Shown one piece after another: positions 1 to 64,000 of a DNA stretch of 64,000 bases. The stretch spans positions 3,534,001 to 3,598,000 of the forward strand of contig NZ_CP040442.1 in the NCBI RefSeq assembly GCF_015191005.1. The letters run 5' to 3'. A program made the position numbers and the translations under genes. This DNA comes from Kaistella flava (ex Peng et al. 2021). GTDB taxonomy: Bacteria > Bacteroidota > Bacteroidia > Flavobacteriales > Weeksellaceae. The notes under the pieces were generated by a model. It did not search any database, had not been told where the DNA came from, and worked only from the letters and a program-made list of their open reading frames with translations. Positions within the stretch are counted from its first letter, which is position 1. The number at the start of each line of letters is the position of its first letter.

Positions 1-1007
1 TTGCTGAAAACCATCCTGTTTTTGCCGAAATATCTGTCTTTTTTGGTGATATTGAATCTTTTTTAAGACGAAATAAATCTCCAAATTATAATTTCGTTTA
101 TGATCAAGTAGTGAGTTGTGGTGAATTGATATCTTCTAAAATTTTGAGTGAATATTTAAATGATATTCAATTTAAAAATAACTGGTGTGATTCCCGCGAT
201 TATATTAAAACCGATAGCAACTATCGCGAAGGAAATGTCAACTGGGAAGAAACAGAAAAGAAAATGGCTTCGTTGAACCTGAATAATTGTTATGTAACGC
301 AAGGTTTCATCGGTTCTGATGAGAATAATTTTACAGTGACTTTAGGACGGGAAGGTTCCGATTATTCTGCTGCAATTTTCGCTTATTGTTTAAATGCAGA
401 AGCCATGACGATTTGGAAAGATGTTCCAGGAGTGATGACGGGTGATCCCAGAAAGTTTGAAAACGTTTCTCTTTTGAGTCATATTTCTTACGAAGATGCT
501 ATTGAAATGGCGTATTACGGTGCGTCTGTAATTCACCCAAAAACTTTACAGCCACTTAAACAAAAGAATATTCCTTTTTATGTGAAGTCCTTTTTAGAGC
601 CAAAAAATTCGGGAACGAAAATTGGAACGAGCGAAGAAAGAAGTCAACTGGAGTCTTTTATTTTAAAAGAAAACCAACAATTGATGCGCATTGCAACCCG
701 CGATTTCTCTTTTATTGCAGAAGAGCATTTGAGTCAAATATTTTCTCTTTTAGCCAAATATAAAATCAAAATTTCTTTGATGCAGAATTCTGCCATTTCA
801 CTCGATCTTTGTTTAGAAGATATGTATGGAACGGTGGAGGAGCTGAATGAAGAACTTCAAAAAGAATTCAATGCAGAGATTATAAAAAATGTTTCTCTTT
901 ATACCATAAGAAACGCTAATTTAGAGCAGTTGAATAAATTTTATCAAGATAAAAACATATTGTTAGAACAGATTTCCCAAAAAACGATACAGGTTATAAC
1001 GAATTAA
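1..1007 (+). CDS. Aspartate kinase, C-terminal part (5' end outside window)
   Basis: Catalyses ATP-dependent phosphorylation of aspartate, the first step towards lysine, threonine and methionine. The frame is open from base 3 to the window edge, so about 334 codons are visible and roughly the first 80 residues are missing. A GTG at 111 exists but reads inside the conserved VSCGEL block and is not the start. Visible family signatures are VSCGELISSKIL, the GREGSDYSA nucleotide-binding region, WKDVPGVMTGDPR and ASVIHPKTLQPL. The last ~100 residues form the ACT-type regulatory region, so feedback inhibition is likely. It looks monofunctional: no homoserine dehydrogenase domain follows before the stop. 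The next gene begins six bases later in the same direction, so the two may be cotranscribed. Confidence 0.95.
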   Translation, partial: AENHPVFAEISVFFGDIESFLRRNKSPNYNFVYDQVVSCGELISSKILSEYLNDIQFKNNWCDSRDYIKTDSNYREGNVNWEETEKKMASLNLNNCYVTQGFIGSDENNFTVTLGREGSDYSAAIFAYCLNAEAMTIWKDVPGVMTGDPRKFENVSLLSHISYEDAIEMAYYGASVIHPKTLQPLKQKNIPFYVKSFLEPKNSGTKIGTSEERSQLESFILKENQQLMRIATRDFSFIAEEHLSQIFSLLAKYKIKISLMQNSAISLDLCLEDMYGTVEELNEELQKEFNAEIIKNVSLYTIRNANLEQLNKFYQDKNILLEQISQKTIQVITN

Positions 1008-1013
1008 TTGTCA

Positions 1014-2852
1014 ATGAGTTTAATTTCCAAAAGTGATTTGATTAAAGCCTCAGGTTTAAGCAAATTAGGATTACTAAAAAATCCTGCGGCGTCGGCGATT
1101 ATGCGTTTAACAAAAATCGATGAGGTTAATAAGTTATACGATGTATTGAAAAATAAAGTCGGAAAAGACTTTTTCGATTCTTTCGTGCGCGAACGTGATT
1201 TAAGATATATAGTTTTCGAAGAAGACTTGGCAAGAATTCCAAAAACAGGTCCTTTTATTTTGGTTTCCAATCATCCACTTGGTGCGATTGATGGAATTTT
1301 GATGACTAAAATTTTAACTGAAATTCGTCCTGATTTTAAAATCATGGGTAATTTTTTATTGGAGAAAATCGAACCGATGAAACCTTACGTGATCTCGGTA
1401 AACCCTTTTGAAAATAGAAAAGAGCTGAAAAGCAGTTCGTCTGGAATGCGAGGAACTTTAAAGCATTTAGAAGATGGCGGCTGTGTCGGGATTTTTCCGG
1501 CAGGGGAAGTTTCTAACCGAAATAATGAGTTCGGTGAAATACTAGATAAGAAATGGGAAAGACCAGCTTTGAAGCTTATTAAAATGGCTAAAGTTCCCGT
1601 TGTTCCAATGTATATTCATGCCAAGAATAGCCGGCTGTTCTATCAATTAGCCAAGATTCATCCAGATTTGCAAACGATTTTATTACCATCCGAAATGATG
1701 AATAAAAGGGAGAAGCCAATCCGCATTAGAATTGGAAAACCCGTTTCTGTAAAAGTTCTGGAAGAGAATGATACCATAGAAGAAATGGGTGAGTTTCTGC
1801 AAAAGAAAATTCTGCTGTTGAAGTCTTATTACGAGAAAAGAAAATCAATCACGGACCGTTTAAATATTCCAAATCTTAAACTTAATTTCTCTTTGAAAAA
1901 AGAAGAAAATGTAGTTCAGAATATTATTGATGAAACACCAACGGAAGATATCATTAAAGAAATAGAAGCGCTTTCTCAAAATGATAAGATGCTTTTCCGA
2001 AACGGAAATTACGAAGTCTTTTTTGCACCTTATGGTGAGATTCCATCCATCATGCGTGAGATCGGCCGACAGCGAGAGCTCACCTTTAGAAAAATTGGTG
2101 AAGGAAGCAATTTGCCTTTTGACCTCGATGAATACGACGAATATTACCACCATCTTTTCCTTTGGGACAGCCAAGCTCAGAAATTAGCGGGCGCTTATAG
2201 AATGGCTTTGGGATGTGAAGTAATGAAAAAATACGGGATCGATGGTTTTTATACCAGTTCACTTTTTGAATTTGATCCAGAACTTCGACCATTCTTCCGT
2301 AAAGTGATTGAAATGGGAAGAGCCTATATTTCTGCGGAATATCAACAGAAACCACTGCCTCTTTTCCTTTTGTGGCGAGGAATTGTACATGTTTGTTTAA
2401 GAAATCCCGAACATAAATTCCTGATGGGCGGCGTAAGTATTTCCGATAAATTCTCAGAGTTCTCAAAATCGCTGATGATTGAGTTTATGAGGTCACATTA
2501 CTACGATTCTGCCGTGGCGCAGTATATTCATCCTAAACATGATTTTAAAGTTAAGTTAAAGGAACGTGACAAGAATCTATTTTTCGATGAGGTAGAATCT
2601 GATTTGAACAAGCTGGATAAGATTATCGACGATTTGGAGCCAGAAATGCGGATGCCAGTTCTTATTAAAAAATATATCAAGCAGAATGCAAAAGTGGTAT
2701 CTTTCAACGTAGATCCAAGCTTTAATGATGCAATTGATGGGTTGATGTATATTCGAATTAGCGAATTACCGGAGAGCACAATCAAGCCAGTACTGGAAGA
2801 AATGAGTGAGCAAATCAGAAGAGAAGAAAATAATGTTGCTGATAATCAGTAA
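1014..2852 (+). CDS. Two-domain acyltransferase (PlsC-like + OlsB-like), probable aminolipid synthase
   Basis: A 612-residue protein. The N-terminal half (about residues 75-270) is a lysophospholipid acyltransferase domain with SNHPLGAIDG (the His/Asp motif, here H-x5-D rather than H-x4-D) and FPAGEVS as the second substrate motif. The C-terminal half (about 320-560) resembles the OlsB/hemolysin-type N-acyltransferase fold, with REIGRQRELTFRKIGEG and LAGAYRMALG. Known bifunctional OlsF enzymes with this order build ornithine or related aminolipids, the two domains doing N- and O-acylation. Assignment to ornithine, glycine or serine-glycine lipid is not visible. A TTG at 1008 lies six bases upstream in frame; the ATG at 1014 is preferred. 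It probably acts at the inner face of the cytoplasmic membrane. Confidence 0.8.
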   Translation: MSLISKSDLIKASGLSKLGLLKNPAASAIMRLTKIDEVNKLYDVLKNKVGKDFFDSFVRERDLRYIVFEEDLARIPKTGPFILVSNHPLGAIDGILMTKILTEIRPDFKIMGNFLLEKIEPMKPYVISVNPFENRKELKSSSSGMRGTLKHLEDGGCVGIFPAGEVSNRNNEFGEILDKKWERPALKLIKMAKVPVVPMYIHAKNSRLFYQLAKIHPDLQTILLPSEMMNKREKPIRIRIGKPVSVKVLEENDTIEEMGEFLQKKILLLKSYYEKRKSITDRLNIPNLKLNFSLKKEENVVQNIIDETPTEDIIKEIEALSQNDKMLFRNGNYEVFFAPYGEIPSIMREIGRQRELTFRKIGEGSNLPFDLDEYDEYYHHLFLWDSQAQKLAGAYRMALGCEVMKKYGIDGFYTSSLFEFDPELRPFFRKVIEMGRAYISAEYQQKPLPLFLLWRGIVHVCLRNPEHKFLMGGVSISDKFSEFSKSLMIEFMRSHYYDSAVAQYIHPKHDFKVKLKERDKNLFFDEVESDLNKLDKIIDDLEPEMRMPVLIKKYIKQNAKVVSFNVDPSFNDAIDGLMYIRISELPESTIKPVLEEMSEQIRREENNVADNQ

Positions 2853-2887
2853 TGTTAAAGTTTTTGTTAAAATTATTTTGCAAAAGA

Positions 2888-2919
2888 TTTGCATCGTATG
2901 GGAAAACTTGTTACTTTTG
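2888..2919 (+). promoter_or_regulatory. Promoter of tRNA-Phe
   Basis: TTTG at 2888-2891 and TACTTTTG at 2912-2919, separated by 20 bases, match the Bacteroidota -33/-7 promoter consensus. Transcription should begin near 2924, about 15 bases before the mature tRNA. This is one of the best two-box promoters in the window. Confidence 0.7.
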
Positions 2920-2938
2920 CACCACTGAATTAAACAAA

Positions 2939-3011
2939 GGTCTCTTAGCTCAGTTGGTAGAGCAATGGATTGAAAATCCATGTGTCCCTGGTTCGATTCC
3001 TGGAGAGACCA
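2939..3011 (+). tRNA. tRNA-Phe (anticodon GAA)
   Basis: A 73-base cloverleaf. The acceptor arm GGTCTCT pairs with AGAGACC, the D-loop carries AGCTCAGTTGGTAGAGC, the anticodon loop TTGAAAA gives GAA, and the T-arm contains GGTTCGATTCC. The discriminator base is A and CCA is not encoded. It stands alone and is followed by a strong terminator. Confidence 0.98.
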
Positions 3012-3024
3012 CTTTTAAAAGGTC

Positions 3025-3057
3025 AAGCGCTTAGTTTCAAAACTAAGCGCTTTTTTT
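3025..3057 (+). terminator. Intrinsic terminator after tRNA-Phe
   Basis: AGCGCTTAGTTT at 3026-3037 is perfectly complementary to AAACTAAGCGCT at 3040-3051 and is followed by a run of T. This is a long, near-perfect stem directly behind the tRNA. Confidence 0.9.
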
Positions 3058-3140
3058 GTGCTTTTTTCACATGAATCTTACAGGATCATAGATCGGTCTC
3101 AAATTTTGGGGAAGAATGGTGAATTTGTCATTTTTGTAAA

Positions 3141-3254
3141 ATGATCAATAGCTTTGAATTGCTTAAGTCATTGCTGCCGAAATTTATTGTTGAACACTTT
3201 AATATATCTGTTCCGAAGAATTCGACCAAGTTTTGTTCTGATTCTAAAAAATGA
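3141..3254 (+). pseudogene. Possible relic of an ISAon1-type transposase N-terminal region
   Basis: A 37-codon reading frame starting MINSFELLKSLLPKF and continuing IVEHFNI is closely reminiscent of the N-terminal region protein that precedes ISAon1-family transposases. The frame stops at 3252-3254 and the next ~70 bases read on in the same phase without a recognisable continuation. No transposase catalytic region or inverted repeats are visible nearby, so it would be a dead fragment. The resemblance is from memory of the family, not from an alignment. Confidence 0.35.
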
Positions 3255-3386
3255 ATATGTTTTTCAGCATTAAGGCTTGATGAAAGAATTAATGAAATTA
3301 TAAAAGTCAAAGTCTCATTTGTACTTTGTTAGGAATTTTGGGAGTTCTTTTTTTATGAAAATATGGGTTTTTGATTATTTCGTTTT

Positions 3387-3452
3387 CATGAACTCCTCAT
3401 GAACTATCCATGCTTTATCCATGAAGTATCTATGAAGCATCCATGAACCATA
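3387..3452. repeat. Six imperfect 11-bp tandem repeats
   Basis: Six consecutive 11-base units with consensus CATGAA(C/G)TATC: catgaactcct, catgaactatc, catgctttatc, catgaagtatc, tatgaagcatc, catgaaccata. The 11-base period is not a multiple of three, so this is not a peptide repeat; it is close to one DNA helical turn. It lies in the gap between tRNA-Phe and the HD-domain gene. The rest of the 3060-3720 gap holds the IS relic before it and a hairpin after it. Confidence 0.85.
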
Positions 3453-3592
3453 ATTCAACTTGATCCGTCTTAAATAACCATACAGATTACTTAATAAATC
3501 CTATTATAAATATACACCTGTTTTATTTTTTGATCCCAATTCGCTCATAAAATCGTTATCGTGCATTTTTAACAATTAAAAAATTCCTTATC

Positions 3593-3629
3593 GGGTATAA
3601 TTTCATTCTAAAATGAATAATTTATACCC
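3593..3629. repeat. Inverted repeat / hairpin upstream of the HD-domain gene
   Basis: GGGTATAA at 3593-3600 pairs with TTATACCC at 3622-3629, and an inner stem TTCATT/AATGAA closes a four-base loop. No T-run follows, so it is not a simple terminator. It lies 93 bases before the start at 3722 and could be an operator or a leader structure. A related GTATAATTT word recurs at about 3649-3657. Confidence 0.5.
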
Positions 3630-3721
3630 TTTGGGGTGTCATGGAGGAGTATAATTTATTGTGTGAATAAGTAAAATATAAAAGTCTTATTAATCCATCT
3701 TATTTTTCCGAAATTAGCCAC

Positions 3722-4312
3722 ATGATCTTAGAAAAAGAAATACAGTTCATTCTCGCTTTAGACGCCTTGAAAAGTGTAAACCGCAGAAACTTTAATCTCG
3801 ATGATTCACGTAGAGAAAATACGGCGGAACACAGTTGGCAAATTGTAGTGTTTGCGCAGGTTCTTTTACCCTATGCAAAAGAGAAAGACCAAATCGATCT
3901 TTTAAGAGTGATTAGGATGCTTTCTATTCACGATGTGGTAGAAATAGAAGCAGGAGATACTTTCATTTTTGATGAAAGCGCAATGACTGGTAAATATGAG
4001 CGAGAATTGGCAGCAGCAAAAAAGACTTTCGGTATTTTGGACGAACCTTTAAGTTCAGAGTTTCTAAATCTCTGGATAGAATTTGAGGCTGAAGAAACTC
4101 CCGATGCTATTTTTGCTTGTGCAGTTGATAGGATTATGCCTTTTGTTCTGAATGTTTATGGTTCCGCTAAAAGTTGGACAGAAGCTGATGTAAAAGTAAA
4201 TCAAGTTGAAAACATAGTCGGTAAAGCCGTAAAAAGAGCTTCCGAAGAAATGGGTGAAGCGTTTGATATTTTGCTGAAAAAAGCTTTGGATGAAGGGAAA
4301 CTGGTCGAGTAA
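3722..4312 (+). CDS. HD-domain phosphohydrolase (YfbR/HDDC2-like)
   Basis: A 196-residue soluble protein of the HD_3 family, whose members are metal-dependent 5'-deoxynucleotidases or related phosphohydrolases. Metal ligands are visible as H37 in ENTAEHSW, the H70-D71 pair in LSIHDVVEIEAGD, and a later Asp in AVDRIMP. Length is normal for the family. It is followed by convergent genes, with only 19 bases to the end of the minus-strand ABC ATPase, and no clear terminator between. The physiological substrate cannot be told from sequence; a role in deoxynucleotide pool control is the likely guess. Confidence 0.85.
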   Translation: MILEKEIQFILALDALKSVNRRNFNLDDSRRENTAEHSWQIVVFAQVLLPYAKEKDQIDLLRVIRMLSIHDVVEIEAGDTFIFDESAMTGKYERELAAAKKTFGILDEPLSSEFLNLWIEFEAEETPDAIFACAVDRIMPFVLNVYGSAKSWTEADVKVNQVENIVGKAVKRASEEMGEAFDILLKKALDEGKLVE

Positions 4313-4331
4313 TCGAAAGGTGATTTGCCAA

Positions 4332-4991
4332 TTAATAAGACTGTAAATATCCGAATTTTTTTAAATCATCAATTCCATTTACAATTTTAGTAGAACCATT
4401 TTTTAATAAAATGATTTTATCAGAAATTTCAATGATGTTTTTATATTGATGATCTGTAATGATAATGCCTTTGTTTTTAGATTGCTTCTTTATCAACTTT
4501 TTTATTTCTTCAATAATCTTTGGAGAATGAAAAGGTTCATCGAGTATTAAAAATTTACAATCAGAAAAAAGTAGTACTAAAATTTCAATCAAGCGTTTTT
4601 CACCGCCTGAAAGGTTACGTGTTTTTTGATTGATAAACGGTATCATCAATTCATTGGATTTTAAAATGACTGCATTTTCACTATTGCAAAATAAGTCAAT
4701 GATGGATTTTACCTTGAGGTGATTGGGTAAGAAATGACCCTGGAATAAATAATGAATAAGATTTTTATTGTCGGAAACATTATTAATGACTTTCGTACCT
4801 ACCCTTACGAACTTATTTTCCGCCGAAATTGTGCCAAAAATAATTTCTAATAAAGTAGATTTTCCACTTCCATTTCTGCCAAGTATTCCAACAATCTGAC
4901 CTGTTTCGCAAGACAAGAAAATATCTTTCAATATCTTTTTATCATCAAATGATTTATCAATGCTATCAACGTGTAATTTTAAAATTTCCAT
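4332..4991 (-). CDS. ABC transporter ATP-binding protein
   Basis: A 219-residue ABC ATPase with Walker A GRNGSGKST, signature LSGGEKR, Walker B FLILDEPF and the switch histidine in TDHQ. The ATG at 4991 is chosen over an upstream in-frame start because it gives the usual N-terminus (MEILKLHVDS). It overlaps the 3' end of the small membrane protein gene by 13 bases, which suggests translational coupling. No substrate-binding protein or large permease is near, so the partner is presumably the 91-residue membrane protein. The substrate is unknown. Confidence 0.85.
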   Translation of the reverse strand: MEILKLHVDSIDKSFDDKKILKDIFLSCETGQIVGILGRNGSGKSTLLEIIFGTISAENKFVRVGTKVINNVSDNKNLIHYLFQGHFLPNHLKVKSIIDLFCNSENAVILKSNELMIPFINQKTRNLSGGEKRLIEILVLLFSDCKFLILDEPFHSPKIIEEIKKLIKKQSKNKGIIITDHQYKNIIEISDKIILLKNGSTKIVNGIDDLKKFGYLQSY

Positions 4992-5254
4992 ATTAAAATT
5001 TCTAAAATTAGACTTATTAAAAGGGTCATCATCCAAAGAAATCTTCTGCTTAAACCAAAATTAGCGTAAAAATAATATTCGTTTTTATTCCTAATTTCAT
5101 AAATCATAAAATGAAAAAATGGTGCAAAAAAAAGATACGAAATTGCGAGGTTTTTAAAATTAAATCCCGCTATAAAAGATATTGAAACACTAACCAAAAA
5201 ACTGATCAAAAAGATTTTTTGATAAAAATACAAATATGCTTGTAGAACTCTCAA
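4979..5254 (-). CDS. Small membrane protein, putative partner of the ABC ATPase
   Basis: A 91-residue protein with three predicted membrane segments (about residues 12-30, 35-52 and 70-90) and a short charged loop EIRNKNEYYFYANFG. The start is TTG at 5254, four bases after the mutS2 stop, and no usable ATG occurs before residue 50; the gene overlaps the ATPase gene downstream. I do not recognise the family. Its position between mutS2 and an ABC ATPase, with tight spacing on both sides, supports a real gene acting with the ATPase. Confidence 0.7.
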   Translation of the reverse strand: MRVLQAYLYFYQKIFLISFLVSVSISFIAGFNFKNLAISYLFFAPFFHFMIYEIRNKNEYYFYANFGLSRRFLWMMTLLISLILEILIWKF

Positions 5255-5257
5255 TTT

Positions 5258-7408
5258 TTAAATCCGCTCCAGTTCATCACCGCTAATCTGCGTTTTAAAA
5301 GTTCCGTAATTCACAGAAACTTTACCATTCTTGTCAATCTTTTCAATGGTTCCAACACTTGTAGATCCAGGAATTCTTACTCGTTGTCCGACTTTCATCC
5401 AAACGGCGCGTTCTTTTTGACGTTTATCTTCCAGTTTTTCATTGGTTTCTACGATTTTTTCCTGAACATCAACTTTCTTTAATTGTTGCGTGATCTTGCG
5501 TTTAACAACTAGCAACCGTTTAGTTTCATCTTTATCAGAACCTAATTTTCGGAATTTTTCCTGTTCCAGAATTTTCACGAAATCTGCCACAACCAATTTC
5601 CTGGATTTTCCTTTCACATAAGAATCGATGAAGGCTTCAACCTTATTTCCAAACTGTAATTTCCGATGTTCGTCTTCGTAGAGTTTTTGAAAATTAAAGA
5701 GTTTTTGCTCCAGTTGATCATTCAGTTTTTCAAGATTTTCCTTTTTATTTTGAGTGGAATCTCTTTTTTCTGTTAAATCAGTTTTTAATTTTTCAACCTC
5801 AAATTTTTCCTGCTGTAATTTTACAATCGTTTTATCGAGGTTAATAATATCGTGTTCTACTTTCTTCTTGGCAGATTCAATAATGAATTTTGGAATTTTA
5901 TTTTTCGCTGCAACTTCAAATGTAAATGAACTTCCAGCTTGTCCGACTTCTAATTTATAAAGCGGTTCCAGTGAATTTTCATCAAAAAGCATCGCAGCAT
6001 TCGTTGCGTTTGGAAGTTGTTCAATCACCAATTTAATGTTGGTATAATGCGTGGTAATAATTGAAAAACTTTTCTTGTCGTAGAAAAACTCCAGGAAACT
6101 TTCAGCTAAAGCGCCACCTAATTCCGGATCAGAACCTGTTCCGAATTCATCGATGAGTAATAATGTTTTCGAATCTGCTTCTTTAATAATCTTCGCCATT
6201 TTCTTCAAACGGGAAGAGTAGGTCGAAAGATGATTTTCAATGGATTGATTATCACCTATATCCGTCATTAGTTTCTCAAAGAAAAACATTTCAGATTTTG
6301 GATGAACAGGAACTAAAATTCCACTCTGAATCATCAATTGCAGTAATCCAACAGTTTTTAAAGTAATCGATTTTCCGCCAGCATTAGGGCCGGAAATACA
6401 AAGAATACGATTCTGTTCGGTTAAGGTTAAAGTCTGTGGAAATATCTTTTTCTTTTCAACTTGATTTCTAATCAGCAGCAAAGGATGAAAAGCATTCACC
6501 AATCGCATCGTTCTGTGACGGTTGATTTTAGGTAAAATTCCACCAATTTTTTCAGCGAATTTTGCTTTGGCTCTCGTTACATCTAAATCAAAAATATACT
6601 TTTGGTAAGAATAAAGTTGAGGTTGAAATTCTGAAATTTCGAAGGTTAGTTTTCGAAGAATTTTATCGACTTCTTTCTTTTCCTCCTCAATATCTTCTCT
6701 TAATTTAAACTGATGTTTGACGACAGATTCCGGTTGAATATAAGTAATCGAACCTGTTTTCGAAAGTCCTAAAACTCTTCCAGGAACACGCTTTTTGTAA
6801 GCAGATTTTACGGCTAAAACTCTTTGGTCATCGACAATACTTTCTCGGATGTCATCTAAATAATCAGTATTGGTAAGACCAGTAAGTGCACGGTTAAAGT
6901 TTTCTTGAATGGCTTTTCTAGCGTGAGAAATATCGTGTCTTAATGCTTTCAGAATGGGTGAAGAATCACTTTTTACTTCGCCAAAACGGTTAAACACTTT
7001 GTCAATTTTATCAACGATTTCTTTTCGGTATTCTAAATCTTTAACATCGTTATTCAGATGAAGAAATATATCTGAATGAATTGGATAAAACTTTTGAAGT
7101 CGAGCGATTTGCTCCGTCAGACTTTTTATTTTAAGGAAAGCAGCATTGTCTAATCTGAAATTTTCAATCAGCATTAGTTTTAACTCCTCGTCAATATCTT
7201 CAAATTCGCTGAAAGGAATTGCGTTATCGCTTTCAAAACTCGATACATATTCAGCTACTTTTTTTAAGGAAAGTTCAGCTGCATCAATATCGAATGGGCG
7301 AATTGCTGCAATTCTATCTGCAGTTTTTTTCGAAAAGGCAAAAGGGGAAATCTCCGCTAAAAGTTCGGGGAATTCAAGTTCGTTTAAATCGTCTGTTTGT
7401 ATATGCAC
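5258..7408 (-). CDS. mutS2: MutS2-like DNA-binding ATPase without Smr domain
   Basis: About 716 residues. It has the MutS core and clamp, a Walker A GPNAGGKS near residue 335, the DEFGTGSDP Walker B region, the ITTHY switch, a long coiled coil (about 510-600) and a C-terminal KOW-like beta segment (GTIEKIDKNGKVSVNYG). MutS2 acts on recombination intermediates or stalled ribosomes in other bacteria. Family members with a Smr nuclease domain run to ~780 residues; here the protein ends before it, as in many flavobacterial homologues. Candidate starts are TTG at 7414 and GTG at 7408; the TTG lies inside the TAAATTTG promoter box (7412-7419), so GTG is chosen. First gene of a three-gene operon. 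Confidence 0.88.
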   Translation of the reverse strand: MHIQTDDLNELEFPELLAEISPFAFSKKTADRIAAIRPFDIDAAELSLKKVAEYVSSFESDNAIPFSEFEDIDEELKLMLIENFRLDNAAFLKIKSLTEQIARLQKFYPIHSDIFLHLNNDVKDLEYRKEIVDKIDKVFNRFGEVKSDSSPILKALRHDISHARKAIQENFNRALTGLTNTDYLDDIRESIVDDQRVLAVKSAYKKRVPGRVLGLSKTGSITYIQPESVVKHQFKLREDIEEEKKEVDKILRKLTFEISEFQPQLYSYQKYIFDLDVTRAKAKFAEKIGGILPKINRHRTMRLVNAFHPLLLIRNQVEKKKIFPQTLTLTEQNRILCISGPNAGGKSITLKTVGLLQLMIQSGILVPVHPKSEMFFFEKLMTDIGDNQSIENHLSTYSSRLKKMAKIIKEADSKTLLLIDEFGTGSDPELGGALAESFLEFFYDKKSFSIITTHYTNIKLVIEQLPNATNAAMLFDENSLEPLYKLEVGQAGSSFTFEVAAKNKIPKFIIESAKKKVEHDIINLDKTIVKLQQEKFEVEKLKTDLTEKRDSTQNKKENLEKLNDQLEQKLFNFQKLYEDEHRKLQFGNKVEAFIDSYVKGKSRKLVVADFVKILEQEKFRKLGSDKDETKRLLVVKRKITQQLKKVDVQEKIVETNEKLEDKRQKERAVWMKVGQRVRIPGSTSVGTIEKIDKNGKVSVNYGTFKTQISGDELERI

Positions 7409-7411
7409 GCG

Positions 7412-7419
7412 CAAATTTA
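7412..7419 (-). promoter_or_regulatory. Promoter -7 box of mutS2
   Basis: TAAATTTG on the minus strand matches TAnnTTTG exactly. Only three bases separate it from the GTG at 7408, so transcription would begin at or next to the start codon. It sits beside the 16-bp tandem repeats. Confidence 0.55.
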
Positions 7420-7425
7420 GTAAGT

Positions 7426-7473
7426 TAATTTGAGAATGGGATAATTTGAGAATGAGTTAATTTGAGAATGCGG
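7426..7473. repeat. Three 16-bp tandem repeats upstream of mutS2
   Basis: Units 7426-7441, 7442-7457 and 7458-7473 share TAATTTGAGAATG and differ only in the last three bases. They lie just upstream of the mutS2 -7 box, in the position of a -33 element or regulator sites. Confidence 0.85.
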
Positions 7474-7606
7474 CAGTTGGAGTAAAATTTTTGTATTTTT
7501 TTAGTTCAAACGATAGCTCCTATTTTAAATTATTCTCTCTGCGTCTTTGCGTAAATCTTTGCGGCTTTGCGTGAAAAACAAAAAGTTTTTTAAATCTCAA
7601 AAATTC

Positions 7607-7614
7607 TATCTTTG
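7607..7614 (+). promoter_or_regulatory. Promoter -7 box of the acetyltransferase gene
   Basis: TATCTTTG matches TAnnTTTG and ends four bases before the ATG at 7619, which implies a leaderless or nearly leaderless transcript. Confidence 0.55.
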
Positions 7615-7618
7615 AAAG

Positions 7619-8125
7619 ATGAAGTTTTCTACAGAGCGATTAATTTTAAGAACAATCACAGAATACGATGCCAGCGAGATTCTGAACATCAGAAGTAACG
7701 TTGAAATTAATCAATTCCTTCATCGAAATCCTCCTAAAAATTCTTTTGAAGCTTTAGAATTTATTTTAAATATCAAAAGGAAATCAGCGAATAATGAAAT
7801 TGTCCTTTTTGGAATTACTTTTCAAAATCATTCAAAATTAGTAGGAACAATTTGCCTTTGGAAATTCTCCGAAGATCGAACAGTTGCTGAATTAGGCTTC
7901 GAATTATTACCCGACTATCACGGAAAAGGAGTCATGTCGGAAGCTGTAAATTGTATTTTAAATTATGGATTTAAAAATTTAAATTTAGAAAAGATAGAAG
8001 CTTGTACCAATAAAAACAATTCAAATTCTATTAATTTACTTCAAAAATCAAAGTTTATTCTAAATGAAAATCGCCGAGACGAAAAGTTTCCCGAAAATCT
8101 TATTTTTGAATTAAACGCTATTTAA
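7619..8125 (+). CDS. GNAT family N-acetyltransferase (RimJ/RimL-like)
   Basis: 168 residues of the GNAT fold resembling ribosomal-protein or small-molecule acetyltransferases: N-terminal TERLILRTITEYDASEIL, the AELGFELLPDYHGKGVMSEA acetyl-CoA-binding region (a G-K-G version of the Q/R-x-x-G-x-G/A loop), and a C-terminal NSINLLQKSKF. The natural substrate is not visible. It has its own TAnnTTTG box four bases before the start. The gene is AT-rich like its neighbours and ends 43 bases before ung. Confidence 0.85.
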   Translation: MKFSTERLILRTITEYDASEILNIRSNVEINQFLHRNPPKNSFEALEFILNIKRKSANNEIVLFGITFQNHSKLVGTICLWKFSEDRTVAELGFELLPDYHGKGVMSEAVNCILNYGFKNLNLEKIEACTNKNNSNSINLLQKSKFILNENRRDEKFPENLIFELNAI

Positions 8126-8168
8126 ATAATCATCGCATTATCACATCAATTAATCATCACCTCATACA

Positions 8169-8810
8169 ATGACTTGGACCGAAATTCTTTCTCCGATTAA
8201 AAATACAGAATACTTCGAAAAGCTTTGGCAAAAAGTAGAAGAGGAATATTCAACCGAAAAATGTTTTCCACCAAAAGAGCAGATTTTTAGAGCATTAGAT
8301 TTAACGTCTTTTGAAAATGTAAAAGTGGTTATTATTGGTCAGGATCCTTATCACAACGATGATCAGGCAAATGGATTGTGTTTTTCTGTTTCTGAAAAAG
8401 TAAAAGCGCCGCCTTCACTCAAAAATATTTTCAAAGAATTGAAAGAAGATTTAGGAATTGAAAGATCTAAGAAAGAACTTGATGATTGGGCAGAACAAGG
8501 AGTTTTACTTTTGAATGCGACTTTAACGGTAAAAGCACACTCGCCGAATTCTCATAAAGATCTAGGTTGGGAGAAATTCACCAATTACGCCATCAAAGAA
8601 GTTTCAGATAAAAAGGAAAATATAGTCTTTGTTTTATGGGGCGCTTTTGCACAAAAAAAAGAGGAACTCATTGATTCCTCTAAACATTTTATTGTAAAAT
8701 CTGCGCATCCATCGCCTTTTTCGGTTTATCGTGGTTTCTACGGAAGTAAACCTTTTTCTCAGATCAATGATTATTTAAAATCAAAAAATATAGAAACTAT
8801 TTCGTGGTAG
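8169..8810 (+). CDS. ung: Uracil-DNA glycosylase
   Basis: Removes uracil from DNA in base excision repair. The 213-residue protein has the family 1 signatures: catalytic GQDPYH (near residue 57), the LLLNATLTV strand, and the leucine-loop motif SAHPSPFSVYRGFYGSKPFS. Length is normal. The start ATG at 8169 follows an unusually G-poor leader rich in ATTATCACAT-like words. The gene is convergent with the lipoprotein gene and their coding ends overlap by 14 bases (8797-8810). Confidence 0.97.
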   Translation: MTWTEILSPIKNTEYFEKLWQKVEEEYSTEKCFPPKEQIFRALDLTSFENVKVVIIGQDPYHNDDQANGLCFSVSEKVKAPPSLKNIFKELKEDLGIERSKKELDDWAEQGVLLLNATLTVKAHSPNSHKDLGWEKFTNYAIKEVSDKKENIVFVLWGAFAQKKEELIDSSKHFIVKSAHPSPFSVYRGFYGSKPFSQINDYLKSKNIETISW

Positions 8811-9414
8811 TTCCACCGCGTTCGGTTGATGGATTTTGATCTGTTTCTTTTTCAAACTGAAGTGCAATTTTATAAGTTCCTTTCAATGCTTTAAATCCTT
8901 TTGCTGAAGTAGTTTCCGGACTTACATCAATTAATGAGATTGCGTATCCGTTGAAATTTTGTGTGTTTTGGTATCCTTTACTTGCATCATTTAAAGTGCT
9001 TAATTGCAGTGTTACAGGTCTCGTATAAGTTCCCATCAACGTAACTTCTGCCATTGCATTTCCGGCCCAAACACATTGTACATCTTTTGGGCAACGGCTG
9101 TCTTCAACTATTTTATTGAAAGTAACATTCATTCCGTATTCTTTAAAGAATTTATTTTCTCCTTCCTTTAAATAAATCACATTTTTTTGATTTGAGTTAG
9201 CCTGTTCGTGTTCTGCAATTTTTACGGCTTCTGCATCAGGCGGTAATCCAGTAGACATTTTCGGCTCGTCTTTTTTTGGAGTGGTCGAATCAGAAGTTGT
9301 TACCACTTTCGTATTCTCAATAATAGTTGCTTTTTCCGTCTTTGCTGCATTTTGATTTTGACACGTTGCCAAAGTAAAAACAGCTAATGAACTTAGTAAT
9401 ATTCTGTAAATCAT
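8797..9414 (-). CDS. Hypothetical lipoprotein
   Basis: 205 residues with a signal peptide and lipobox LATC (Cys18), then a Thr/Lys/Glu-rich linker (about 20-75) and a globular region containing DSRCPKDVQCVWAGNA, a Cys pair motif seen in other Bacteroidota lipoproteins of unknown function. It is probably attached to the outer or inner membrane on the periplasmic side. Its 3' end overlaps ung in the convergent orientation. It lies 11 bases downstream of the DUF456 gene, so the two likely share a transcript. Confidence 0.8.
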   Translation of the reverse strand: MIYRILLSSLAVFTLATCQNQNAAKTEKATIIENTKVVTTSDSTTPKKDEPKMSTGLPPDAEAVKIAEHEQANSNQKNVIYLKEGENKFFKEYGMNVTFNKIVEDSRCPKDVQCVWAGNAMAEVTLMGTYTRPVTLQLSTLNDASKGYQNTQNFNGYAISLIDVSPETTSAKGFKALKGTYKIALQFEKETDQNPSTERGGTTTK

Positions 9415-9425
9415 AAATTTAATTT

Positions 9426-9911
9426 TTAAAACATATCGATTAAAACTACCAAAAACATTGCCAATCCCACGATGAAATTGAAACCTGTTCCGTAGAGAAA
9501 TCCTATAAAAGCACCTTTGGTAGAATTCCAGGCTTTCTTTTTGTCGGAAGCATCATGCAATAATTCGCCAATGAAAACGCCTAAAAACATTCCGATTAAG
9601 AAACCAAAAGGAATGGGAATAAAGAACAATCCGACTAAAGTTCCAACAAATGAGCCGACGCTTCCCCAACGTGTTCCGCCATATTTCCGATTGGTTCTAG
9701 CTGGAATGACATAATTTAAAACGGTTGATAAAATCGTCAGGAAAACAAAAATCCAAATATAAAACATTGATAGTGGCGCGTCCGTTCCAAATTTATAGAT
9801 GAGCAAACCCGCTAAACTTAATAGTAAACCAGGTAAAACAGGAAGGAAAGTTCCTAAAATACCGAGAACTAATAATATAATGCACGCAATATCAATTAAA
9901 GTAGTGTCCAT
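9426..9911 (-). CDS. DUF456 family membrane protein
   Basis: 161 residues with four to five hydrophobic segments and the family's glycine-rich repeats (LGILGTFLPVLPGLLLSLAG, GSFVGTLVGLFFIP, GMFLGVFIGELLHD). The family occurs widely in bacteria and its function is unknown. Located in the cytoplasmic membrane. It is divergent from the MscS gene and followed closely by the lipoprotein gene. Confidence 0.88.
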   Translation of the reverse strand: MDTTLIDIACIILLVLGILGTFLPVLPGLLLSLAGLLIYKFGTDAPLSMFYIWIFVFLTILSTVLNYVIPARTNRKYGGTRWGSVGSFVGTLVGLFFIPIPFGFLIGMFLGVFIGELLHDASDKKKAWNSTKGAFIGFLYGTGFNFIVGLAMFLVVLIDMF

Positions 9912-9967
9912 CGTAACTAAATTTTGTTAAATGTACTTATTAATCTACGAAAGACAAACAGAATTCT

Positions 9968-9975
9968 TATTTTTG
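9968..9975 (+). promoter_or_regulatory. Promoter -7 box of the MscS-type gene
   Basis: TATTTTTG matches TAnnTTTG and ends five bases before the ATG at 9981. This argues against the longer reading frame that begins at 9924. Confidence 0.55.
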
Positions 9976-9980
9976 CCATA

Positions 9981-11240
9981 ATGAATAAAGATCTGACTAA
10001 TACTAAAGATTTCCTGCAGGATATAAGCGATTATATTCACGTTTTTGTCCGAGATTATTTTCCAGATGGTTGGGTTTTACTGCTGCAAATATTGGCGAAA
10101 TTTATTTTTTTTATTGTCATTATTTACCTGGTTGATTTTCTATTTAAATTATTAATCAACAGTATTTTCAAAGTTTTTTTTAATAAAGAGAAATATCCGA
10201 TCTTAAAATCAATCTACGACGCAAAAATCACCAATTCGATTTCGCACATTAATGCCTTATTGTTCGGTAGTTATGCGTTATTTTCGATTTTTTACAGACA
10301 TCCAAAAAGCTTTACTTTTCTTGAAAGATTAATCGGTTTATTTATTGTCTTAGTTATTGCACAATTGCTGCTGCGTGGTGTAACTGCTTTCAGAAACTAT
10401 TTTGTAATTAAAAAAGATTATTACAAGATCATCGCTTTGAATGCTGTTTCTCAAACGATTAATATTTTCGGAATTTTTGTGTGTTCTGTCATTGCAATTA
10501 GCGTATTGTTTGGCATTAGTGGTTCTGCAATTGTAGGAAGTTTAGGAGCGATTACGGCAGTTTTAGTATTGGTTTTCAGAGATACGATTTTAGGTTTTGT
10601 AACTGGAATTCACGTAGCTACTTCTAAAAATTTAAAAGTCGGTGACTGGATCGGAATCCCAAAATATGGCTTAGAAGGAACGATCATCGATTTAAATCTT
10701 TTAACTACGAAAATTGAGAATTTTGATAAAACAATTTCGACGATTCCAACCTATGATTTTTTAACGACAGAAATTAAGAATCTTCAAGTAATGTCTGAAA
10801 GCAATACGCGAAGGATCAAGCGTTCTATCATCTTTAATATTAATTCTTTTAAATTTTTAAATTTAGAAGAAGTCGAGCACTTTTCGAAAATTAATTTGAT
10901 TAAAGGATATCTTGATAATATGAAAACCGAGATTGTCAAAGAAAGATCGGATTTAGAAAATTCAGATCTGATCATTAATGGCAGACAGTTAACCAATATT
11001 GGAGTCTTTCGGGAATATGCTCTTCATTATCTTAAAAGCAGTAAGCACATTGATCAGGGAGGAACGTTGCTCGTGAGACAACTTGAAAATACGCCACACG
11101 GAATGCCTTTAGAGATTTACTGTTTCACCAACGATTCTGCCTGGGCCAATTATGAAGTAATTATGGCAGATATTTTTGATCATCTTTTGGTAGCTTCCAA
11201 AGAATTTGATTTAGAAATTATGCAGTTTAATAAAATGTAA
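9981..11240 (+). CDS. Mechanosensitive ion channel family protein (MscS-like)
   Basis: 419 residues. The N-terminal half has four to five membrane helices; the pore-lining region is recognisable at IVGSLGAITAVLVLVFRDTILGFVTGIHVA, followed by the beta domain LKVGDWIGIPKYGLEGTIIDLNLLTTKI. The C-terminal part (about 290-419) is a soluble domain typical of the YbdG-like subgroup. It would open under membrane tension to protect against osmotic downshock. The ATG at 9981 is preferred since the promoter box lies in the first 20 codons of the longer frame. pdxJ follows four bases after the stop, so they are probably cotranscribed. Confidence 0.88.
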   Translation: MNKDLTNTKDFLQDISDYIHVFVRDYFPDGWVLLLQILAKFIFFIVIIYLVDFLFKLLINSIFKVFFNKEKYPILKSIYDAKITNSISHINALLFGSYALFSIFYRHPKSFTFLERLIGLFIVLVIAQLLLRGVTAFRNYFVIKKDYYKIIALNAVSQTINIFGIFVCSVIAISVLFGISGSAIVGSLGAITAVLVLVFRDTILGFVTGIHVATSKNLKVGDWIGIPKYGLEGTIIDLNLLTTKIENFDKTISTIPTYDFLTTEIKNLQVMSESNTRRIKRSIIFNINSFKFLNLEEVEHFSKINLIKGYLDNMKTEIVKERSDLENSDLIINGRQLTNIGVFREYALHYLKSSKHIDQGGTLLVRQLENTPHGMPLEIYCFTNDSAWANYEVIMADIFDHLLVASKEFDLEIMQFNKM

Positions 11241-11244
11241 TACA

Positions 11245-11964
11245 ATGACAAAATTGAGTGTAAATATTAATAAAATTGCGACCATCAGAAACGCAAGAGG
11301 TGGTGAATTACCAAGTGTAACTGAAGCTGCAATTAAGTTGCAGGAATTTGGCGCGCAGGGAATTACCATTCATCCAAGACCAGATCAAAGACATATTACG
11401 AGAAAGGATGTTTATGATTTAAAGCCTTTAATTCATACCGAATTTAATATAGAAGGAAATCCGCATCGTGCTTTTATTGATATGGTTTTAGAAGTAAAAC
11501 CTGAGCAGGTTACACTTGTTCCAGATGGTGAAGATGCGATTACGTCGAATGCAGGTTGGGATTGTGAGTATAATTTGGAATTTTTAAAATTGGTAATTTC
11601 AGAATTTAAAGAAGCCGGAATTAGAACTTCTATTTTCCTGGATCCAAATCCGGAAATGGTAAAATTTGCTAAACAAACTGGTGCTGATAGAATTGAATTA
11701 TACACTGAAGCTTACGCAACCAATTATTCTAAAAATAAAGAAGAGGCAATTAAACCTTATATCGAAACTGCTTTAGAAGCAGAGAAATATGGATTAGGTG
11801 TTAATGCTGGTCACGATTTAAGTTTAGAAAATTTAAAATATTTTGCAGATAATATTCCTAATTTATTAGAGGTTTCCATTGGTCATGCTTTGATTTCTGA
11901 GGCGTTATATATGGGACTTGAAAATACCGTTCAGGCGTATCTGAAGCGTTTAGCAAAATGGTAA
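11245..11964 (+). CDS. pdxJ: Pyridoxine 5'-phosphate synthase
   Basis: Condenses 3-amino-2-oxopropyl phosphate with 1-deoxyxylulose 5-phosphate in pyridoxal phosphate synthesis. 239 residues with the family motifs LSVNINKIATIRNARGG, ITIHPRPDQRHI, EVKPEQVTLVPD, GLGVNAGHDL and EVSIGHALISEAL, all characteristic of PdxJ. Length is normal. It lies four bases behind the mechanosensitive channel gene and ends in a hairpin terminator. Confidence 0.97.
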   Translation: MTKLSVNINKIATIRNARGGELPSVTEAAIKLQEFGAQGITIHPRPDQRHITRKDVYDLKPLIHTEFNIEGNPHRAFIDMVLEVKPEQVTLVPDGEDAITSNAGWDCEYNLEFLKLVISEFKEAGIRTSIFLDPNPEMVKFAKQTGADRIELYTEAYATNYSKNKEEAIKPYIETALEAEKYGLGVNAGHDLSLENLKYFADNIPNLLEVSIGHALISEALYMGLENTVQAYLKRLAKW

Positions 11965-11972
11965 AATAATGG

Positions 11973-11995
11973 AAGCGGGCTTTAACCCGTTTTTC
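11973..11995 (+). terminator. Terminator after pdxJ
   Basis: GCGGGCTTTAACCCGT followed by TTTTT. The next bases contain another short palindrome, GGCTTTAGCC (12012-12022 region), a pair commonly seen together in flavobacterial intergenic repeats. Confidence 0.7.
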
Positions 11996-12033
11996 TGTAT
12001 TCAATATTTATAGGCTTTAGCCGAAATTTATGT

Positions 12034-12041
12034 TAATTTTG
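12034..12041 (+). promoter_or_regulatory. Promoter -7 box of the alpha/beta hydrolase gene
   Basis: TAATTTTG matches TAnnTTTG; it ends 17 bases before the ATG at 12059, leaving a leader of about 12 bases. Confidence 0.55.
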
Positions 12042-12058
12042 AACTTTAATTATTATTG

Positions 12059-12844
12059 ATGGAAATTCTGCACTCAAAGATTTACGGAGAAGACAAACCA
12101 GGAACGCCGCTTTTGGTATTTCACGGATTATTCGGAATGCTCGATAACTGGGGAAGTTTCGGTAAAGAAATGGGCGAGTTTTTTCCGGTTCATTTAATTG
12201 ATTTAAGAAATCATGGAAAAAGTTTTCACTCACCAGAAATGTCGCATGACGATTTAGCGCACGATATTTTGCATTATATGGAATCCCACAATTTGCAGAA
12301 AGTTAATTTGTTGGGTCATTCTTTGGGAGGAAAAGCAGTGATGCAATTTGCTATTAAATATCCGATCAAACTGGAAAAATTAATCGTAGTTGATATTTCA
12401 CCAAAAGCATATCCGCCACATCATCAGGGAATTATAAAAGCGTTAGAAACGGTTGATTTCGTAAAAGTGACTTCCAGACAAGAAGTTGAAGAAATTCTAC
12501 ATCAATATATTCCTGAGAAATCAGTCATTCAATTTTTGGCAAAAAACCTTTATTGGACTGATGATAAAAAACTAAACTGGCGTTTTAATTTAAAAACACT
12601 TTCCGAAAAATACACAGAATTTGTTTCTAATGCAATCAAATACGGTGTGTTTTCAGGAGAAACTTTATTTATTTCGGGAGCAAAATCCAACTATATTTTA
12701 CCTCAAGATGAATTCCAGATTAAACAGCAATTCCCAAATGCATCAGTCGTTACGATAAAAAATGCGGGACATTGGGTGCAGGCCGAAAATCCTACTGACT
12801 TCAACGAAGTGGTTAAAGATTTCCTTTCGGAACATCGAGTTTAA
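12059..12844 (+). CDS. Alpha/beta hydrolase (YbfF-like esterase)
   Basis: 261 residues of the alpha/beta-hydrolase fold. The nucleophile elbow is GHSLGGKA, the oxyanion region is VFHGLFGMLDNWG, an Asp follows LIVVD, and the catalytic His is in NAGHWVQAENP. The closest well-known family is the YbfF-type acyl-thioesterase/esterase. ATG at 12059 is preferred over an in-frame TTG at 12056. It starts a run of same-strand genes (epimerase, acyl-CoA ligase, mevalonate enzyme), but its substrate is not deducible. Confidence 0.85.
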   Translation: MEILHSKIYGEDKPGTPLLVFHGLFGMLDNWGSFGKEMGEFFPVHLIDLRNHGKSFHSPEMSHDDLAHDILHYMESHNLQKVNLLGHSLGGKAVMQFAIKYPIKLEKLIVVDISPKAYPPHHQGIIKALETVDFVKVTSRQEVEEILHQYIPEKSVIQFLAKNLYWTDDKKLNWRFNLKTLSEKYTEFVSNAIKYGVFSGETLFISGAKSNYILPQDEFQIKQQFPNASVVTIKNAGHWVQAENPTDFNEVVKDFLSEHRV

Positions 12845-12907
12845 TTTCGAATTATTTAAAAAACTCAAAGTCTCCAATCTCATGTCTCCAAATCTCCCCT
12901 CTAAATT

Positions 12908-13912
12908 ATGGTATTAGTCACAGGTGCTACTGGAATTCTCGGCAGAGTTATCGTTTTAGAATTACTGAAACGCGGTAAATCCGTCCGGGCAACCAAAAGA
13001 GCTTCCAGTAACATTGAAGAAGTTCGTGAATCTTACCGATTTTATACCGATAAAGCCGACGATTTTTTTAATAAAATTGAATGGATTGATGTCGATTTTC
13101 AAGATTTAGAATCATTACAGAACGCACTTGATCAAGTCACCGAAGTCTATCATTGCGCTGCTCACGTGAGTTTTCATCCCGATGAAAGGCGTACGATGTA
13201 TCAAACTAATATCGAAGGAACAAGACAACTTCTTTTTGCCTGTGAAGATTCTTCGGTTAAGAAATTCTGTTTTGTAAGTTCAACTGCTGTTCTAGATGGC
13301 GTTAATGAAAAAGGCGAAACGACTGAAGATTCCAATTATAATTCAAAACTGATTCATTCGCCATATGCTAAGTCCAAACATTTTTCTGAAATGGAGGTGT
13401 GGCGCGCCTCGGCGGAAGGATTAAATACCGTAATTATCAATCCAGGCGTAATCATCGGTAGTGGAAACTGGCAGTCGAGTAGCGGTGAAATTTTTGATGC
13501 TTTTGAGAAATATCCTTACGCGATGAGCGGAAGTACGACTTATGTTGATGTTAGAGATGTTTCTGAAATCGCCATTTCATTAATGGAAAATAATATTTTT
13601 GGAGAACGGTTTATCATTATTTCTGAAACTAAGAAGATTATTGAAGTTGCAAATTTTGTTCGTGAAAAATTAGGGAAATCAAAAGCGAAAGTGCTGTCAA
13701 AAGGAATTTTAAACTTAGGTTACGTCTTCAATGTTTTATTCGGATGGCTTTTTCCTAAGCTTAGAATGATGAGTAAAGTCAATCTTGAAACTGTAACTTC
13801 AAATCATGTCGTTTCAAATAAAAAGATTAGAAAAGAACTTGATTATCAATTTATTCCAGTTTTTGAAAGTATTGATTTCCATTTAAAAAATTATATCTCA
13901 GATAAAAAATAA
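12908..13912 (+). CDS. NAD(P)-dependent epimerase/dehydratase family protein
   Basis: 334-residue extended short-chain dehydrogenase. The nucleotide-binding loop is at the extreme N-terminus (VLVTGATGILGRVI), and the catalytic Tyr/Lys pair is in SPYAKSKHFSE with an upstream FVSSTAVLDG serine. The fold matches dihydroflavonol-reductase-like or sugar epimerase-like enzymes; the substrate is unknown. It ends two bases before the acyl-CoA ligase ATG, so the two are likely coupled, which hints at a lipid or fatty-acid-related substrate (inference only). Confidence 0.87.
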   Translation: MVLVTGATGILGRVIVLELLKRGKSVRATKRASSNIEEVRESYRFYTDKADDFFNKIEWIDVDFQDLESLQNALDQVTEVYHCAAHVSFHPDERRTMYQTNIEGTRQLLFACEDSSVKKFCFVSSTAVLDGVNEKGETTEDSNYNSKLIHSPYAKSKHFSEMEVWRASAEGLNTVIINPGVIIGSGNWQSSSGEIFDAFEKYPYAMSGSTTYVDVRDVSEIAISLMENNIFGERFIIISETKKIIEVANFVREKLGKSKAKVLSKGILNLGYVFNVLFGWLFPKLRMMSKVNLETVTSNHVVSNKKIRKELDYQFIPVFESIDFHLKNYISDKK

Positions 13913-13914
13913 CT

Positions 13915-15678
13915 ATGAATGTTGCTGAATTTTTAAATATTAATACTGCCAAGTTTCCGATGAAACCGGCAATCGGTTTTAAGAAAAAAGAAAAGTGGAC
14001 AGAAATCACTTGGTCAGATTTCCGACGATTGGTTTTTAAAACTGCAAATGCACTTTGCGAAGCAGGTATTTCTGAGCACGATAAAGTGGCCATTTATTCT
14101 GATAATTCAGCAGAATGGATTGTAACTGATTTGGCGATTTTGTCTTTGGGAGCGGTAACCGTTCCGATTTATTCCACTAATAATGAGGAGCAGGCAGAAT
14201 ATATTCTGAACGAATCTGAATGTAAAATCATCTTAGTCGGAAATCAGGAACAATATGATGCAGCTTTTAATATTTTAAATAGAAATCATATTTTGAAGCA
14301 GGTTTTGGTTGCGAAAAAAGCAATCTGGATCAAAAAAGAAAACAGTCAATATTTCGAGGATTTTATTAAAAAAGCAGAAGAAACTTTTGATATTGTTCCT
14401 AAAGAAGATGAAGATTTAGCCACCATTATTTATACTTCAGGAACCACGGGTGTTCCAAAAGGAGTGATGCTGACTCACGGAAATTTCCACAAATCGGTAG
14501 AAGCACATTTTGAATTTTTTAAGTTTAAAAACTTCGAGAATGAAACTTCTTTAGCATTTTTACCATTAACGCATATTTTCGAAAGATCTTGGACTTTACT
14601 CGCTTTGTATGGTGGAGCAAAAGTTTATTTCCTGGAGAATACCAAACTCATTGCAAGTGCATTAGTAGAAATTAAACCGACTATAATGTGTGCTGTGCCA
14701 AGGTTTTATCAGAAAATTTATGCGGGAGTTAATGAAATGGCAAACAACAGTTCTGAGTCTAAAAAGAAAATTTTCAACTGGGCAATTGCAACGGGAACTG
14801 AAGTTGCAGAATTGAGACGATTAAATAAAGAAATTCCATTTTCCTTAAACATTAAAAATAAAATTGCAGGCATCATGGTCTTTAATAAGGTCAAGAAAAA
14901 AATGGGCGGAAAACTCTGGTTTATGCCTTGTGGTGGAGCTTCTGTCTCGTCTGAAGTTACGCGGTTTTTTGAGGCATTGGGTATTCATATTACGGTTGGT
15001 TATGGTTTGACAGAAACTACGGCAACTTTAACTTGCTTTCCTTTTCATAATTTTGAACATGGATCTGCGGGAATTCCCTTTGGCGATACTCAAATTAAGA
15101 TTGGTGAAAACGATGAGATTTTAGCCAAAGGAAGCGGGATTATGAAAGGTTATTATAAAAAGCCAACTGAAACTGCGGAGGTTTTTACCGAAGATGGTTG
15201 GTTTAAAACGGGTGATGCAGGAAAATTTGACGCAGCTGGAAATTTAATAATTACGGATCGGATTAAGGATTTAATGAAAACTTCGAATGGGAAATATATT
15301 GCGCCGCAACCTTTAGAAAATCTACTTTCAGATAATAATTATATCAATCAAGCGATGATTGTGGCAGAAGGAAAACCTTATGTTACAGCGCTGATAATTC
15401 CAAATTTTGAGGCGTTGCAGGAAGTGATTGCAAAAATGAATATTCCTTTTACGAATTGGGCAGACATTGTTAATTTGGAAAGTATTCGAGAGTTTTATCG
15501 GGAGAAAATGGACGATATTCAGAAAGGACTTTCCGGTTTTGAAAAGGTGAAGAAATTTACTTTAATGCCCGCAGAATTCGAAATAGGAAGTGGCGAAATT
15601 ACGCCGACTTTGAAAGTCAAACGAAATGTAGTTTTGCAAAAATACGCGGCTTTGGTAGATAAGATGTATAATTCTTAA
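13915..15678 (+). CDS. Long-chain acyl-CoA synthetase (AMP-forming)
   Basis: 587-residue ANL-superfamily ligase that activates fatty acids to acyl-CoA through acyl-AMP. Visible motifs: P-loop TIIYTSGTTGVPKGV, the LPLTHIFERSW region typical of long-chain enzymes, VGYGLTETTATLT, the GWFKTGDAGKFD hinge region and the ITDRIKDLMKTSNGKYI C-domain motif. It is soluble or peripherally membrane-bound. Start ATG at 13915 lies two bases after the epimerase stop. Length is normal for FadD15-like proteins of Bacteroidota. Confidence 0.94.
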   Translation: MNVAEFLNINTAKFPMKPAIGFKKKEKWTEITWSDFRRLVFKTANALCEAGISEHDKVAIYSDNSAEWIVTDLAILSLGAVTVPIYSTNNEEQAEYILNESECKIILVGNQEQYDAAFNILNRNHILKQVLVAKKAIWIKKENSQYFEDFIKKAEETFDIVPKEDEDLATIIYTSGTTGVPKGVMLTHGNFHKSVEAHFEFFKFKNFENETSLAFLPLTHIFERSWTLLALYGGAKVYFLENTKLIASALVEIKPTIMCAVPRFYQKIYAGVNEMANNSSESKKKIFNWAIATGTEVAELRRLNKEIPFSLNIKNKIAGIMVFNKVKKKMGGKLWFMPCGGASVSSEVTRFFEALGIHITVGYGLTETTATLTCFPFHNFEHGSAGIPFGDTQIKIGENDEILAKGSGIMKGYYKKPTETAEVFTEDGWFKTGDAGKFDAAGNLIITDRIKDLMKTSNGKYIAPQPLENLLSDNNYINQAMIVAEGKPYVTALIIPNFEALQEVIAKMNIPFTNWADIVNLESIREFYREKMDDIQKGLSGFEKVKKFTLMPAEFEIGSGEITPTLKVKRNVVLQKYAALVDKMYNS

Positions 15679-15728
15679 TTGTGCATTTAAAAAAAATAGT
15701 CTTTATTAAAGTAAATTAGAAATAGAAT

Positions 15729-16781
15729 ATGAACGAATTTTCAGGAAATTTAAACTTCGAAATCTCTAATCAGAAAGTCAACGAATCTTGTCCTTCTAAT
15801 ATTGCCTTGATCAAATATTGGGGGAAATATGAAAACCAGATTCCAGCAAATCCAAGTATTAGTTATACTTTAAATCTGTGTAAAACAAATACAGAAATGC
15901 AGTTTATCGCTGATGAACCGTTTTCTGTTCAGACTTTTTTAGCTGGAAAAGAAGAATTGAAATTTGCTGAGAAAATCGAGAAATATTTTAAAAATATTGA
16001 ACGGTATTTGCCCTGGATTTTAAAAGGCAAATATATCATCCAAACAGAAAATACTTTTCCACACAGTTCTGGGATTGCAAGTTCTGCTTCCGGTTTTGGA
16101 GCGATTGCAAAATGCTTAATGAATTTAGATAAAGCTTTTTCGGGACAAACTGATGAAGATTCGTCGTTGAGAAAAGCAAGCTTTCTGGCTCGTTTAGGAA
16201 GCGGAAGTGCTTGCAGAAGCTTGTATGCCGGATTGGTTGTTTGGGGAGAAACCAAAGAGGTTTCCGGAAGTTCTGATTTATTTGCAGTTCGCTATCCGAA
16301 TGAAGAAATTCATGAAGTTTTCAGAAGTTTCAACGATTGGGTTTTACTCATTCACGAAGGTGAGAAATCGGTGAGTTCTACAGTTGGTCATGGTTTGATG
16401 AATACGAATCCGTATGCAGAAAGAAGATTTCAGGAAGCCCATGAGAATTTCGCTAGTCTGAAAACGATTTTGAAAAACGGGGATATGACAGTATTTATTA
16501 AAATGGTTGAACATGAAGCGCTGACCTTGCACGCGATGATGATGATGAGCGAGCCCGCATTCATTTTGATGCAAACGGGAACTTTAGCCGTCATTAATAA
16601 AATATGGGGATTCCGAAAAGAAACGAACCTTCCTTTATTCTTTACTCTAGATGCAGGTGCGAACGTACATTTGCTTTTCCCAAGTAATAGAGATGAAGAA
16701 AAAATTCAAGAATTTATTATTAAAGAATTAGTGCAGCATACCCAAAATAATGGAGTTGTAAAAGATGTGATGCGGTTCTAA
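15729..16781 (+). CDS. mvaD: Diphosphomevalonate decarboxylase
   Basis: Converts mevalonate diphosphate to isopentenyl diphosphate with ATP, the last step of the mevalonate route. 350 residues of the GHMP kinase superfamily: NIALIKYWGKYENQIPANPS is the family signature, the phosphate loop is FPHSSGIASSASGFGAIA, and RLGSGSACRSLYAG follows. Its presence implies isoprenoid synthesis by mevalonate, usual in Flavobacteriia. It ends one base before a 41-codon membrane micro-ORF. Confidence 0.95.
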   Translation: MNEFSGNLNFEISNQKVNESCPSNIALIKYWGKYENQIPANPSISYTLNLCKTNTEMQFIADEPFSVQTFLAGKEELKFAEKIEKYFKNIERYLPWILKGKYIIQTENTFPHSSGIASSASGFGAIAKCLMNLDKAFSGQTDEDSSLRKASFLARLGSGSACRSLYAGLVVWGETKEVSGSSDLFAVRYPNEEIHEVFRSFNDWVLLIHEGEKSVSSTVGHGLMNTNPYAERRFQEAHENFASLKTILKNGDMTVFIKMVEHEALTLHAMMMMSEPAFILMQTGTLAVINKIWGFRKETNLPLFFTLDAGANVHLLFPSNRDEEKIQEFIIKELVQHTQNNGVVKDVMRF

Positions 16782-16782
16782 A

Positions 16783-16908
16783 ATGAAGAAAAAGTATTGG
16801 TATATAGTCTTAGTGGTAATTATTATTTTACTGTTTATCGCACTATTCTACGGAAAAATAATTCGTGTCGGAAGTTGGGGATATAACAGAACTATACAAT
16901 GGAATTAA
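16783..16908 (+). CDS. Putative 41-residue membrane peptide
   Basis: ATG one base after the mvaD stop opens 41 codons: MKKKYWYIVLVVIIILLF, then IALFYGKIIRVGSWGYNR and a short end TIQWN. It has a basic N-terminus, one strong transmembrane stretch (residues 6-23) and a polar tail, the classic layout of a small single-pass inner-membrane protein. Position directly behind mvaD suggests cotranscription. I do not recognise a family. A second 39-codon frame (16899-17018, MELINCSKIAFYCKSKIH...) overlaps its end and is less convincing. Confidence 0.5.
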   Translation: MKKKYWYIVLVVIIILLFIALFYGKIIRVGSWGYNRTIQWN

Positions 16909-17147
16909 TCAATTGCTCCAAAATTGCTTTTTACTGCAAATCCAAGATTCACCGTGTTTCGCCGGAAATAAATAATTTAAAAACGGATAATTTACAAGAA
17001 GTCGTTCTTCCAAACTAAGCACGCAAAAGTTTGTAAAAGTTTATTAGAAAGAAGGTTTGCTAAACTTTAGTTTACATCATTTTTACAGATGTCTTTTGCC
17101 TCTTTTGCTGTTTAAAAGAGTAAAGATTTAAATTCTTAAGATGGAAC

Positions 17148-17342
17148 TTACTTTTTAACCGCAAGTCTGCTCAAGGTATGCATGATAAAAACCACGATGA
17201 TACCAACGATTGCTGCAGACATTGATAGGATGAAAGTAGAGTTTTCTTCTGCAAGAAATCCTAGATTCCATTCGATAACGTAAAGGTTTACACAGATAAA
17301 TACGATGAAAAGCGCTAAGAATATTTTATAGAACAGTTGCAT
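17148..17342 (-). CDS. Small two-helix membrane protein
   Basis: 64 residues with two hydrophobic helices (about 3-22 and 37-56) joined by a short acidic loop and ending in basic residues SRLAVKK. It starts 11 bases after the marC stop on the same strand, so it is probably expressed with marC. No family is recognised. The 240-bp gap on its right side (16909-17147) holds AT-rich sequence with scattered GCAAAAG words. Confidence 0.6.
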   Translation of the reverse strand: MQLFYKIFLALFIVFICVNLYVIEWNLGFLAEENSTFILSMSAAIVGIIVVFIMHTLSRLAVKK

Positions 17343-17353
17343 TTTTATAAATA

Positions 17354-17950
17354 TTAAAATTTAACATACGTTGAGAAAAGTTGTGCGAAGTTTGCTGTAA
17401 ACAACTTGATTGAAATTGCAAGAAGAATGATTCCGAAAACTTTTTGTAAAACTTGAAGCGTTCCGTCCCCTAATTTTTGCTCTAACCAATTCGCTGATTT
17501 CAGCACCAAATATACGAAAATTGTATTGATTACAATTCCTACAATGATATTGATATCATGATATTCAGCACGTAAAGATAGAGTAGTCGTCAATGTCCCA
17601 GCTCCTGCAATCAATGGAAATGCAATGGGAACAATCGATGCAGACTTCGATTCTGTATTCTTTTGAATTTCAATACCGAGAATCATTTCCAAGGCGATGA
17701 CGAAAATTACAATAGCTCCAGCAATCGCAAATGAATTCACATCTACGCCGATGAGTTTTAGAATTTTATTTCCGATAAAAAGAAATGCAATCATTAAAAC
17801 TCCTGCAACGATAGAAGCGCGTTCGGCTTCAATCTTACCAAACTTCTTTTTTAGACCAACGATGATTGGTACTGAACCGATAATGTCGATAACAGCAAAG
17901 AGAATCATCGATGCAGTAAGGGTTTCTTTGATGGAGAAATGTTCTAACAT
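17354..17950 (-). CDS. MarC family integral membrane protein
   Basis: 198 residues with six predicted membrane helices. Family signatures are FAVIDIIGSVPIIVGLKKK, the central FAIAGAIVIFVIALEMILG and the SIVPIAFPLIAGAGTLTTTLSL repeat. MarC proteins were once linked to multiple antibiotic resistance, but their function is unsettled. Located in the cytoplasmic membrane. Start at 17950; the gene is followed by the 64-residue membrane protein. Confidence 0.93.
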   Translation of the reverse strand: MLEHFSIKETLTASMILFAVIDIIGSVPIIVGLKKKFGKIEAERASIVAGVLMIAFLFIGNKILKLIGVDVNSFAIAGAIVIFVIALEMILGIEIQKNTESKSASIVPIAFPLIAGAGTLTTTLSLRAEYHDINIIVGIVINTIFVYLVLKSANWLEQKLGDGTLQVLQKVFGIILLAISIKLFTANFAQLFSTYVKF

Positions 17951-17993
17951 TGGTTGAAATTATTAATTTCGCAAAAATATGAAAAATAAATCA

Positions 17994-19730
17994 TTATTTG
18001 CTAATTTCTGAATATAAGATATGAATCGAGTTGTACAGGTCATTCATCTGCTCTTCAGAATGAAGTGGCGCGAATTTTTCGATCTGAATTCGCTCCGAAA
18101 GTGTTCTGTATTGCTCCGAAATTTGTTGACCTTTAGTTTGTTCTAAAATAGTTCTGAAATCTGAATCGGTATTTGCATAATAGGATTCTTTCGTCTCTCT
18201 ATTCAATTCAGTGTAAGCCGAAAAGAAATTGGTGAAATCTTTATTATCTTTTAGAATTTTTAAATATTCAATACTTTCCTCGAAGTGGTTATTGAGGTTT
18301 TTTCTAATAACTTCTTCCGTGTCAGCAATTGTGGTGATTGGACTCGAAATAAGCTGAGGTTTTAATTTTCTCTTTTCTCTTCTTTTCAGAACAATTAAAA
18401 ATAAAGAAATGAAAGTCATCAACAGTGCTAAATTACCGATAACAATTTTCCAGTCGATTTTATTTTTATCTTTTACTTTAAAGTTTTGGGTTTGTAAAAC
18501 TGGCGTGTTTACAGTTTCTAAAACAGTATTCGTATAGTCATTTACTTTTTCTAAAGTTGATTTTTCTTCAGCAATTTGTGCTGGAGTTTTTACATTAATC
18601 AATAATTCTTTAGAGCCCAAATCAGAATATTTTTTGGTTTCAGGATCGAAGTAAGAGAAATCTTCAAACTTAATAGAAATCGGTCCTGATTTTTTTGGAA
18701 CAATAATATATTCCGCGCTTACAAAGCCAGAAAGTCCATTCTTTTTAGCGATGGTTTGCGAGGTTATTTTCGGCGGGAAGAAAACATAATCAGAAGAATT
18801 TAGAATTTTTGGTAAATGCAAACTTCCCAGATTTCCCGAACCTGCCACTTTTAAAATAATATGCAAAGGTTTTTCGATTTCTGGAATGATATCGGTGATT
18901 GGATTAAATAAATCAACGGTAAACTGACCAACTGCATTCTTGAAATGTCCTGGCATTCCAACTGGAAGTTTCTTTACATTCAGTTGAACCTTATTCGAAG
19001 AAATTCTGTTGTCTTTTGAGGAGTTAGCAAAAGAAGCTGAAATAGGATTAATTTCAACATTTCCTGTCTCCGAAGGAAATATGATGAAAACTCCGATCAC
19101 TTGTGAAGCCATTCCAGCGTTGGATTCAATGTCAGATTTCGCAAAGCTTACCGGTTTTATATTTGCATTTTGTTGATAAGGAAAATGCAGTTTTCCTAAT
19201 TTTCTGAAATTGTCGTAGTTGCGACTGTAAGCGCGGAGAATCGCAATTGTTGGTTCATTTTTATAAACTACTTTATCCTGAACTTCTAAATTCAAATACA
19301 TGTTATTTCGATCAGAATTATCAGCTACGGAATTACTTCTATCACTGTCTCGAACATTAATATCAAACGGTTCAGTTTTATAAATTTTTCCGTTGACGGT
19401 AACCAAAGCAGAGCCAATTTTGACTTTTCCAACTTGCTTTGGTGAAAGGACACATTGATAGACCAATTGATTAATTACATCTCCTTTTTTGGCATCTAAA
19501 ACTATTGTATTTCTGTCAGATGCAGTTCCAATAATGTCGAATTTTGAAAGATCTGGCATTTGCAGCGGAGTTTGCTGCTCCATATTTTCACCACTAATTT
19601 CAAGAAGTATTGTTAAGGTGAAACGTTGATTTACTCTTTGATCTTTAACATCAGAAATTGCCAAAGTAACCTGACCATAAGTGAATACCGCAGAGAATAT
19701 AAATAATATGTAGGACAGTTGTTGTTTCAT
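17994..19730 (-). CDS. batD: BatD family protein (aerotolerance operon)
   Basis: 578 residues with an N-terminal signal peptide (cleavage after a TYGQ-like site), several beta-sandwich repeats of the BatD/oxygen-tolerance type (about 25-410), one membrane helix near residue 435 (VIGNLALLMTFISLFLIVL) followed by basic KRREKRK, and a cytosolic C-terminal helical domain. The Bat proteins form a membrane complex, first linked to aerotolerance in Bacteroides; the molecular role is unknown. The ATG at 19730 overlaps the TPR-protein stop by one base (TGATG), showing translational coupling. Last gene of the moxR-bat operon. Confidence 0.88.
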   Translation of the reverse strand: MKQQLSYILFIFSAVFTYGQVTLAISDVKDQRVNQRFTLTILLEISGENMEQQTPLQMPDLSKFDIIGTASDRNTIVLDAKKGDVINQLVYQCVLSPKQVGKVKIGSALVTVNGKIYKTEPFDINVRDSDRSNSVADNSDRNNMYLNLEVQDKVVYKNEPTIAILRAYSRNYDNFRKLGKLHFPYQQNANIKPVSFAKSDIESNAGMASQVIGVFIIFPSETGNVEINPISASFANSSKDNRISSNKVQLNVKKLPVGMPGHFKNAVGQFTVDLFNPITDIIPEIEKPLHIILKVAGSGNLGSLHLPKILNSSDYVFFPPKITSQTIAKKNGLSGFVSAEYIIVPKKSGPISIKFEDFSYFDPETKKYSDLGSKELLINVKTPAQIAEEKSTLEKVNDYTNTVLETVNTPVLQTQNFKVKDKNKIDWKIVIGNLALLMTFISLFLIVLKRREKRKLKPQLISSPITTIADTEEVIRKNLNNHFEESIEYLKILKDNKDFTNFFSAYTELNRETKESYYANTDSDFRTILEQTKGQQISEQYRTLSERIQIEKFAPLHSEEQMNDLYNSIHILYSEISK

Positions 19731-20470
19731 CACCAATCCTTTTCGTTGCTTTCTGGCATCGAATAAGAGTTTTTGTTTAGAATTTTCTTAGCGGTTTCCC
19801 GTTCTTTATTCCCAACACGGTTTAAAAGCGCATCTTCTAAATCTTTGGGCATTTGATCGGCATTGCTGTTTTTATTTTCATTGGGATCTTTCCCTTCGCC
19901 ATTTCCTTTATTTTGTTGTCCGTTTCCGGCTTCTTTCTGAGGTTGATCTCCTTTATCCTGACCTTTGTTTTTGTCTTTATTCTGGTCGTTTCCGCCGCCA
20001 CCAGAATTGTCTTTTTGTTTTTTCTGTTCTTCTTTTTGTTTTTCTTTCAACATTGCAATTTCATAATTCTTACGAATGCTTTCATTATAAGGATCTTGCT
20101 TTAATGCTTGTTTGTAAAGTTCCGCAGCTTTTTTGGAATCTTCAGTTTGCATATAAGTATTCGCTAAATTATAGAGCGCAGCACTTTTGTCGGGAATAGT
20201 AGTAGAAAGTTTTTCGGCTTTTTCGAATTCGGCTTTTGCTTCTTCGTACATTTTTCTTTTGTAAAGAGAATTGCCCAGGTTGTAGTGAGCCATAAACTCT
20301 TTGTCGTTGAGTTGTACAGCTTCCATATATTTCGAAGAAGAGGATTCGTAATTTTCTTTGTCGAATTGCTGATTTCCTTTGAAGACTAATGTCTTATAAT
20401 TTTCTTGAGCAGAAAACAGGGAACAGCCAAACGCTATAAGAAACGTGGAAAAAAGTAAATTCAGATTCAT
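19730..20470 (-). CDS. batC: TPR-repeat protein of the Bat operon (BatC-like)
   Basis: 246 residues: signal peptide, then three to four tetratricopeptide repeats (about 25-140; AHYNLGNSLYKRKMYEEAK and AALYNLANTYMQTEDSKKA are clear units), a low-complexity Gly/Asn/Gln/Lys linker (about 150-205) and a short conserved end with ERETAKKILNKNSYSMPES. This matches BatC of Bacteroides/Leptospira-type Bat clusters, a periplasmic scaffold. It lies between batB and batD and its stop overlaps the batD start. Confidence 0.87.
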   Translation of the reverse strand: MNLNLLFSTFLIAFGCSLFSAQENYKTLVFKGNQQFDKENYESSSSKYMEAVQLNDKEFMAHYNLGNSLYKRKMYEEAKAEFEKAEKLSTTIPDKSAALYNLANTYMQTEDSKKAAELYKQALKQDPYNESIRKNYEIAMLKEKQKEEQKKQKDNSGGGGNDQNKDKNKGQDKGDQPQKEAGNGQQNKGNGEGKDPNENKNSNADQMPKDLEDALLNRVGNKERETAKKILNKNSYSMPESNEKDW

Positions 20471-20558
20471 CACTGCAAAATTATTCCTTTATTTGTTAAA
20501 GTCTATGGATGGAATAGTTAAATTTCGGTTAAATTCGGCTGAATGTCTTGGTTTTGAA

Positions 20559-21566
20559 TCAAATATTGAAGTCTCGGTTGGGATTCAGAAGAAATATAAC
20601 AAGAAAGAGCAAGATTGAAACGCCTAAGAAATATTGATAGTAGTGAATTGCATTATTTGATTTAACCATCGTTTCCGACGAAGTTGCGCTTTTACGTAAT
20701 CCGTCAATAATTTGAGTCGTCGCATTTTCGAGATTATTTCCATCTACGTAAGTTCCATTTGTTTTGTTGGCGATATTTTGTAAAGCTTGAGTTTCTCTTT
20801 TGGAAATTACGGTTTCTCCTTGGATGTCGGTTTTATATCCCATCAATTGACCGAAAACATATTCTGGAATCGGTGCACCTTCTTCAGAACCAATTCCGAC
20901 CGTGATGACCGAGATACCTTCTTTGGCGGCAAGTTTTGCAGCAGGTTTTTCATTGCTTTCATTATCTTCACCATCGCTCAATAGAACGACTTGTCGGGCA
21001 CCTTTGGGAATGTTTTTAAATTTGTCTACAACGGTTTTCATTGCTTTTAAAAAGTCAGTTCCCTGTATTTTTACGATATTGGTTTCTACGCCACCAAGGT
21101 AAGTTTCGGCCGCAGTGAAATCGGTTGTTAAAGGCATGATTGAGTTGGCATCACCAGCGAAAACAACGATTCCGACTTTGTCGTTTTTCATTTTTTCCAT
21201 CGTGTTGATGATGATGTTTTTGGCTTCGTCTAAACGGTTGGGTGCAACATCTTGTGCATTCATCGAATTAGAAACATCGAGTAGAAAAATGACGTTGTTC
21301 ATTTTCTGTTTTGATTTTACTTCTTCGGAACCACTCAGTAAATCAACGATTGATAAGACTAAAAATAAAGTCGCAAGCAAATAAAGAATCGGTAGAACTT
21401 TTGTAAATCCAGTTTTTTTCTCGAATAATTCGTCTTGAAATTTTGCTTCGGCGAAAATTTTCTTTCGCTGATTTTTCCATTTGAGATAAGAAATCATGAT
21501 GATTCCGAGCAGCGGCAAAAGCAGCAACAGAATTAAATATAAGTTATTTCCTAAAGTCCAGTTCAT
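20559..21566 (-). CDS. batB: BatB, VWA-domain membrane protein
   Basis: 335 residues: two N-terminal membrane helices (about 5-25 and 55-75), a von Willebrand A domain with the metal-site motif DVSNS and later LLSDGEDN, and a C-terminal membrane helix with short tail. This is the usual BatA/BatB layout in which the VWA domain faces the periplasm. The start ATG at 21566 (MNWTLGNNLYL) is preferred over an in-frame upstream one. It is separated from batA by 300 bases holding a repeat element. Confidence 0.92.
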   Translation of the reverse strand: MNWTLGNNLYLILLLLLPLLGIIMISYLKWKNQRKKIFAEAKFQDELFEKKTGFTKVLPILYLLATLFLVLSIVDLLSGSEEVKSKQKMNNVIFLLDVSNSMNAQDVAPNRLDEAKNIIINTMEKMKNDKVGIVVFAGDANSIMPLTTDFTAAETYLGGVETNIVKIQGTDFLKAMKTVVDKFKNIPKGARQVVLLSDGEDNESNEKPAAKLAAKEGISVITVGIGSEEGAPIPEYVFGQLMGYKTDIQGETVISKRETQALQNIANKTNGTYVDGNNLENATTQIIDGLRKSATSSETMVKSNNAIHYYQYFLGVSILLFLVIFLLNPNRDFNI

Positions 21567-21740
21567 TTTATTTTTTGAATATTGTAACGATTTGATTTGC
21601 TTAATATACAAAGTCACAAAAGTTCTATTTTTTAGTTTGTCAAAAGTGCAAAAAAGTATTTGACTTTATCTCTGTTTTATAAGTTATTGAAATCTCTTTT
21701 CTCTTTTAAGTTTCCTTCGAAAGAAAAAATGCCTGAAGTT

Positions 21741-21820
21741 CTAGCCCCGATGGAAACGGCATCCCCAAAAGCGATGGCATTGCTGCGGATTGGGATATAG
21801 TGGACAGCGGGACTGCTCTT
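21741..21820. repeat. Intergenic repeat element within the bat operon
   Basis: A block with TAGCCCCGATGGAAACGGC on the left and GGGATATAGTGGACAGCGGG on the right, separated by a variable palindromic core. I recognise this left/right layout as a dispersed Chryseobacterium/Riemerella-type intergenic repeat. A 60-codon minus-strand reading frame across it (21677-21859) is a by-product. It lies in the 300-bp gap between batA and batB, so it is transcribed as part of the operon. Confidence 0.6.
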
Positions 21821-21866
21821 GTAAAAAGCTAAAACCTTGGTGCTCCTAAAAATATTCATCTCTATT

Positions 21867-22874
21867 TTAACTTAAAAATTTATAGAAAACCCAGCGCAAC
21901 AAAGCGTCCAACATCAAAATGGCTAAGGCAATCCACAGGAAATTTCTAAAATATTCCTGGTAATTATAGAGTTTGGTCGTTTTTAATTCGGACTTTTCGA
22001 GCTTGTTAATTTCGTCATATACTTCTTCTAAACTTTGGTTGGATGAAGCACGGAAGTACTTGCCACCCGTTGTTTGCGCAATTTCGCGCAGAACCGGTTC
22101 GTCGATTTGAACTTTCTCTTCGGTAAAAACCAAGTCGCCAAAAAGATCCTGCTGCGTCGGCATCAAGGCGTAACCGTTGGTGCCAATCCCGATGGAATAT
22201 ACTTTGATTCCACTGGCGCGCGCCAACTCTGCAGCGACTTGCGGAGGCATTGCGTTTTCAACATTGCTGACTCCGTCGGTCATTAAAATGATGATTTTAG
22301 ATTTCGCTTTGCTATTTTTTAAATGAGCGACCGCTACGGAAAGTCCTTCACCAATCGCTGTTCCTTGTGTTAATTCTGATGTGCTAAGGTGATCAAGTTC
22401 ATCGATAACCACGGCGTGATCGGATGTTACGGGAACTTTGGTAAATGCTTCGCCGGCGTAAGTCACCAATCCGATTCTGTCGCCAGGTCGGCTATTGACG
22501 AATTTTTTTGCAATATTTTGTAGTGCTGTTAAGCGGTCGGGTTCTAGATCTTTGGCCAGCATACTCAATGAAACGTCGACTGATAGCATGATGTCGATTC
22601 CTTTGCTGTCATCTTGATCTTGCGAAATCGTAAATGTTCGTGGTCTTGCCATCGCAATAATTAGGCAAGAAAGAATAATGTATTTTGAAATTTTCAGCAG
22701 AAATAAAACGAAGAGAATCGATTTGTTTTCTTCCATTTTTTGAGTGGAAGGAACGGTGATTCCGGAGCGTTTTTTCTTGGCTATATCGCGAATAATCAAA
22801 GGAATGAAAACCGCAAATAGCAATAAGAACCACGGGCTGTATAATTCGAAATTTAAAAAATCCAATGTCATCAT
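21867..22874 (-). CDS. batA: BatA, VWA-domain membrane protein
   Basis: 335 residues: N-terminal helices (about 12-28 and 52-72), a VWA domain with DVSLS metal site, MTDGVSN and GIGTNGYALMP, and a C-terminal helix (FLWIALAILMLDALLRW). The first two codons are both ATG and either may be used. It begins three bases after the stop of the preceding BatD-like gene. Partner of BatB in the same membrane complex (family knowledge). Confidence 0.93.
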   Translation of the reverse strand: MMTLDFLNFELYSPWFLLLFAVFIPLIIRDIAKKKRSGITVPSTQKMEENKSILFVLFLLKISKYIILSCLIIAMARPRTFTISQDQDDSKGIDIMLSVDVSLSMLAKDLEPDRLTALQNIAKKFVNSRPGDRIGLVTYAGEAFTKVPVTSDHAVVIDELDHLSTSELTQGTAIGEGLSVAVAHLKNSKAKSKIIILMTDGVSNVENAMPPQVAAELARASGIKVYSIGIGTNGYALMPTQQDLFGDLVFTEEKVQIDEPVLREIAQTTGGKYFRASSNQSLEEVYDEINKLEKSELKTTKLYNYQEYFRNFLWIALAILMLDALLRWVFYKFLS

Positions 22875-22877
22875 TTT

Positions 22878-23774
22878 TTATACTCCAGTTCTTAATTGTT
22901 CAACCTCCAAATCTTTGGAAGAGCGTTTTACGAAAGATTTCATTTGCTCGAAATCATCCTGCATGTTTTGTTGATCTGGAAAAACCTTTGCAAATTTTAC
23001 AAGATCTCCTCTTAAAAATATGTCTTCTATTGTTTTTTCGTTTTCTGCGGAAATGGTATTGTTTAATTTAATGACATCAATTAAATCGTCTGTCAGTAAT
23101 ACATCTGCCGGAATCTTATATTGTTTGGTGATGAATTTTCTTGTGATATCCAATAATTCTACATAGAATAATCGGTAGTTTCCGTCTTCGATATAATTTT
23201 TCTTTTTCAGCTTTTCTAACTCCTTTAAAGTTTGGTTGGTCATCACGATTGGATCGGATTTTTTTCTTCGTCCATATTTGATGAGTTGATAAATGATGAA
23301 AATTACGGCTAAAAGAATCAGTACTCCTAGAATATACCATTTGTACATTTGCCAATAATCCTGAACGTCGAGGTGAACCTCTTTGTTCTTCATGATATCA
23401 TTAATCTTGTCGTCTTTTTGCGCAGTGTTAATGACTTCAATATCGTAAGGAATTGTTTTCAGCAACTGGCCGTTAATTCTAAAGTCAAGTGCCGGAATGG
23501 TGAATTTTCCTTCTTCGTAAACCGCAAATTCGATGATGCGATCGTACGTGTCAGCTTGCTTATTGATGCTGTCTTTTATTTCTTCAAAATGAAAAGGAAG
23601 GAGTTCGTTTTTCGGTGCAGACAAAACATCTTTTGCCTGTAAATTTGAAATGTGAATGTGCAAATTGCCGGGTTCGCCCAAAGCTAAAGTCTGCTTATCA
23701 AGCTTGGAGCTTAGGGTTTGCGAAAATGCAAAGGCACTAATCAGTAAAAATAGGATGATTTGTATTCTTTTCAA
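22878..23774 (-). CDS. BatD-like signal-peptide protein with one membrane helix
   Basis: 298 residues: signal peptide (MKRIQIILFLLISAFAFSQ), a beta-rich periplasmic domain (about 20-140), one membrane helix (about 147-167, YILGVLILLAVIFIIYQLI), basic residues, then a cytosolic helical domain. It resembles a shortened BatD/DUF4381 protein typical of the slot between DUF58 and BatA in flavobacterial bat operons. The start is TTG at 23774, three bases after the stop of the DUF58 gene; no ATG gives a signal peptide. Confidence 0.8.
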   Translation of the reverse strand: MKRIQIILFLLISAFAFSQTLSSKLDKQTLALGEPGNLHIHISNLQAKDVLSAPKNELLPFHFEEIKDSINKQADTYDRIIEFAVYEEGKFTIPALDFRINGQLLKTIPYDIEVINTAQKDDKINDIMKNKEVHLDVQDYWQMYKWYILGVLILLAVIFIIYQLIKYGRRKKSDPIVMTNQTLKELEKLKKKNYIEDGNYRLFYVELLDITRKFITKQYKIPADVLLTDDLIDVIKLNNTISAENEKTIEDIFLRGDLVKFAKVFPDQQNMQDDFEQMKSFVKRSSKDLEVEQLRTGV

Positions 23775-23777
23775 AAC

Positions 23778-24641
23778 TTATCTTTTTCTAAAATATTGAT
23801 ACAAAAATTTGGAGTAATCTTCGCCAGTATTAATATTAATAAAACCTGCCGATGAACTTTCGAAATCTTCGGTTACGTTTTTTACTTTTTGTTTTTGCTG
23901 TTCGGCGAAATTATAGCGCCATCTTGCGTTGGAGGTATTTGCCCAAATTTGTTTTCCGGTTTCTGCATCGGTAAAAAGAGCATAACCAATATCTGGGATT
24001 TCGTTATCCTTTTGATCAAAAACTCTTAAACCTAATAATTGATGTTTACGCGAGGCAACTCTCAGCATTTTTAAATCATACGAATCTTCGAAATCGGAGA
24101 ACATAAAGATCAATGATTTCTTTTTGAAAACACTCATCATATATTCTAACGCTTTATCAATTTTTGCTTCTGCAGGAACATATTCTGCGGAAAGAATGTT
24201 GCTGATGATTGCTAAAATATGTTTTCTTCCTTTTTGAGGTGGAATTACTTTATATACTTTGTCGGCGAATAAAATCAAACCGACTTTATCATTGTTCCCG
24301 GCTGCGGAAAAACCTAAACTTGCTGCAATCTCAGCAACGAATTCTCTTTTTAACTGAGTTTGTGTTCCGTAATTCATTGAGGCGGAAATGTCGACCAACA
24401 GCATCATGGTCAATTCCCGTTCTTCTTCCATTACTTTTACAAATGGTTCGCGGAAACGGGCAGTTTTATTCCAGTCTATTCTACGGATTTCATCGCCAAA
24501 CTGATACGGGCGAACTTCGGAAAAAGTCATTCCCTGACCTTTGAAAGCGCTGTGATATTGACCCATCAAGGTAGCTTCCGTTTTCTTTCGAGTTCGGATT
24601 TCAATTTGTTTTACTTTTTTGATGACGTCTTTAATCTGCAT
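23778..24641 (-). CDS. DUF58 domain-containing protein
   Basis: 287 residues. The DUF58 signature is YHSAFKGQGMTFSEVRPYQFGDEIRRIDWNKTAR followed by a VWA-like fold with DISASM as degenerate metal site and MFSDFED. DUF58 proteins accompany MoxR ATPases and are thought to be their targets or adaptors. ATG at 24641 (MQIKDVIKKVKQ) is chosen; the longer frame has no family support. A 71-bp gap to moxR contains an inverted repeat. Confidence 0.92.
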   Translation of the reverse strand: MQIKDVIKKVKQIEIRTRKKTEATLMGQYHSAFKGQGMTFSEVRPYQFGDEIRRIDWNKTARFREPFVKVMEEERELTMMLLVDISASMNYGTQTQLKREFVAEIAASLGFSAAGNNDKVGLILFADKVYKVIPPQKGRKHILAIISNILSAEYVPAEAKIDKALEYMMSVFKKKSLIFMFSDFEDSYDLKMLRVASRKHQLLGLRVFDQKDNEIPDIGYALFTDAETGKQIWANTSNARWRYNFAEQQKQKVKNVTEDFESSSAGFININTGEDYSKFLYQYFRKR

Positions 24642-24663
24642 TTTTTTCAAATAATTGATGATT

Positions 24664-24697
24664 AATGATTGAATTAAAAAATAGATTATCAATCATT
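24664..24697. repeat. Inverted repeat between moxR and the DUF58 gene
   Basis: AATGATTGA at 24664-24672 and TCAATCATT at 24689-24697 are perfect 9-base arms with a 16-base AT spacer. No T-run follows on the minus strand. It could be a weak operator, an mRNA stability hairpin, or chance in AT-rich DNA. Confidence 0.35.
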
Positions 24698-24712
24698 ATT
24701 TATCGTTTATAT

Positions 24713-25717
24713 TTAAGGTGCTTGAATTTTACCCAATATTTTTTCGATAATTTGATCAGCAGTAATTTCTTCAGCTTCCGCTTCAAAACTTAAACCGATA
24801 CGGTGACGCAAAACATCTTTTGCAATTTCTTTCACATCTTCTGGAATAACGAAAGCACGGTTTTTCAAGAAAGCCATCGCTCGTGCTGCAATCGATAAAT
24901 TGATGGAAGCTCTTGGTGAGGCTCCAAAACTGATATAACTTTTCAAATCTGAAAGTCCATATTGATCTGGGAAACGGGTTGCGAAAACCATATCCAGAAT
25001 GTACTTCTCAATTTTTTCATCCAAATAAATCTGGTTGATTAATTTCTTTGCTTCTGTAACATTATCTAAAGTAATTACTGGTTTTATCTCAGGAGAATGT
25101 CCCGATGCAATCATTTTCATAATCTTTCTTTCGTCTTCGAAATCAGGATAAGTAATCGTACATTTCAGCATGAAACGGTCGCTTTGTGCTTCTGGCAAAA
25201 GATAAGTTCCTTCCTGGTCAATTGGGTTTTGAGTAGCCAGAACTAAAAACGGTTTTGGAAGTGGCATTGTTTCATCACCGATGGTTACTTGCTTTTCCTG
25301 CATCGCTTCTAATAATGCCGACTGCACTTTTGAAGGCGCACGGTTAATTTCATCAGCCAAAACGAAATTGGCGAAGATTGGTCCTTTTTTTATGGAGAAA
25401 TCATTGTCTTTAATACTGTAAATCTGCGTTCCAACAACATCAGCAGGCAGTAAATCTGGTGTGAACTGAATACGGGAAAAAGCACCGTGTACGGCGTCTG
25501 CTAAAGTTTTGATTGCTAACGTTTTAGCCAGTCCTGGAACACCTTCCAACAACACGTGACCATTACCAAGAAGACCGATTAATAAACGATCTACCATGTA
25601 TTCCTGTCCGATAATTGCTTTGTTGATTTCCTGTTTTAAAAGTGAAAAAAAGTAATTTTGTTCTCTTACTTTTTCGGTTAACTGTCTAATATCTTCAGCT
25701 TGATTGAGTTCTGACAT
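24713..25717 (-). CDS. MoxR-type AAA+ ATPase
   Basis: 334 residues of the MoxR AAA+ family: Walker A GVPGLAKT (about residue 59), Walker B LADEINRAPSKVQSALLEAMQE (about 117), sensor region LATQNPIDQEGTYLLPEAQ and the C-terminal lid with SPRASINLSIAARAMA. These ATPases act as chaperones for assembling or activating metal- or VWA-containing complexes. It is the first gene of the seven-gene bat operon; the 290-bp upstream gap shows no clear TAnnTTTG box on the minus strand. Confidence 0.95.
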   Translation of the reverse strand: MSELNQAEDIRQLTEKVREQNYFFSLLKQEINKAIIGQEYMVDRLLIGLLGNGHVLLEGVPGLAKTLAIKTLADAVHGAFSRIQFTPDLLPADVVGTQIYSIKDNDFSIKKGPIFANFVLADEINRAPSKVQSALLEAMQEKQVTIGDETMPLPKPFLVLATQNPIDQEGTYLLPEAQSDRFMLKCTITYPDFEDERKIMKMIASGHSPEIKPVITLDNVTEAKKLINQIYLDEKIEKYILDMVFATRFPDQYGLSDLKSYISFGASPRASINLSIAARAMAFLKNRAFVIPEDVKEIAKDVLRHRIGLSFEAEAEEITADQIIEKILGKIQAP

Positions 25718-25977
25718 AGTGTTTGTAGAATTTTAAAGTGTAAATTTCCATTAAATACGCAGACCAGTCAACACAATTAATGCCAATACTAAGTTAAAGT
25801 TTGTTAAACCTTATCGCTTCTAGGTTCTAGGTCAAGAAGCGGCGATTTTGGATAGATGAATAAATGATAAATAGATAGGGCTTAAAATGACTTTTAATTC
25901 TTTGATTTCTTACGTTAAATCGTGAACGTATATTAATGAAACTCAGCGAAATTCTTGTCATTTTCAGTTAATTAACC

Positions 25978-25985
25978 TATTTTTG
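25978..25985 (+). promoter_or_regulatory. Promoter -7 box of the DinB-like gene
   Basis: TATTTTTG matches TAnnTTTG and ends 20 bases before the ATG at 26006. Confidence 0.5.
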
Positions 25986-26005
25986 ACCCTTAAAATAATA
26001 GCGAA

Positions 26006-26476
26006 ATGAATTATCATTTTCAGGCGCACCGTCAAGTTCGACGAAACCTTTTAGAAATCCTGCAAAATACTTCCACTAAAGATTTATTGTTGATTCCGGA
26101 TGGATTCAATAATAACATTTACTGGAACATTGCGCACACCGTGGCGACACAGCAATTATTGCATTATTACCTCAGTGGAAATCCGTTCCGTATTGACAAA
26201 TATTGGATTGAAACTTATAAAAAAGGTACGCTTCCTAATTTGGATGTTCAGCAATCAGAAGTGGATGACCTGGCTTTTCTGTTGACAGAAACTTCAAAGG
26301 TTTTAATGAAAGATTATGACGATGATTTCTTTCCGGATTATACTTCTTATACCACCAGTTTTGGATTGGATTTGAAGAATATTCAAGACGCTATTATCTT
26401 TAACAACATGCACGAAAGCTTGCATCTGGGATATGCAATGGCTCAAAAAAGAGCAATCCTGGGAGAGCAATTTTAA
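26006..26476 (+). CDS. DinB family protein
   Basis: 156 residues of the DinB/YfiT four-helix fold. The metal-ligand histidines of the family are visible as H49 in WNIAHTVATQQLL and as the pair in NNMHESLHLGYAMA near the C-terminus, an arrangement suited to binding a divalent metal. DinB-like proteins are often thiol-dependent transferases; the substrate is not known here. A second DinB-like protein occurs at 49.6 kb. Confidence 0.82.
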   Translation: MNYHFQAHRQVRRNLLEILQNTSTKDLLLIPDGFNNNIYWNIAHTVATQQLLHYYLSGNPFRIDKYWIETYKKGTLPNLDVQQSEVDDLAFLLTETSKVLMKDYDDDFFPDYTSYTTSFGLDLKNIQDAIIFNNMHESLHLGYAMAQKRAILGEQF

Positions 26477-26547
26477 AAAATAAAACCGTTCCGATTTCAA
26501 GGTGAGGAACGTAAATAGAACCTTGAGTATTTAATTTTAAAGAACTT

Positions 26548-27285
26548 ATGAAAGACGATTTTATATTTGGGTTACGCCCAGTAATTGAAGCAATTGAAGC
26601 CGGGAAAACCGTAGATAAAGTATTTTTGCAAAATGGTTTACAGGGAGATATTTATTATGAATTAAAAGAACTACTGGCGAAATACAAGATCAGACCGAAT
26701 TTTGTTCCTATTGAGAAATTGAATCGCTTTACGAGAAAAAATCACCAGGGAGTTGTTGCTTTTATTTCTGATGTACCTTTTCATTCTATTGAAAATATTT
26801 TACCTGAACTTTTCGAAGCTGGTAAAACGCCGTTTCTTTTAATTTTGGACCGATTGACTGACGTTAGAAATTTTGGAGCAATTTGCAGAACTGCAGAATG
26901 CGCCGGAGTTGATGCTGTTATTATTCCGGAAAAAGGTGGAGCGCCGATGAATTCTGATGCGATTAAAACTTCCGCTGGAGCGATGTATAATATTATAATC
27001 TGTAAAGAAAAAAATCTAGCACATACCGTTGATTTTCTTCAGCAGTCAGGCGTTCAGGTTTTTTCTGCAACTGAAAAAGCACAGAAATTATATTACGATG
27101 TAGATTTTACACAACCGTGTGCAATCGTAATGGGAAATGAAGAAACTGGAATTTCTAAAGAAGTTTTACATCATTCAGATGAGAAAATAAAACTTCCGAT
27201 GGAAGGTAAAACGCAATCTTTAAATGTTTCCGTTGCTTGTGGTGCGATTCTTTTTGAAGCGACGCGTCAGCGATTGAAAATGTAA
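26548..27285 (+). CDS. rlmB: 23S rRNA (guanosine-2'-O-)-methyltransferase RlmB
   Basis: 245-residue SpoU/TrmH-type knotted methyltransferase. N-terminal substrate domain (FGLRPVIEAIEAGKTVDKVFL), then motif 1 DVRNFGAICRTAECAGVDAV, motif 2 IVMGNEETGI and motif 3 LPMEGKTQSLNVSVACGAILFE. RlmB methylates G2251 of 23S rRNA in E. coli; the related paralogues differ little, so the exact position is inferred. Start ATG 26548. Confidence 0.92.
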   Translation: MKDDFIFGLRPVIEAIEAGKTVDKVFLQNGLQGDIYYELKELLAKYKIRPNFVPIEKLNRFTRKNHQGVVAFISDVPFHSIENILPELFEAGKTPFLLILDRLTDVRNFGAICRTAECAGVDAVIIPEKGGAPMNSDAIKTSAGAMYNIIICKEKNLAHTVDFLQQSGVQVFSATEKAQKLYYDVDFTQPCAIVMGNEETGISKEVLHHSDEKIKLPMEGKTQSLNVSVACGAILFEATRQRLKM

Positions 27286-27366
27286 TCTTCTTTTCAATTT
27301 ACAATTGATTTTTTGATCGATTCTATTTGAAAAGAATTTTTATCTTTATTAAAAAATGGAAGTGAT

Positions 27367-27816
27367 ATGCAGAAGAATATCATCGTGAAAAGTGAAGTTC
27401 GCACTTACGTCAAAGAAATTATTGCACAAAAGATTCAAAAACTGGATAATTTTTTAGAGTTCACCTTGGAAGCAAGTCGTGAGGTAAAAAAGACTTCTAA
27501 ATATGATTCCATTCGTGAAGAAATGCAGGAAGAGATTTATCAGATGCAAAAGCAAATGGCTTCATTAAAGGATTTGAAAAGAAATTTAGCTAAGATTTCA
27601 GAAAAAACTTCAGAGAGAATTCAATTGGGTTCGATTGTTTTCACTAATAAAGCGAGGTTTTTTATTTCAGTTTCTTTGGGAGAGTTTTTCTTTGAAGGCG
27701 ATCGGTTTTATGCGATTTCGGAAGAAAGTCCAATGGCGAAAATAATGTTTGGAAAACGGGTTGGCGATTCCTTTACCCTTAATAATATCAGTCAGGTTAT
27801 CGAGCAAGTCTGGTAA
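27367..27816 (+). CDS. GreA/GreB-like transcript cleavage factor family protein
   Basis: 149 residues. The N-terminal half is a predicted coiled coil (about 25-80), and the C-terminal half resembles the Gre FKBP-like domain, with SPMAKIMFGKRVGDSFTL matching the end of GreA/GreB (S-P-x-A-x-x-x-x-G-K-x-V-G-D). The usual acidic tip of the Gre coiled coil is not obvious, so it may be a Gre-related regulator of RNA polymerase and not a true cleavage factor. A ten-codon upstream frame beginning at 27357 overlaps its start. Confidence 0.65.
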   Translation: MQKNIIVKSEVRTYVKEIIAQKIQKLDNFLEFTLEASREVKKTSKYDSIREEMQEEIYQMQKQMASLKDLKRNLAKISEKTSERIQLGSIVFTNKARFFISVSLGEFFFEGDRFYAISEESPMAKIMFGKRVGDSFTLNNISQVIEQVW

Positions 27817-27845
27817 TCTTTAATTAAAAATAATTTAACTCATCA

Positions 27846-28355
27846 ATGGAGAAAGCAGAAGTATTAAAAAATATCATAGAAACAAGAAGAAGTATTTTCC
27901 CAAAATCGTATTCGACGGAGGAAATTGATGAAGAAGTTCTGGCTGAAATTTTGAATTCTGCGACCTTTGCACCGAGTCATAAACGAACAAAACCCTGGAG
28001 GTTAAAAGTTTTTCGTGGTGAAGAGAAAAATCAATTGGGAGCGAAACTGGCAGAAATCTACAAACAAACGGCAAATTCTGAAACCTTTCTGGAAAAGAAA
28101 TATCTTGACATTTCTGACAAAGTATCAATGTCGAATGCAATCGTTACGATTTGTGTGAATTTCAGTGGTTTAGTTCCAGAATGGGAAGAAATAGCAGCAA
28201 CCGCGATGTCTGTTCAAAATATGTATCTCACTGCAACAGCCAATGAAGTTGGTTGTTATTGGAGTACGCCGGGAATGATTAATCATCTGAATAACTTTCT
28301 AGGTTTAGAAGAAAATCAGAAATGCATTGGTTTGTTTTATTTAGGAAAAGTTTGA
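27846..28355 (+). CDS. Nitroreductase family protein
   Basis: 169 residues of the FMN-dependent nitroreductase fold, short form. N-terminal motif RRSIFPKSYSTEEIDEEVL (the R-R-S phosphate-binding arginines), SATFAPSHKRTKPWRLKVF, AATAMSVQNMYLTATANEVGCYWSTPGM and a final GLFYLGKV are typical. Likely reduces nitro compounds or quinones with NAD(P)H; the physiological substrate is unknown. It starts 29 bases after the Gre-like gene. Confidence 0.9.
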   Translation: MEKAEVLKNIIETRRSIFPKSYSTEEIDEEVLAEILNSATFAPSHKRTKPWRLKVFRGEEKNQLGAKLAEIYKQTANSETFLEKKYLDISDKVSMSNAIVTICVNFSGLVPEWEEIAATAMSVQNMYLTATANEVGCYWSTPGMINHLNNFLGLEENQKCIGLFYLGKV

Positions 28356-28421
28356 GTTAATTGTAACGTCGAAGCGTAATTGCATACTTATGTTTAAATA
28401 ATTAAACTAAAAATTGCAGAT

Positions 28422-28706
28422 ATGGAAACTTACGGTTATAACGATCCTCAATCATCGCAAACTCCCAATAATTATCGCTCAGAAAAGAAACTTGCAGCCG
28501 GACTTTTGGGTCTGTTGCTTAGTCCTTTTGCAGCGAATAAATTTTACTTGGGTTACATGAAAGAAGGAATTATACAGATTGTTTTAAATATTTGTACCTG
28601 TGGAATTGCAAGTGTGATTCCTTTTATCGAAGGAATTATTTATATAACCATGAGTGATGAGCAGTTCGACAGAACTTATGTTCAGAATAAAAAAGCCTGG
28701 TTTTAA
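28422..28706 (+). CDS. TM2 domain-containing protein
   Basis: 94 residues. After a polar N-terminus rich in Gln/Asn/Ser, the TM2 domain runs from about 25 to 80: two membrane helices with the linking motif SPFAANKFYLGYMKEGIIQIVLN and a C-T-C-G segment. TM2 proteins are small membrane proteins of unknown function. It ends at a bidirectional terminator shared with hemB. Confidence 0.87.
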   Translation: METYGYNDPQSSQTPNNYRSEKKLAAGLLGLLLSPFAANKFYLGYMKEGIIQIVLNICTCGIASVIPFIEGIIYITMSDEQFDRTYVQNKKAWF

Positions 28707-28710
28707 AAGC

Positions 28711-28747
28711 AAAAAGAACTTCTAATATTTTAGAAGTTCTTTTTTTA
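28711..28747. terminator. Bidirectional terminator between the TM2 gene and hemB
   Basis: AAAAAGAACTTCTAA and TTAGAAGTTCTTTTTTT form a 15-base stem with a four-base loop, with A-run and T-run on opposite sides, so it can serve both converging genes. Confidence 0.85.
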
Positions 28748-28760
28748 TATTTAAATTCTT

Positions 28761-29867
<1,107 letters not shown>

Positions 29868-29876
29868 TTATTATAG

Positions 29877-30233
29877 GTGAAAAATTTATTGTTTTTTGTA
29901 ATATTCATCGGCAGTTTAACAGTTTTTTCGGAAAAAGTTTCCGCGCAGTCTGTAGACCGAGTTTCGATGATAAGCAATCAGAAATCAGATGATGCGGTTA
30001 TGGTTGCATATCCTAACCCTGCCCGTGATTTTATAATGGTTAAATCTAAAGATGCTTCTTTAAAAATAAAATCAGTTACTTTTTATTCCATTTTAGGAAT
30101 GCAAGTGGCAGAGTATCAGATCAATAAAAATTCGGAAGAAATTCGATTAGATAAACTACGACCTGGAAAATACCTGATGAGATATGTCTTAAGTGACAAC
30201 ACTCAGAAAGTCACCCAGATCGTAAAACAATAA
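29877..30233 (+). CDS. Stand-alone type IX secretion sorting-domain protein
   Basis: 118 residues: a signal peptide ending near VSAQS (residue ~25), a short linker, then a type A C-terminal sorting domain starting AYPNPARDFIMVKS and ending GKYLMRYVLSDNTQKVTQIVKQ. There is almost no cargo between them. Type IX sorting domains normally sit at the end of large secreted proteins and are cut off by PorU. The start is GTG at 29877. It may be a minimal secreted peptide, a truncated relic, or a protein that occupies the secretion machinery. Confidence 0.82.
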   Translation: MKNLLFFVIFIGSLTVFSEKVSAQSVDRVSMISNQKSDDAVMVAYPNPARDFIMVKSKDASLKIKSVTFYSILGMQVAEYQINKNSEEIRLDKLRPGKYLMRYVLSDNTQKVTQIVKQ

Positions 30234-30240
30234 AATTATT

Positions 30241-30270
30241 ATCCTTGGAATTTATTCAAGGATTTTTTTT
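30241..30270 (+). terminator. Terminator after the sorting-domain gene
   Basis: ATCCTTG and CAAGGAT arms (30241-30247 and 30257-30263) followed by seven T. Confidence 0.75.
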
Positions 30271-30315
30271 GAACTTATTATTGTTATTTAGAATTAATAT
30301 AAATAAATAATTCCG

Positions 30316-30323
30316 TAATTTTG
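30316..30323 (+). promoter_or_regulatory. Promoter -7 box of the NADH dehydrogenase gene
   Basis: TAATTTTG ends five bases before the ATG at 30329; the transcript would start at or beside the start codon. Confidence 0.5.
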
Positions 30324-30328
30324 TACCT

Positions 30329-31591
30329 ATGGAAGCACGCGAAAAAATAGTAATTATTGGTGGTGGTTTTGCCGGCTTACAGTTTGCGAAATCCCTTAAT
30401 AATAAAAGGAAAAAAGTGATTGTCATCGACAAAGTGAACCATCATATGTTTCAGCCACTTTTCTATCAAGTTGCTTGTGGGCGAATTGAGCCAAGTAATA
30501 TCTCATTTCCTTTCAGGAAAATTTTCCAGCGCTCGCGTAATATTCAATTTCGCTTAACCGAAGTACAACAAATTATTCCTGAGGAAAATAAAATCGTCAC
30601 GGCAGAAGCAGAATTCACTTATGATAAATTGGTAATTGCCACAGGTTGTAAAACCAATTTCTTTGGTAATGCTAAAATGGAGCATTTGACTTTTGGAATG
30701 AAAAATACGCAGGAAGCGATTGCTATTAGGAATCACGTTCTGTTGACTTTTGAGCGATTAATTATCGAAAAAAAACGAAGCGATGATGGAAACTGGAATA
30801 TCGTTATCGTAGGAAGCGGACCCACTGGAGTAGAGTTGGCAGGTGCTTTCGCGGAGATGAAGAAAGATATTTTGCCACGTGATTATCCACACATGAATTT
30901 TAGTGATTTAAAAATTATTTTAATAAGTTCTACAGAAATGCCGTTGGGCGTTATGAGTGAAGAAGCTCAACAAAAATCTGAAGAGTATTTAAAAGAGTTG
31001 GGTGTCATTTTTATGAAAGGAGAAATGGTGACCGATTACGATGGTGATAAGGTTTTCATGAAAAGTGGAAATACAATTCCATCTAATAATGTGATTTGGG
31101 CAGCCGGAGTTACCGGTAATATTATCGATGGTTTAAATCCTGAAATAATCATCAGAAATAGATTCAAAACAGATCGCTATAATCGGATTCTTGGTTATGA
31201 AAATATTTTCGCGATTGGCGATATTTCCTATATGGAAACGCCATTATATCCTGCTGGTCATCCTCAGGTTGCGAATGTCGCTATTAATCAGGGAAAAAAT
31301 TTAGCAAAAAATATTCTTTTAAATTCTGGCAAAGAATGGAAAGAATATGAATATAAAGATCAGGGAAGTTTAGCAACGATAGGAAAACATCGAGCTGTAG
31401 TTGATTTGCCCAATTTCAAATTCCAAGGTGTACTGGCCTGGTATTTTTGGATGTTTTTGCACTTGATGCTTATTTTAAGTGTGCGAAATAAACTGGCAGT
31501 TTTCTTCAACTGGATGTGGAGTTATATTAACAGAGATTCTTCATTAAGGTTAATAATTATTCCTAATAAAAAGAACAATACGGAACAATGA
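30329..31591 (+). CDS. ndh: NAD(P)/FAD-dependent oxidoreductase, type II NADH dehydrogenase
   Basis: 420 residues with two Rossmann motifs: FAD-binding [15 protein letters not shown] at the N-terminus and NADH-binding [19 protein letters not shown] near residue 158. The FAIGDI motif for FAD and the [19 protein letters not shown] stretch fit the NDH-2 family. A hydrophobic C-terminal stretch (about 368-400, [13 protein letters not shown]) would anchor it to the membrane. It feeds electrons from NADH to quinone without proton pumping. trmD overlaps its end by four bases (ATGA). Confidence 0.92.
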
Positions 31592-32262
31592 GAATAGATA
31601 TTATAAGTGTTTTACCAGAATTAATGGAAAGTCCTTTCCAAACTTCAATTCTGAAAAGAGCAGTGCAGAAAGGTTTGGCAGAAGTGCACTTTCATCAATT
31701 ACGAGACTGGAGCATCGGAAAACACAAGCAGATTGATGATGAGCCTTATGGAGGTGGCGCAGGAATGGTGATGATGATTGAGCCGATTGATAAATGTATT
31801 TCTGAATTGAAAAGTCAGCGCGACTACGACGAAATTATTTACCTCACGCCCGATGGAGAAACATTAACTCAAAAGATTGCCAACACGCTTTCGATTAAGA
31901 AAAATCTTATTTTCCTTTGTGGTCATTATAAAGGAATTGATCAGCGAGTTCGGGACTTGCATATCACAAAAGAGATTTCGATCGGCGATTATGTACTTAC
32001 AGGTGGTGAATTAGCCGCATGTGTTTTAGCAGATTCGATCATTCGACTATTGCCTGGCGTTCTAAATGATGAACAATCAGCCTTGACCGATAGTTTTCAG
32101 GATAATCTTCTGTCGCCGCCGATCTATACAAGACCTTCTGAATATAAAGGTTTAGTAGTTCCCGAAATTTTGTTAAGTGGCAATTCAAAGAAAATTGAAG
32201 AATGGCTACACGATGAAGCAATGAGAATAACTCTAGAAAAAAGACCAGATATTTTAGATTAA
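31588..32262 (+). CDS. trmD: tRNA (guanine-N1-)-methyltransferase
   Basis: Methylates G37 of tRNAs with SAM, preventing frameshifting. 224 residues of the trefoil-knot family: [51 protein letters not shown] and [16 protein letters not shown] are the TrmD signatures. The ATG overlaps the ndh stop by four bases. TrmD is usually near ribosomal genes; here it is coupled to ndh. Confidence 0.97.
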
Positions 32263-32322
32263 ATAAAACGTAATCACTTATTTAATAAGTAAATAATCAT
32301 AAAAAAGCAGATAGTTTTTAGA

Positions 32323-33279
32323 ATGGGAAATAAAGATGAAAAAGAATTAATTGCTTTCTATAATGTAGAAAACTTATTTAGTCCGGATGCTCCAAGCATT
32401 CATAAACTAGATCCTACAGCGTCTGGCTTGAATAATTGGGACGAAAGAAAATACCAAAATAAACTTTTTAAAATCGCGCAGGTTTTTCAATTGATATTGG
32501 AAAGCGAAGAATCATTGCCGATGTTAATTGGCATTTCCGAAGTTCAGGGTAAAAAGCCATTGGAAGAATTGGTGAAATTAGATCCATTCAATTCCAATTA
32601 CGGAATCGTGCATTACGAGTCGATGGATGAGAGAGGAGTAGATGTAGCACTTTTGTACGATAAAAGTAAAATCGAAATTATTTCTTCCGAACCGATTTCC
32701 TATCTCTTCGCTGTCGAAAATGAACATTCAGAATACTATGACACGACACGAGATGTTTTGTTTTCTAAAGTAAAATATCTGAACGTAATTATGAATGTCT
32801 TCGTTTTACATCTGCCATCGAAAAGAGAAAAAGATGTCAATAAACCTAAGCGCGAATATATTCTCAAAGACTTGCATAAAAAAGTTTCAGAATTAATTTC
32901 CAGCACGGGAGAAGCGGTAATCATGTGCGGTGATTTCAATGAAAATCCTGATGAGGAAATGATAGCTAATTTCATTTATGATAATGATTTTAATAAAATT
33001 TTAGTTAATCCTTCCGCCGAATTATTTAAAAATGAAAAATTTTCTACATTTCATTACAAAAGTGGCTTACTTTTTGACCAAATGATTTTGTCTAATAACT
33101 TTTTTAATTCCAATTATCCACTTCTATTTAAAGAGGCAAAAGTTTTCAATCATGAAAAACTAAGCAATTGGGATAAGAATTTTGCTGGACGTCCTTTCAG
33201 AACATACGCTGGTTCCCGATATTTAGGAGGTTATAGCGATCACTTTCCTATATTGACGGTATTATTAAAAAACCAGTAA
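32323..33279 (+). CDS. Endonuclease/exonuclease/phosphatase family protein
   Basis: 318 residues of the EEP fold: N-terminal AFYNVENLFSPD with the metal-binding Asn/Glu, ISEVQGKKPLEEL, the FVLHLPSKREK central region, CGDFNENPDEEM (the D-x-N catalytic motif) and a C-terminal GGYSDHFPILTVL carrying the final His. No signal peptide is seen, so it is likely cytosolic. Substrate (DNA, sphingomyelin or inositol phosphate) is unknown. Confidence 0.87.
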   Translation: MGNKDEKELIAFYNVENLFSPDAPSIHKLDPTASGLNNWDERKYQNKLFKIAQVFQLILESEESLPMLIGISEVQGKKPLEELVKLDPFNSNYGIVHYESMDERGVDVALLYDKSKIEIISSEPISYLFAVENEHSEYYDTTRDVLFSKVKYLNVIMNVFVLHLPSKREKDVNKPKREYILKDLHKKVSELISSTGEAVIMCGDFNENPDEEMIANFIYDNDFNKILVNPSAELFKNEKFSTFHYKSGLLFDQMILSNNFFNSNYPLLFKEAKVFNHEKLSNWDKNFAGRPFRTYAGSRYLGGYSDHFPILTVLLKNQ

Positions 33280-33320
33280 GGCCTAAATTTTTTTTAATTA
33301 AACAGAAAAACTCTTCAAAA

Positions 33321-33791
33321 ATGAAAAATGCAATTAATGCCGAATATCATTTAGATAAGATAGATAAAGAGATTATCTATATGTTGATGGATAATGCGAA
33401 AACCTCTTTGGCTCACATTTCCAAAAACGTAGGAATTTCTACTACAGCGGTACACCAAAGAATCAAGAAGTTAGAGCAGGCGGGCGTTATAGAGAATTCA
33501 ATCTCTTTTCTTAATCCCCGAAAAATAGGTTTCAAAGTAGTATCATTTATTGGGGTGTTTTTGGAACAGCCTAGTCATTATCACGATGCAATTAAAGCGC
33601 TCAATGAAATTAACGAAGTTGTAGAAGCGCATTATACCACAGGAAATTACACCATATTTCTAAAGGTTTTATGCCGAGATAATGATCACTTAATGGAAAT
33701 TCTTAACAAGATTCAAAAATTAAAAGGAGTTACAAGAACAGAAACTTTCATCTCTTTAGAACAAAGTATTAGCAGACAACTTAAAGTATAA
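33321..33791 (+). CDS. Lrp/AsnC family transcriptional regulator
   Basis: 156 residues: an N-terminal helix-turn-helix (about 12-60, LDKIDKEIIYMLMDNAKTS and KNVGISTTAVHQRIKKLEQAGVI) and a C-terminal RAM ligand-binding domain (about 70-150). Family members sense amino acids and bind DNA as octamers. Targets and ligand are not deducible. It stands alone between an EEP nuclease and deoC and ends in a clear terminator. Confidence 0.93.
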   Translation: MKNAINAEYHLDKIDKEIIYMLMDNAKTSLAHISKNVGISTTAVHQRIKKLEQAGVIENSISFLNPRKIGFKVVSFIGVFLEQPSHYHDAIKALNEINEVVEAHYTTGNYTIFLKVLCRDNDHLMEILNKIQKLKGVTRTETFISLEQSISRQLKV

Positions 33792-33821
33792 ATTTAATTT
33801 ATCGGTAATTTTGTCCTCCAT

Positions 33822-33856
33822 AAAAAGTATGCTTCAGCAGAAGGATACTTTTTTTG
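33822..33856 (+). terminator. Terminator after the Lrp-type regulator
   Basis: AAAAAGTAT and ATACTTTTTTT form the outer stem around GCTTCAGCAGAAGG, which folds into an inner CTTC/GAAG hairpin. Confidence 0.8.
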
Positions 33857-33958
33857 CTTTCACTTTTTCAGAAAGCATAACATTCGTTCGGTGATAATTG
33901 GTTAAATTTACATTCTATAATTAATGCAAATATATTTTCTAATCAAACCTCATAATTC

Positions 33959-34957
33959 ATGCAAAAGACATTAGAAAAAAATCATACAATTCCTATGCAA
34001 AATCACAGTGAAGTGCGCAATGAAGGATTGCCTTTTAATACCAAATATTTTGATGCAATCAATATTAATCGCAGTGCAGTTGAAAAACGCGTCGCCACTT
34101 TAGGCGGACGTAGAAGCGTAAAAAAAGAATTTCAGGCAGCTTGGTTGCTCAAAGCAATTTCAATGATTGACCTGACCACTTTGGCCGGAGACGACACCCG
34201 CGGAAACGTGATGCGTTTATGTGAAAAGGCGAAAAATCCCGTTCGTGCAGATGTTTTACAAATCTTAGGAATGGAAAATGCCAATTTGACGACAGGAGCA
34301 GTTTGTGTTTATCACAACTTAATTCCCTTTGCCAAAGAAGCTTTAAAAGGAACTTCAATTCCTATCGCTGCAGTTTCTACAGGATTTCCTGCAGGTAAAA
34401 TTTCCCTTGAAGATAAGATTACAGAGATCAAAAAATCCGTCGCAGCCGGAGCAACTGAAATCGATATTGTAATTTCCCGTGATTTGGTTTTAGAATCAAA
34501 ATGGCAGGAACTATACGACGAAATAAAATTGTGTCGACAAGCTTGTGGCGATGCTCATATGAAAACCATTCTCGCAACAGGCGAAATTCCAACCTACACC
34601 AAAGTAGCAAAAGCGTCTTGGGTTGCAATGATGGCCGGTTCAGATTTTATCAAAACCTCTACTGGGAAAGAATCGGTGAACGCAACTTTAGCGGTGAGTT
34701 TGGTGATGATCCGTTGCATTCGCGATTATTACGAATTAACCGGAGTAAAAATAGGTTACAAACCAGCTGGCGGAATTCAAAAAGCAAAACAAGCGCTCGA
34801 TTATTTGATCTTATTAAAAGAAGAATTAGGCAACGACTGGTTAACTCCAAACTTGTTCAGATTCGGTGCAAGTTCTCTATTAGGCGACATCGAGCGACAA
34901 TTAGAACATTACGTAACCGGAAGATACAGCGCAGGATTCAGACATCCGATGGCGTAA
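33959..34957 (+). CDS. deoC: Deoxyribose-phosphate aldolase
   Basis: 332 residues, the longer DeoC subclass. Cleaves 2-deoxyribose 5-phosphate to glyceraldehyde 3-phosphate and acetaldehyde. Catalytic lysine regions are GSDFIKTSTGKES (Schiff-base Lys) and GYKPAGGIQ, with ATEIDIVISRDLVL carrying the conserved Asp; SMIDLTTLAGDDTRGNV opens the barrel. It stands 310 bases before a double-domain aldehyde dehydrogenase that could oxidise the acetaldehyde. Confidence 0.96.
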   Translation: MQKTLEKNHTIPMQNHSEVRNEGLPFNTKYFDAININRSAVEKRVATLGGRRSVKKEFQAAWLLKAISMIDLTTLAGDDTRGNVMRLCEKAKNPVRADVLQILGMENANLTTGAVCVYHNLIPFAKEALKGTSIPIAAVSTGFPAGKISLEDKITEIKKSVAAGATEIDIVISRDLVLESKWQELYDEIKLCRQACGDAHMKTILATGEIPTYTKVAKASWVAMMAGSDFIKTSTGKESVNATLAVSLVMIRCIRDYYELTGVKIGYKPAGGIQKAKQALDYLILLKEELGNDWLTPNLFRFGASSLLGDIERQLEHYVTGRYSAGFRHPMA

Positions 34958-34964
34958 TCGTCAT

Positions 34965-35006
34965 ACTGAGATTGTCGAAGTACGGTTACTGAGCTTGTCG
35001 AAGTAG
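34965..35006. repeat. Two copies of a TACTGAG(A/C)TTGTCGAAGTA repeat
   Basis: Two near-identical 19-base words lie in tandem five bases apart between deoC and the composite repeat that follows. The CTGAGCTTGTCGAAG word is a widely dispersed intergenic repeat in many Bacteroidota; a related CGACAAGCTCAACCACC word recurs inside the second composite element near 46.56 kb. Confidence 0.75.
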
Positions 35007-35085
35007 GGCGCACATTTCCGTCTTCCACTCCCGCTTTTTTGTTTCACTTCGTTACACAAAAAGAGCTCCGTTCAAGCCGGGGCGC
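35007..35085. repeat. Dispersed composite intergenic repeat, copy A
   Basis: Left arm CGCACATTTCCGTCTTCCAC and TCCCGCTTTTTT, a central small hairpin (GTTTCACTTCGTTACAC), and right arm AAAAAGAGCTCCGTTCAAGC with CGGGGCGC. The same arms occur at 46489-46605 with a different centre. It occupies the gap between deoC and the aldehyde dehydrogenase gene. Confidence 0.8.
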
Positions 35086-35267
35086 AATGGGAACAAAGAA
35101 TTGAAAGAAGCTTAGAAATACAAAAAATTAGATTTTCAAAAGAGCAAATACACAATCCTTTTTTGCTCTTTTGAAAAACTTAAAAAAAATAAAAACTTTT
35201 GTGACTTTTGTGGTTAAAATTACCACATCATCACATTACCAAATTATCACATTATCAAATCAACATA

Positions 35268-37661
35268 ATGGAAATCAAAGAAATATACGACACCATGGTT
35301 TACGGTCCCGCTCCAGAAAGTGCAGCTGCTGCTGTGGAATTTTTAGAAAATCATAACCGAAGTTTCGACTTATTTATTGGAGGAGAATGGGTAAAACCAA
35401 ACGCTAAGAAATACATGGATTCCAACAATCCTTCTAATAAAGAGTTTTTAGCAAAAATTGCCGAAGCCGACGAAACCGATGTTGACAAAGCAGTGAAAGC
35501 TGCCAACAAAGCATTACCGGAATGGGTTGCAATCGGTGGATTCGAACGTGCAAAATATTTATATGCGATTGCAAGACAAATTCAGAAACACTCAAGATTG
35601 TTTGCAGTTCTTGAAACTTTAGACAACGGAAAACCAATTCGCGAAACCCGTGATATCGATATTCCAATTGTTGCCAGACATTTCTATCATCATGCAGGTT
35701 GGGCAAAATTGATGGATACCGAATTCAGAGATTATCAGGAAGTCGGCGTTGTCGGACAAATCATTCCGTGGAATTTTCCCTTAATGATGCTTTCTTGGAA
35801 AGTCGCTCCAGCTTTGGCCATGGGAAATACCGTCGTTTTAAAACCCGCAGAATATACGTCTTTAACGGCTTTGCTTTTTGCAGAAATCTGTGAGAAAATC
35901 GGATTGCCAAAAGGAGTTATCAATATTGTAACCGGTCGCGGAACCGTTGCCGGAAATGCTTTGGTTAATCATAAAGATATTCAGAAAGTTGCTTTCACAG
36001 GTTCTACTAAAGTTGGTAAAATCTTAAGAACAAATATTGCCGGAACAGGCAAAAAAATATCATTAGAATTAGGAGGGAAATCTCCTTTCATCGTTTTTGA
36101 AGATGCCGATTTAGATTCTGCAGTTGAAGGAATTGTTGATGCGATCTGGTTCAATCAGGGACAGGTTTGTTGCGCAGGTTCTCGACTTTTAATTCAGGAA
36201 TCAGTTTCACAAGTTTTCTACAAAAAACTTCGCGCAAGAATGGAAACCTTACGTATCGGCGATCCAATGGACAAAGTAGTTGATATGGGTTCTATTGTAG
36301 ATCCAATTCAATTGAAAACCATTAAAGATATGGTTCAAATTGGAATCGATGAAGGTTGTACGATTTATCAACCGAAAAATGGACTTCCAGAAAATGGATG
36401 GTTTTATCCACCCACTTTATTTACCGATGTTCCAACAAGCGCAGTAATTGCGCAGGAAGAAATTTTCGGACCGGTTTTAGTCGCCATGACTTTCCGTTCG
36501 CATTCTGAAGCCGTTGCTTTGGCGAATAATACAAGATACGGTTTGGCTTCAAGCGTCTGGACAGAAAATATCAATTTGGCTTTAGATACCGCACCGAAAA
36601 TTAAAGCCGGAAGCGTTTGGATCAATTGTACGAATCAGTTTGATGCTGCGGCAGGGTTTGGTGGTTACAGAGAATCAGGTTTCGGTAGAGAAGGAGGAAA
36701 AGAAGGTTTGCATGAATACATGAAACCAAGAGTGGAAGCAGAATTTACTTCAAAACCAATTTTGCCGAAAACTGAAAAACCGAAAGATGCTAAAAAAGTA
36801 AAAAACACTTTAGCAGAAATCGACCGTACTACAAAGATGTACGTTGGTGGAAAACAAGCTCGTCCGGATGGAGGTTACAGTACGGAAATCAAAAACGCGT
36901 TTGGTGAATATATTGGTGAAGTTTCAGAAGGAAACAGAAAAGATATTAGAAATGCAGTTGAAGCAGCACACGCAGAAAAATCATGGGGCGGAATGACTGG
37001 TCATGCACGAGCGCAAGTTCTATATTATATCGCAGAAAATTTAGCAATTCGTTCAGAAGAATTTGCAGAAAGAATTGTTGAAATGACGAATCAATCTTTA
37101 GAATCTGCACAAGATGAGGTTGAGAAATCAATTGAAAGAATTTATACCTATGCGGCTTACGCTGACAAGTACGATGGAGCAGCGCATTCTACCGTTCAAA
37201 GAATGGTAACTTTAGCAATGCCGGAAGCAATTGGAGTAATGGCGATTATTTGCCCGGATGAAAATCCGTTGTTAGGATTTATTTCTACCGTAATTCCAGC
37301 GATTGCGATGGGAAATAGAGTAGTGGTCATTCCATCTGAAAAACATCCTTTCTCAGCAACGGATTTCTATCAGATTTTAGAAACATCAGATGTTCCTGCT
37401 GGAACCGTAAATATCATTACTGGTCCAAAAGAAGAATTAGCCAACGAACTCGCCAAACATTATAATGTTGAAGGAATTTGGTATTTCGGAACTGCAGAAG
37501 GAAGTAGAAATATCGAATTATTATCCACCGATTCTATGAAACGTTCTTGGGTGAATTTCGGTAAATATAGAAACTGGTTGAATCCAAAACATGGTGAAGG
37601 TCAGGAATTCTTAAGACATGCAACAGAAATTAAAAACATCTGGATTCCATACGGAGCATAG
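35268..37661 (+). CDS. Double-domain aldehyde dehydrogenase (ALDH16 type)
   Basis: 797 residues. The N-terminal ~490 are a full aldehyde dehydrogenase: IIPWNFPLMMLSWK, FTGSTKVGKIL, general-base Glu in LELGGKSP, catalytic Cys in NQGQVCCAGSRL and EEIFGPVL. The C-terminal ~300 residues repeat the aldehyde dehydrogenase fold (MYVGGKQARPDGGYS, VIPAIAMGNRVVVIPSEK) but lack a catalytic Cys motif. This is the ALDH16 architecture, where the second domain is a pseudo-enzyme. Next to deoC, oxidation of acetaldehyde from deoxyribose is the best guess. ATG at 35268 follows a G-free 50-base leader; the longer frame is not supported. Confidence 0.92.
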   Translation: MEIKEIYDTMVYGPAPESAAAAVEFLENHNRSFDLFIGGEWVKPNAKKYMDSNNPSNKEFLAKIAEADETDVDKAVKAANKALPEWVAIGGFERAKYLYAIARQIQKHSRLFAVLETLDNGKPIRETRDIDIPIVARHFYHHAGWAKLMDTEFRDYQEVGVVGQIIPWNFPLMMLSWKVAPALAMGNTVVLKPAEYTSLTALLFAEICEKIGLPKGVINIVTGRGTVAGNALVNHKDIQKVAFTGSTKVGKILRTNIAGTGKKISLELGGKSPFIVFEDADLDSAVEGIVDAIWFNQGQVCCAGSRLLIQESVSQVFYKKLRARMETLRIGDPMDKVVDMGSIVDPIQLKTIKDMVQIGIDEGCTIYQPKNGLPENGWFYPPTLFTDVPTSAVIAQEEIFGPVLVAMTFRSHSEAVALANNTRYGLASSVWTENINLALDTAPKIKAGSVWINCTNQFDAAAGFGGYRESGFGREGGKEGLHEYMKPRVEAEFTSKPILPKTEKPKDAKKVKNTLAEIDRTTKMYVGGKQARPDGGYSTEIKNAFGEYIGEVSEGNRKDIRNAVEAAHAEKSWGGMTGHARAQVLYYIAENLAIRSEEFAERIVEMTNQSLESAQDEVEKSIERIYTYAAYADKYDGAAHSTVQRMVTLAMPEAIGVMAIICPDENPLLGFISTVIPAIAMGNRVVVIPSEKHPFSATDFYQILETSDVPAGTVNIITGPKEELANELAKHYNVEGIWYFGTAEGSRNIELLSTDSMKRSWVNFGKYRNWLNPKHGEGQEFLRHATEIKNIWIPYGA

Positions 37662-37682
37662 AACTTTTAAATAGAAATAAAT

Positions 37683-37712
37683 AAAAAGCCACGAAATTTT
37701 CGTGGCTTTTTT
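37683..37712 (+). terminator. Terminator after the aldehyde dehydrogenase gene
   Basis: GCCACGAAA (37688-37696) pairs with TTTCGTGGC (37698-37706) with A-run before and T-run after. Confidence 0.9.
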
Positions 37713-37720
37713 GTTAAAAT

Positions 37721-37952
37721 AAATCTGCGCAATCTGTTAAATCTGCGAAATAGAAATTCAAAAATAAAACGTGAAAATTTCACCATTAAGATTTGTGAAG
37801 CAATTAAGCTCATTAAGATGTCCTTCGGAAAATTGCTTGGCGCTAAAGCTAATGTGATCTCTTTAGCACAAAGATTTTAACTTCAACTTATGTGACTTTT
37901 ATGTGAAAAAACATATTTATCAGGCAGAAAATATTGACTTTGTGGTTTTAAA
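37721..37952. repeat. Intergenic repeat unit of ~230 bp, first copy
   Basis: Begins AAATCTGCGC and ends GACTTTGTGGTTTTAA. It shares with the second unit the order: AATCTGCGCAA, AAGATTT(G/A)TGAAG, a CTCATTAAG/TTACTAAG block, TCGGAAA, GATCTCTTTAGC, AAAGATTTTAACTTCAACT, ATGTGACT, ACATAT, CAGAAAAT. No coding capacity is visible. Together with the second copy it fills the 540-bp gap between the aldehyde dehydrogenase and PorV-like genes. Confidence 0.75.
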
Positions 37953-37953
37953 A

Positions 37954-38187
37954 AAATCTGCGCAACTAAATCTTCGAGAGATTAATTCAAATAAACTTTG
38001 GAAATTTTCAGCTTTAAGATTTATGAAGAGGTTAAGTTTACTAAGATTTCCCTCGGAAATTGCGTTGCACAACTACTAATGGGATCTCTTTAGCGTAAAG
38101 ATTTTAACTTCAACTAATGTGACTTATGTGTAAAAAAAAACATATTCGTCAAGCAGAAAATAAGCTTTGTGACTTTGTGGTTTAAAT
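37954..38187. repeat. Intergenic repeat unit of ~230 bp, second (tandem) copy
   Basis: Direct, diverged copy of 37721-37952, in the same orientation and immediately adjacent, sharing identical words such as AAAGATTTTAACTTCAACT and GATCTCTTTAGC. A related piece lies in inverse orientation at 49020-49155. Confidence 0.75.
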
Positions 38188-38205
38188 AGAATTTTTAGAG
38201 AAATG

Positions 38206-39288
38206 TTAATTTCTGAAATCTCCCATATCCAATTTCAAAGAAAAGAAATTAGAGTAGAAATTAGAGCCACCAATTCCTGAATTGGTAATCGCGTAATCCA
38301 AAGTCAAGCCTTGGTATTTAACACCGATTCCGGCACTTGGTTGGAAAGAAACTTTACGTTTTAAATTCTCGATATCGGTAATCGTTTGAAATCTATTAAG
38401 ACCCACTCTTACAAAAATCATATCCTGAAATTTGAGTTCAGCTCCTGCGTAAGGCGTAATACTCGCAAAGTCCGTAGAAATAACCGCAGCTGTTTTCGCA
38501 AAATCAATGTTGATTCCGGCTTCAGGCATTAATTCTAAATCACGGTTAATTTCAAAATTACGACTCATTCCAAAATTCAATTTCGGCATTGTGATTTCCA
38601 TTTTATCTTTTGGTGCGGGATTAAATTCCTCGCCATTCACCACGGCAGAAAGTTCTTTCTGATTAACGGTCCAGAAGTTTACCGTAGTTGTAATATCTTT
38701 CATTACTGCACCGTAATTCCAGCCATTATCCGAATGATAAATTGCTCCTAAGTCAAAACCGAAACCGTAACCACTTGCAAATTTCCCAACATTTCTGTAA
38801 ACTAATTTTGCATTAACACCAACATCTAATTTTTGATTCCCGCCTGGATGAAACGCATAAGAAAGTAACGCTGCATAATCGGATTGTGAAAAACTGGTGA
38901 TTTTGTCGTAATCAATATTTCCTTCAGGATCAATTAATTGCGTAGTATTTAAAATATTATCAACTCCAAGACGAACGATGGAAATTGCAAAAACACCTCC
39001 ATCATTATCCAAAGGTTTTGCGTACGCGATATAGTCGTATTTCGCAATTGATTCAAAATATTCAGCATGCATTGCCGCGCCTTGCCAATCACGATCAATC
39101 CCGTTTAATCCTGCCGGATTCCACATTGGCGAATACACGTCACCTTGATTAGAAATCACTGCGCCGCCCATTGCAAGACCTCTCGCACCAGCTCCGATGT
39201 TCAGAAATTCGTTGGAATATTTCCGCACGATTTGAGCTTCAGAAAAAACTCCTGAAGTTATTAAAGCGGCGAAGAATAATTTTCTCAT
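38206..39288 (-). CDS. PorV/PorQ family outer-membrane protein (PorV2-like)
   Basis: 360 residues with a signal peptide (cleaved near SEAQ) and a beta-barrel of the UPF0164/PorV type: NIGAGARGLAMGGAVISNQGD and YSPMWNPAGLNGI are the family's N-terminal signatures, and alternating hydrophobic strands run to the end. PorV proteins are outer-membrane partners of type IX secretion that guide cargo to the sortase PorU; this one resembles the paralogue often called PorV2. The ATG at 39288 overlaps the EamA stop (TGATG); a TTG precedes it. Confidence 0.82.
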   Translation of the reverse strand: MRKLFFAALITSGVFSEAQIVRKYSNEFLNIGAGARGLAMGGAVISNQGDVYSPMWNPAGLNGIDRDWQGAAMHAEYFESIAKYDYIAYAKPLDNDGGVFAISIVRLGVDNILNTTQLIDPEGNIDYDKITSFSQSDYAALLSYAFHPGGNQKLDVGVNAKLVYRNVGKFASGYGFGFDLGAIYHSDNGWNYGAVMKDITTTVNFWTVNQKELSAVVNGEEFNPAPKDKMEITMPKLNFGMSRNFEINRDLELMPEAGINIDFAKTAAVISTDFASITPYAGAELKFQDMIFVRVGLNRFQTITDIENLKRKVSFQPSAGIGVKYQGLTLDYAITNSGIGGSNFYSNFFSLKLDMGDFRN

Positions 39289-40181
39289 CAATCCTGTAGT
39301 TTTTTTGCAGCTGTGTTTTTTCGTGATTTCAATACTCCATTAACAATAATTGCTGAAATCATAATTAAAGAAGCACCATAAAAAATCGGGCTCATTTGTT
39401 CAGATTCTCCAAAAATAAAGAAAGCCAGGATAATCCCATAAACTGGCTCTAAATTCACAGTTAGAATTAAGGTAAATGGTGAAATATACTTCATCAAATT
39501 AACCGATTCCAACATTGGGAAAGCCGTAAATACACTTGCTAATATGATAACTAACGTCAAATCATGCGTGCTTATTTCATTCAACTGAAAAATTTGCCCG
39601 GTCAATAGGAAAAATGCCGTCAGGATTAGGAAACCCGAAAATATTTCATAGAAAATAATATTTCCAGAACTCGTTTTACCAAATATCTTTCCATTAAAAA
39701 CAGAAAATACAGTTCCGAAAAGAGCGGTAAGAATACCGTAAAATATTCCTTCTTTATATTGAAATTCAGTTTTAAAAATTAAGCCCATACAAATCACGAT
39801 GACCACTCCCATGACGACTTCGGAGATATCAATTTTCCTTTTAAAAATAATCGGTTCTAGAATCGACGCAAATAAAGTAGAAAGCGACAAACAACTTAAG
39901 GCAATCGAAACGTTAGAAACTTTGATGGCATAAAAGAAACATAACCAGTGAAAGGCCATAAATCCGCCAATAAGAGAAAGTTGAATGAAAAGTTTTTTAG
40001 AAATTTTAATGCTTTCTTTTTTGAAGAAGCGGATGAAAATAAATAAAAACAGCGCCGCAAAAAGCATACGATAAAAGGTCAATATTTGTGCGTTGGCCGT
40101 AATGAGTTTTCCTAAAATTGCGGTAAATCCCCAAAGAAAAACAATAATGTGAAGTCGAAAAAGTGCAGATTTTTTTACCAC
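39288..40181 (-). CDS. EamA/DMT family transporter
   Basis: 297 residues with ten predicted membrane helices in two EamA repeats; FLWGFTAILGKLITANAQILTFYRM opens the first repeat and NLEPVYGIILAFFIFGE is typical of the second. Likely a metabolite exporter in the cytoplasmic membrane; substrate unknown. The start is GTG at 40181. Its stop overlaps the PorV-like start by one base, so the two are translationally coupled, an unusual pairing. Confidence 0.88.
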   Translation of the reverse strand: MVKKSALFRLHIIVFLWGFTAILGKLITANAQILTFYRMLFAALFLFIFIRFFKKESIKISKKLFIQLSLIGGFMAFHWLCFFYAIKVSNVSIALSCLSLSTLFASILEPIIFKRKIDISEVVMGVVIVICMGLIFKTEFQYKEGIFYGILTALFGTVFSVFNGKIFGKTSSGNIIFYEIFSGFLILTAFFLLTGQIFQLNEISTHDLTLVIILASVFTAFPMLESVNLMKYISPFTLILTVNLEPVYGIILAFFIFGESEQMSPIFYGASLIMISAIIVNGVLKSRKNTAAKKLQD

Positions 40182-40203
40182 TATTTTAATATTTTAACTT
40201 TTG

Positions 40204-40211
40204 CAAATCTA
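40204..40211 (-). promoter_or_regulatory. Promoter -7 box of the EamA/PorV-like operon
   Basis: TAGATTTG on the minus strand, 22 bases before the GTG start. Confidence 0.5.
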
Positions 40212-40257
40212 CAAATCCAATTTAGATTATAAGAACAATTTACTTCTTCATTTATTG

Positions 40258-40293
40258 AAAAAAAACCCTGAAAATTTCAGCAACTTTCAGGGT
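40258..40293 (-). terminator. Orphan minus-strand terminator upstream of EamA
   Basis: ACCCTGAAA and TTTCAGGGT pair around an 11-base loop; on the minus strand a run of eight T follows, on the plus strand none. It lies upstream of the EamA promoter box, so it must end a different minus-strand transcript that would begin between 40300 and 40500. Confidence 0.65.
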
Positions 40294-40344
40294 ATTCAAA
40301 TAATAAACTACTAAAAAAAATAAAACTAGGAATAAATTAGGAGT

Positions 40345-40381
40345 AATTCCTGTTATTTATAACGGGATTTTAGTTTTTTTA
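40345..40381 (+). terminator. Plus-strand hairpin with T-rich tail
   Basis: CCTGTTAT (40349-40356) pairs with ATAACGGG (40359-40366), followed by ATTTTAGTTTTTTT. It is a terminator candidate facing the carboxylase gene, though no plus-strand gene lies directly before it. Confidence 0.4.
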
Positions 40382-40502
40382 TTTTGCTTGTTTTCAATAA
40401 TTCTGCTAAATAATTTTCTGTGTTTCAAATCATTAGTTGTGGTGCGTGTTTGTTAAAGTATTATCTTAAAAAATCTTACCTTTAAGAAAATTTTTTTCAC
40501 GT

Positions 40503-42131
40503 ATGGATTTAGAATTTAACAAAAGAGAAGATCAAAATAAATTAAAACTTGGCGCGATTAACAGTCTGCTTTCTGAAATTAAAAAAGGAGGTGGCGAAAA
40601 GCGGTTGCAAAAACAAAGAGATGAAGGCAAGTTAACCGCACGCGAACGAATCGATTATCTTCTTGATAAAAATGCAGATTCTATTGAAATTGGCGCTTTT
40701 GCCGGATATGAAATGTACGAAGCCGAAGGTGGTTGCCCGAGTGCAGGAGTTGTAGTGAAGATGGGTTACGTTTCTGGAAAGCAATGTTTGATTGTTGCTA
40801 ATGATGCTACTGTAAAAGCTGGAGCTTGGTTTCCGATTACGGCTAAAAAGAATCTTCGTGCTCAAGAGATTTCAATGGAAAATAAATTACCAATTATTTA
40901 TTTAGTTGATTCCGCTGGAGTTTATTTGCCGATGCAAGATGAGATTTTTCCGGATAAAGAACACTTCGGGCGTATTTTCCGTAACAATGCAAAAATGAGT
41001 TCCATGGGAATTATTCAGATTTCTGCGGTCATGGGAAGTTGCGTTGCTGGTGGTGCTTACTTGCCAATTATGAGTGATGAAGCGATGATTGTCGATAAAA
41101 CAGGTTCTATCTTTTTAGCCGGAAGTTATTTGGTAAAAGCCGCTATTGGCGAAACCATTGATAATGAAAGTTTGGGAGGTGCAACGATGCATTGCGAAGT
41201 TTCTGGCGTGACTGATTATAAAGCGAAAGATGATAAAGATGCGCTAGACAGAATTAAAAATATTATGAAATCAATCGGCGATTATGAAAAAGCCGGTTTC
41301 GACAGAACTGAAAGTTTTCCACCAAAACAAAAAATAGAAGATATTTTCGGACACATGCCAGTTTCAAGATCGGAGCAATATGATACTTTTGATATTATTA
41401 AATCTTTGGTCGATAATTCAGAATTCGAAGAATATAAAGGAGATTATGGTAAAACGATTATTTGTGGTACGGCCAGAATTGATGGTTGGAGCGTAGGAAT
41501 TGTAGCTAATCAAAGAAAATTAGTGAAAAACGGAAAAGGAGAGATGCAGTTTGGTGGCGTTATTTATTCTGACTCTGCAGACAAGTCAACTCGATTTATT
41601 GCCAATTGTAATCAAAGAAAAATTCCATTATTATTCTTACAGGACGTTACTGGATTTATGGTAGGTTCAAAATCTGAACAAGGTGGAATCATCAAAGACG
41701 GAGCGAAAATGGTCAACGCCGTTTCGAATTCTGTCGTTCCTAAATTTACTGTTATTACAGGGAATTCTTATGGTGCTGGAAATTATGCAATGTGTGGAAA
41801 AGCATATGATCCAAGATTAATTGTTGCGTGGCCATGGGCAGAACTTGCGGTAATGGGTGGAAGTCAGGCTGCTAAAGTTTTGGCGCAAATTCAAACTTCA
41901 ACTTTAAAGAAACAAGGAAAAGAAATTTCGGCAGAAGAAGAGCAGGAAATTTTGAAAACTATTTCAGAAAGATATCAGAAACAAACCGAACCTACTTACG
42001 CTGCGGCAAGATTATGGACGGATGCTATCATCAATCCTGTGGATACCAGAAAATGGATTTCAATGGGAATTGAAGCGGCGAATCATGCTCCGATTACAGA
42101 GAAATTTAATTTAGGCGTGATTCAGGTTTAA
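40503..42131 (+). CDS. Acyl-CoA carboxylase beta subunit (carboxyltransferase)
   Basis: 542 residues of the propionyl/methylcrotonyl-CoA carboxyltransferase family. Both crotonase-like halves are present: N-terminal RERIDYLLDKNADSIEIG and GSCVAGGAYLPIMSDEAMIV, C-terminal FLQDVTGFMVGSKSEQGGIIK and NSYGAGNYAMCGKAYDPR. The QGGIIKDGAKM and VMGGSQAAKVLAQIQ motifs resemble methylcrotonyl-CoA or related acyl-CoA carboxylases more than acetyl-CoA carboxylase AccD. No biotin carrier subunit is adjacent, so partners must be elsewhere. Confidence 0.9.
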   Translation: MDLEFNKREDQNKLKLGAINSLLSEIKKGGGEKRLQKQRDEGKLTARERIDYLLDKNADSIEIGAFAGYEMYEAEGGCPSAGVVVKMGYVSGKQCLIVANDATVKAGAWFPITAKKNLRAQEISMENKLPIIYLVDSAGVYLPMQDEIFPDKEHFGRIFRNNAKMSSMGIIQISAVMGSCVAGGAYLPIMSDEAMIVDKTGSIFLAGSYLVKAAIGETIDNESLGGATMHCEVSGVTDYKAKDDKDALDRIKNIMKSIGDYEKAGFDRTESFPPKQKIEDIFGHMPVSRSEQYDTFDIIKSLVDNSEFEEYKGDYGKTIICGTARIDGWSVGIVANQRKLVKNGKGEMQFGGVIYSDSADKSTRFIANCNQRKIPLLFLQDVTGFMVGSKSEQGGIIKDGAKMVNAVSNSVVPKFTVITGNSYGAGNYAMCGKAYDPRLIVAWPWAELAVMGGSQAAKVLAQIQTSTLKKQGKEISAEEEQEILKTISERYQKQTEPTYAAARLWTDAIINPVDTRKWISMGIEAANHAPITEKFNLGVIQV

Positions 42132-42156
42132 CATAAAAACTCTAAAAACACTTATT

Positions 42157-42765
42157 ATGAAAAAATTACTATTGTTCCTCGCAATTCTGAATTTCAGTTT
42201 TGTGTTTTCTCAATGTACGATTACTGGCGCTGATCAAGTTCAGGTTGGTGAAAGACAAACGTATTCCGTTTCAGATAGTAATGTGCAATGTACAGATTGT
42301 TATGCATGGACCTATTTGGATCAGAAGGTGATTTTGGAAGATGACACTCACAGCAATACGCTGACTTTAAAAGGGTCACTTCCGGGAAAAGCACTCTTAT
42401 CTTTAGAAATAAAAACTAATGAAGGAATTTCGAAATGTCAGAAATCAATTCAAGTAATAGCGCCCACTTCAAAGGTGTTAGATGTTAATGCGCCAAAATG
42501 TAATATTACGACCGATTCTTTTAAAGAAGTTAGAGAGTCAGATAAAACAGTCGTTTTTGAACCAAGTGACACGGAGAAAGATTATTCCTACAAATGGACC
42601 GTAACGTATAGAAGCGGTGATAAAAAAGTGTCCGGTGAAAAATTAGGAAAGTTCAATTTTTCAAATGAAAATGTAATTGATACAGTAGAGCTGGACATCG
42701 TTGATAGAGAATGTACGAAGAAAATATCAAAATCTTACAATAATAATTTCTGGTATTTTTTCTAG
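42157..42765 (+). CDS. Secreted Cys-containing protein, two immunoglobulin-like domains
   Basis: 202 residues with a signal peptide (MKKLLLFLAILNFSFVFSQ) and a mature part of two beta-sandwich-like segments (about 20-105 and 112-195). Several Cys occur in pairs (C20, C36/C39, C76 and others), suggesting disulfides. No sorting domain or lipobox is seen. Function is unknown. It starts 25 bases after the carboxylase gene and ends at a strong bidirectional terminator. Confidence 0.75.
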   Translation: MKKLLLFLAILNFSFVFSQCTITGADQVQVGERQTYSVSDSNVQCTDCYAWTYLDQKVILEDDTHSNTLTLKGSLPGKALLSLEIKTNEGISKCQKSIQVIAPTSKVLDVNAPKCNITTDSFKEVRESDKTVVFEPSDTEKDYSYKWTVTYRSGDKKVSGEKLGKFNFSNENVIDTVELDIVDRECTKKISKSYNNNFWYFF

Positions 42766-42791
42766 AAAATATTAAGACAATAGAAATAGTA

Positions 42792-42829
42792 ACAAAAAAA
42801 GTCCACCTTAAAAAGTGGACTTTTTTGTT
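42792..42829. terminator. Bidirectional terminator
   Basis: AAAAAAAGTCCACCTT and AAAAAGTGGACTTTTTT form a stem with A- and T-runs on both sides, between two converging genes. Confidence 0.88.
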
Positions 42830-42842
42830 GAAAAGAGAATTT

Positions 42843-43352
42843 TTACGCTTTTACAAACTGTAATTCTCCGTAAATTCTTACATCGTCAGAAACCATAACA
42901 CCACCTGCTTCCAGGGCTGCATTCCAGTTTAATCCGAAATCACTTCTCTTCACTTTACCTTCGAAAGAGAAACCAGCTTTGGTTTGTCCCCATGGATCCA
43001 CATTGATTCCACCAAATTCTACATCTAATTTAACTGGTTTTGTAACACCATTGATTGTTAAATTACCAGTAACTTCACTGTTTAAAGAATTAGATTCGAA
43101 GGTAATTGTCGGGTGAGTAGCAACATTAAAAAATTCTTCGCTTTTTAAGTGGTTATCACGATCTGTGTTGTTTGTACTAACTGAGTCCGTGTGGATTGTT
43201 GTTTTTACAGTAACATTCTTGAAAGTGTCGTCTTCAGCTTCTAAATCTGCTGTGAAGTTGGTGAAAGAACCTTTAACGTTAGAAATCATCATGTGTCTTA
43301 CTCTAAAAGTAATTTCACTGTGCGTTGGGTCTAAATTCCATTTTGTAGCCAT
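42843..43352 (-). CDS. YceI family protein
   Basis: 169 residues, lipocalin-like beta barrel: KWNLDPTHSEITFRVRHMMISNVKGSFTNF at the N-terminus and VTGNLTINGVTKPVKLDVEFGG in the middle are family hallmarks. YceI proteins bind long isoprenoid or lipid molecules. It lacks a signal peptide, so it is a cytosolic form. ATG at 43352 is chosen; the upstream frame crosses the promoter box. Confidence 0.94.
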   Translation of the reverse strand: MATKWNLDPTHSEITFRVRHMMISNVKGSFTNFTADLEAEDDTFKNVTVKTTIHTDSVSTNNTDRDNHLKSEEFFNVATHPTITFESNSLNSEVTGNLTINGVTKPVKLDVEFGGINVDPWGQTKAGFSFEGKVKRSDFGLNWNAALEAGGVMVSDDVRIYGELQFVKA

Positions 43353-43388
43353 AATAATATATAATTGATTTGTTTGATTTTGATAATG

Positions 43389-43396
43389 CAAAAATA
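43389..43396 (-). promoter_or_regulatory. Promoter -7 box of yceI
   Basis: TATTTTTG on the minus strand, 36 bases before the ATG at 43352. Confidence 0.55.
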
Positions 43397-43447
43397 GGAC
43401 GGTTTAAATGAATAAACATTGATGTAGGTTAAGAACGTATAAATTTT

Positions 43448-43455
43448 TATATTTG
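43448..43455 (+). promoter_or_regulatory. Promoter -7 box of the PAP2 gene
   Basis: TATATTTG matches TAnnTTTG, 16 bases before the ATG at 43472. Confidence 0.55.
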
Positions 43456-43471
43456 TTTAAACATCCTTGCC

Positions 43472-44179
43472 ATGAAAAAAAATTATGCATTTCTATTATC
43501 AATGCTTTTTGTAAGCATGAATTTTGCGCAAGTGAGTGACACTTTAAAAGTTGAGAATGAACGTTTCGATTTTCGATATAAAAAATTATATGTTCCCGCT
43601 GCATTAATGCTTTCAGGAATTATAACTGATAGTAATGGTAAAGAATCTCTGAAAAACGAAATCGTAGAAGGGCGCAACGAGCATCTTTTTGGTTTTAAAA
43701 ATCACTTAGATGATTACGCACAGTTTTTTCCTTTTGCAGCAATCTATGGTTTTGAAATCGCTGGCATGAAACCCAGAACAGATTGGAAAAATCGCACCGC
43801 TATTTTAATTAAAGGACAAATCGTAAATCTAGGTTTGGTTTATATTTTAAAAAAATCTTTGCATGAAACCCGTCCTGATGGAACTGCTTACTCATTCCCG
43901 TCCGGTCATACTGCCAATGTTTTTGCCGGAGCGACGATGCTTTCGATAGAATATGGCGAAGATTACAAATGGGTTCCTTACGTTGCTTATGGCACTGCAA
44001 CAGCAGTTGGTGTAATGCGAATGGCGAATAACAAACATTATATTTCCGATGTGCTTTTCGGTGCTGGTCTGGGAATTCTATCAATGAAAGCCGCTTATTG
44101 GACGCATCAATACAAATGGAACCGACCGAAATCTGAGCAAGATCCGCTAGCTATTTTGTACACTTTCCCAGAAAAATAA
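43472..44179 (+). CDS. PAP2-family phosphatase
   Basis: 235 residues with a signal peptide and the three phosphatase motifs in order: KKSLHETRPDG (K-x6-R-P), SFPSGHT (P-S-G-H) and RMANNKHYISDVLFGAGLG (R-x6-H-x3-D). The active site would face the periplasm. Substrates of such proteins are phosphatidic acid, undecaprenyl diphosphate or lipid A phosphates. Hydrophobic content is modest after the signal, so it may be a secreted or peripheral form. Confidence 0.88.
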   Translation: MKKNYAFLLSMLFVSMNFAQVSDTLKVENERFDFRYKKLYVPAALMLSGIITDSNGKESLKNEIVEGRNEHLFGFKNHLDDYAQFFPFAAIYGFEIAGMKPRTDWKNRTAILIKGQIVNLGLVYILKKSLHETRPDGTAYSFPSGHTANVFAGATMLSIEYGEDYKWVPYVAYGTATAVGVMRMANNKHYISDVLFGAGLGILSMKAAYWTHQYKWNRPKSEQDPLAILYTFPEK

Positions 44180-44237
44180 TTCCTTAAATAAAACTCAATT
44201 TTATTTATTAATTTTAGCAATCTTTTAACATTGGGTA

Positions 44238-44265
44238 AATCCTTTGATTTAAAGGATTGCTTTTC
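44238..44265 (+). terminator. Terminator between the PAP2 and peptidase genes
   Basis: AATCCTTT and AAAGGATT with a five-base loop, followed by GCTTTT. Confidence 0.6.
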
Positions 44266-44291
44266 TATTTTAAAATATTTATTTATATCAG

Positions 44292-46433
44292 ATGAAAATA
44301 TCTAAACTCTCATTTCTTTTCCTTTTTTCAGGAAGTTTTCTATTTGCGCAAACTCAAAAATTCACCATCGCTGAAGCGGTAAACGGTTTAAGAAGTAATC
44401 TTGCCGTGAAGAATATTTCTCAGTTCTCTTGGGCTGATGATGGTAAATCTTATTATCAATCAACGCAAAATGGTTATTTGGTAACTGATGTTGCTACGCA
44501 GAAACAAGATACGTTGGTTTCATTATATCAATTGAACAAAAATGTTTCTTTAGATCAAAAATTAAAATCCTTTCCGAGAATTACTTTCGTAACTAAAGAT
44601 AAAGGATATTTTACTCAAGGTTCTCAAAATTTCTGGATCGAGCGTTCTGGTAAAGAATGGAAAATTAAAGAGGGAATTACTTTGGATAAAGATGCGGAAA
44701 ATGTGCAAATGTTTGATAATAATCAAGGTTTTGCTTACACCATCAAAAACAATTTATACCTTAATAAAAACGGAAAAGTTATCGCTATTACTAACGATAA
44801 AAGTGAAGATATCTTAAACGGACAAGCGGTTCACCAACGAGAATTTGGTATCGACAGAGGAATTTTTATTTCACCTGATAATTCCAAAATTGCCTTTTAT
44901 AGAATGGATCAATCCATGGTTGGAGATTATCCAATTATCGACTGGAGCGTCGTTCCTGCAGTAAATAAAAATATCAAATATCCGATGGCCGGAACTCCTT
45001 CTCATCATGTGACTTTAGGGATTTACGACATCAAAACGAACAAGACCACTTTCCTAAATATCGAAGGTGATCCTGAACAATATTTAACGGTATTTACCTG
45101 GAATCCAGATTCGAAATCGGTTTTTGTCGGCGTATTAAATCGTGATCAAAATGATTTAAACATGAATCAATACAGCGCTTCTACCGGAACTTTCATGAAA
45201 AAGATGTTCGAAGAAAAATCTGATAAATATGTAGAACCACAACAGCAATTATTGTTTTTCCCGAATTCAAGTACGGATTTTATCTGGCAAAGTCAGCGAA
45301 CAGGCTTTAACCATTTATTCCATTATAATATTGATAAAGGTTTGGTTGCTCAGTTAACCAAAGGCGATTGGTTGGTGACTGATGTTTTAGGTTTCAATGA
45401 AAAAAAGAAAGAAATTTTCTATGTTTCTACGCAGGAATCTCCGTTGGAAAGACACCTTTATAAATTGGACTGGACGAATTTTAAAACCCAAAGACTAGAT
45501 CAAGGTGCCGGAACGCACTCAGGTATTTTGAGCAAAGACGGAAATCATTTGTATGATACTTATACGAACGCGACTACACCGAGAAGTATTAATTTGATCA
45601 ATACTAATACTTTAAAAAGTAAAAATATACTTTCTTCAGAAAATACTTTAAAAAATTACCAGCGACCGGAAATCAAAAATGTTACTTTAAAAGCAGATGA
45701 CGGAACTCCATTATACGGTGAAATTATTTTGCCAACCGATTTTGATGCCAACAAGAAATATCCGGTGATTGTTTATTTATATAACGGTCCACACGCCCAA
45801 TTGGTGGTAGATACTTTCCCGGCCTCCGGGAATTTGTGGTATGAATTTATGGCGCAAAAAGGCTACATCGTGTTCACCATGGACGGACGAGGATCTTCTA
45901 ATCGCGGATTGAAATTTGAGCAGGCAATTTTCAGACATGCCGGCGAAACCGAAATGAAAGATCAACTGCAGGGAGTTGCTTATTTGAAATCTCTACCTTA
46001 CGTAGATGCCGATCGATTGGGGATTCACGGTTGGAGTTATGGTGGATTTATGACCACGAGTTTCATGTTGAAACATCCCGATGTTTTCAAAGTTGGAGTT
46101 GCAGGTGGACCTGTTATCGACTGGAATATGTATGAAATTATGTACACCGAAAGATATATGGATACCCCGCAAAGCAATCCTGAAGGTTACAAACAAGCCA
46201 ATCTTTTAGATAAAGTTCAAAACCTAAAAGGTCATTTATTAATGATTCATGGAACGCAAGATAATGTAGTAGTTTGGCAACATTCGATTAACTTTTTGAA
46301 GTCCGCTGTCGATCACGGTGTGCAGATGGATTATTTCGTTTATCCGGGACATGAGCACAATGTTTTAGGAAAAGACAGAGTTCATTTGATGCAGAAGGTT
46401 ACCAATTATTTCGATGAATATTTGAAGAAATAA
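44292..46433 (+). CDS. S9-family dipeptidyl peptidase (DPP-IV type)
   Basis: 713 residues with a signal peptide (after SLFLFAQ-like site), an N-terminal eight-bladed beta-propeller of the DPP-IV type (about 40-450) and a C-terminal alpha/beta-hydrolase domain. Catalytic residues are Ser in GWSYGGFM, Asp in GTQDNVV and His in GHEHNV; the DPP-IV substrate-binding Glu motif is likely within FYRMDQS. Removes dipeptides from the N-terminus of peptides in the periplasm, a key peptide-catabolism enzyme in asaccharolytic flavobacteria. Confidence 0.92.
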   Translation: MKISKLSFLFLFSGSFLFAQTQKFTIAEAVNGLRSNLAVKNISQFSWADDGKSYYQSTQNGYLVTDVATQKQDTLVSLYQLNKNVSLDQKLKSFPRITFVTKDKGYFTQGSQNFWIERSGKEWKIKEGITLDKDAENVQMFDNNQGFAYTIKNNLYLNKNGKVIAITNDKSEDILNGQAVHQREFGIDRGIFISPDNSKIAFYRMDQSMVGDYPIIDWSVVPAVNKNIKYPMAGTPSHHVTLGIYDIKTNKTTFLNIEGDPEQYLTVFTWNPDSKSVFVGVLNRDQNDLNMNQYSASTGTFMKKMFEEKSDKYVEPQQQLLFFPNSSTDFIWQSQRTGFNHLFHYNIDKGLVAQLTKGDWLVTDVLGFNEKKKEIFYVSTQESPLERHLYKLDWTNFKTQRLDQGAGTHSGILSKDGNHLYDTYTNATTPRSINLINTNTLKSKNILSSENTLKNYQRPEIKNVTLKADDGTPLYGEIILPTDFDANKKYPVIVYLYNGPHAQLVVDTFPASGNLWYEFMAQKGYIVFTMDGRGSSNRGLKFEQAIFRHAGETEMKDQLQGVAYLKSLPYVDADRLGIHGWSYGGFMTTSFMLKHPDVFKVGVAGGPVIDWNMYEIMYTERYMDTPQSNPEGYKQANLLDKVQNLKGHLLMIHGTQDNVVVWQHSINFLKSAVDHGVQMDYFVYPGHEHNVLGKDRVHLMQKVTNYFDEYLKK

Positions 46434-46488
46434 TTTTATTTGGGCAGACATTTGACTATGTCGAATGTCTATTTATCATTTTTTTATG

Positions 46489-46605
46489 GCAGACATTTCC
46501 GTCTTCCGTTCCCGCTTTTTTAATTGCTGGCTTAGTTTCGGCAGGCTCAACCACCACGACAAGCTCAACCACCAATTAAAAAGAGCTCCACTCAAGCCGG
46601 GCTGC
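46489..46605. repeat. Dispersed composite intergenic repeat, copy B
   Basis: Arms CAGACATTTCCGTCTTCCGT, TCCCGCTTTTTT and AAAAAGAGCTCCACTCAAGC, CGGGCTGC match copy A at 35007-35085. The centre differs: it holds CTGGCTTAGTTTCGG and two GCTCAACCACC words, bounded by AATTG and CAATT. It lies in the 515-bp gap between the peptidase and tsaC. Confidence 0.8.
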
Positions 46606-46649
46606 AGATTTCGGCTATTTAGAAAAGTAGGATAAAATTTAAATCAAAA

Positions 46650-46782
46650 GAAGAAAGTGTCTCAATACTCGAACTGACGCTCTGAGATTCTGATATTTGA
46701 ATCATATGCTCGGACAGGAGTCCGTGAGAAAACCATAGAAAAAGCCGTTTCATATAGTTATGAGACGGCTTCTTCTTTTGAT
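46650..46782 (+). other. Structured non-coding stretch ending in a hairpin terminator
   Basis: No long open frame. It contains the hairpin CTCGGACAGGAGTCCGTGAG (about 46708-46727) and ends with AAGCCGTTTCAT and ATGAGACGGCTT (46742-46771) followed by a T-rich tail. It could be a small RNA or the 3' end of a decayed insertion sequence; nothing else in the 46434-46948 gap besides repeat copy B is recognised. Confidence 0.3.
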
Positions 46783-46948
46783 TACTACACAAGTTTATAT
46801 AAAAAAAGCAGGATAGAATCTTGCGAGCTTCGTTAAGTAAAATAACATAGTCGACGAAGTTAACTTTGTGCCCTAAAAGAAGAAAGAGAAATATTCATTT
46901 GTAAAAGAAATCAATGCGACTTTGCGTTAAAAAGAATTAAGAATTAAA

Positions 46949-47497
46949 TTATTCCCGAATCACTTTAATCCGTCCGTCATTCCAAATTCTTATTACGGAT
47001 GAACCTGAGAATTCAGAAACTTTATCATGGTTTTCTTCTGCTACGAAATCTACAGCATCGATTATTTCCTGCGAAATATCCGCGAATTTCATTGGTGATT
47101 TTTGTCCACTAAAATTTGCTGAGGTAGAAACCAACGGTTTATTTAATTTAGTAATGATTTTCTTTAAAAACAAATCATTGACCAACCGAATTCCGATGCT
47201 GCCATCTTCCGCCAAAATTTCTTTCGGTAAACCTTTAGGATTATCATAAATTAGAGTTACCGGTTTTTCAGATAAATCCATAATTTCCCAGGCCATTTCC
47301 GGCACGTCTACCAAATCTTCCAAACGTTTTGCCGATTCTACTAAGATAATCATCGACTTGTTTTTCTCACGTTTTTTGATTTCGAAAATTTTGTTGATTG
47401 CCTCAATATTGGTTGCGTCACAACCGATTCCCCAAATGGTATCTGTTGGGTAAAGTAGCGTTCCGCCGGCTTTTAAAGTTTCTATGATTTTTTCCAT
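46949..47497 (-). CDS. tsaC: L-threonylcarbamoyladenylate synthase
   Basis: 182 residues of the Sua5/YciO/YrdC domain: TLLYPTDTIWGIGCDATN (the Lys/Thr substrate loop), KREKNKSMIILV, IGIRLVNDLF and PLVSTSANFSGQKSP. It makes the intermediate for t6A37 modification of ANN-decoding tRNAs. The protein is the short TsaC form without the Sua5 extra domain. Start ATG 47497. Confidence 0.92.
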   Translation of the reverse strand: MEKIIETLKAGGTLLYPTDTIWGIGCDATNIEAINKIFEIKKREKNKSMIILVESAKRLEDLVDVPEMAWEIMDLSEKPVTLIYDNPKGLPKEILAEDGSIGIRLVNDLFLKKIITKLNKPLVSTSANFSGQKSPMKFADISQEIIDAVDFVAEENHDKVSEFSGSSVIRIWNDGRIKVIRE

Positions 47498-47616
47498 GAA
47501 TTAATTTAAATATTTTTAAAGACCATTTTGACAATTGCAAAAGTAATTAAAATATAGAAGTTTATTTTTACACTCGGTTCTTATCATTCATCAATTCTTT
47601 TTATTTTCAATTACGG

Positions 47617-47624
47617 TAATTTTG
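47617..47624 (+). promoter_or_regulatory. Promoter -7 box of the LLM flavin oxidoreductase gene
   Basis: TAATTTTG, 22 bases before the ATG at 47647. Confidence 0.5.
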
Positions 47625-47646
47625 TACTATCAAAAATCGTAAAATT

Positions 47647-48666
47647 ATGGAATTAGGAATTGGAATGTTTGGTGATTTAGCTGTCGACCCACACACCAGA
47701 AAATATAAAGATGCGGGAATTAAGATCCGCGAAATTTTAAGACAGGTAAAATTAATGGATGAGGTCGGAATCGATGTTTTTGCAATGGGTGAACATCACC
47801 GCCCTGACTATGCTGTTTCGTCTCCGGAGATGGTTTTAGCCGCAGCTGCAAGTCTCACCAAGAATATAAAATTAGCAAGTGGAGTAACAGTTTTGAGTTC
47901 CTCAGAACCTGTAAAAGTATATGAAGATTTTGCCACCTTGGATTTAATTTCAGATGGAAGAGCCGAAATCTATGTCGGTCGCGGAAGTTTCATCGAATCT
48001 TTTCCATTATATGGATATTCTCTGAATGATTATGAACAGCTTTTCGACGAAAAGTTAGATTTATTATTGAAAATAAACGCTGAAGAAAATGTTTCCTGGA
48101 CCGGAAAACTTCGTGCGCCAATGGAAAATCAAACCGTTTATCCCAGAGCTAAAAATAACGGGAAAATTCCAATCTGGAGAGCTGTTGGTGGAACTCCACA
48201 ATCGGTCTTAAGTGCCGCCAAATTAGGAATGCCTTTAATCGTAGCCATTATCGGTGGTATGCCAATTCAGTTTAAAAATCTCATCGATTTTTACAAACAG
48301 GAATATATTGCGGCGGGTCATAAAGAGTCTGAAATGCAACTCGCAATTCATTCCCACACGTTTGTTAGTGACGATCAGAAAGTGATTGACGGATATTTCC
48401 AAAATTATAAGTCTCAAATGGATCGAATTGGAGCAACAAGAGGTTGGGCACCTTACACCAAAATGCAGTACGATGGTGGAAAAGCAAAAGAAGGCGCCTT
48501 GTTTATCGGAAATGCCAGCGAAGTTGCTGATAAAATCGCTTACATGAAAGAGATTTTCGGCATCACCAGATTTATTGGTCACATGGATGTTGGCGCTCCG
48601 GAAAATGACATCATGATAAAATCTATTGAATTATTTGGTGACAAAGTAGCGCCAACCGTGAGGTAA
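47647..48666 (+). CDS. LLM-class flavin-dependent oxidoreductase
   Basis: 339 residues of the luciferase-like monooxygenase fold: MELGIGMFGDLAVDP, FAMGEHHRPDYAVSSPEMVL (the metal-free H-x-R-P motif), LASGVTVLSSSEPVKVYEDFATLDLISDGRAEI and a C-terminal GHMDVGAPENDIM. It uses reduced FMN to oxidise an organic substrate; the substrate is unknown. Single-gene unit with its own promoter box and terminator. Confidence 0.92.
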   Translation: MELGIGMFGDLAVDPHTRKYKDAGIKIREILRQVKLMDEVGIDVFAMGEHHRPDYAVSSPEMVLAAAASLTKNIKLASGVTVLSSSEPVKVYEDFATLDLISDGRAEIYVGRGSFIESFPLYGYSLNDYEQLFDEKLDLLLKINAEENVSWTGKLRAPMENQTVYPRAKNNGKIPIWRAVGGTPQSVLSAAKLGMPLIVAIIGGMPIQFKNLIDFYKQEYIAAGHKESEMQLAIHSHTFVSDDQKVIDGYFQNYKSQMDRIGATRGWAPYTKMQYDGGKAKEGALFIGNASEVADKIAYMKEIFGITRFIGHMDVGAPENDIMIKSIELFGDKVAPTVR

Positions 48667-48669
48667 TAA

Positions 48670-48709
48670 TTATTCCACCGAAAAGTTTTACGGTGGAATA
48701 TTTTTTTTT
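48670..48709 (+). terminator. Terminator after the LLM oxidoreductase gene
   Basis: TATTCCACCG and CGGTGGAATA arms with a ten-base loop and nine T. Confidence 0.9.
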
Positions 48710-48741
48710 AGTTTAAGATCAAATTTCTTACATTTACAATT

Positions 48742-48990
48742 ATGTACGAAAAAGCAACTGATCCCTTACACGGAAAGCGCCTTGATACCATTTTAGAAGA
48801 ACTGGTCGATTATTACAATGGATTTGAAGAATTAGGAAAGCAGATCAATATTAAATGTTTTACCGATAATCCGAGCATCAAATCTTCTTTGAAGTTTTTA
48901 CGAAAAACAGATTGGGCAAGAACGAAAGTGGAGAGTTTGTATCTGTATGTTTTAAGACAGAAAAAGAAACAGGAAAGATCGCAAGATTAG
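48742..48990 (+). CDS. VF530-family (DUF2132) small protein
   Basis: 82 residues: LHGKRLDTILEELVDYYNGFEELGKQI, then IKCFTDNPSIKSSLKFLRKTDWAR and VESLYL are the recognisable VF530 family features; the family fold is a small helical DNA-binding-like domain of unknown function. A basic tail (RQKKKQERSQD) follows. The imperfect promoter box TACATTTA ends five bases before the ATG. Confidence 0.85.
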   Translation: MYEKATDPLHGKRLDTILEELVDYYNGFEELGKQINIKCFTDNPSIKSSLKFLRKTDWARTKVESLYLYVLRQKKKQERSQD

Positions 48991-49019
48991 TTTCCTTCTA
49001 AAAAAACAGTTTTTTTTAA

Positions 49020-49155
49020 CCGCAAAAGAGACAAAAGTTTAATGATTTTGAAGTTAATCAAAAGTGCGCAAAAGTCTATGCGTTCTGCAATTTCCGACGG
49101 AAATCTTAATGAACTTAAATTCTTAATACAAAATCTTAATGGTTAAATCTAAGAT
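49020..49155. repeat. Inverted relative of the 37.7-38.2 kb repeat
   Basis: GCAATTTCCGACGGAAATCT and the following TTAATGAACTTAAATTCTTA match the reverse complement of the 37770-37860 and 38000-38065 parts of the tandem units (GCAATTTTCCGAAGGACATC, TTAATGAGCTTAATTGCTTC). It occupies most of the 200-bp gap between the VF530-like and ychJ genes. Confidence 0.65.
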
Positions 49156-49189
49156 TGGAAGTTTTCAAAAACTTCTGTTTAAATAATAT

Positions 49190-49567
49190 CTAATCTAGAA
49201 ATTCACCGGAAACATAATACCAACGTTCATTCAACTTCTCAAATAAAGAAAGTTCATGATGCAGCTGCGGTTTTCCATCTTCATCGGTATAATATGCTTT
49301 GAATTCTACATGGTTCAAATCTGGAGTTTGTACGATTTCCAGTTTTGTCCATTGGTTAATTTCTCCCCATTCCTGCAAATCTTCTTTGTTATGAAGTTTC
49401 CTTTTTCCAGGCAAAGTAGTTTCCATTAAATATTCCCCATTCGGAATAGCAAAGGCAGAAAATCTGGAACGCATCAAAGCTTCAGCAGTTGGAGCATATT
49501 TTTCACCAGTGTGAAAAAGTTTACAGCATTCTTCGTACGATTTTCCGGAGCAGCAAGGACAGTTCAT
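49190..49567 (-). CDS. YchJ family SEC-C domain protein
   Basis: 125 residues. The N-terminal SEC-C-like zinc motif CPCCSGKSYEECC is followed by an NTF2-like domain (RSRFSAFAIPNGEYLMETT, VEFKAYYTDEDGK). YchJ proteins are small cytosolic proteins of unknown function, probably zinc-binding. Start ATG 49567; DinB-like gene lies 16 bases upstream on the same strand. Confidence 0.92.
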   Translation of the reverse strand: MNCPCCSGKSYEECCKLFHTGEKYAPTAEALMRSRFSAFAIPNGEYLMETTLPGKRKLHNKEDLQEWGEINQWTKLEIVQTPDLNHVEFKAYYTDEDGKPQLHHELSLFEKLNERWYYVSGEFLD

Positions 49568-49583
49568 TTTTTTTAATTAAATT

Positions 49584-50090
49584 TTAAATAAGATTTGGCA
49601 AATACCTTTCTTTAATAATATTGAGGTGATGAATATTATGACCCACCACTAATTTACCAATCGTTTCTACCGAGATTTCATTATTATTGGCAATACCGGT
49701 TTTTGAAAGAACAGTTGGATTCAAATTTTCAAAGAACAAGATTGTTGATTTTCGCAAATAGTCAAACTCTTCGATTAAACTTTTTACATTTCTTTCTTCA
49801 AGAAAATAGTTGTTCGCATATTCCTCTTCGTCCCAACCCGCTAATTCAGTTTTATCATTTCTCGAAAATCGTAAAGCACGGTAAACAAAAATTCGTTCCG
49901 CATCGATAAGATGTTGCAACAAAATTTTCAAACTCCATTTTCCCTCTGCATAAGCGAAATCAGCTTGTTTGTTAGAAAGTTGCTGATAAAGTTCAATGGT
50001 TTGATTTCCGGAACTTCTCATTTCTTCCAGCCAGTTTTCTGTCGGAATTAAATCAAGATATCTTTGAATGTATTTTTGAAATTCTGTCAT
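49584..50090 (-). CDS. DinB family protein
   Basis: 168 residues of the DinB_2 four-helix fold: GKWSLKILLQHLIDAERIFVYRALRFSRND and a C-terminal VVGHNIHHLNIIKERYLP. The three metal-ligand His (one in LQHLID, two in GHNIHHLN) are in place. ATG at 50090 or the adjacent 50093; the longer frame starts inside the metB terminator. Likely a bacillithiol- or other thiol-dependent enzyme, substrate unknown. Confidence 0.87.
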   Translation of the reverse strand: MTEFQKYIQRYLDLIPTENWLEEMRSSGNQTIELYQQLSNKQADFAYAEGKWSLKILLQHLIDAERIFVYRALRFSRNDKTELAGWDEEEYANNYFLEERNVKSLIEEFDYLRKSTILFFENLNPTVLSKTGIANNNEISVETIGKLVVGHNIHHLNIIKERYLPNLI

Positions 50091-50097
50091 CATTAAT

Positions 50098-50133
50098 TGA
50101 AAAAACCTCCAAGCTTTCAATAGCTTGAAGGTT
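50098..50133 (-). terminator. Terminator after the cystathionine gamma-synthase gene
   Basis: On the minus strand ACCTTCAAGC and GCTTGGAGGT pair and are followed by TTTTTT. It lies between metB and the DinB-like gene. Confidence 0.85.
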
Positions 50134-50151
50134 TTAATTTTTAAAGTTTAT

Positions 50152-51291
50152 TTAACTAAATGCTTTTTCCAAATCTGCGATAAGATCTTCTTTATCTTCA
50201 ATCCCAACACTTAATCGGACCAAATCGTCGGTAATACCTAATTCAGCGCGTTTTTCAGCTGGAATAGAAGCGTGTGTCATTAAAGCAGGATGATTCGCCA
50301 AAGATTCAACACCACCCAAAGATTCAGCTAATGTGAAAACTTTCAAGTGTTCCAAAAATTTAATAGAATCTTCTTTTTTTCCTGACTTGAAAGTGAAAGA
50401 AACCATTCCTCCCGGTTCTCTCATTTGTTTGTTTGCCAGCTCATGTTGTGGATGAGATTCTAATCCTGGATAAAAAACTTGATCAACAGCAGGATGACTT
50501 TCTAAGTATTTCGCTACTGCAATACCGTTTTCAGAATGTCTTTGCATTCTTAAAGCCAATGTTTTAATTCCTCTTAAAACCAAATAAGAATCGTGTGGTC
50601 CTAAAATTCCACCACTTGCGAATTGAATGAAATGTAATTTTTCACCAAGTTCAGGAGTGTTTGCAATTAAAGCACCAGCGATTGCATCGGAGTGACCGCC
50701 TAAATATTTGGTTGCAGAATGCATCACGATATCTGCGCCCAAATCAATTGGTCGCTGAATGTAAGGAGTTGCAAAAGTATTATCTACTGCAACTAAAATA
50801 TCTTTTCCTTTTACCAAATCAGTAACCGCTTTGATATCAACTAATTTCATCAAAGGGTTTGTAGGTGTTTCCAGCCAGATTAATTTGGTTTTATCGGTAA
50901 TAACATCTGAAATTTTTGAAACATCATCAAAACTTACGAAGGTAAACTTCAACTGATATTTTTCAAATAATCTGGTGAACATTCTGTAAGTTCCGCCGTA
51001 TAAATCGTCAACTGCTACGACTTCATCGCCCGGATTTAATAATTTTAAAACACAGTCAATTGCTGCCAGACCAGAACCGAAAGCCAGTCCTCTTGCTCCG
51101 TTTTCGATAGAAGCCAAGCTGTCTTCCAATGCTTGTCGGGTTGGATTTGCTGCACGGGAGTACTCATAACCGGAATGAATTCCCGGTGATTTCTGTGCAA
51201 AAGTAGAAGTTAAAAATACAGGAACATTTACAGCGCCTGTAGCTGATTCGTGGTGTTGACCACCGTGTATTACTTTGGTGTTGAAGTTCAT
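50152..51291 (-). CDS. metB: Trans-sulfuration PLP enzyme, cystathionine gamma-synthase type
   Basis: 379 residues of the Cys/Met metabolism PLP family. Signature region MHSATKYLGGHSDAIAGA holds the PLP-binding lysine; SGYEYSRAANPTRQALE, AFGSGLAAIDCVLKLL and VDNTFATPYIQRP are typical. It could be cystathionine gamma-synthase or gamma-lyase; the two are hard to separate by eye. Cytosolic, in methionine/cysteine interconversion. Start ATG 51291; the gene has its own terminator. Confidence 0.9.
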   Translation of the reverse strand: MNFNTKVIHGGQHHESATGAVNVPVFLTSTFAQKSPGIHSGYEYSRAANPTRQALEDSLASIENGARGLAFGSGLAAIDCVLKLLNPGDEVVAVDDLYGGTYRMFTRLFEKYQLKFTFVSFDDVSKISDVITDKTKLIWLETPTNPLMKLVDIKAVTDLVKGKDILVAVDNTFATPYIQRPIDLGADIVMHSATKYLGGHSDAIAGALIANTPELGEKLHFIQFASGGILGPHDSYLVLRGIKTLALRMQRHSENGIAVAKYLESHPAVDQVFYPGLESHPQHELANKQMREPGGMVSFTFKSGKKEDSIKFLEHLKVFTLAESLGGVESLANHPALMTHASIPAEKRAELGITDDLVRLSVGIEDKEDLIADLEKAFS

Positions 51292-51489
51292 GCTCCTAAA
51301 AATTTAAGTAGTTTAATAATTTACAAAGATACAAAGGTAATTCTTTCTGAAAATCTGAAAGTGCTTTATATAGGCGCTTTTCAATATTTGTCTTTGCGAA
51401 ATTCACGAATTTTACAAACGTTTAAATGTTTTTTTCTTTGTAGAAAGTAAGAAAAGTTTGTATTTATGCATCTAATTTAAAAATGTATT

Positions 51490-52944
51490 ATGAAAAAAAG
51501 AATTATCTTTTTAGCGCTTTTTGCCGCTTCCAGTCATGGCGTTTCTGCCCAGTTAATTAAAGCTCCGAACGAGGGTGAAAAAGTAACCTTCTTAAAATCT
51601 GTCGCTCCTTCTAACGCAGCATTTTTTCTAAAAGCTCCTACTACTTTGTGGCAGGATAATGCAGATGAAAGTTGGTACAATGTCTCAGCTACACAATTTA
51701 CCCTTACTACACCGGCGCAGGTTGCAGGACTTGCGAAAATTGTAAATGCAGGAAACTCATTCGCAGAAAAAACCGTGATTTTCGGAAATGATATGGATTT
51801 TGGTGCGCACCTTTGGATGCCAATTGGAAAAGGCTATCAGTTTCCTTTCTCCGGAATTATTAAAGGAAACAACAAGAAAATTCTGAATGTGCAGATCAAC
51901 CTTCCGGCCGGAGATTTCGTTGGATTTGTAGGTCAAATGTTTAATGGAAAAATCGACAATCTTACGGCAGAAAATGTAACAGTTTCCGGACACGACACCG
52001 TTGGAAGTATTGTGGGGAATTTATCAACCAACAGTACAATGGATAATTGCCATGCGAAAAATGTAAATATTTCCGGAACCGATTTTAATGTTGGTGGTTT
52101 AGTTGGTGGACTTTTAACGAATTCCAGCATAAGTAATTCGTCGGCAGAAGGCGACGTGAGCGGCGTAAACCAAGTTGGTGGTATCGTTGGAACCGTTTGG
52201 GATAAAACTTCTATTACCAAAACATACGCAAAAGGAACTGTTTCCGGACAGTATATTATCGGTGGTTTTGCCGGTTACAGCACTATGGCGTTTCAACCCA
52301 ACAGAAATAACGAAATTTCAGATTCTTATACGCGATCCAATGTTAACGCTTCTTCAGAAAGAGTAGGCGGGTTTTATGGAGGACCTGAAAGTAATGCGAT
52401 TACAACCAACGTTTATTCCACAGGAACCGTAAATGAGGTTTTTGCCAGCGGAGGCTTTGCAGGTTTTGTTATGCAAACGGTAGCTCAAAATGTGTATTAT
52501 GATTATACGGTGGCACCCTTGGATGCTGTCGGAATGTTGATGGGACCTCCGGTGACCGGTATTAATGGGTGGACATCAGAACAGATGAAAAGTCAAAATC
52601 TTGCGACTTCTTTGAATGCAGGAAGATCAACGGCAGTTTGGTATTTTGATGCTTCTAAAAATGATGGCTATCCAACGCTTGATTTTGAACAGGCTTTAGC
52701 AACATCAAACAGTTCGGTACGTTCTAAAGTTCAGGTTTATCCAACAATCGTTACAGACTTTATGACCATTAATTCAAAAGAAACGAACATGACTTACAAA
52801 GTGTTGGATTTTTCTGGAAGAATGATTAAGTCTGGAGCTGTAAATGATGGCAAAGTAAATTTCTCTCAGTTAGGAAAAGGAAATTACATCTTGGTGCTTC
52901 AAAATGGAAGTGAAATGAGCAGCCATAAGTTTATCAAGAATTAA
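51490..52944 (+). CDS. Secreted GLUG-repeat protein with type IX sorting domain
   Basis: 484 residues: signal peptide (cleaved near VSAQ), an N-terminal region, a run of GLUG-like beta-helix repeats (about 130-330; units such as NVGGLVGGLLTNSSISNSSAEGDV, QVGGIVGTVWDKTSITKTYAKGTV), and a type A sorting domain from about 410 (VQVYPTIVTDFMTINSKE ... MSSHKFIKN). It would be exported by type IX secretion and could act as an adhesin, as GLUG proteins often do. The gene is monocistronic with a terminator. Confidence 0.88.
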   Translation: MKKRIIFLALFAASSHGVSAQLIKAPNEGEKVTFLKSVAPSNAAFFLKAPTTLWQDNADESWYNVSATQFTLTTPAQVAGLAKIVNAGNSFAEKTVIFGNDMDFGAHLWMPIGKGYQFPFSGIIKGNNKKILNVQINLPAGDFVGFVGQMFNGKIDNLTAENVTVSGHDTVGSIVGNLSTNSTMDNCHAKNVNISGTDFNVGGLVGGLLTNSSISNSSAEGDVSGVNQVGGIVGTVWDKTSITKTYAKGTVSGQYIIGGFAGYSTMAFQPNRNNEISDSYTRSNVNASSERVGGFYGGPESNAITTNVYSTGTVNEVFASGGFAGFVMQTVAQNVYYDYTVAPLDAVGMLMGPPVTGINGWTSEQMKSQNLATSLNAGRSTAVWYFDASKNDGYPTLDFEQALATSNSSVRSKVQVYPTIVTDFMTINSKETNMTYKVLDFSGRMIKSGAVNDGKVNFSQLGKGNYILVLQNGSEMSSHKFIKN

Positions 52945-52963
52945 TTTTAGTTCTGTTATAAAT

Positions 52964-53001
52964 AAAGCGTCGTTCCCAACTGGAAACGACGCTTTTCTTT
53001 T
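52964..53001 (+). terminator. Terminator after the GLUG-repeat gene
   Basis: AAGCGTCGTT and AACGACGCTT form a ten-base stem, followed by TTCTTTTT. Confidence 0.85.
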
Positions 53002-53021
53002 TAAATATTTCGAAGAACAGA

Positions 53022-53348
53022 CTACATTTTAATTGCCGCTTTCTGCGCAAATTCTTCCGCCATTTGTTCCAGCCAAAACGCAACATCTTCTTCGCCAGTC
53101 GCTCTTTCATAAGTATTACCCATTGAAAGTAAGATTTGGTGAATAAACATTTTCATTTGATCGACCGGCATGTCTTTCGTCCAAAGGTCAATTCTTAAGG
53201 CTTCCTTTTTTTTATCGTCCCATACAGAAATCATCGTGGCTTTAGTTTCCTCTTTTTCAACTCCGCCGTCTTCAGCATTCCAGGTCATTCTTTCAGGAAC
53301 GTGGTTTTCGTCTAATTCGATATCTATTGTGATTTGAGTCTTTTTCAT
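53022..53348 (-). CDS. gldC: Gliding motility protein GldC
   Basis: 108 residues, matching GldC: TQITIDIELDENHVPERMTWNAED, WDDKKKEALRIDLWTKDMPVDQMK and HQILLSMGNTYERATGEE are recognisable. GldC is a small cytosolic accessory protein of flavobacterial gliding, next to GldB in all known cases. Many Weeksellaceae keep gld genes without visible gliding. It is downstream of gldB with a 130-bp gap. Confidence 0.93.
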   Translation of the reverse strand: MKKTQITIDIELDENHVPERMTWNAEDGGVEKEETKATMISVWDDKKKEALRIDLWTKDMPVDQMKMFIHQILLSMGNTYERATGEEDVAFWLEQMAEEFAQKAAIKM

Positions 53349-53478
53349 ATATGATTTTTTAATTTTTAAAGGTAATATGTAATCGCTGATCTTAATTAGT
53401 GTTCGTTTCTAAAGGTCTTTAGTGGCGATTTCATCATTTTTAAAGATGATATTTTTTAAAGAAATGTTTTATTTAAAT

Positions 53479-54459
53479 TTAATTTTTGGGTTTATAATTA
53501 CTTTGATTAAAAATTTCCTGAGCGTTCATTTTTAGGAAATCTGTTAATTTAGTTTCTGGTTTTTCCTGATAGAATTTTCTACAAATCTGCCAACCGCTAA
53601 AAATTCCAATTTGCGGTGAAGATTCATTATCGATTTCGGTATAGAATTTAGAAAACGGCGCAGGATTGATGAATCGCTCTGCTAATCTTTGGTCATCGCT
53701 GAATACCAGATTGTTCTCTACGAAATAATTCCAAATATTTGCTTCATTTGCTTTCGCCCATTCATATTGTTCGGGCGTATAATTCATTTTTAAAGCATCT
53801 GGTTCATTTGGTAAAAAGGCATCTTGCAAAGTCATCAGTTTTCCATAATACACGATTTGGTCAATGAATTTTTGATGTTCGAAATTGCGCTCTACAAAAT
53901 GTTCGGCAAAGATTTCGGAAACTTTAGGAATGATGTTTTTAGGATTCATGCTTTTCTGAAAGTACTGTTCCAAACCTTTATAATTCGGATTGTTTTCACC
54001 CATAAATGCAGTGATATCTATAAACAGCATATCTTTTTGTGATTCATAGAAAATGGGTTCCATAATTCCTTGCAAAGCAGACGAATAAAGAAAAACTTGA
54101 GGTTCTTTAAAATCGGGGAAATAGTTTTTGATGTGCGAAAATAGATCGGCTAACTCTTTATTAAGTTTAGTGACATCGATTTTTGAAATTGCTTCTTTGT
54201 AGACTTTAATTTCCTCGGGATCTTTTCTTCTTTCGGCAAAATCTTCATTAGGAACCGTTCCCTGAAAGAAAGGATATTTCTGAGTGAAACTTTCCAGTGA
54301 AACATTTGGATCATATAACTCTTTAGAAATGTCAATCAATTGTACTTTTTCAACTGGACTTTTAACTTCCACTTTCCAAAGATTTTCGGAATCTTTTTTA
54401 CATGAATTCATTCCCGTTACTAATACGGCAGAAAATAAGAGATATCTAAAAAACTTCAT
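53479..54459 (-). CDS. gldB: Gliding motility lipoprotein GldB
   Basis: 326 residues with a lipoprotein signal (MKFFRYLLFSAVLVTGMNSC, Cys20). The mature part is helical with YKGLEQYFQKSMNPKNIIPKVSEIFAEHFVERNF typical of GldB. GldB is essential for gliding and for SprB-type protein export in Flavobacterium johnsoniae. The ATG at 54459 is used: the much longer frame upstream has no family match and crosses the divergent promoter. The gene is divergent from the acetyltransferase-nadE operon. Confidence 0.92.
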   Translation of the reverse strand: MKFFRYLLFSAVLVTGMNSCKKDSENLWKVEVKSPVEKVQLIDISKELYDPNVSLESFTQKYPFFQGTVPNEDFAERRKDPEEIKVYKEAISKIDVTKLNKELADLFSHIKNYFPDFKEPQVFLYSSALQGIMEPIFYESQKDMLFIDITAFMGENNPNYKGLEQYFQKSMNPKNIIPKVSEIFAEHFVERNFEHQKFIDQIVYYGKLMTLQDAFLPNEPDALKMNYTPEQYEWAKANEANIWNYFVENNLVFSDDQRLAERFINPAPFSKFYTEIDNESSPQIGIFSGWQICRKFYQEKPETKLTDFLKMNAQEIFNQSNYKPKN

Positions 54460-54470
54460 TATTTTTACAT

Positions 54471-54478
54471 CAAATTTA
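54471..54478 (-). promoter_or_regulatory. Promoter -7 box of gldB
   Basis: TAAATTTG on the minus strand, 11 bases before the ATG at 54459. A second match, TATTTTTG, lies at 54485-54492. Confidence 0.5.
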
Positions 54479-54502
54479 GAATTGCAAAAATAAGGAAAAT
54501 TA

Positions 54503-55051
54503 ATGGCAAAAATATTCATTGAAACACCAAGACTCATTTTAAGAGAAATTATTTCTGAAGATGTTGAAAGAGTATTTTTATTGGACAGCAATCCTGATGT
54601 CATGAAATATATTGGCGTTAAACCAGTGACAAAATTGGAGGAATCTGAAGAAACCATCAAGAAAATCAGAAAACAATATCAAGAAAACGGAATCGCAAGA
54701 TGGGCAGTTATTGAAAAAGAATCAAACCTCTTAATCGGTTGGAGCGGTTTGAAATTATTAACTGAATCTCTCAATGGTTTCCAAAATGTGTACGAATTAG
54801 GTTATCGCTTTTTACCGGAATATTGGGGAAAAGGATATGCAACAGAATCAGGAAAGGCAGTTTTAGATTATGGTTTTAATAAAATGAATTTAGGTGGAAT
54901 TTACGCTTGCGTCGATATTCAAAATGTAGATTCAAATAAAATTCTAAAAGATAAATTAGGTTTCAAAGAACAAGGAACTTTTATTGATGATTTAGATAAT
55001 GCAACGTGTTATTGGTACGAATTAGAAAAAGTGAAATTTAATAAAGATTAA
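54503..55051 (+). CDS. GNAT family N-acetyltransferase
   Basis: 182 residues, RimJ/RimL type: ETPRLILREIISEDVERVFLLDSNPDVMKYIG at the N-terminus, GWSGLKLL, YELGYRFLPEYWGKGYATESGKAVLDYGF (acetyl-CoA loop W-G-K-G-Y-A) and NVDSNKILKDKLGFKE. Its stop is directly followed by the nadE ATG without a spacer, so it heads an operon of four genes. Substrate unknown. Confidence 0.9.
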   Translation: MAKIFIETPRLILREIISEDVERVFLLDSNPDVMKYIGVKPVTKLEESEETIKKIRKQYQENGIARWAVIEKESNLLIGWSGLKLLTESLNGFQNVYELGYRFLPEYWGKGYATESGKAVLDYGFNKMNLGGIYACVDIQNVDSNKILKDKLGFKEQGTFIDDLDNATCYWYELEKVKFNKD

Positions 55052-55843
55052 ATGCAAACAGATAAAATAACAGATAAAATAGTTTCCTGGCTGAAAGATT
55101 ACGCTGCAAAAGCAAATGTAAAAGGTTACGTTATCGGAGTTTCCGGCGGAATTGATTCTGCGGTCGTTTCTACACTTTGTGCCATGACAGGATTAAAAAC
55201 TTTGTTAATAGAAATGCCGATTCGTCAAAATTCTGCTGAAGTAGATCGCGCCTGGGAACACATGGAAGATTTAAAAAAACGATTCTCAAATGTTGAAGCG
55301 ATTTCGGTGAATTTGACTCCCGCTTTCGAAGAGTTATATAAAACCTTCGATGTTAATGATGAAGAATTTCCTGCAGAGAAACTGGCTTTTGCCAATACAA
55401 GAAGTCGTTTAAGAATGCTTACTTTATATTATTACGGACAAATCAATAGTATTCTTGTTTGCGGAACCGGAAATAAAGTGGAAGATTTCGGTGTTGGATT
55501 TTTCACCAAATATGGCGACGGTGGAGTAGATGTTTCGCCGATTGCAGATTTGTATAAAACTGAAGTTTATGCTTTGGCAAAATCTTTAGATCTTGTGGAA
55601 TCCATTCAAATTGCAATTCCGGCAGATGGATTGTGGGATGAATCAAGAACTGATGAACAGCAAATTGGTGCCACTTATCCGGAATTAGAAAAGATTCAGA
55701 AAGATTGGGGAACAAAAACAGAAGCGGATTATTCAGGAAGAGATTTAGAAGTTTTCAAAATTTTCCAGAGAATGAATCGTGCTGCTCAACATAAAATTCA
55801 ACCAATTCCGGTTTGTAATATTCCAGAAGAGTGGCGAAATTAA
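55052..55843 (+). CDS. nadE: NAD+ synthase
   Basis: 263 residues. Converts nicotinate adenine dinucleotide to NAD with ATP and ammonia. The P-loop-like SGGIDSAVVSTLCAMTG, VCGTGNKVEDFGVGFFTKYGDGGVD and IPADGLWDESRTDEQQIGATYPELE are the NadE signatures; there is no glutaminase domain, so it uses ammonia. Located between the acetyltransferase and a membrane protein-barnase pair; gldB-nadE neighbourhood is common in flavobacteria. Confidence 0.95.
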   Translation: MQTDKITDKIVSWLKDYAAKANVKGYVIGVSGGIDSAVVSTLCAMTGLKTLLIEMPIRQNSAEVDRAWEHMEDLKKRFSNVEAISVNLTPAFEELYKTFDVNDEEFPAEKLAFANTRSRLRMLTLYYYGQINSILVCGTGNKVEDFGVGFFTKYGDGGVDVSPIADLYKTEVYALAKSLDLVESIQIAIPADGLWDESRTDEQQIGATYPELEKIQKDWGTKTEADYSGRDLEVFKIFQRMNRAAQHKIQPIPVCNIPEEWRN

Positions 55844-55854
55844 AAAAAAAGAAA

Positions 55855-56388
55855 ATGAAATCATTAAAATTAAAATATCTTACTCCAATTTGTTTTCTCA
55901 TTTTCTTCATGCCTTTTTTACGAATGTGCGATGGGAAAGTAGAAACCATTGAAACAAATACGGAAGATGTTAGTCAAGTAATTTCATTGCCAGCGGAAGA
56001 AGTTAACCATGTAAATACTGTTGCAACAGAAGATGTGAATCTGAATACTTATCAATTAGGTGGAGTTTTTTTTAAATTACTTCTTGAAGGAGAACTTGAC
56101 GCGAAAATTTTTGCGGAAATAGATTTTTGGGAATCATTGTGTTATTCACTTATTCTTCTGAATTCAATTTTAATGGTTATTTTATCATTTTTGAGTAAAT
56201 TTCATTTGGTTAAAAATTTAGCGATTGTGAATGTTATTTTATTAATTATTTCGACCATTTTATTTATTAAGTCTGGATTTATAGAAAACTTTTCGGATGT
56301 GAAATATGGTTTTTACGTATTTTTAATATATTCATTCCTCATAATATACTTTGCCAAAAAAGAATTTTTAGAATTAAAAACATTATGA
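55855..56388 (+). CDS. Four-helix membrane protein preceding the barnase homologue
   Basis: 177 residues: an N-terminal hydrophobic segment (about 7-24, with a Cys in LRMCDGK), a Glu/Asn/Val-rich exposed loop (about 25-75), then three further membrane helices in the C-terminal half (about 90-112, 118-140, 150-170). I do not recognise a family. The stop overlaps the barnase ATG by four bases (ATGA), so the two are translationally coupled; it starts 11 bases after nadE. A role in localisation, export or self-protection of the ribonuclease is possible but unsupported. Confidence 0.75.
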   Translation: MKSLKLKYLTPICFLIFFMPFLRMCDGKVETIETNTEDVSQVISLPAEEVNHVNTVATEDVNLNTYQLGGVFFKLLLEGELDAKIFAEIDFWESLCYSLILLNSILMVILSFLSKFHLVKNLAIVNVILLIISTILFIKSGFIENFSDVKYGFYVFLIYSFLIIYFAKKEFLELKTL

Positions 56389-56909
56389 ACAAAGACAAAA
56401 TAAAACTCGTCCTCTTCTTTATCATCGGATTACTGACCGCATTTCTGGCGATGCATTTTTTCAACACTTATAAAAATGAAAAGAAGAATGAAGAGGTCAA
56501 TCAATCAGAAGTTTCCATTAAAGAAAATAATAATGAAAACTTTAGCGAAAATAAAAATTCAGAATCCGCAAATTTCTCTGGAAACATCAATGATTTAACA
56601 GAAGAAAATACGGTTATTAATTATGTGAAAACCAATCACGAACTTCCAGATTATTATTTGACAAAAAGTGAAGCGCGTAAACAAGGTTGGATTGCCTCAA
56701 AAGGAAACCTTTGCGATGTTCTTCCCGGAAAAGCAATTGGCGGAGATCACTTTAGCAACAGAGAAAAAACACTTCCAGCTGGAAATAAATATTTCGAAGC
56801 CGACGTGAATTACAATTGTTCAAACCGAAATGCTGACCGAATTATCTTCACCAAAAACGGCGACGTTTGGCTGACGAAGAATCATTATAAAACATTTGAC
56901 AAAAAATAA
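56385..56909 (+). CDS. Membrane-anchored barnase-family ribonuclease
   Basis: 174 residues: a membrane anchor (about 7-26), a Lys/Asn/Glu-rich linker (27-75) and a barnase domain (about 78-174). The match to Bacillus barnase is strong: ELPDYYLTKSEARKQGW, ASKGNL and GKAIGGDHFSNREKTLP. Catalytic residues are conserved as E138 (barnase E73), R152 (R87), H167 (H102) and K94 (K27). Two Cys (C110, C145), absent from barnase at these sites, could form a disulfide if the domain is outside the cytosol. The substrate is RNA. Barstar follows 181 bases downstream. Confidence 0.9.
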   Translation: MNKDKIKLVLFFIIGLLTAFLAMHFFNTYKNEKKNEEVNQSEVSIKENNNENFSENKNSESANFSGNINDLTEENTVINYVKTNHELPDYYLTKSEARKQGWIASKGNLCDVLPGKAIGGDHFSNREKTLPAGNKYFEADVNYNCSNRNADRIIFTKNGDVWLTKNHYKTFDKK

Positions 56910-57008
56910 TAAGAGCAAAAAAGATTAAGAACAAAAAATCAACTCAAAGCCATTGCTAAGCGAAGCGCCTTTGCGACCGTAATTAATTAGAAAGAATATA
57001 AAAAAAAC

Positions 57009-57038
57009 TTTGCGCCTTTGCGTTTAAAAGTATTTTTG
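57009..57038 (+). promoter_or_regulatory. Promoter of the barstar gene
   Basis: TTTG at 57009-57012 and TATTTTTG at 57031-57038 with 18 bases between fit the -33/-7 consensus. Transcription should start near 57043, about 48 bases before the ATG, so barstar can be made independently of the nadE-barnase operon. The leader contains two CCACAACCTAAA words. Confidence 0.6.
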
Positions 57039-57090
57039 AATTTTGAAGAATAGACTTTAAAACCACAACCTAAACCCACAACCTAAAAAT

Positions 57091-57384
57091 ATGAATACTG
57101 TATATATTGACTTTATAGAAATCGGAGATATGGAAGATTTCTTCGAGCAATTAAAAGAAAAACTAAAACTGCCTGAAACTTTCGGCGATAATCTCGATGC
57201 ACTTTACGATTCGATTACCGGATTTGTAGAACTTCCATTGCATCTTGAATTCGTGAATATGAGTGTTGAGCAATTGGATGATTTCGAAGATTTACTCACA
57301 ACTTTAGAGGAAGCAGATGAAGAAGTAGAAGACTTTTCATTTTCCTATTACCTCGAACAATACGAAGACGAGGACGAAGAATAA
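57091..57384 (+). CDS. Barstar family protein (barnase inhibitor)
   Basis: 97 residues. The barstar core LPETFGDNLDALYDSITGFVELPLHLEF aligns directly with Bacillus barstar; D36 and D40 correspond to barstar D35 and D39, which plug the barnase active site, and F31/Y39 replace Tyr29/Trp38. The C-terminus (about 72-97) is very acidic (EEADEEVEDFS, YEDEDEE). It is presumably the cytosolic inhibitor of the ribonuclease encoded just upstream. It has its own promoter box and terminator. Confidence 0.93.
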   Translation: MNTVYIDFIEIGDMEDFFEQLKEKLKLPETFGDNLDALYDSITGFVELPLHLEFVNMSVEQLDDFEDLLTTLEEADEEVEDFSFSYYLEQYEDEDEE

Positions 57385-57419
57385 AAAAAGAAACCATCTG
57401 TGAAGATGGTTTCTTTTTA
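57384..57419 (+). terminator. Terminator after barstar
   Basis: GAAACCATC and GATGGTTTC form a nine-base stem with A-run before and TTTTT after; it can also end the minus-strand lipoprotein transcript. Confidence 0.88.
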
Positions 57420-57450
57420 TGAAAAAATTAATTTGATATTAAATTAGATA

Positions 57451-58665
57451 TTAATTTCCGGCTTCTGCAATATCATAAGCAGTATAGCCAGACCATGTTT
57501 TTGCCCATGTTGGTAAAGCAGTTCCGTTTCCTGCACCTGTTGCTGTATTGTTTTCTGTGAATACTCCGGCAAGATTTGGAGTTGGCATCGCAGTAGTCGC
57601 TTTTGCTTTCCAGTTGGTTCCTGTGTTTACAAAACGAACGTTGGTGATGTAATTTCCACCTAGGAACCAGTTGTAAGTTCTGTCGGTTTCAAAATCAAGA
57701 CCAGTAGTAAAATTAGCAATTACCACATTGTCGAATTTTCCATTAGATCCTGCTCTGATCTTCATTCCTTGAGATTCCGAACCTTTGGAGTTACCAATTA
57801 AGGTCATGTTTTTGATCGTTGGATTCGATGCACCGTTTCCGTTGGTTGTGTTAGGATCAGTATCTTGCGTATCTGCTTCTACACCTCTGTTGCCAGGTTC
57901 TGCAGCGTTTAAAAATGCTTTGTCTCTTGCAGCGTAAACATAATCTATAGTTCCTTGGTATCCTTCCGTCCAGTCTACAGAATCATCGCCAACACCAATT
58001 ACGACTAAGTGATCAGCGTTGACGTTTCCACCGAAGAATTCTACCCCATCATCTCCACCATTTAAAATAGAAACGTAAGAAATTGTAGTTCCACTTCCTA
58101 CGCCGAATAATGAAAGACCGTTAAACTCTTTCTCTGGATTGTATTTAAATCCACTGTCTTTAATAACGAGATATTTAATCGATCCAGAATTGTCGGCTTT
58201 ATTAGTGCCACCATAAATTAAATCTCCAAGTTCTGAAGAAGATGTTCCAGAAGCACTTCTGTTGGTCGGCGCATTTCCTAAAATGACAATTCCTCCCCAA
58301 TATCCCTGTGTATGTTGAGCACCTTCAAAAACCACTGGTTGAGATTCGGTACCGTTTACGAATAATTTTCCACCTCTGTCAACAATCAGATAGTTTGCGC
58401 CTTGTGCTCCTACTACTTTTGTTCCGGCAGGAATAATTAATGTTGCTCCGTTTTCCACCAACAATTTTCCGTTGAGGTTATACGTTTTCGAAGGGTCTAG
58501 AGTGACAGTCGTTCCGGCAGCAATTGTTCCTTTAAAATTTGATGGATCAATTGAAGGGATTGCCACTTCTTGATCATCATCACTTCTACTACAAGATACG
58601 ATTGTTGTAGCGGCAGTCGCCATTAACGTAAAGCACAATGCTGCTTGTAAAAAATTCTTTTTCAT
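57451..58665 (-). CDS. Surface-exposed beta-helix lipoprotein
   Basis: 404 residues: lipoprotein signal with lipobox IVSC (Cys25) followed at once by SRSDDDQE, which fits the Ser-Asp-rich export signal for surface lipoproteins in Flavobacteria. The mature protein is a parallel beta-helix type (GTIAAGTTVTLDPSKTYNLNGKLLVENGATLIIPAGT, GGKLFVNGTESQPVVFEG, YWGGIVILGNAP, DDGVEFFGGNVNADHLVV). It lies directly behind the TonB receptor gene (21-bp gap), so it is probably the surface partner of that receptor. The ligand is unknown. Confidence 0.87.
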   Translation of the reverse strand: MKKNFLQAALCFTLMATAATTIVSCSRSDDDQEVAIPSIDPSNFKGTIAAGTTVTLDPSKTYNLNGKLLVENGATLIIPAGTKVVGAQGANYLIVDRGGKLFVNGTESQPVVFEGAQHTQGYWGGIVILGNAPTNRSASGTSSSELGDLIYGGTNKADNSGSIKYLVIKDSGFKYNPEKEFNGLSLFGVGSGTTISYVSILNGGDDGVEFFGGNVNADHLVVIGVGDDSVDWTEGYQGTIDYVYAARDKAFLNAAEPGNRGVEADTQDTDPNTTNGNGASNPTIKNMTLIGNSKGSESQGMKIRAGSNGKFDNVVIANFTTGLDFETDRTYNWFLGGNYITNVRFVNTGTNWKAKATTAMPTPNLAGVFTENNTATGAGNGTALPTWAKTWSGYTAYDIAEAGN

Positions 58666-58686
58666 AAGTTTACTTTTATTAGATTT

Positions 58687-61251
58687 TTAAAATTTGTAAG
58701 ATAAGTTCAGGCCTATTTGTCTTCCTTTGGTATAGCTTCTGTTCGTGTAACCGACATTGTTGATTACCTGTTCTATTTTGTTTTCGGAGTTCACCAAATT
58801 TTTGGCATTAATTCCTATTCCGATTTGTTTGAAATTAAATTTCAGATTAGCGTCTAAAAGATGGATTGGGTTTTCATAGAAATTCCCGACTTTATTGGTT
58901 CCTAAAGCAAATAGACTTTTGCCTACATAAGAGTAAGAAATCACGAAATCAACGGTACTGTTGCTGCTGAATTTTTGATTGTAACCCAAATTCACATTGG
59001 CAAGGAAATCAGCAACACCTTGGATGGCATCTTTAGTTTGTCCATTGAACTGAACAATCTTCCCTGCGTTTTCTTTGGCGAATTCTGCTTCGGATTTCAG
59101 CTGCTGTTCCGAGTGCATATAAGTTCCGTTCAGGAAAGTATATAGTTTTGAATTTCCCCATTTATAAATATCTTTTCTGAATTCCATTTCTGCTCCAACA
59201 ACATATCCATTATTGGCAATGTTGAAGTAAGTCATATCACTTGACGCTGCCGTAGAATAAGTAGTTCTGGCAATCGGATTCTGAATATATTTCCCGAACG
59301 CCGTAATAGAAAATATTTCGCCGGGTTTACTGAAAAGTTCCCATTTCAAATCCACATTATAATTGTCTGAAGGAAAAAGATGTGGGTTTCCATAAACATT
59401 GGTGGTAACATCGTAATAACCCGTTGGTACTAATTCTTTTGCCTGTGGAAGTGTATAAGTTTTTGAGGCTGAAAATCTTATATTCTGCTTGTCATTAATG
59501 GTGTATTTCGCGTTTAAAGCAGGTAAGAATTTATTGTAAGTTTTGTTGCTTTTATCTTTGCCAAAAATGGAGTCATCCCAATTGCTTTGTAGGTCTATAT
59601 AATCAAACCTTCCACCTAATTGCACCACAAACCGGTCGCCGAATTGATAATCCAGATTTAAAAATCCTGCCTGAATGTTTTGTTTAAAACCATAATAAAA
59701 CGGAATATATCGTTCGCTGTCGTTACGGAATGTGTTGTATTGAATAATTCCATTGTTGGAAGGATTAATGAAAGCATCCACATTATTAGGATCCACTGCG
59801 GTTTGTATCGCGAAATTGAGTCCAATCGTAGTGTTGTCAAAATGTCGGTCTTTATACGAACCGTTATAACCAAAGTTTATCTTCAGATTTTCTAATTGTT
59901 TGGTAATACTTAAAAATCCGTTCAGCGTGTTATCTTTCAATTCATCGAAATAACGGTGATTATTGATGGTGCTCGCAGCAATAAGATTTAAAGTATTTGC
60001 ATCGAAAGTATTCTGCAATCGATCCGGTCTTTTGCTGTTCATCATATTGTAGCTCACCGCCCAATCTGCCGTCCAGGTATCGGTCACTTTATGATTTCCG
60101 TATAATTGATTGATGATCGTAGAAGTAATTTTATTGTCGCCTCTATTAATGATAACATCGGTTCCGATTTCACGAATATAACCTTTGAAAAATCTTGCAT
60201 CCTGTTCAGAAGAATGAATAAAGTTGGAAGTGAAACTGATTTTATTTGAAGAATTAATCTTGTAAGCCACGTTAACCAAAGCAGTAGAATTAGTGCCGTA
60301 AGTGTATCGCTCAACATCTAACGCTTTAATGGCATCTCCGGTCGAATCGTAAAATCCTTCTTTACCAGCGCTGTACACATAATTATTTTCAAAACCGGCA
60401 TATCCGAAAATAGAAAACTTTCCGATGGTTGCGCCGCCTTCAATGTCCATATTTGAATTGAAAGGATTGTCCGCATTTTTAAAATTCCAACTGGTCGTAA
60501 ATGGATATCGCACTTTCGGATCACCTTTTCTAAAGGTGGTTTGTTTATATCCGAAAAATCCTGGGTCGCCATCCTGAAGTTTAAAGTTCCCTTTATCAAA
60601 AGTTTGTAAATTAATACTGCTTCCGATTCCTACTTTAAAATAAGGTTTTCCCGAATGTTCTTTAGAAACAATATTAATATTTGCTCCACCGAAATCACCT
60701 GAAAATCGAGGATTGTAAACTTTGTCCAGAGAAATATATTCAATAATAGAAGTCTTAAAGATTTCCAGATTAATATTCTTAAATTCCGGATTGTCAGATG
60801 GGATAGGAAGTCCGTTAAGAGTGGTAGAATTATATCGGTCACCCAAACCACGAATCACAATTTGTCCGCTTCCTTCCTGTTTTTGAGTGCCCGAAGCTTT
60901 AGTTACTGCGGTTGCGGCATCGCCAATTCCTTGTTTTTCAAGTTGTGCGGAACCTACCCGTTCTATCACTTCAACCGATTTTTTCTGTAAACTGATAATA
61001 TTGCTTTCTGTTCCTTTATTAAGGTTCCCTTTAAATACGATACCTTCAAGTGTTTTCTCTTTATCAGAGCCTTTTTGCGAATTAGAATCTTTGGGAGCGC
61101 TGATTATATTGCTTTTCGTTCCTTTTTTAAGGCTGTCATTAATTACAACTTCTTCAAGTGATCTCTCTTTATTAGAGCCTATTTGCGCATTAAGAACTGT
61201 AGATGCACTTATTAAAAACAGAACACCAATACTTAATTTAGCTACTTTCAT
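58687..61251 (-). CDS. TonB-dependent receptor with duplicated TonB-box region
   Basis: 854 residues: signal peptide (to about 23), a TonB-box-like SLEEVVI and a second TLEGIVF, plug domain (about 95-225; IVIRGLGDRYNSTTLNGLPIPS), then a 22-strand barrel ending in aromatic F. Residues 25-60 and 61-96 are a tandem duplication (GSNKERSLEE... versus GSDKEKTLEG..., both ending KSNIIS or ESNIIS). There is no carboxypeptidase-like N-terminal domain. It imports a substrate across the outer membrane together with the surface lipoprotein encoded next. Divergent from a PhoB/PhoR-like pair, so phosphate-related control is possible. Confidence 0.92.
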   Translation of the reverse strand: MKVAKLSIGVLFLISASTVLNAQIGSNKERSLEEVVINDSLKKGTKSNIISAPKDSNSQKGSDKEKTLEGIVFKGNLNKGTESNIISLQKKSVEVIERVGSAQLEKQGIGDAATAVTKASGTQKQEGSGQIVIRGLGDRYNSTTLNGLPIPSDNPEFKNINLEIFKTSIIEYISLDKVYNPRFSGDFGGANINIVSKEHSGKPYFKVGIGSSINLQTFDKGNFKLQDGDPGFFGYKQTTFRKGDPKVRYPFTTSWNFKNADNPFNSNMDIEGGATIGKFSIFGYAGFENNYVYSAGKEGFYDSTGDAIKALDVERYTYGTNSTALVNVAYKINSSNKISFTSNFIHSSEQDARFFKGYIREIGTDVIINRGDNKITSTIINQLYGNHKVTDTWTADWAVSYNMMNSKRPDRLQNTFDANTLNLIAASTINNHRYFDELKDNTLNGFLSITKQLENLKINFGYNGSYKDRHFDNTTIGLNFAIQTAVDPNNVDAFINPSNNGIIQYNTFRNDSERYIPFYYGFKQNIQAGFLNLDYQFGDRFVVQLGGRFDYIDLQSNWDDSIFGKDKSNKTYNKFLPALNAKYTINDKQNIRFSASKTYTLPQAKELVPTGYYDVTTNVYGNPHLFPSDNYNVDLKWELFSKPGEIFSITAFGKYIQNPIARTTYSTAASSDMTYFNIANNGYVVGAEMEFRKDIYKWGNSKLYTFLNGTYMHSEQQLKSEAEFAKENAGKIVQFNGQTKDAIQGVADFLANVNLGYNQKFSSNSTVDFVISYSYVGKSLFALGTNKVGNFYENPIHLLDANLKFNFKQIGIGINAKNLVNSENKIEQVINNVGYTNRSYTKGRQIGLNLSYKF
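60964..61179 (-). repeat. Tandem 108-bp duplication inside the TonB receptor gene
   Basis: Two adjacent 108-base units (61179-61072 and 61071-60964) share long identical words on the plus strand, for example CTCTTTAT.AGAGCC and AAGTG..CTCTCTTTAT. They encode the duplicated 36-residue TonB-box region, and the DNA similarity is still high, so the event looks fairly recent. Confidence 0.8.
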
Positions 61252-61415
61252 TTCTTCTTTTTATTAGATTTCTTTCGAGGCAAAGGAAGAAATAAAGGCT
61301 TAATTTGATGTTGCGTCAGTTTTAACTTTTGTTTACCATTCCTTTAACAAAAATGGGGTCATATTAATTAATTATGAATTATTAAATTGATGGGTTTTGG
61401 AACCTTTAATTTGAG

Positions 61416-61423
61416 TAATTTTG
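61416..61423 (+). promoter_or_regulatory. Promoter -7 box of the response-regulator gene
   Basis: TAATTTTG with an upstream TTTTG (61395-61399) about 16 bases away; ATG follows 19 bases later at 61443. Confidence 0.5.
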
Positions 61424-61442
61424 AAAGAATAAAAAGTAAACA

Positions 61443-62120
61443 ATGCACAAGAAAAAGATTCTTTTGATCGACGATGAGGTTGATATTTTAGAAATCCTCT
61501 CTTATAATCTGGAGAAGGAAGGATATTTAGTTACCACCGCAACCAACGGAAATGAAGGAATCCAGAAAGCAAAAGAAATGATTCCTGATTTGATTCTCCT
61601 CGATGTAATGATGCCGGAAAAAGATGGAATCGAAACGTGTCAGGAACTTCGCCAGATTAAAGAATTACAAAATACACTCATCGTATTTCTTTCTGCCCGA
61701 AGCGAAGAGTTTTCTCAATTAGCAGGTTTTCAAGCTGGAGCAAACGATTACGTAGTGAAAATCATTAAACCGAAAGTCCTTACTTCAAAAATAAATGCGC
61801 TTTTACAATTAACTTCAAAAGTTAGTAATGACGCAAAAGTCCTTAAAATTGGCGATTTGGTTATCGATAAAGATAATGTAAAAGTCACCAAAAGTGGACA
61901 GCATTTTTTACTCCCTAAAAAAGAATTTGATCTATTGTATCTTCTTGCTTCAAATACTGAAAAAGTGTTTAAAAGAGAAGAGATTTTAGAAAAAGTTTGG
62001 GGAAATGATGTCGTTGTGGGCGAAAGAACCATCGATGTTCATATCAGAAGATTACGTGAAAAATTGGGAATTAATACTATTCAAACTTTAAAAGGAATCG
62101 GTTATAAATTAGTTGTGTAA
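61443..62120 (+). CDS. OmpR/PhoB-family response regulator
   Basis: 225 residues: receiver domain (about 4-120) with the acidic pair DDEVD, phospho-acceptor Asp in LILLDVMMPEKDGIE and the Lys in VVKIIKPKVL; then a winged-helix DNA-binding domain (about 130-225, LPKKEFDLLYLLASNTEKVFKREEILEKVWG, GERTIDVHIRRLREKLG). Members of this pair in Bacteroidota often answer phosphate starvation. The kinase gene starts 26 bases later. Confidence 0.94.
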   Translation: MHKKKILLIDDEVDILEILSYNLEKEGYLVTTATNGNEGIQKAKEMIPDLILLDVMMPEKDGIETCQELRQIKELQNTLIVFLSARSEEFSQLAGFQAGANDYVVKIIKPKVLTSKINALLQLTSKVSNDAKVLKIGDLVIDKDNVKVTKSGQHFLLPKKEFDLLYLLASNTEKVFKREEILEKVWGNDVVVGERTIDVHIRRLREKLGINTIQTLKGIGYKLVV

Positions 62121-62146
62121 CTTTGGTCAATAACCATTCTATATAA

Positions 62147-63178
62147 ATGAAATTCTACCGGCTTACTTTCCTTGCCTCTTTATTCCTTACTGGGGTGATG
62201 CTTTTGCTCATCTATGTTTTTGATGAGGCGAAACACTATTTTTCCAATAGCGATTGGCAGTTTTTCGGTACCATGCTTATTAGTAGTATTGCACTGCTAA
62301 TTATCAATTATGTGGTCGTCGATTTTCTCTTTAATTTTTATGGAAAAAGACAGATCAGAAAAATCTCAACTATTTTACCAGAAGAATTGACGGACGAGGA
62401 CAATGATTTGAATTTTAAAGAATTGGGTCAAAGAGTTTCTGACCTCAATTTGAAAAACACGACCGAAATCGATACGATGAAAGAAATGGAAACCTATCGT
62501 AAAGAATATATGGGGAATATTTCGCACGAGATGAAAACGCCGCTTTTTACCATTCAGGGTTATGTCGATACTTTGCTGGAAGGTGGCGTAGAAAACTTGG
62601 CGATTCGGGATAAATACTTAGAAAGAATTGATAAATCCGTTGAACGGTTATTGAATATTGTCAAGGATTTAGATATGATTAATCAGTTTGAAAGTGGCGA
62701 GATAATTTTAACTAAAAGTCGCTTTGACCTTAATCATCTTATTCGCGAACTCATCGATATTTTGGATTTAGAAGCACAGAAAAAAAACACTAGAATTGTT
62801 TTGCAAACGAGCTCTAATCAAATATTTGTCATTGCGGATAAACAGAAAATTTCTCAGGTTTTAATCAATTTAATTTCGAACGCAATCTATTATTCTAATC
62901 GCGAAAGTGCTACTGTTACCGTGAAAACTAAAGTTCAGAATCAAAAAATATTGGTTGAAGTAGAAGATAACGGCATGGGCATCAAACCAGAAATGCTGCA
63001 TCGGATTTTTGAAAGATTCTATAGAATAGAATCGAGTAGAAATAGAAATGATGGCGGTTCGGGACTCGGGTTAGCAATTGTAAAACATATTCTGGAAGCG
63101 CACCAGGAAAATATTTCTGTAGAAAGCACTTATTTAGAAGGAACGCGATTCAGTTTTTCTTTGCAAAAAGCAATTTAG
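62147..63178 (+). CDS. Sensor histidine kinase (PhoR-like)
   Basis: 343 residues: two N-terminal membrane helices (about 8-24 and 38-60) with almost no periplasmic domain, then HisKA with NISHEMKTPLFTIQGYVDTLLEGG and an HATPase domain (LINLISNAIYYSNRESATV as N-box, VEVEDNGMGIKPEMLHRIFERFYR, GGSGLGLAIVKHILEAH). This is the short PhoR-like form. Paired with the preceding response regulator. The short loop suggests it senses through a partner protein. Confidence 0.93.
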   Translation: MKFYRLTFLASLFLTGVMLLLIYVFDEAKHYFSNSDWQFFGTMLISSIALLIINYVVVDFLFNFYGKRQIRKISTILPEELTDEDNDLNFKELGQRVSDLNLKNTTEIDTMKEMETYRKEYMGNISHEMKTPLFTIQGYVDTLLEGGVENLAIRDKYLERIDKSVERLLNIVKDLDMINQFESGEIILTKSRFDLNHLIRELIDILDLEAQKKNTRIVLQTSSNQIFVIADKQKISQVLINLISNAIYYSNRESATVTVKTKVQNQKILVEVEDNGMGIKPEMLHRIFERFYRIESSRNRNDGGSGLGLAIVKHILEAHQENISVESTYLEGTRFSFSLQKAI

Positions 63179-63248
63179 GCGAGAAATTTAAGCAAAACTT
63201 TTTTAAAAAAAGGATGTAATAATTTTTTTTACCAGATTTCAATTGTTT

Positions 63249-63256
63249 TATATTTG
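63249..63256 (+). promoter_or_regulatory. Promoter -7 box of the pRiA4b ORF-3-like gene
   Basis: TATATTTG, 49 bases before the ATG at 63306. Confidence 0.5.
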
Positions 63257-63305
63257 CACTCTAAAGAAGAAAACTAATAACTAATCGTAAAAATTTAAGG
63301 TAATA

Positions 63306-63881
63306 ATGGTTTACAAACTCCGAATTATTTTAGACACCAAAGAAGATATTTTCAGGGATATTGAAATCAAAGACAAGCAGAATCTTTGGAACTTGCATTT
63401 AGGAATTAAAAGTGCATTTTCATTGATGGGAGATGATTTGTCTATTTTTAATATCTTAGATAAAGATGGTATTGTGGTGAAAACCGTGCCGCTTGAGGAT
63501 ATGAGCGATGATGGTGATGGCGAGATCATGTCTGATGTTTACATCAACGAAGTATTTACAAAGCCTGGTGACAAAATTCATTTCCAATATGGATTTATGG
63601 ATTTGTGGGAATTTTTCTGCGAATTGGTAGAGATTATTGATGAGAAGTGTGTTGTAAATTATCCGATTACTGTTTTCAGATTTGGAAAATTACCGCTGAA
63701 AGCACCAAGTAAAACTGGAGCAAAAAGCAAAAAGAATGGAGTAATGCCATTGTTGGATGATGACTTCCCAAGTTTTGAGGATGAACTTAAAGCAACGAGT
63801 TTTGAAGATGAGGATGAAGATGATTTTGATGATGACGACGACTTCGATGACAATGATGATTTCGATGACGACGAAGATTAG
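63306..63881 (+). CDS. Plasmid pRiA4b ORF-3-like protein with acidic tail
   Basis: 191 residues. The first ~140 match the pRiA4b ORF-3 (IS1096 TnpR-like) family: YKLRIILDTKEDIFRDIEIKDKQNLWNLHLGIKSAF and DKIHFQYGFMDLWEFFCELVEI. The last ~35 residues are almost all Asp/Glu/Phe repeats (FDDDDDFDDN and similar). The family name comes from mobile elements, but in flavobacteria such proteins are chromosomal and of unknown function. Ends in a strong terminator. Confidence 0.82.
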   Translation: MVYKLRIILDTKEDIFRDIEIKDKQNLWNLHLGIKSAFSLMGDDLSIFNILDKDGIVVKTVPLEDMSDDGDGEIMSDVYINEVFTKPGDKIHFQYGFMDLWEFFCELVEIIDEKCVVNYPITVFRFGKLPLKAPSKTGAKSKKNGVMPLLDDDFPSFEDELKATSFEDEDEDDFDDDDDFDDNDDFDDDED

Positions 63882-63897
63882 TCAATCAATATAAATG

Positions 63898-63923
63898 ACC
63901 CCGAAATTAATCGGGGTTTTTTT
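63898..63923 (+). terminator. Terminator after the pRiA4b ORF-3-like gene
   Basis: ACCCCGA and TCGGGGT arms with seven T. The last 75 bases of the window hold no recognisable feature. Confidence 0.9.
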
Positions 63924-64000
63924 GTGCAGAAAAATCAGTTTTAGAAATGAAAAATTAAAGACTGTTATATATCACCAATTGCCAATTTGGCCCTTGTTCT

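Follow-up and report, generated by a model that had tools for sequence, protein, structure and literature searches.

An apparently membrane-anchored barnase and its barstar form a mostly inherited gene block behind nadE in Kaistella and its family

Behind the NAD synthetase gene nadE, Kaistella flava encodes a barnase-family ribonuclease with a predicted N-terminal membrane anchor and, downstream of it, a barstar inhibitor; the order nadE-barnase-barstar recurred in all 80 loci fetched for comparison and is, judged from the sequences compared, an old and mostly inherited block, with a barnase tree that largely follows genus. We consider it probable that the pair represents a resident, mainly vertically inherited, membrane-tethered envelope RNase with a cytosolic safety inhibitor. 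A tethered, exported RNase held in check by a cytosolic inhibitor would account for the anchor, for a conserved pair of cysteines, for inhibitor contacts that do not vary and for the mode of inheritance. The 80 nadE loci comprised those of all 35 other Kaistella genomes and 45 from the family's other genera, the latter hand-picked, and thus non-random, from a pool of 243 other genomes with nadE; they include every genome with a close relative of the membrane protein described below and no Epilithonimonas. Database records list some Kaistella members under Chryseobacterium.

In the window (the whole stretch of 64,000 nucleotides analysed), a gene for a GNAT acetyltransferase (54503..55051, plus strand; PF13302, E 1.3e-30) ends directly before nadE (55052..55843, plus strand; PF02540, E 3.7e-46; TIGR00552, E 2.5e-50, over its cut-off). 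After a gap of 11 bases follows the gene for a four-helix membrane protein of 177 aa, hereafter MP (55855..56388, plus strand), whose stop overlaps by 4 bases the ATG of the 174-aa barnase (56385..56909, plus strand). Another 181 bases separate the barnase stop from the start of the 97-aa barstar (57091..57384, plus strand), which carries no export signal and is followed by an inverted repeat and a T run, terminator-like as read from the sequence and unscored (57390..57418, plus strand). The coordinates and frames that a sequence-only reading of this DNA had assigned to nadE, MP, barnase and barstar were confirmed, as was its description of MP and barnase lying behind nadE with overlapping reading frames. 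All matches of the window to RNA families stayed below their gathering scores. Divergent from the GNAT-nadE-barnase run, the minus-strand region 53022-54660 contains gldC (TIGR03515, over cut-off) and, by position alone, a candidate gldB.

The ribonuclease scored 54.6 bits against PF00545 (curated cut-off 24; E 1.7e-14) and matched PDB barnases at E ~1e-33, the match to 1bne spanning residues 76-173. K94, E138, R152 and H167 aligned with barnase positions 27, 73, 87 and 102, which we take to be the catalytic or otherwise functional residues K27, E73, R87 and H102, so that the earlier claim of four retained functional residues is borne out. Together with R126 and R148, these residues, to which we ascribe catalytic and barstar-contact roles, were invariant in 81/81 barnases (the window plus the 80 fetched loci).

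Hydropathy places an N-terminal membrane anchor at about residues 8-26 (56406..56462, plus strand). A helix-like hydrophobic segment, followed by a variable polar linker, was present at the N terminus of 81/81 barnases, supporting the anchor and long polar linker proposed from the letters alone. The net charge was higher on the N-terminal than on the C-terminal side of the anchor in 68 of the 81 proteins, equal in 10 and reversed in 3. None of the 81 matched a simple lipobox pattern; by a crude rule, 15 possessed an AXA-like site near the end of the helix, given which the enzyme may be cleaved and released in some relatives. With a mean identity of 0.31 vs. 0.71 for the domain, the N-terminal part evolves fast.

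Two cysteines, Cys110 (codon at 56712..56714, plus strand) and Cys145 (56817..56819, plus strand), correspond to barnase positions 43 and 80 and align with cysteines of 1bne. Both were invariant in the 81 loci and in all of the 80 named loci (the best 80 of 292, overlapping with the genomes of the 80 nadE loci), and 117 of 120 listed sequences out of 1584 database homologues fit a rough motif for the pair. The top three PDB chains, 7mrx, 6pqk and 1bne, have Cys at both positions; the next two shown, 1b21 and 1b2z, have Cys at neither. We take 1bne, and likewise 6pqk and 7mrx, to be barnase with an engineered A43C/S80C disulfide, in which case cysteines introduced there by design are invariant here in nature. 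These observations support the view, already voiced for this DNA, that the two cysteines suit a disulfide, and Cys110-Cys145 would then be a natural one: nature's version of a protein-engineering result. If taken as a disulfide, the pair would point to an oxidising compartment beyond the cytosol, and anchor and cysteines together suggest an RNase that faces the envelope and is stabilised by a disulfide, with barstar in the cytosol as its safety catch. Action outside the cytosol, as anticipated by the sequence-only reading, thus appears probable, with a topology predicted from hydropathy and charge. Our literature search found nothing on a barnase 43-80 disulfide; a passage on A43C, in an excerpt from the disulfide-engineering literature, concerned flavodoxin.

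The inhibitor reached 67.7 bits against PF01337 (cut-off 23.4; E 8.9e-19) and matched PDB barstar at 8.5e-11. Its D36 and D40 aligned with positions 36 and 40 of the PDB chain, presumably D35 and D39, the aspartates that plug the active site, and the window protein indeed keeps both; D40 was kept in 81/81 barstars and D36 in 77/81. The barstar gene lay downstream of the barnase gene in 81/81 loci, and in 78/80 named loci within the stretch fetched, confirming that the pair is complete. The barstars are unusually acidic, with a net charge of -29 in the window and a mean of -26 over the 81, and the window barstar matched one phrog of unknown function. An archaemetzincin-like gene lies between barnase and barstar in 17/81 loci and 33/80 named loci, the window being among those without it; one example (L157:2319-2924) matched the Pfam M54 family at 8.6e-8 and, by eye, contains an HExxHxxGxxH motif. 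By eye, a few Chryseobacterium carry a small GIY-YIG-like ORF in the gap instead.

That barstar, starting 181 bases downstream, has a promoter of its own had also been proposed; the spacing is as described, and an independent promoter is plausible from motif enrichment. A pattern match identified a candidate, TTTG-N18-TATTTTTG (57009..57038, plus strand), of the Bacteroidetes -33/-7 type, for which PMC6847099 gives the consensus TTTG/TAnnTTTG. Matches to this consensus in the window were at chance level (6 seen vs. 5.33 expected), and the candidate lies partly inside an interspersed repeat of about 80 bp (56950..57036, plus strand) that recurs in similar form at no fewer than 15 further places in the chromosome (16 listed matches, from scoring 40 of 122 candidates). 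Three close relatives (L091-L093) also have repeat-like sequence before barstar, as seen by eye, and had no promoter match there. Across 56 loci, the full motif occurred upstream of barstar in 5 (0.17 expected from dinucleotide shuffles; reverse strand 0) and the -7 box in 19 (4.3 expected; reverse strand 3); upstream of barnase, the full motif was found in 0/39 loci (reverse strand 1/39). As the loci are related, this enrichment is support rather than proof, and in loci with the archaemetzincin-like metalloprotease gene, the stretch searched before barstar extends into it.

All 36 Kaistella genomes contained the nadE-barnase-barstar block, each with one barnase copy. Searching with a profile made from barnases of this family gave a match in 209 of the 246 family genomes, including 12 Kaistella missed by Pfam, whose tally of 125/246 is an undercount. 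In an order-level draw of 246 genomes, all 37 barnase matches belonged to this family; a class-level Pfam search returned 1/247, overlooked at least one genome (G020) picked up by the profile, and is not taken here as evidence of absence. Barstar matches were present in 214/246 family genomes, and 18 of 20 listed barnase-negative genomes (a further 17 are unlisted) had no barstar match either. One genome (G097) had barnase and no barstar match, and at least six (G002, G055, G087, G106, G125 and G128) had a barstar and no barnase match. Five genomes gave two barnase matches each (G046, G062, G074, G084 and G188), and one from the Epilithonimonas group gave a match with one in-frame stop (G115:C5:31775-32281).

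nadE preceded barnase in 67 of the 80 named loci. Among the 13 without it, two of which also showed no barstar in the stretch fetched, one lay at a contig end and 12 had barnase divergent from another gene, which by eye resembles that of an acyl-CoA dehydrogenase; 8 of the 13 were named Epilithonimonas. nadE is therefore not required. In three genomes of the Epilithonimonas group (G068, G101 and G138), barstar lay 5-7 kb from barnase. The barnase tree needed 16 genus-label changes for 15 groups, close to the minimum of 14 and far from the shuffled mean of 40.8; Kaistella was not one clade (5 changes, weak branches), and 34/78 inner branches had support under 80. Barnase and nadE distances were modestly correlated (rho 0.39; 0/200 permutations as high). 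Family-wide presence and a largely genus-following tree argue against both a patchy toxin-antitoxin system and a polymorphic toxin. Literature linking barnase with nadE was not apparent among the papers listed, judged from titles and abstract starts, and a search for barnase and barstar in Flavobacter found none.

The sequence-only reading had singled out MP as the new part of the system. Its description as an unrecognised four-helix protein stands: neither Pfam nor NCBIfam gave a match to MP up to E 1, PHROGs and PADLOC gave none, and hydrophobic segments cover residues 4-22 (borderline, 1.61), 95-113, 122-140 and 149-167. Its AlphaFold model is weak (mean pLDDT 64) and had no PDB match at E<=0.001. 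MP occupied the slot between nadE and barnase in 5/81 loci, namely in 1/36 Kaistella, 3/7 genomes of one other genus and 1/2 Halpernia, and is thus an occasional neighbour; with this distribution, MP was rejected as a core of the system. Nor does it always accompany barnase: MP or its kin were found in 20/246 family genomes, 15 of which hold distant relatives (29-38% identity) away from barnase, and no known role emerged for them. Neighbours at the five of these 15 loci that were scanned included genes for an S51 peptidase, an asparaginase, a Nudix protein, an epimerase, a DUF protein and an adenylosuccinate-lyase-type enzyme. At L171:5089-7412, for instance, a distant relative sits between Peptidase_S51 and Asparaginase_2 genes, the former presumably cyanophycinase-like.

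MP might nonetheless be a working partner of barnase in insertion, retention or control, gained once in an ancestor and often lost since. The close MPs (the window protein plus four that are 47-52% identical to it) occupy the slot in 5/5 genomes from three genera, form one clade (95 SH-aLRT) in a tree that also included 13 of the 15 distant MPs (all except the split L179 and the truncated L185) along with 5 of 22 database relatives, and adjoin barnase through the 4-base overlap or gaps of 3-22 bases. Against such a partnership, 76/81 loci lack MP without any remnant in the nadE-barnase gap, the wider family adjoins other genes, and the GC content of MP is 0.27 vs. 0.35 for the window, although this low value may merely reflect membrane codons. 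On balance, we regard a working partnership as unlikely. MP may have entered once and then been lost many times, or it may have moved between genera.

The same sequence-only reading had raised a contact-dependent or released toxin with immunity, or a self-targeting RNase. An interbacterial toxin, with a tethered or shed RNase entering neighbouring cells and barstar protecting kin, would fit the invariable position of barstar downstream of barnase, the AXA-like sites that would permit release in some relatives, and the known use of barnase-like domains with barstar immunity as a toxin cassette (PMC3482391). In Pfam, however, only PF00545 exceeded its cut-off on the ribonuclease, with no delivery, adhesion, trafficking or repeat domain and a single helix as anchor, and no padloc or phrogs model matched it. 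The catalytic and contact residues do not vary, the gene is present throughout the genus in single copy on a largely genus-following tree, and barstar would also be present in most neighbouring cells from this family, leaving an interbacterial toxin with little likelihood. Equally improbable is a self-targeting, toxin-antitoxin or abortive system, in which barnase would face the cytosol and loss of barstar cause arrest: most barnase carriers do hold a barstar match, and a possible independent barstar promoter would allow unequal control, but the invariant cysteines and positive N terminus favour export, defence and phage models (padloc, phrogs) do not match the RNase, phage records contained no barnase match and the plasmid set only four matching records, all of 0.6-4.1 Mb, and inheritance replaces the patchy, mobile distribution typical of such systems. 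A toxin directed at rivals or at self accounts for the pair but leaves unexplained why it is steadily present across the family and why its key residues do not vary.

For the envelope RNase that we favour, the N-terminal helix would insert barnase with the N terminus inside and the C terminus outside, so that a flexible linker suspends the catalytic domain in the periplasm, where a Cys110-Cys145 disulfide would stabilise it. Barstar would stay in the cytosol and, by analogy with Bacillus, inhibit barnase that fails to be exported. The likely job, a guess likewise guided by Bacillus, might be to cut RNA that reaches the envelope, for scavenging or as a barrier. nadE would serve chiefly as a conserved neighbour on the chromosome that leads transcription into the pair, and MP would be a passenger that arrived late or has often been lost. 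We hold only tentatively a more specific version, in which a near-core, periplasmic, tethered barnase with a natural 43-80 disulfide and a hyper-acidic cytosolic barstar serves housekeeping RNA turnover or acts as an RNA barrier in the envelope, with MP joining as an optional membrane partner in a small number of lineages. What barnase-type RNases do in nature is poorly understood, for all that barnase is a textbook protein; an inherited pair outside Bacillus that occurs across a family, usually in single copy, would make their role testable.

Among known systems, the polymorphic Tox-Barnase/Imm-Barstar cassettes combine the same domain pair in the same toxin-then-immunity order, and widely distributed simple pairs have been considered a possible incipient form (Zhang et al. 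2012, PMC3482391). Unlike these toxins, the Kaistella barnase shows only PF00545 and a helix, with no trafficking or repeat domains and no secretion marker found, invariant key residues and one usual locus. The barnase-barstar pair of Bacillus amyloliquefaciens, binase and balifase (PF00545, N1/T1) share with it the catalytic and contact residues, the profile family and an inhibitor without export signal. As described in PMC5021464, the Bacillus barnase relatives are extracellular and their inhibitor intracellular, balifase shares an operon with its inhibitor, and binase and balifase are induced by phosphate starvation. While the Bacillus RNases have a signal peptide and a propeptide, that of Kaistella has a membrane anchor and a linker, and its pair further differs in the natural cysteines, the usual place behind nadE and the very acidic inhibitor (net -29).
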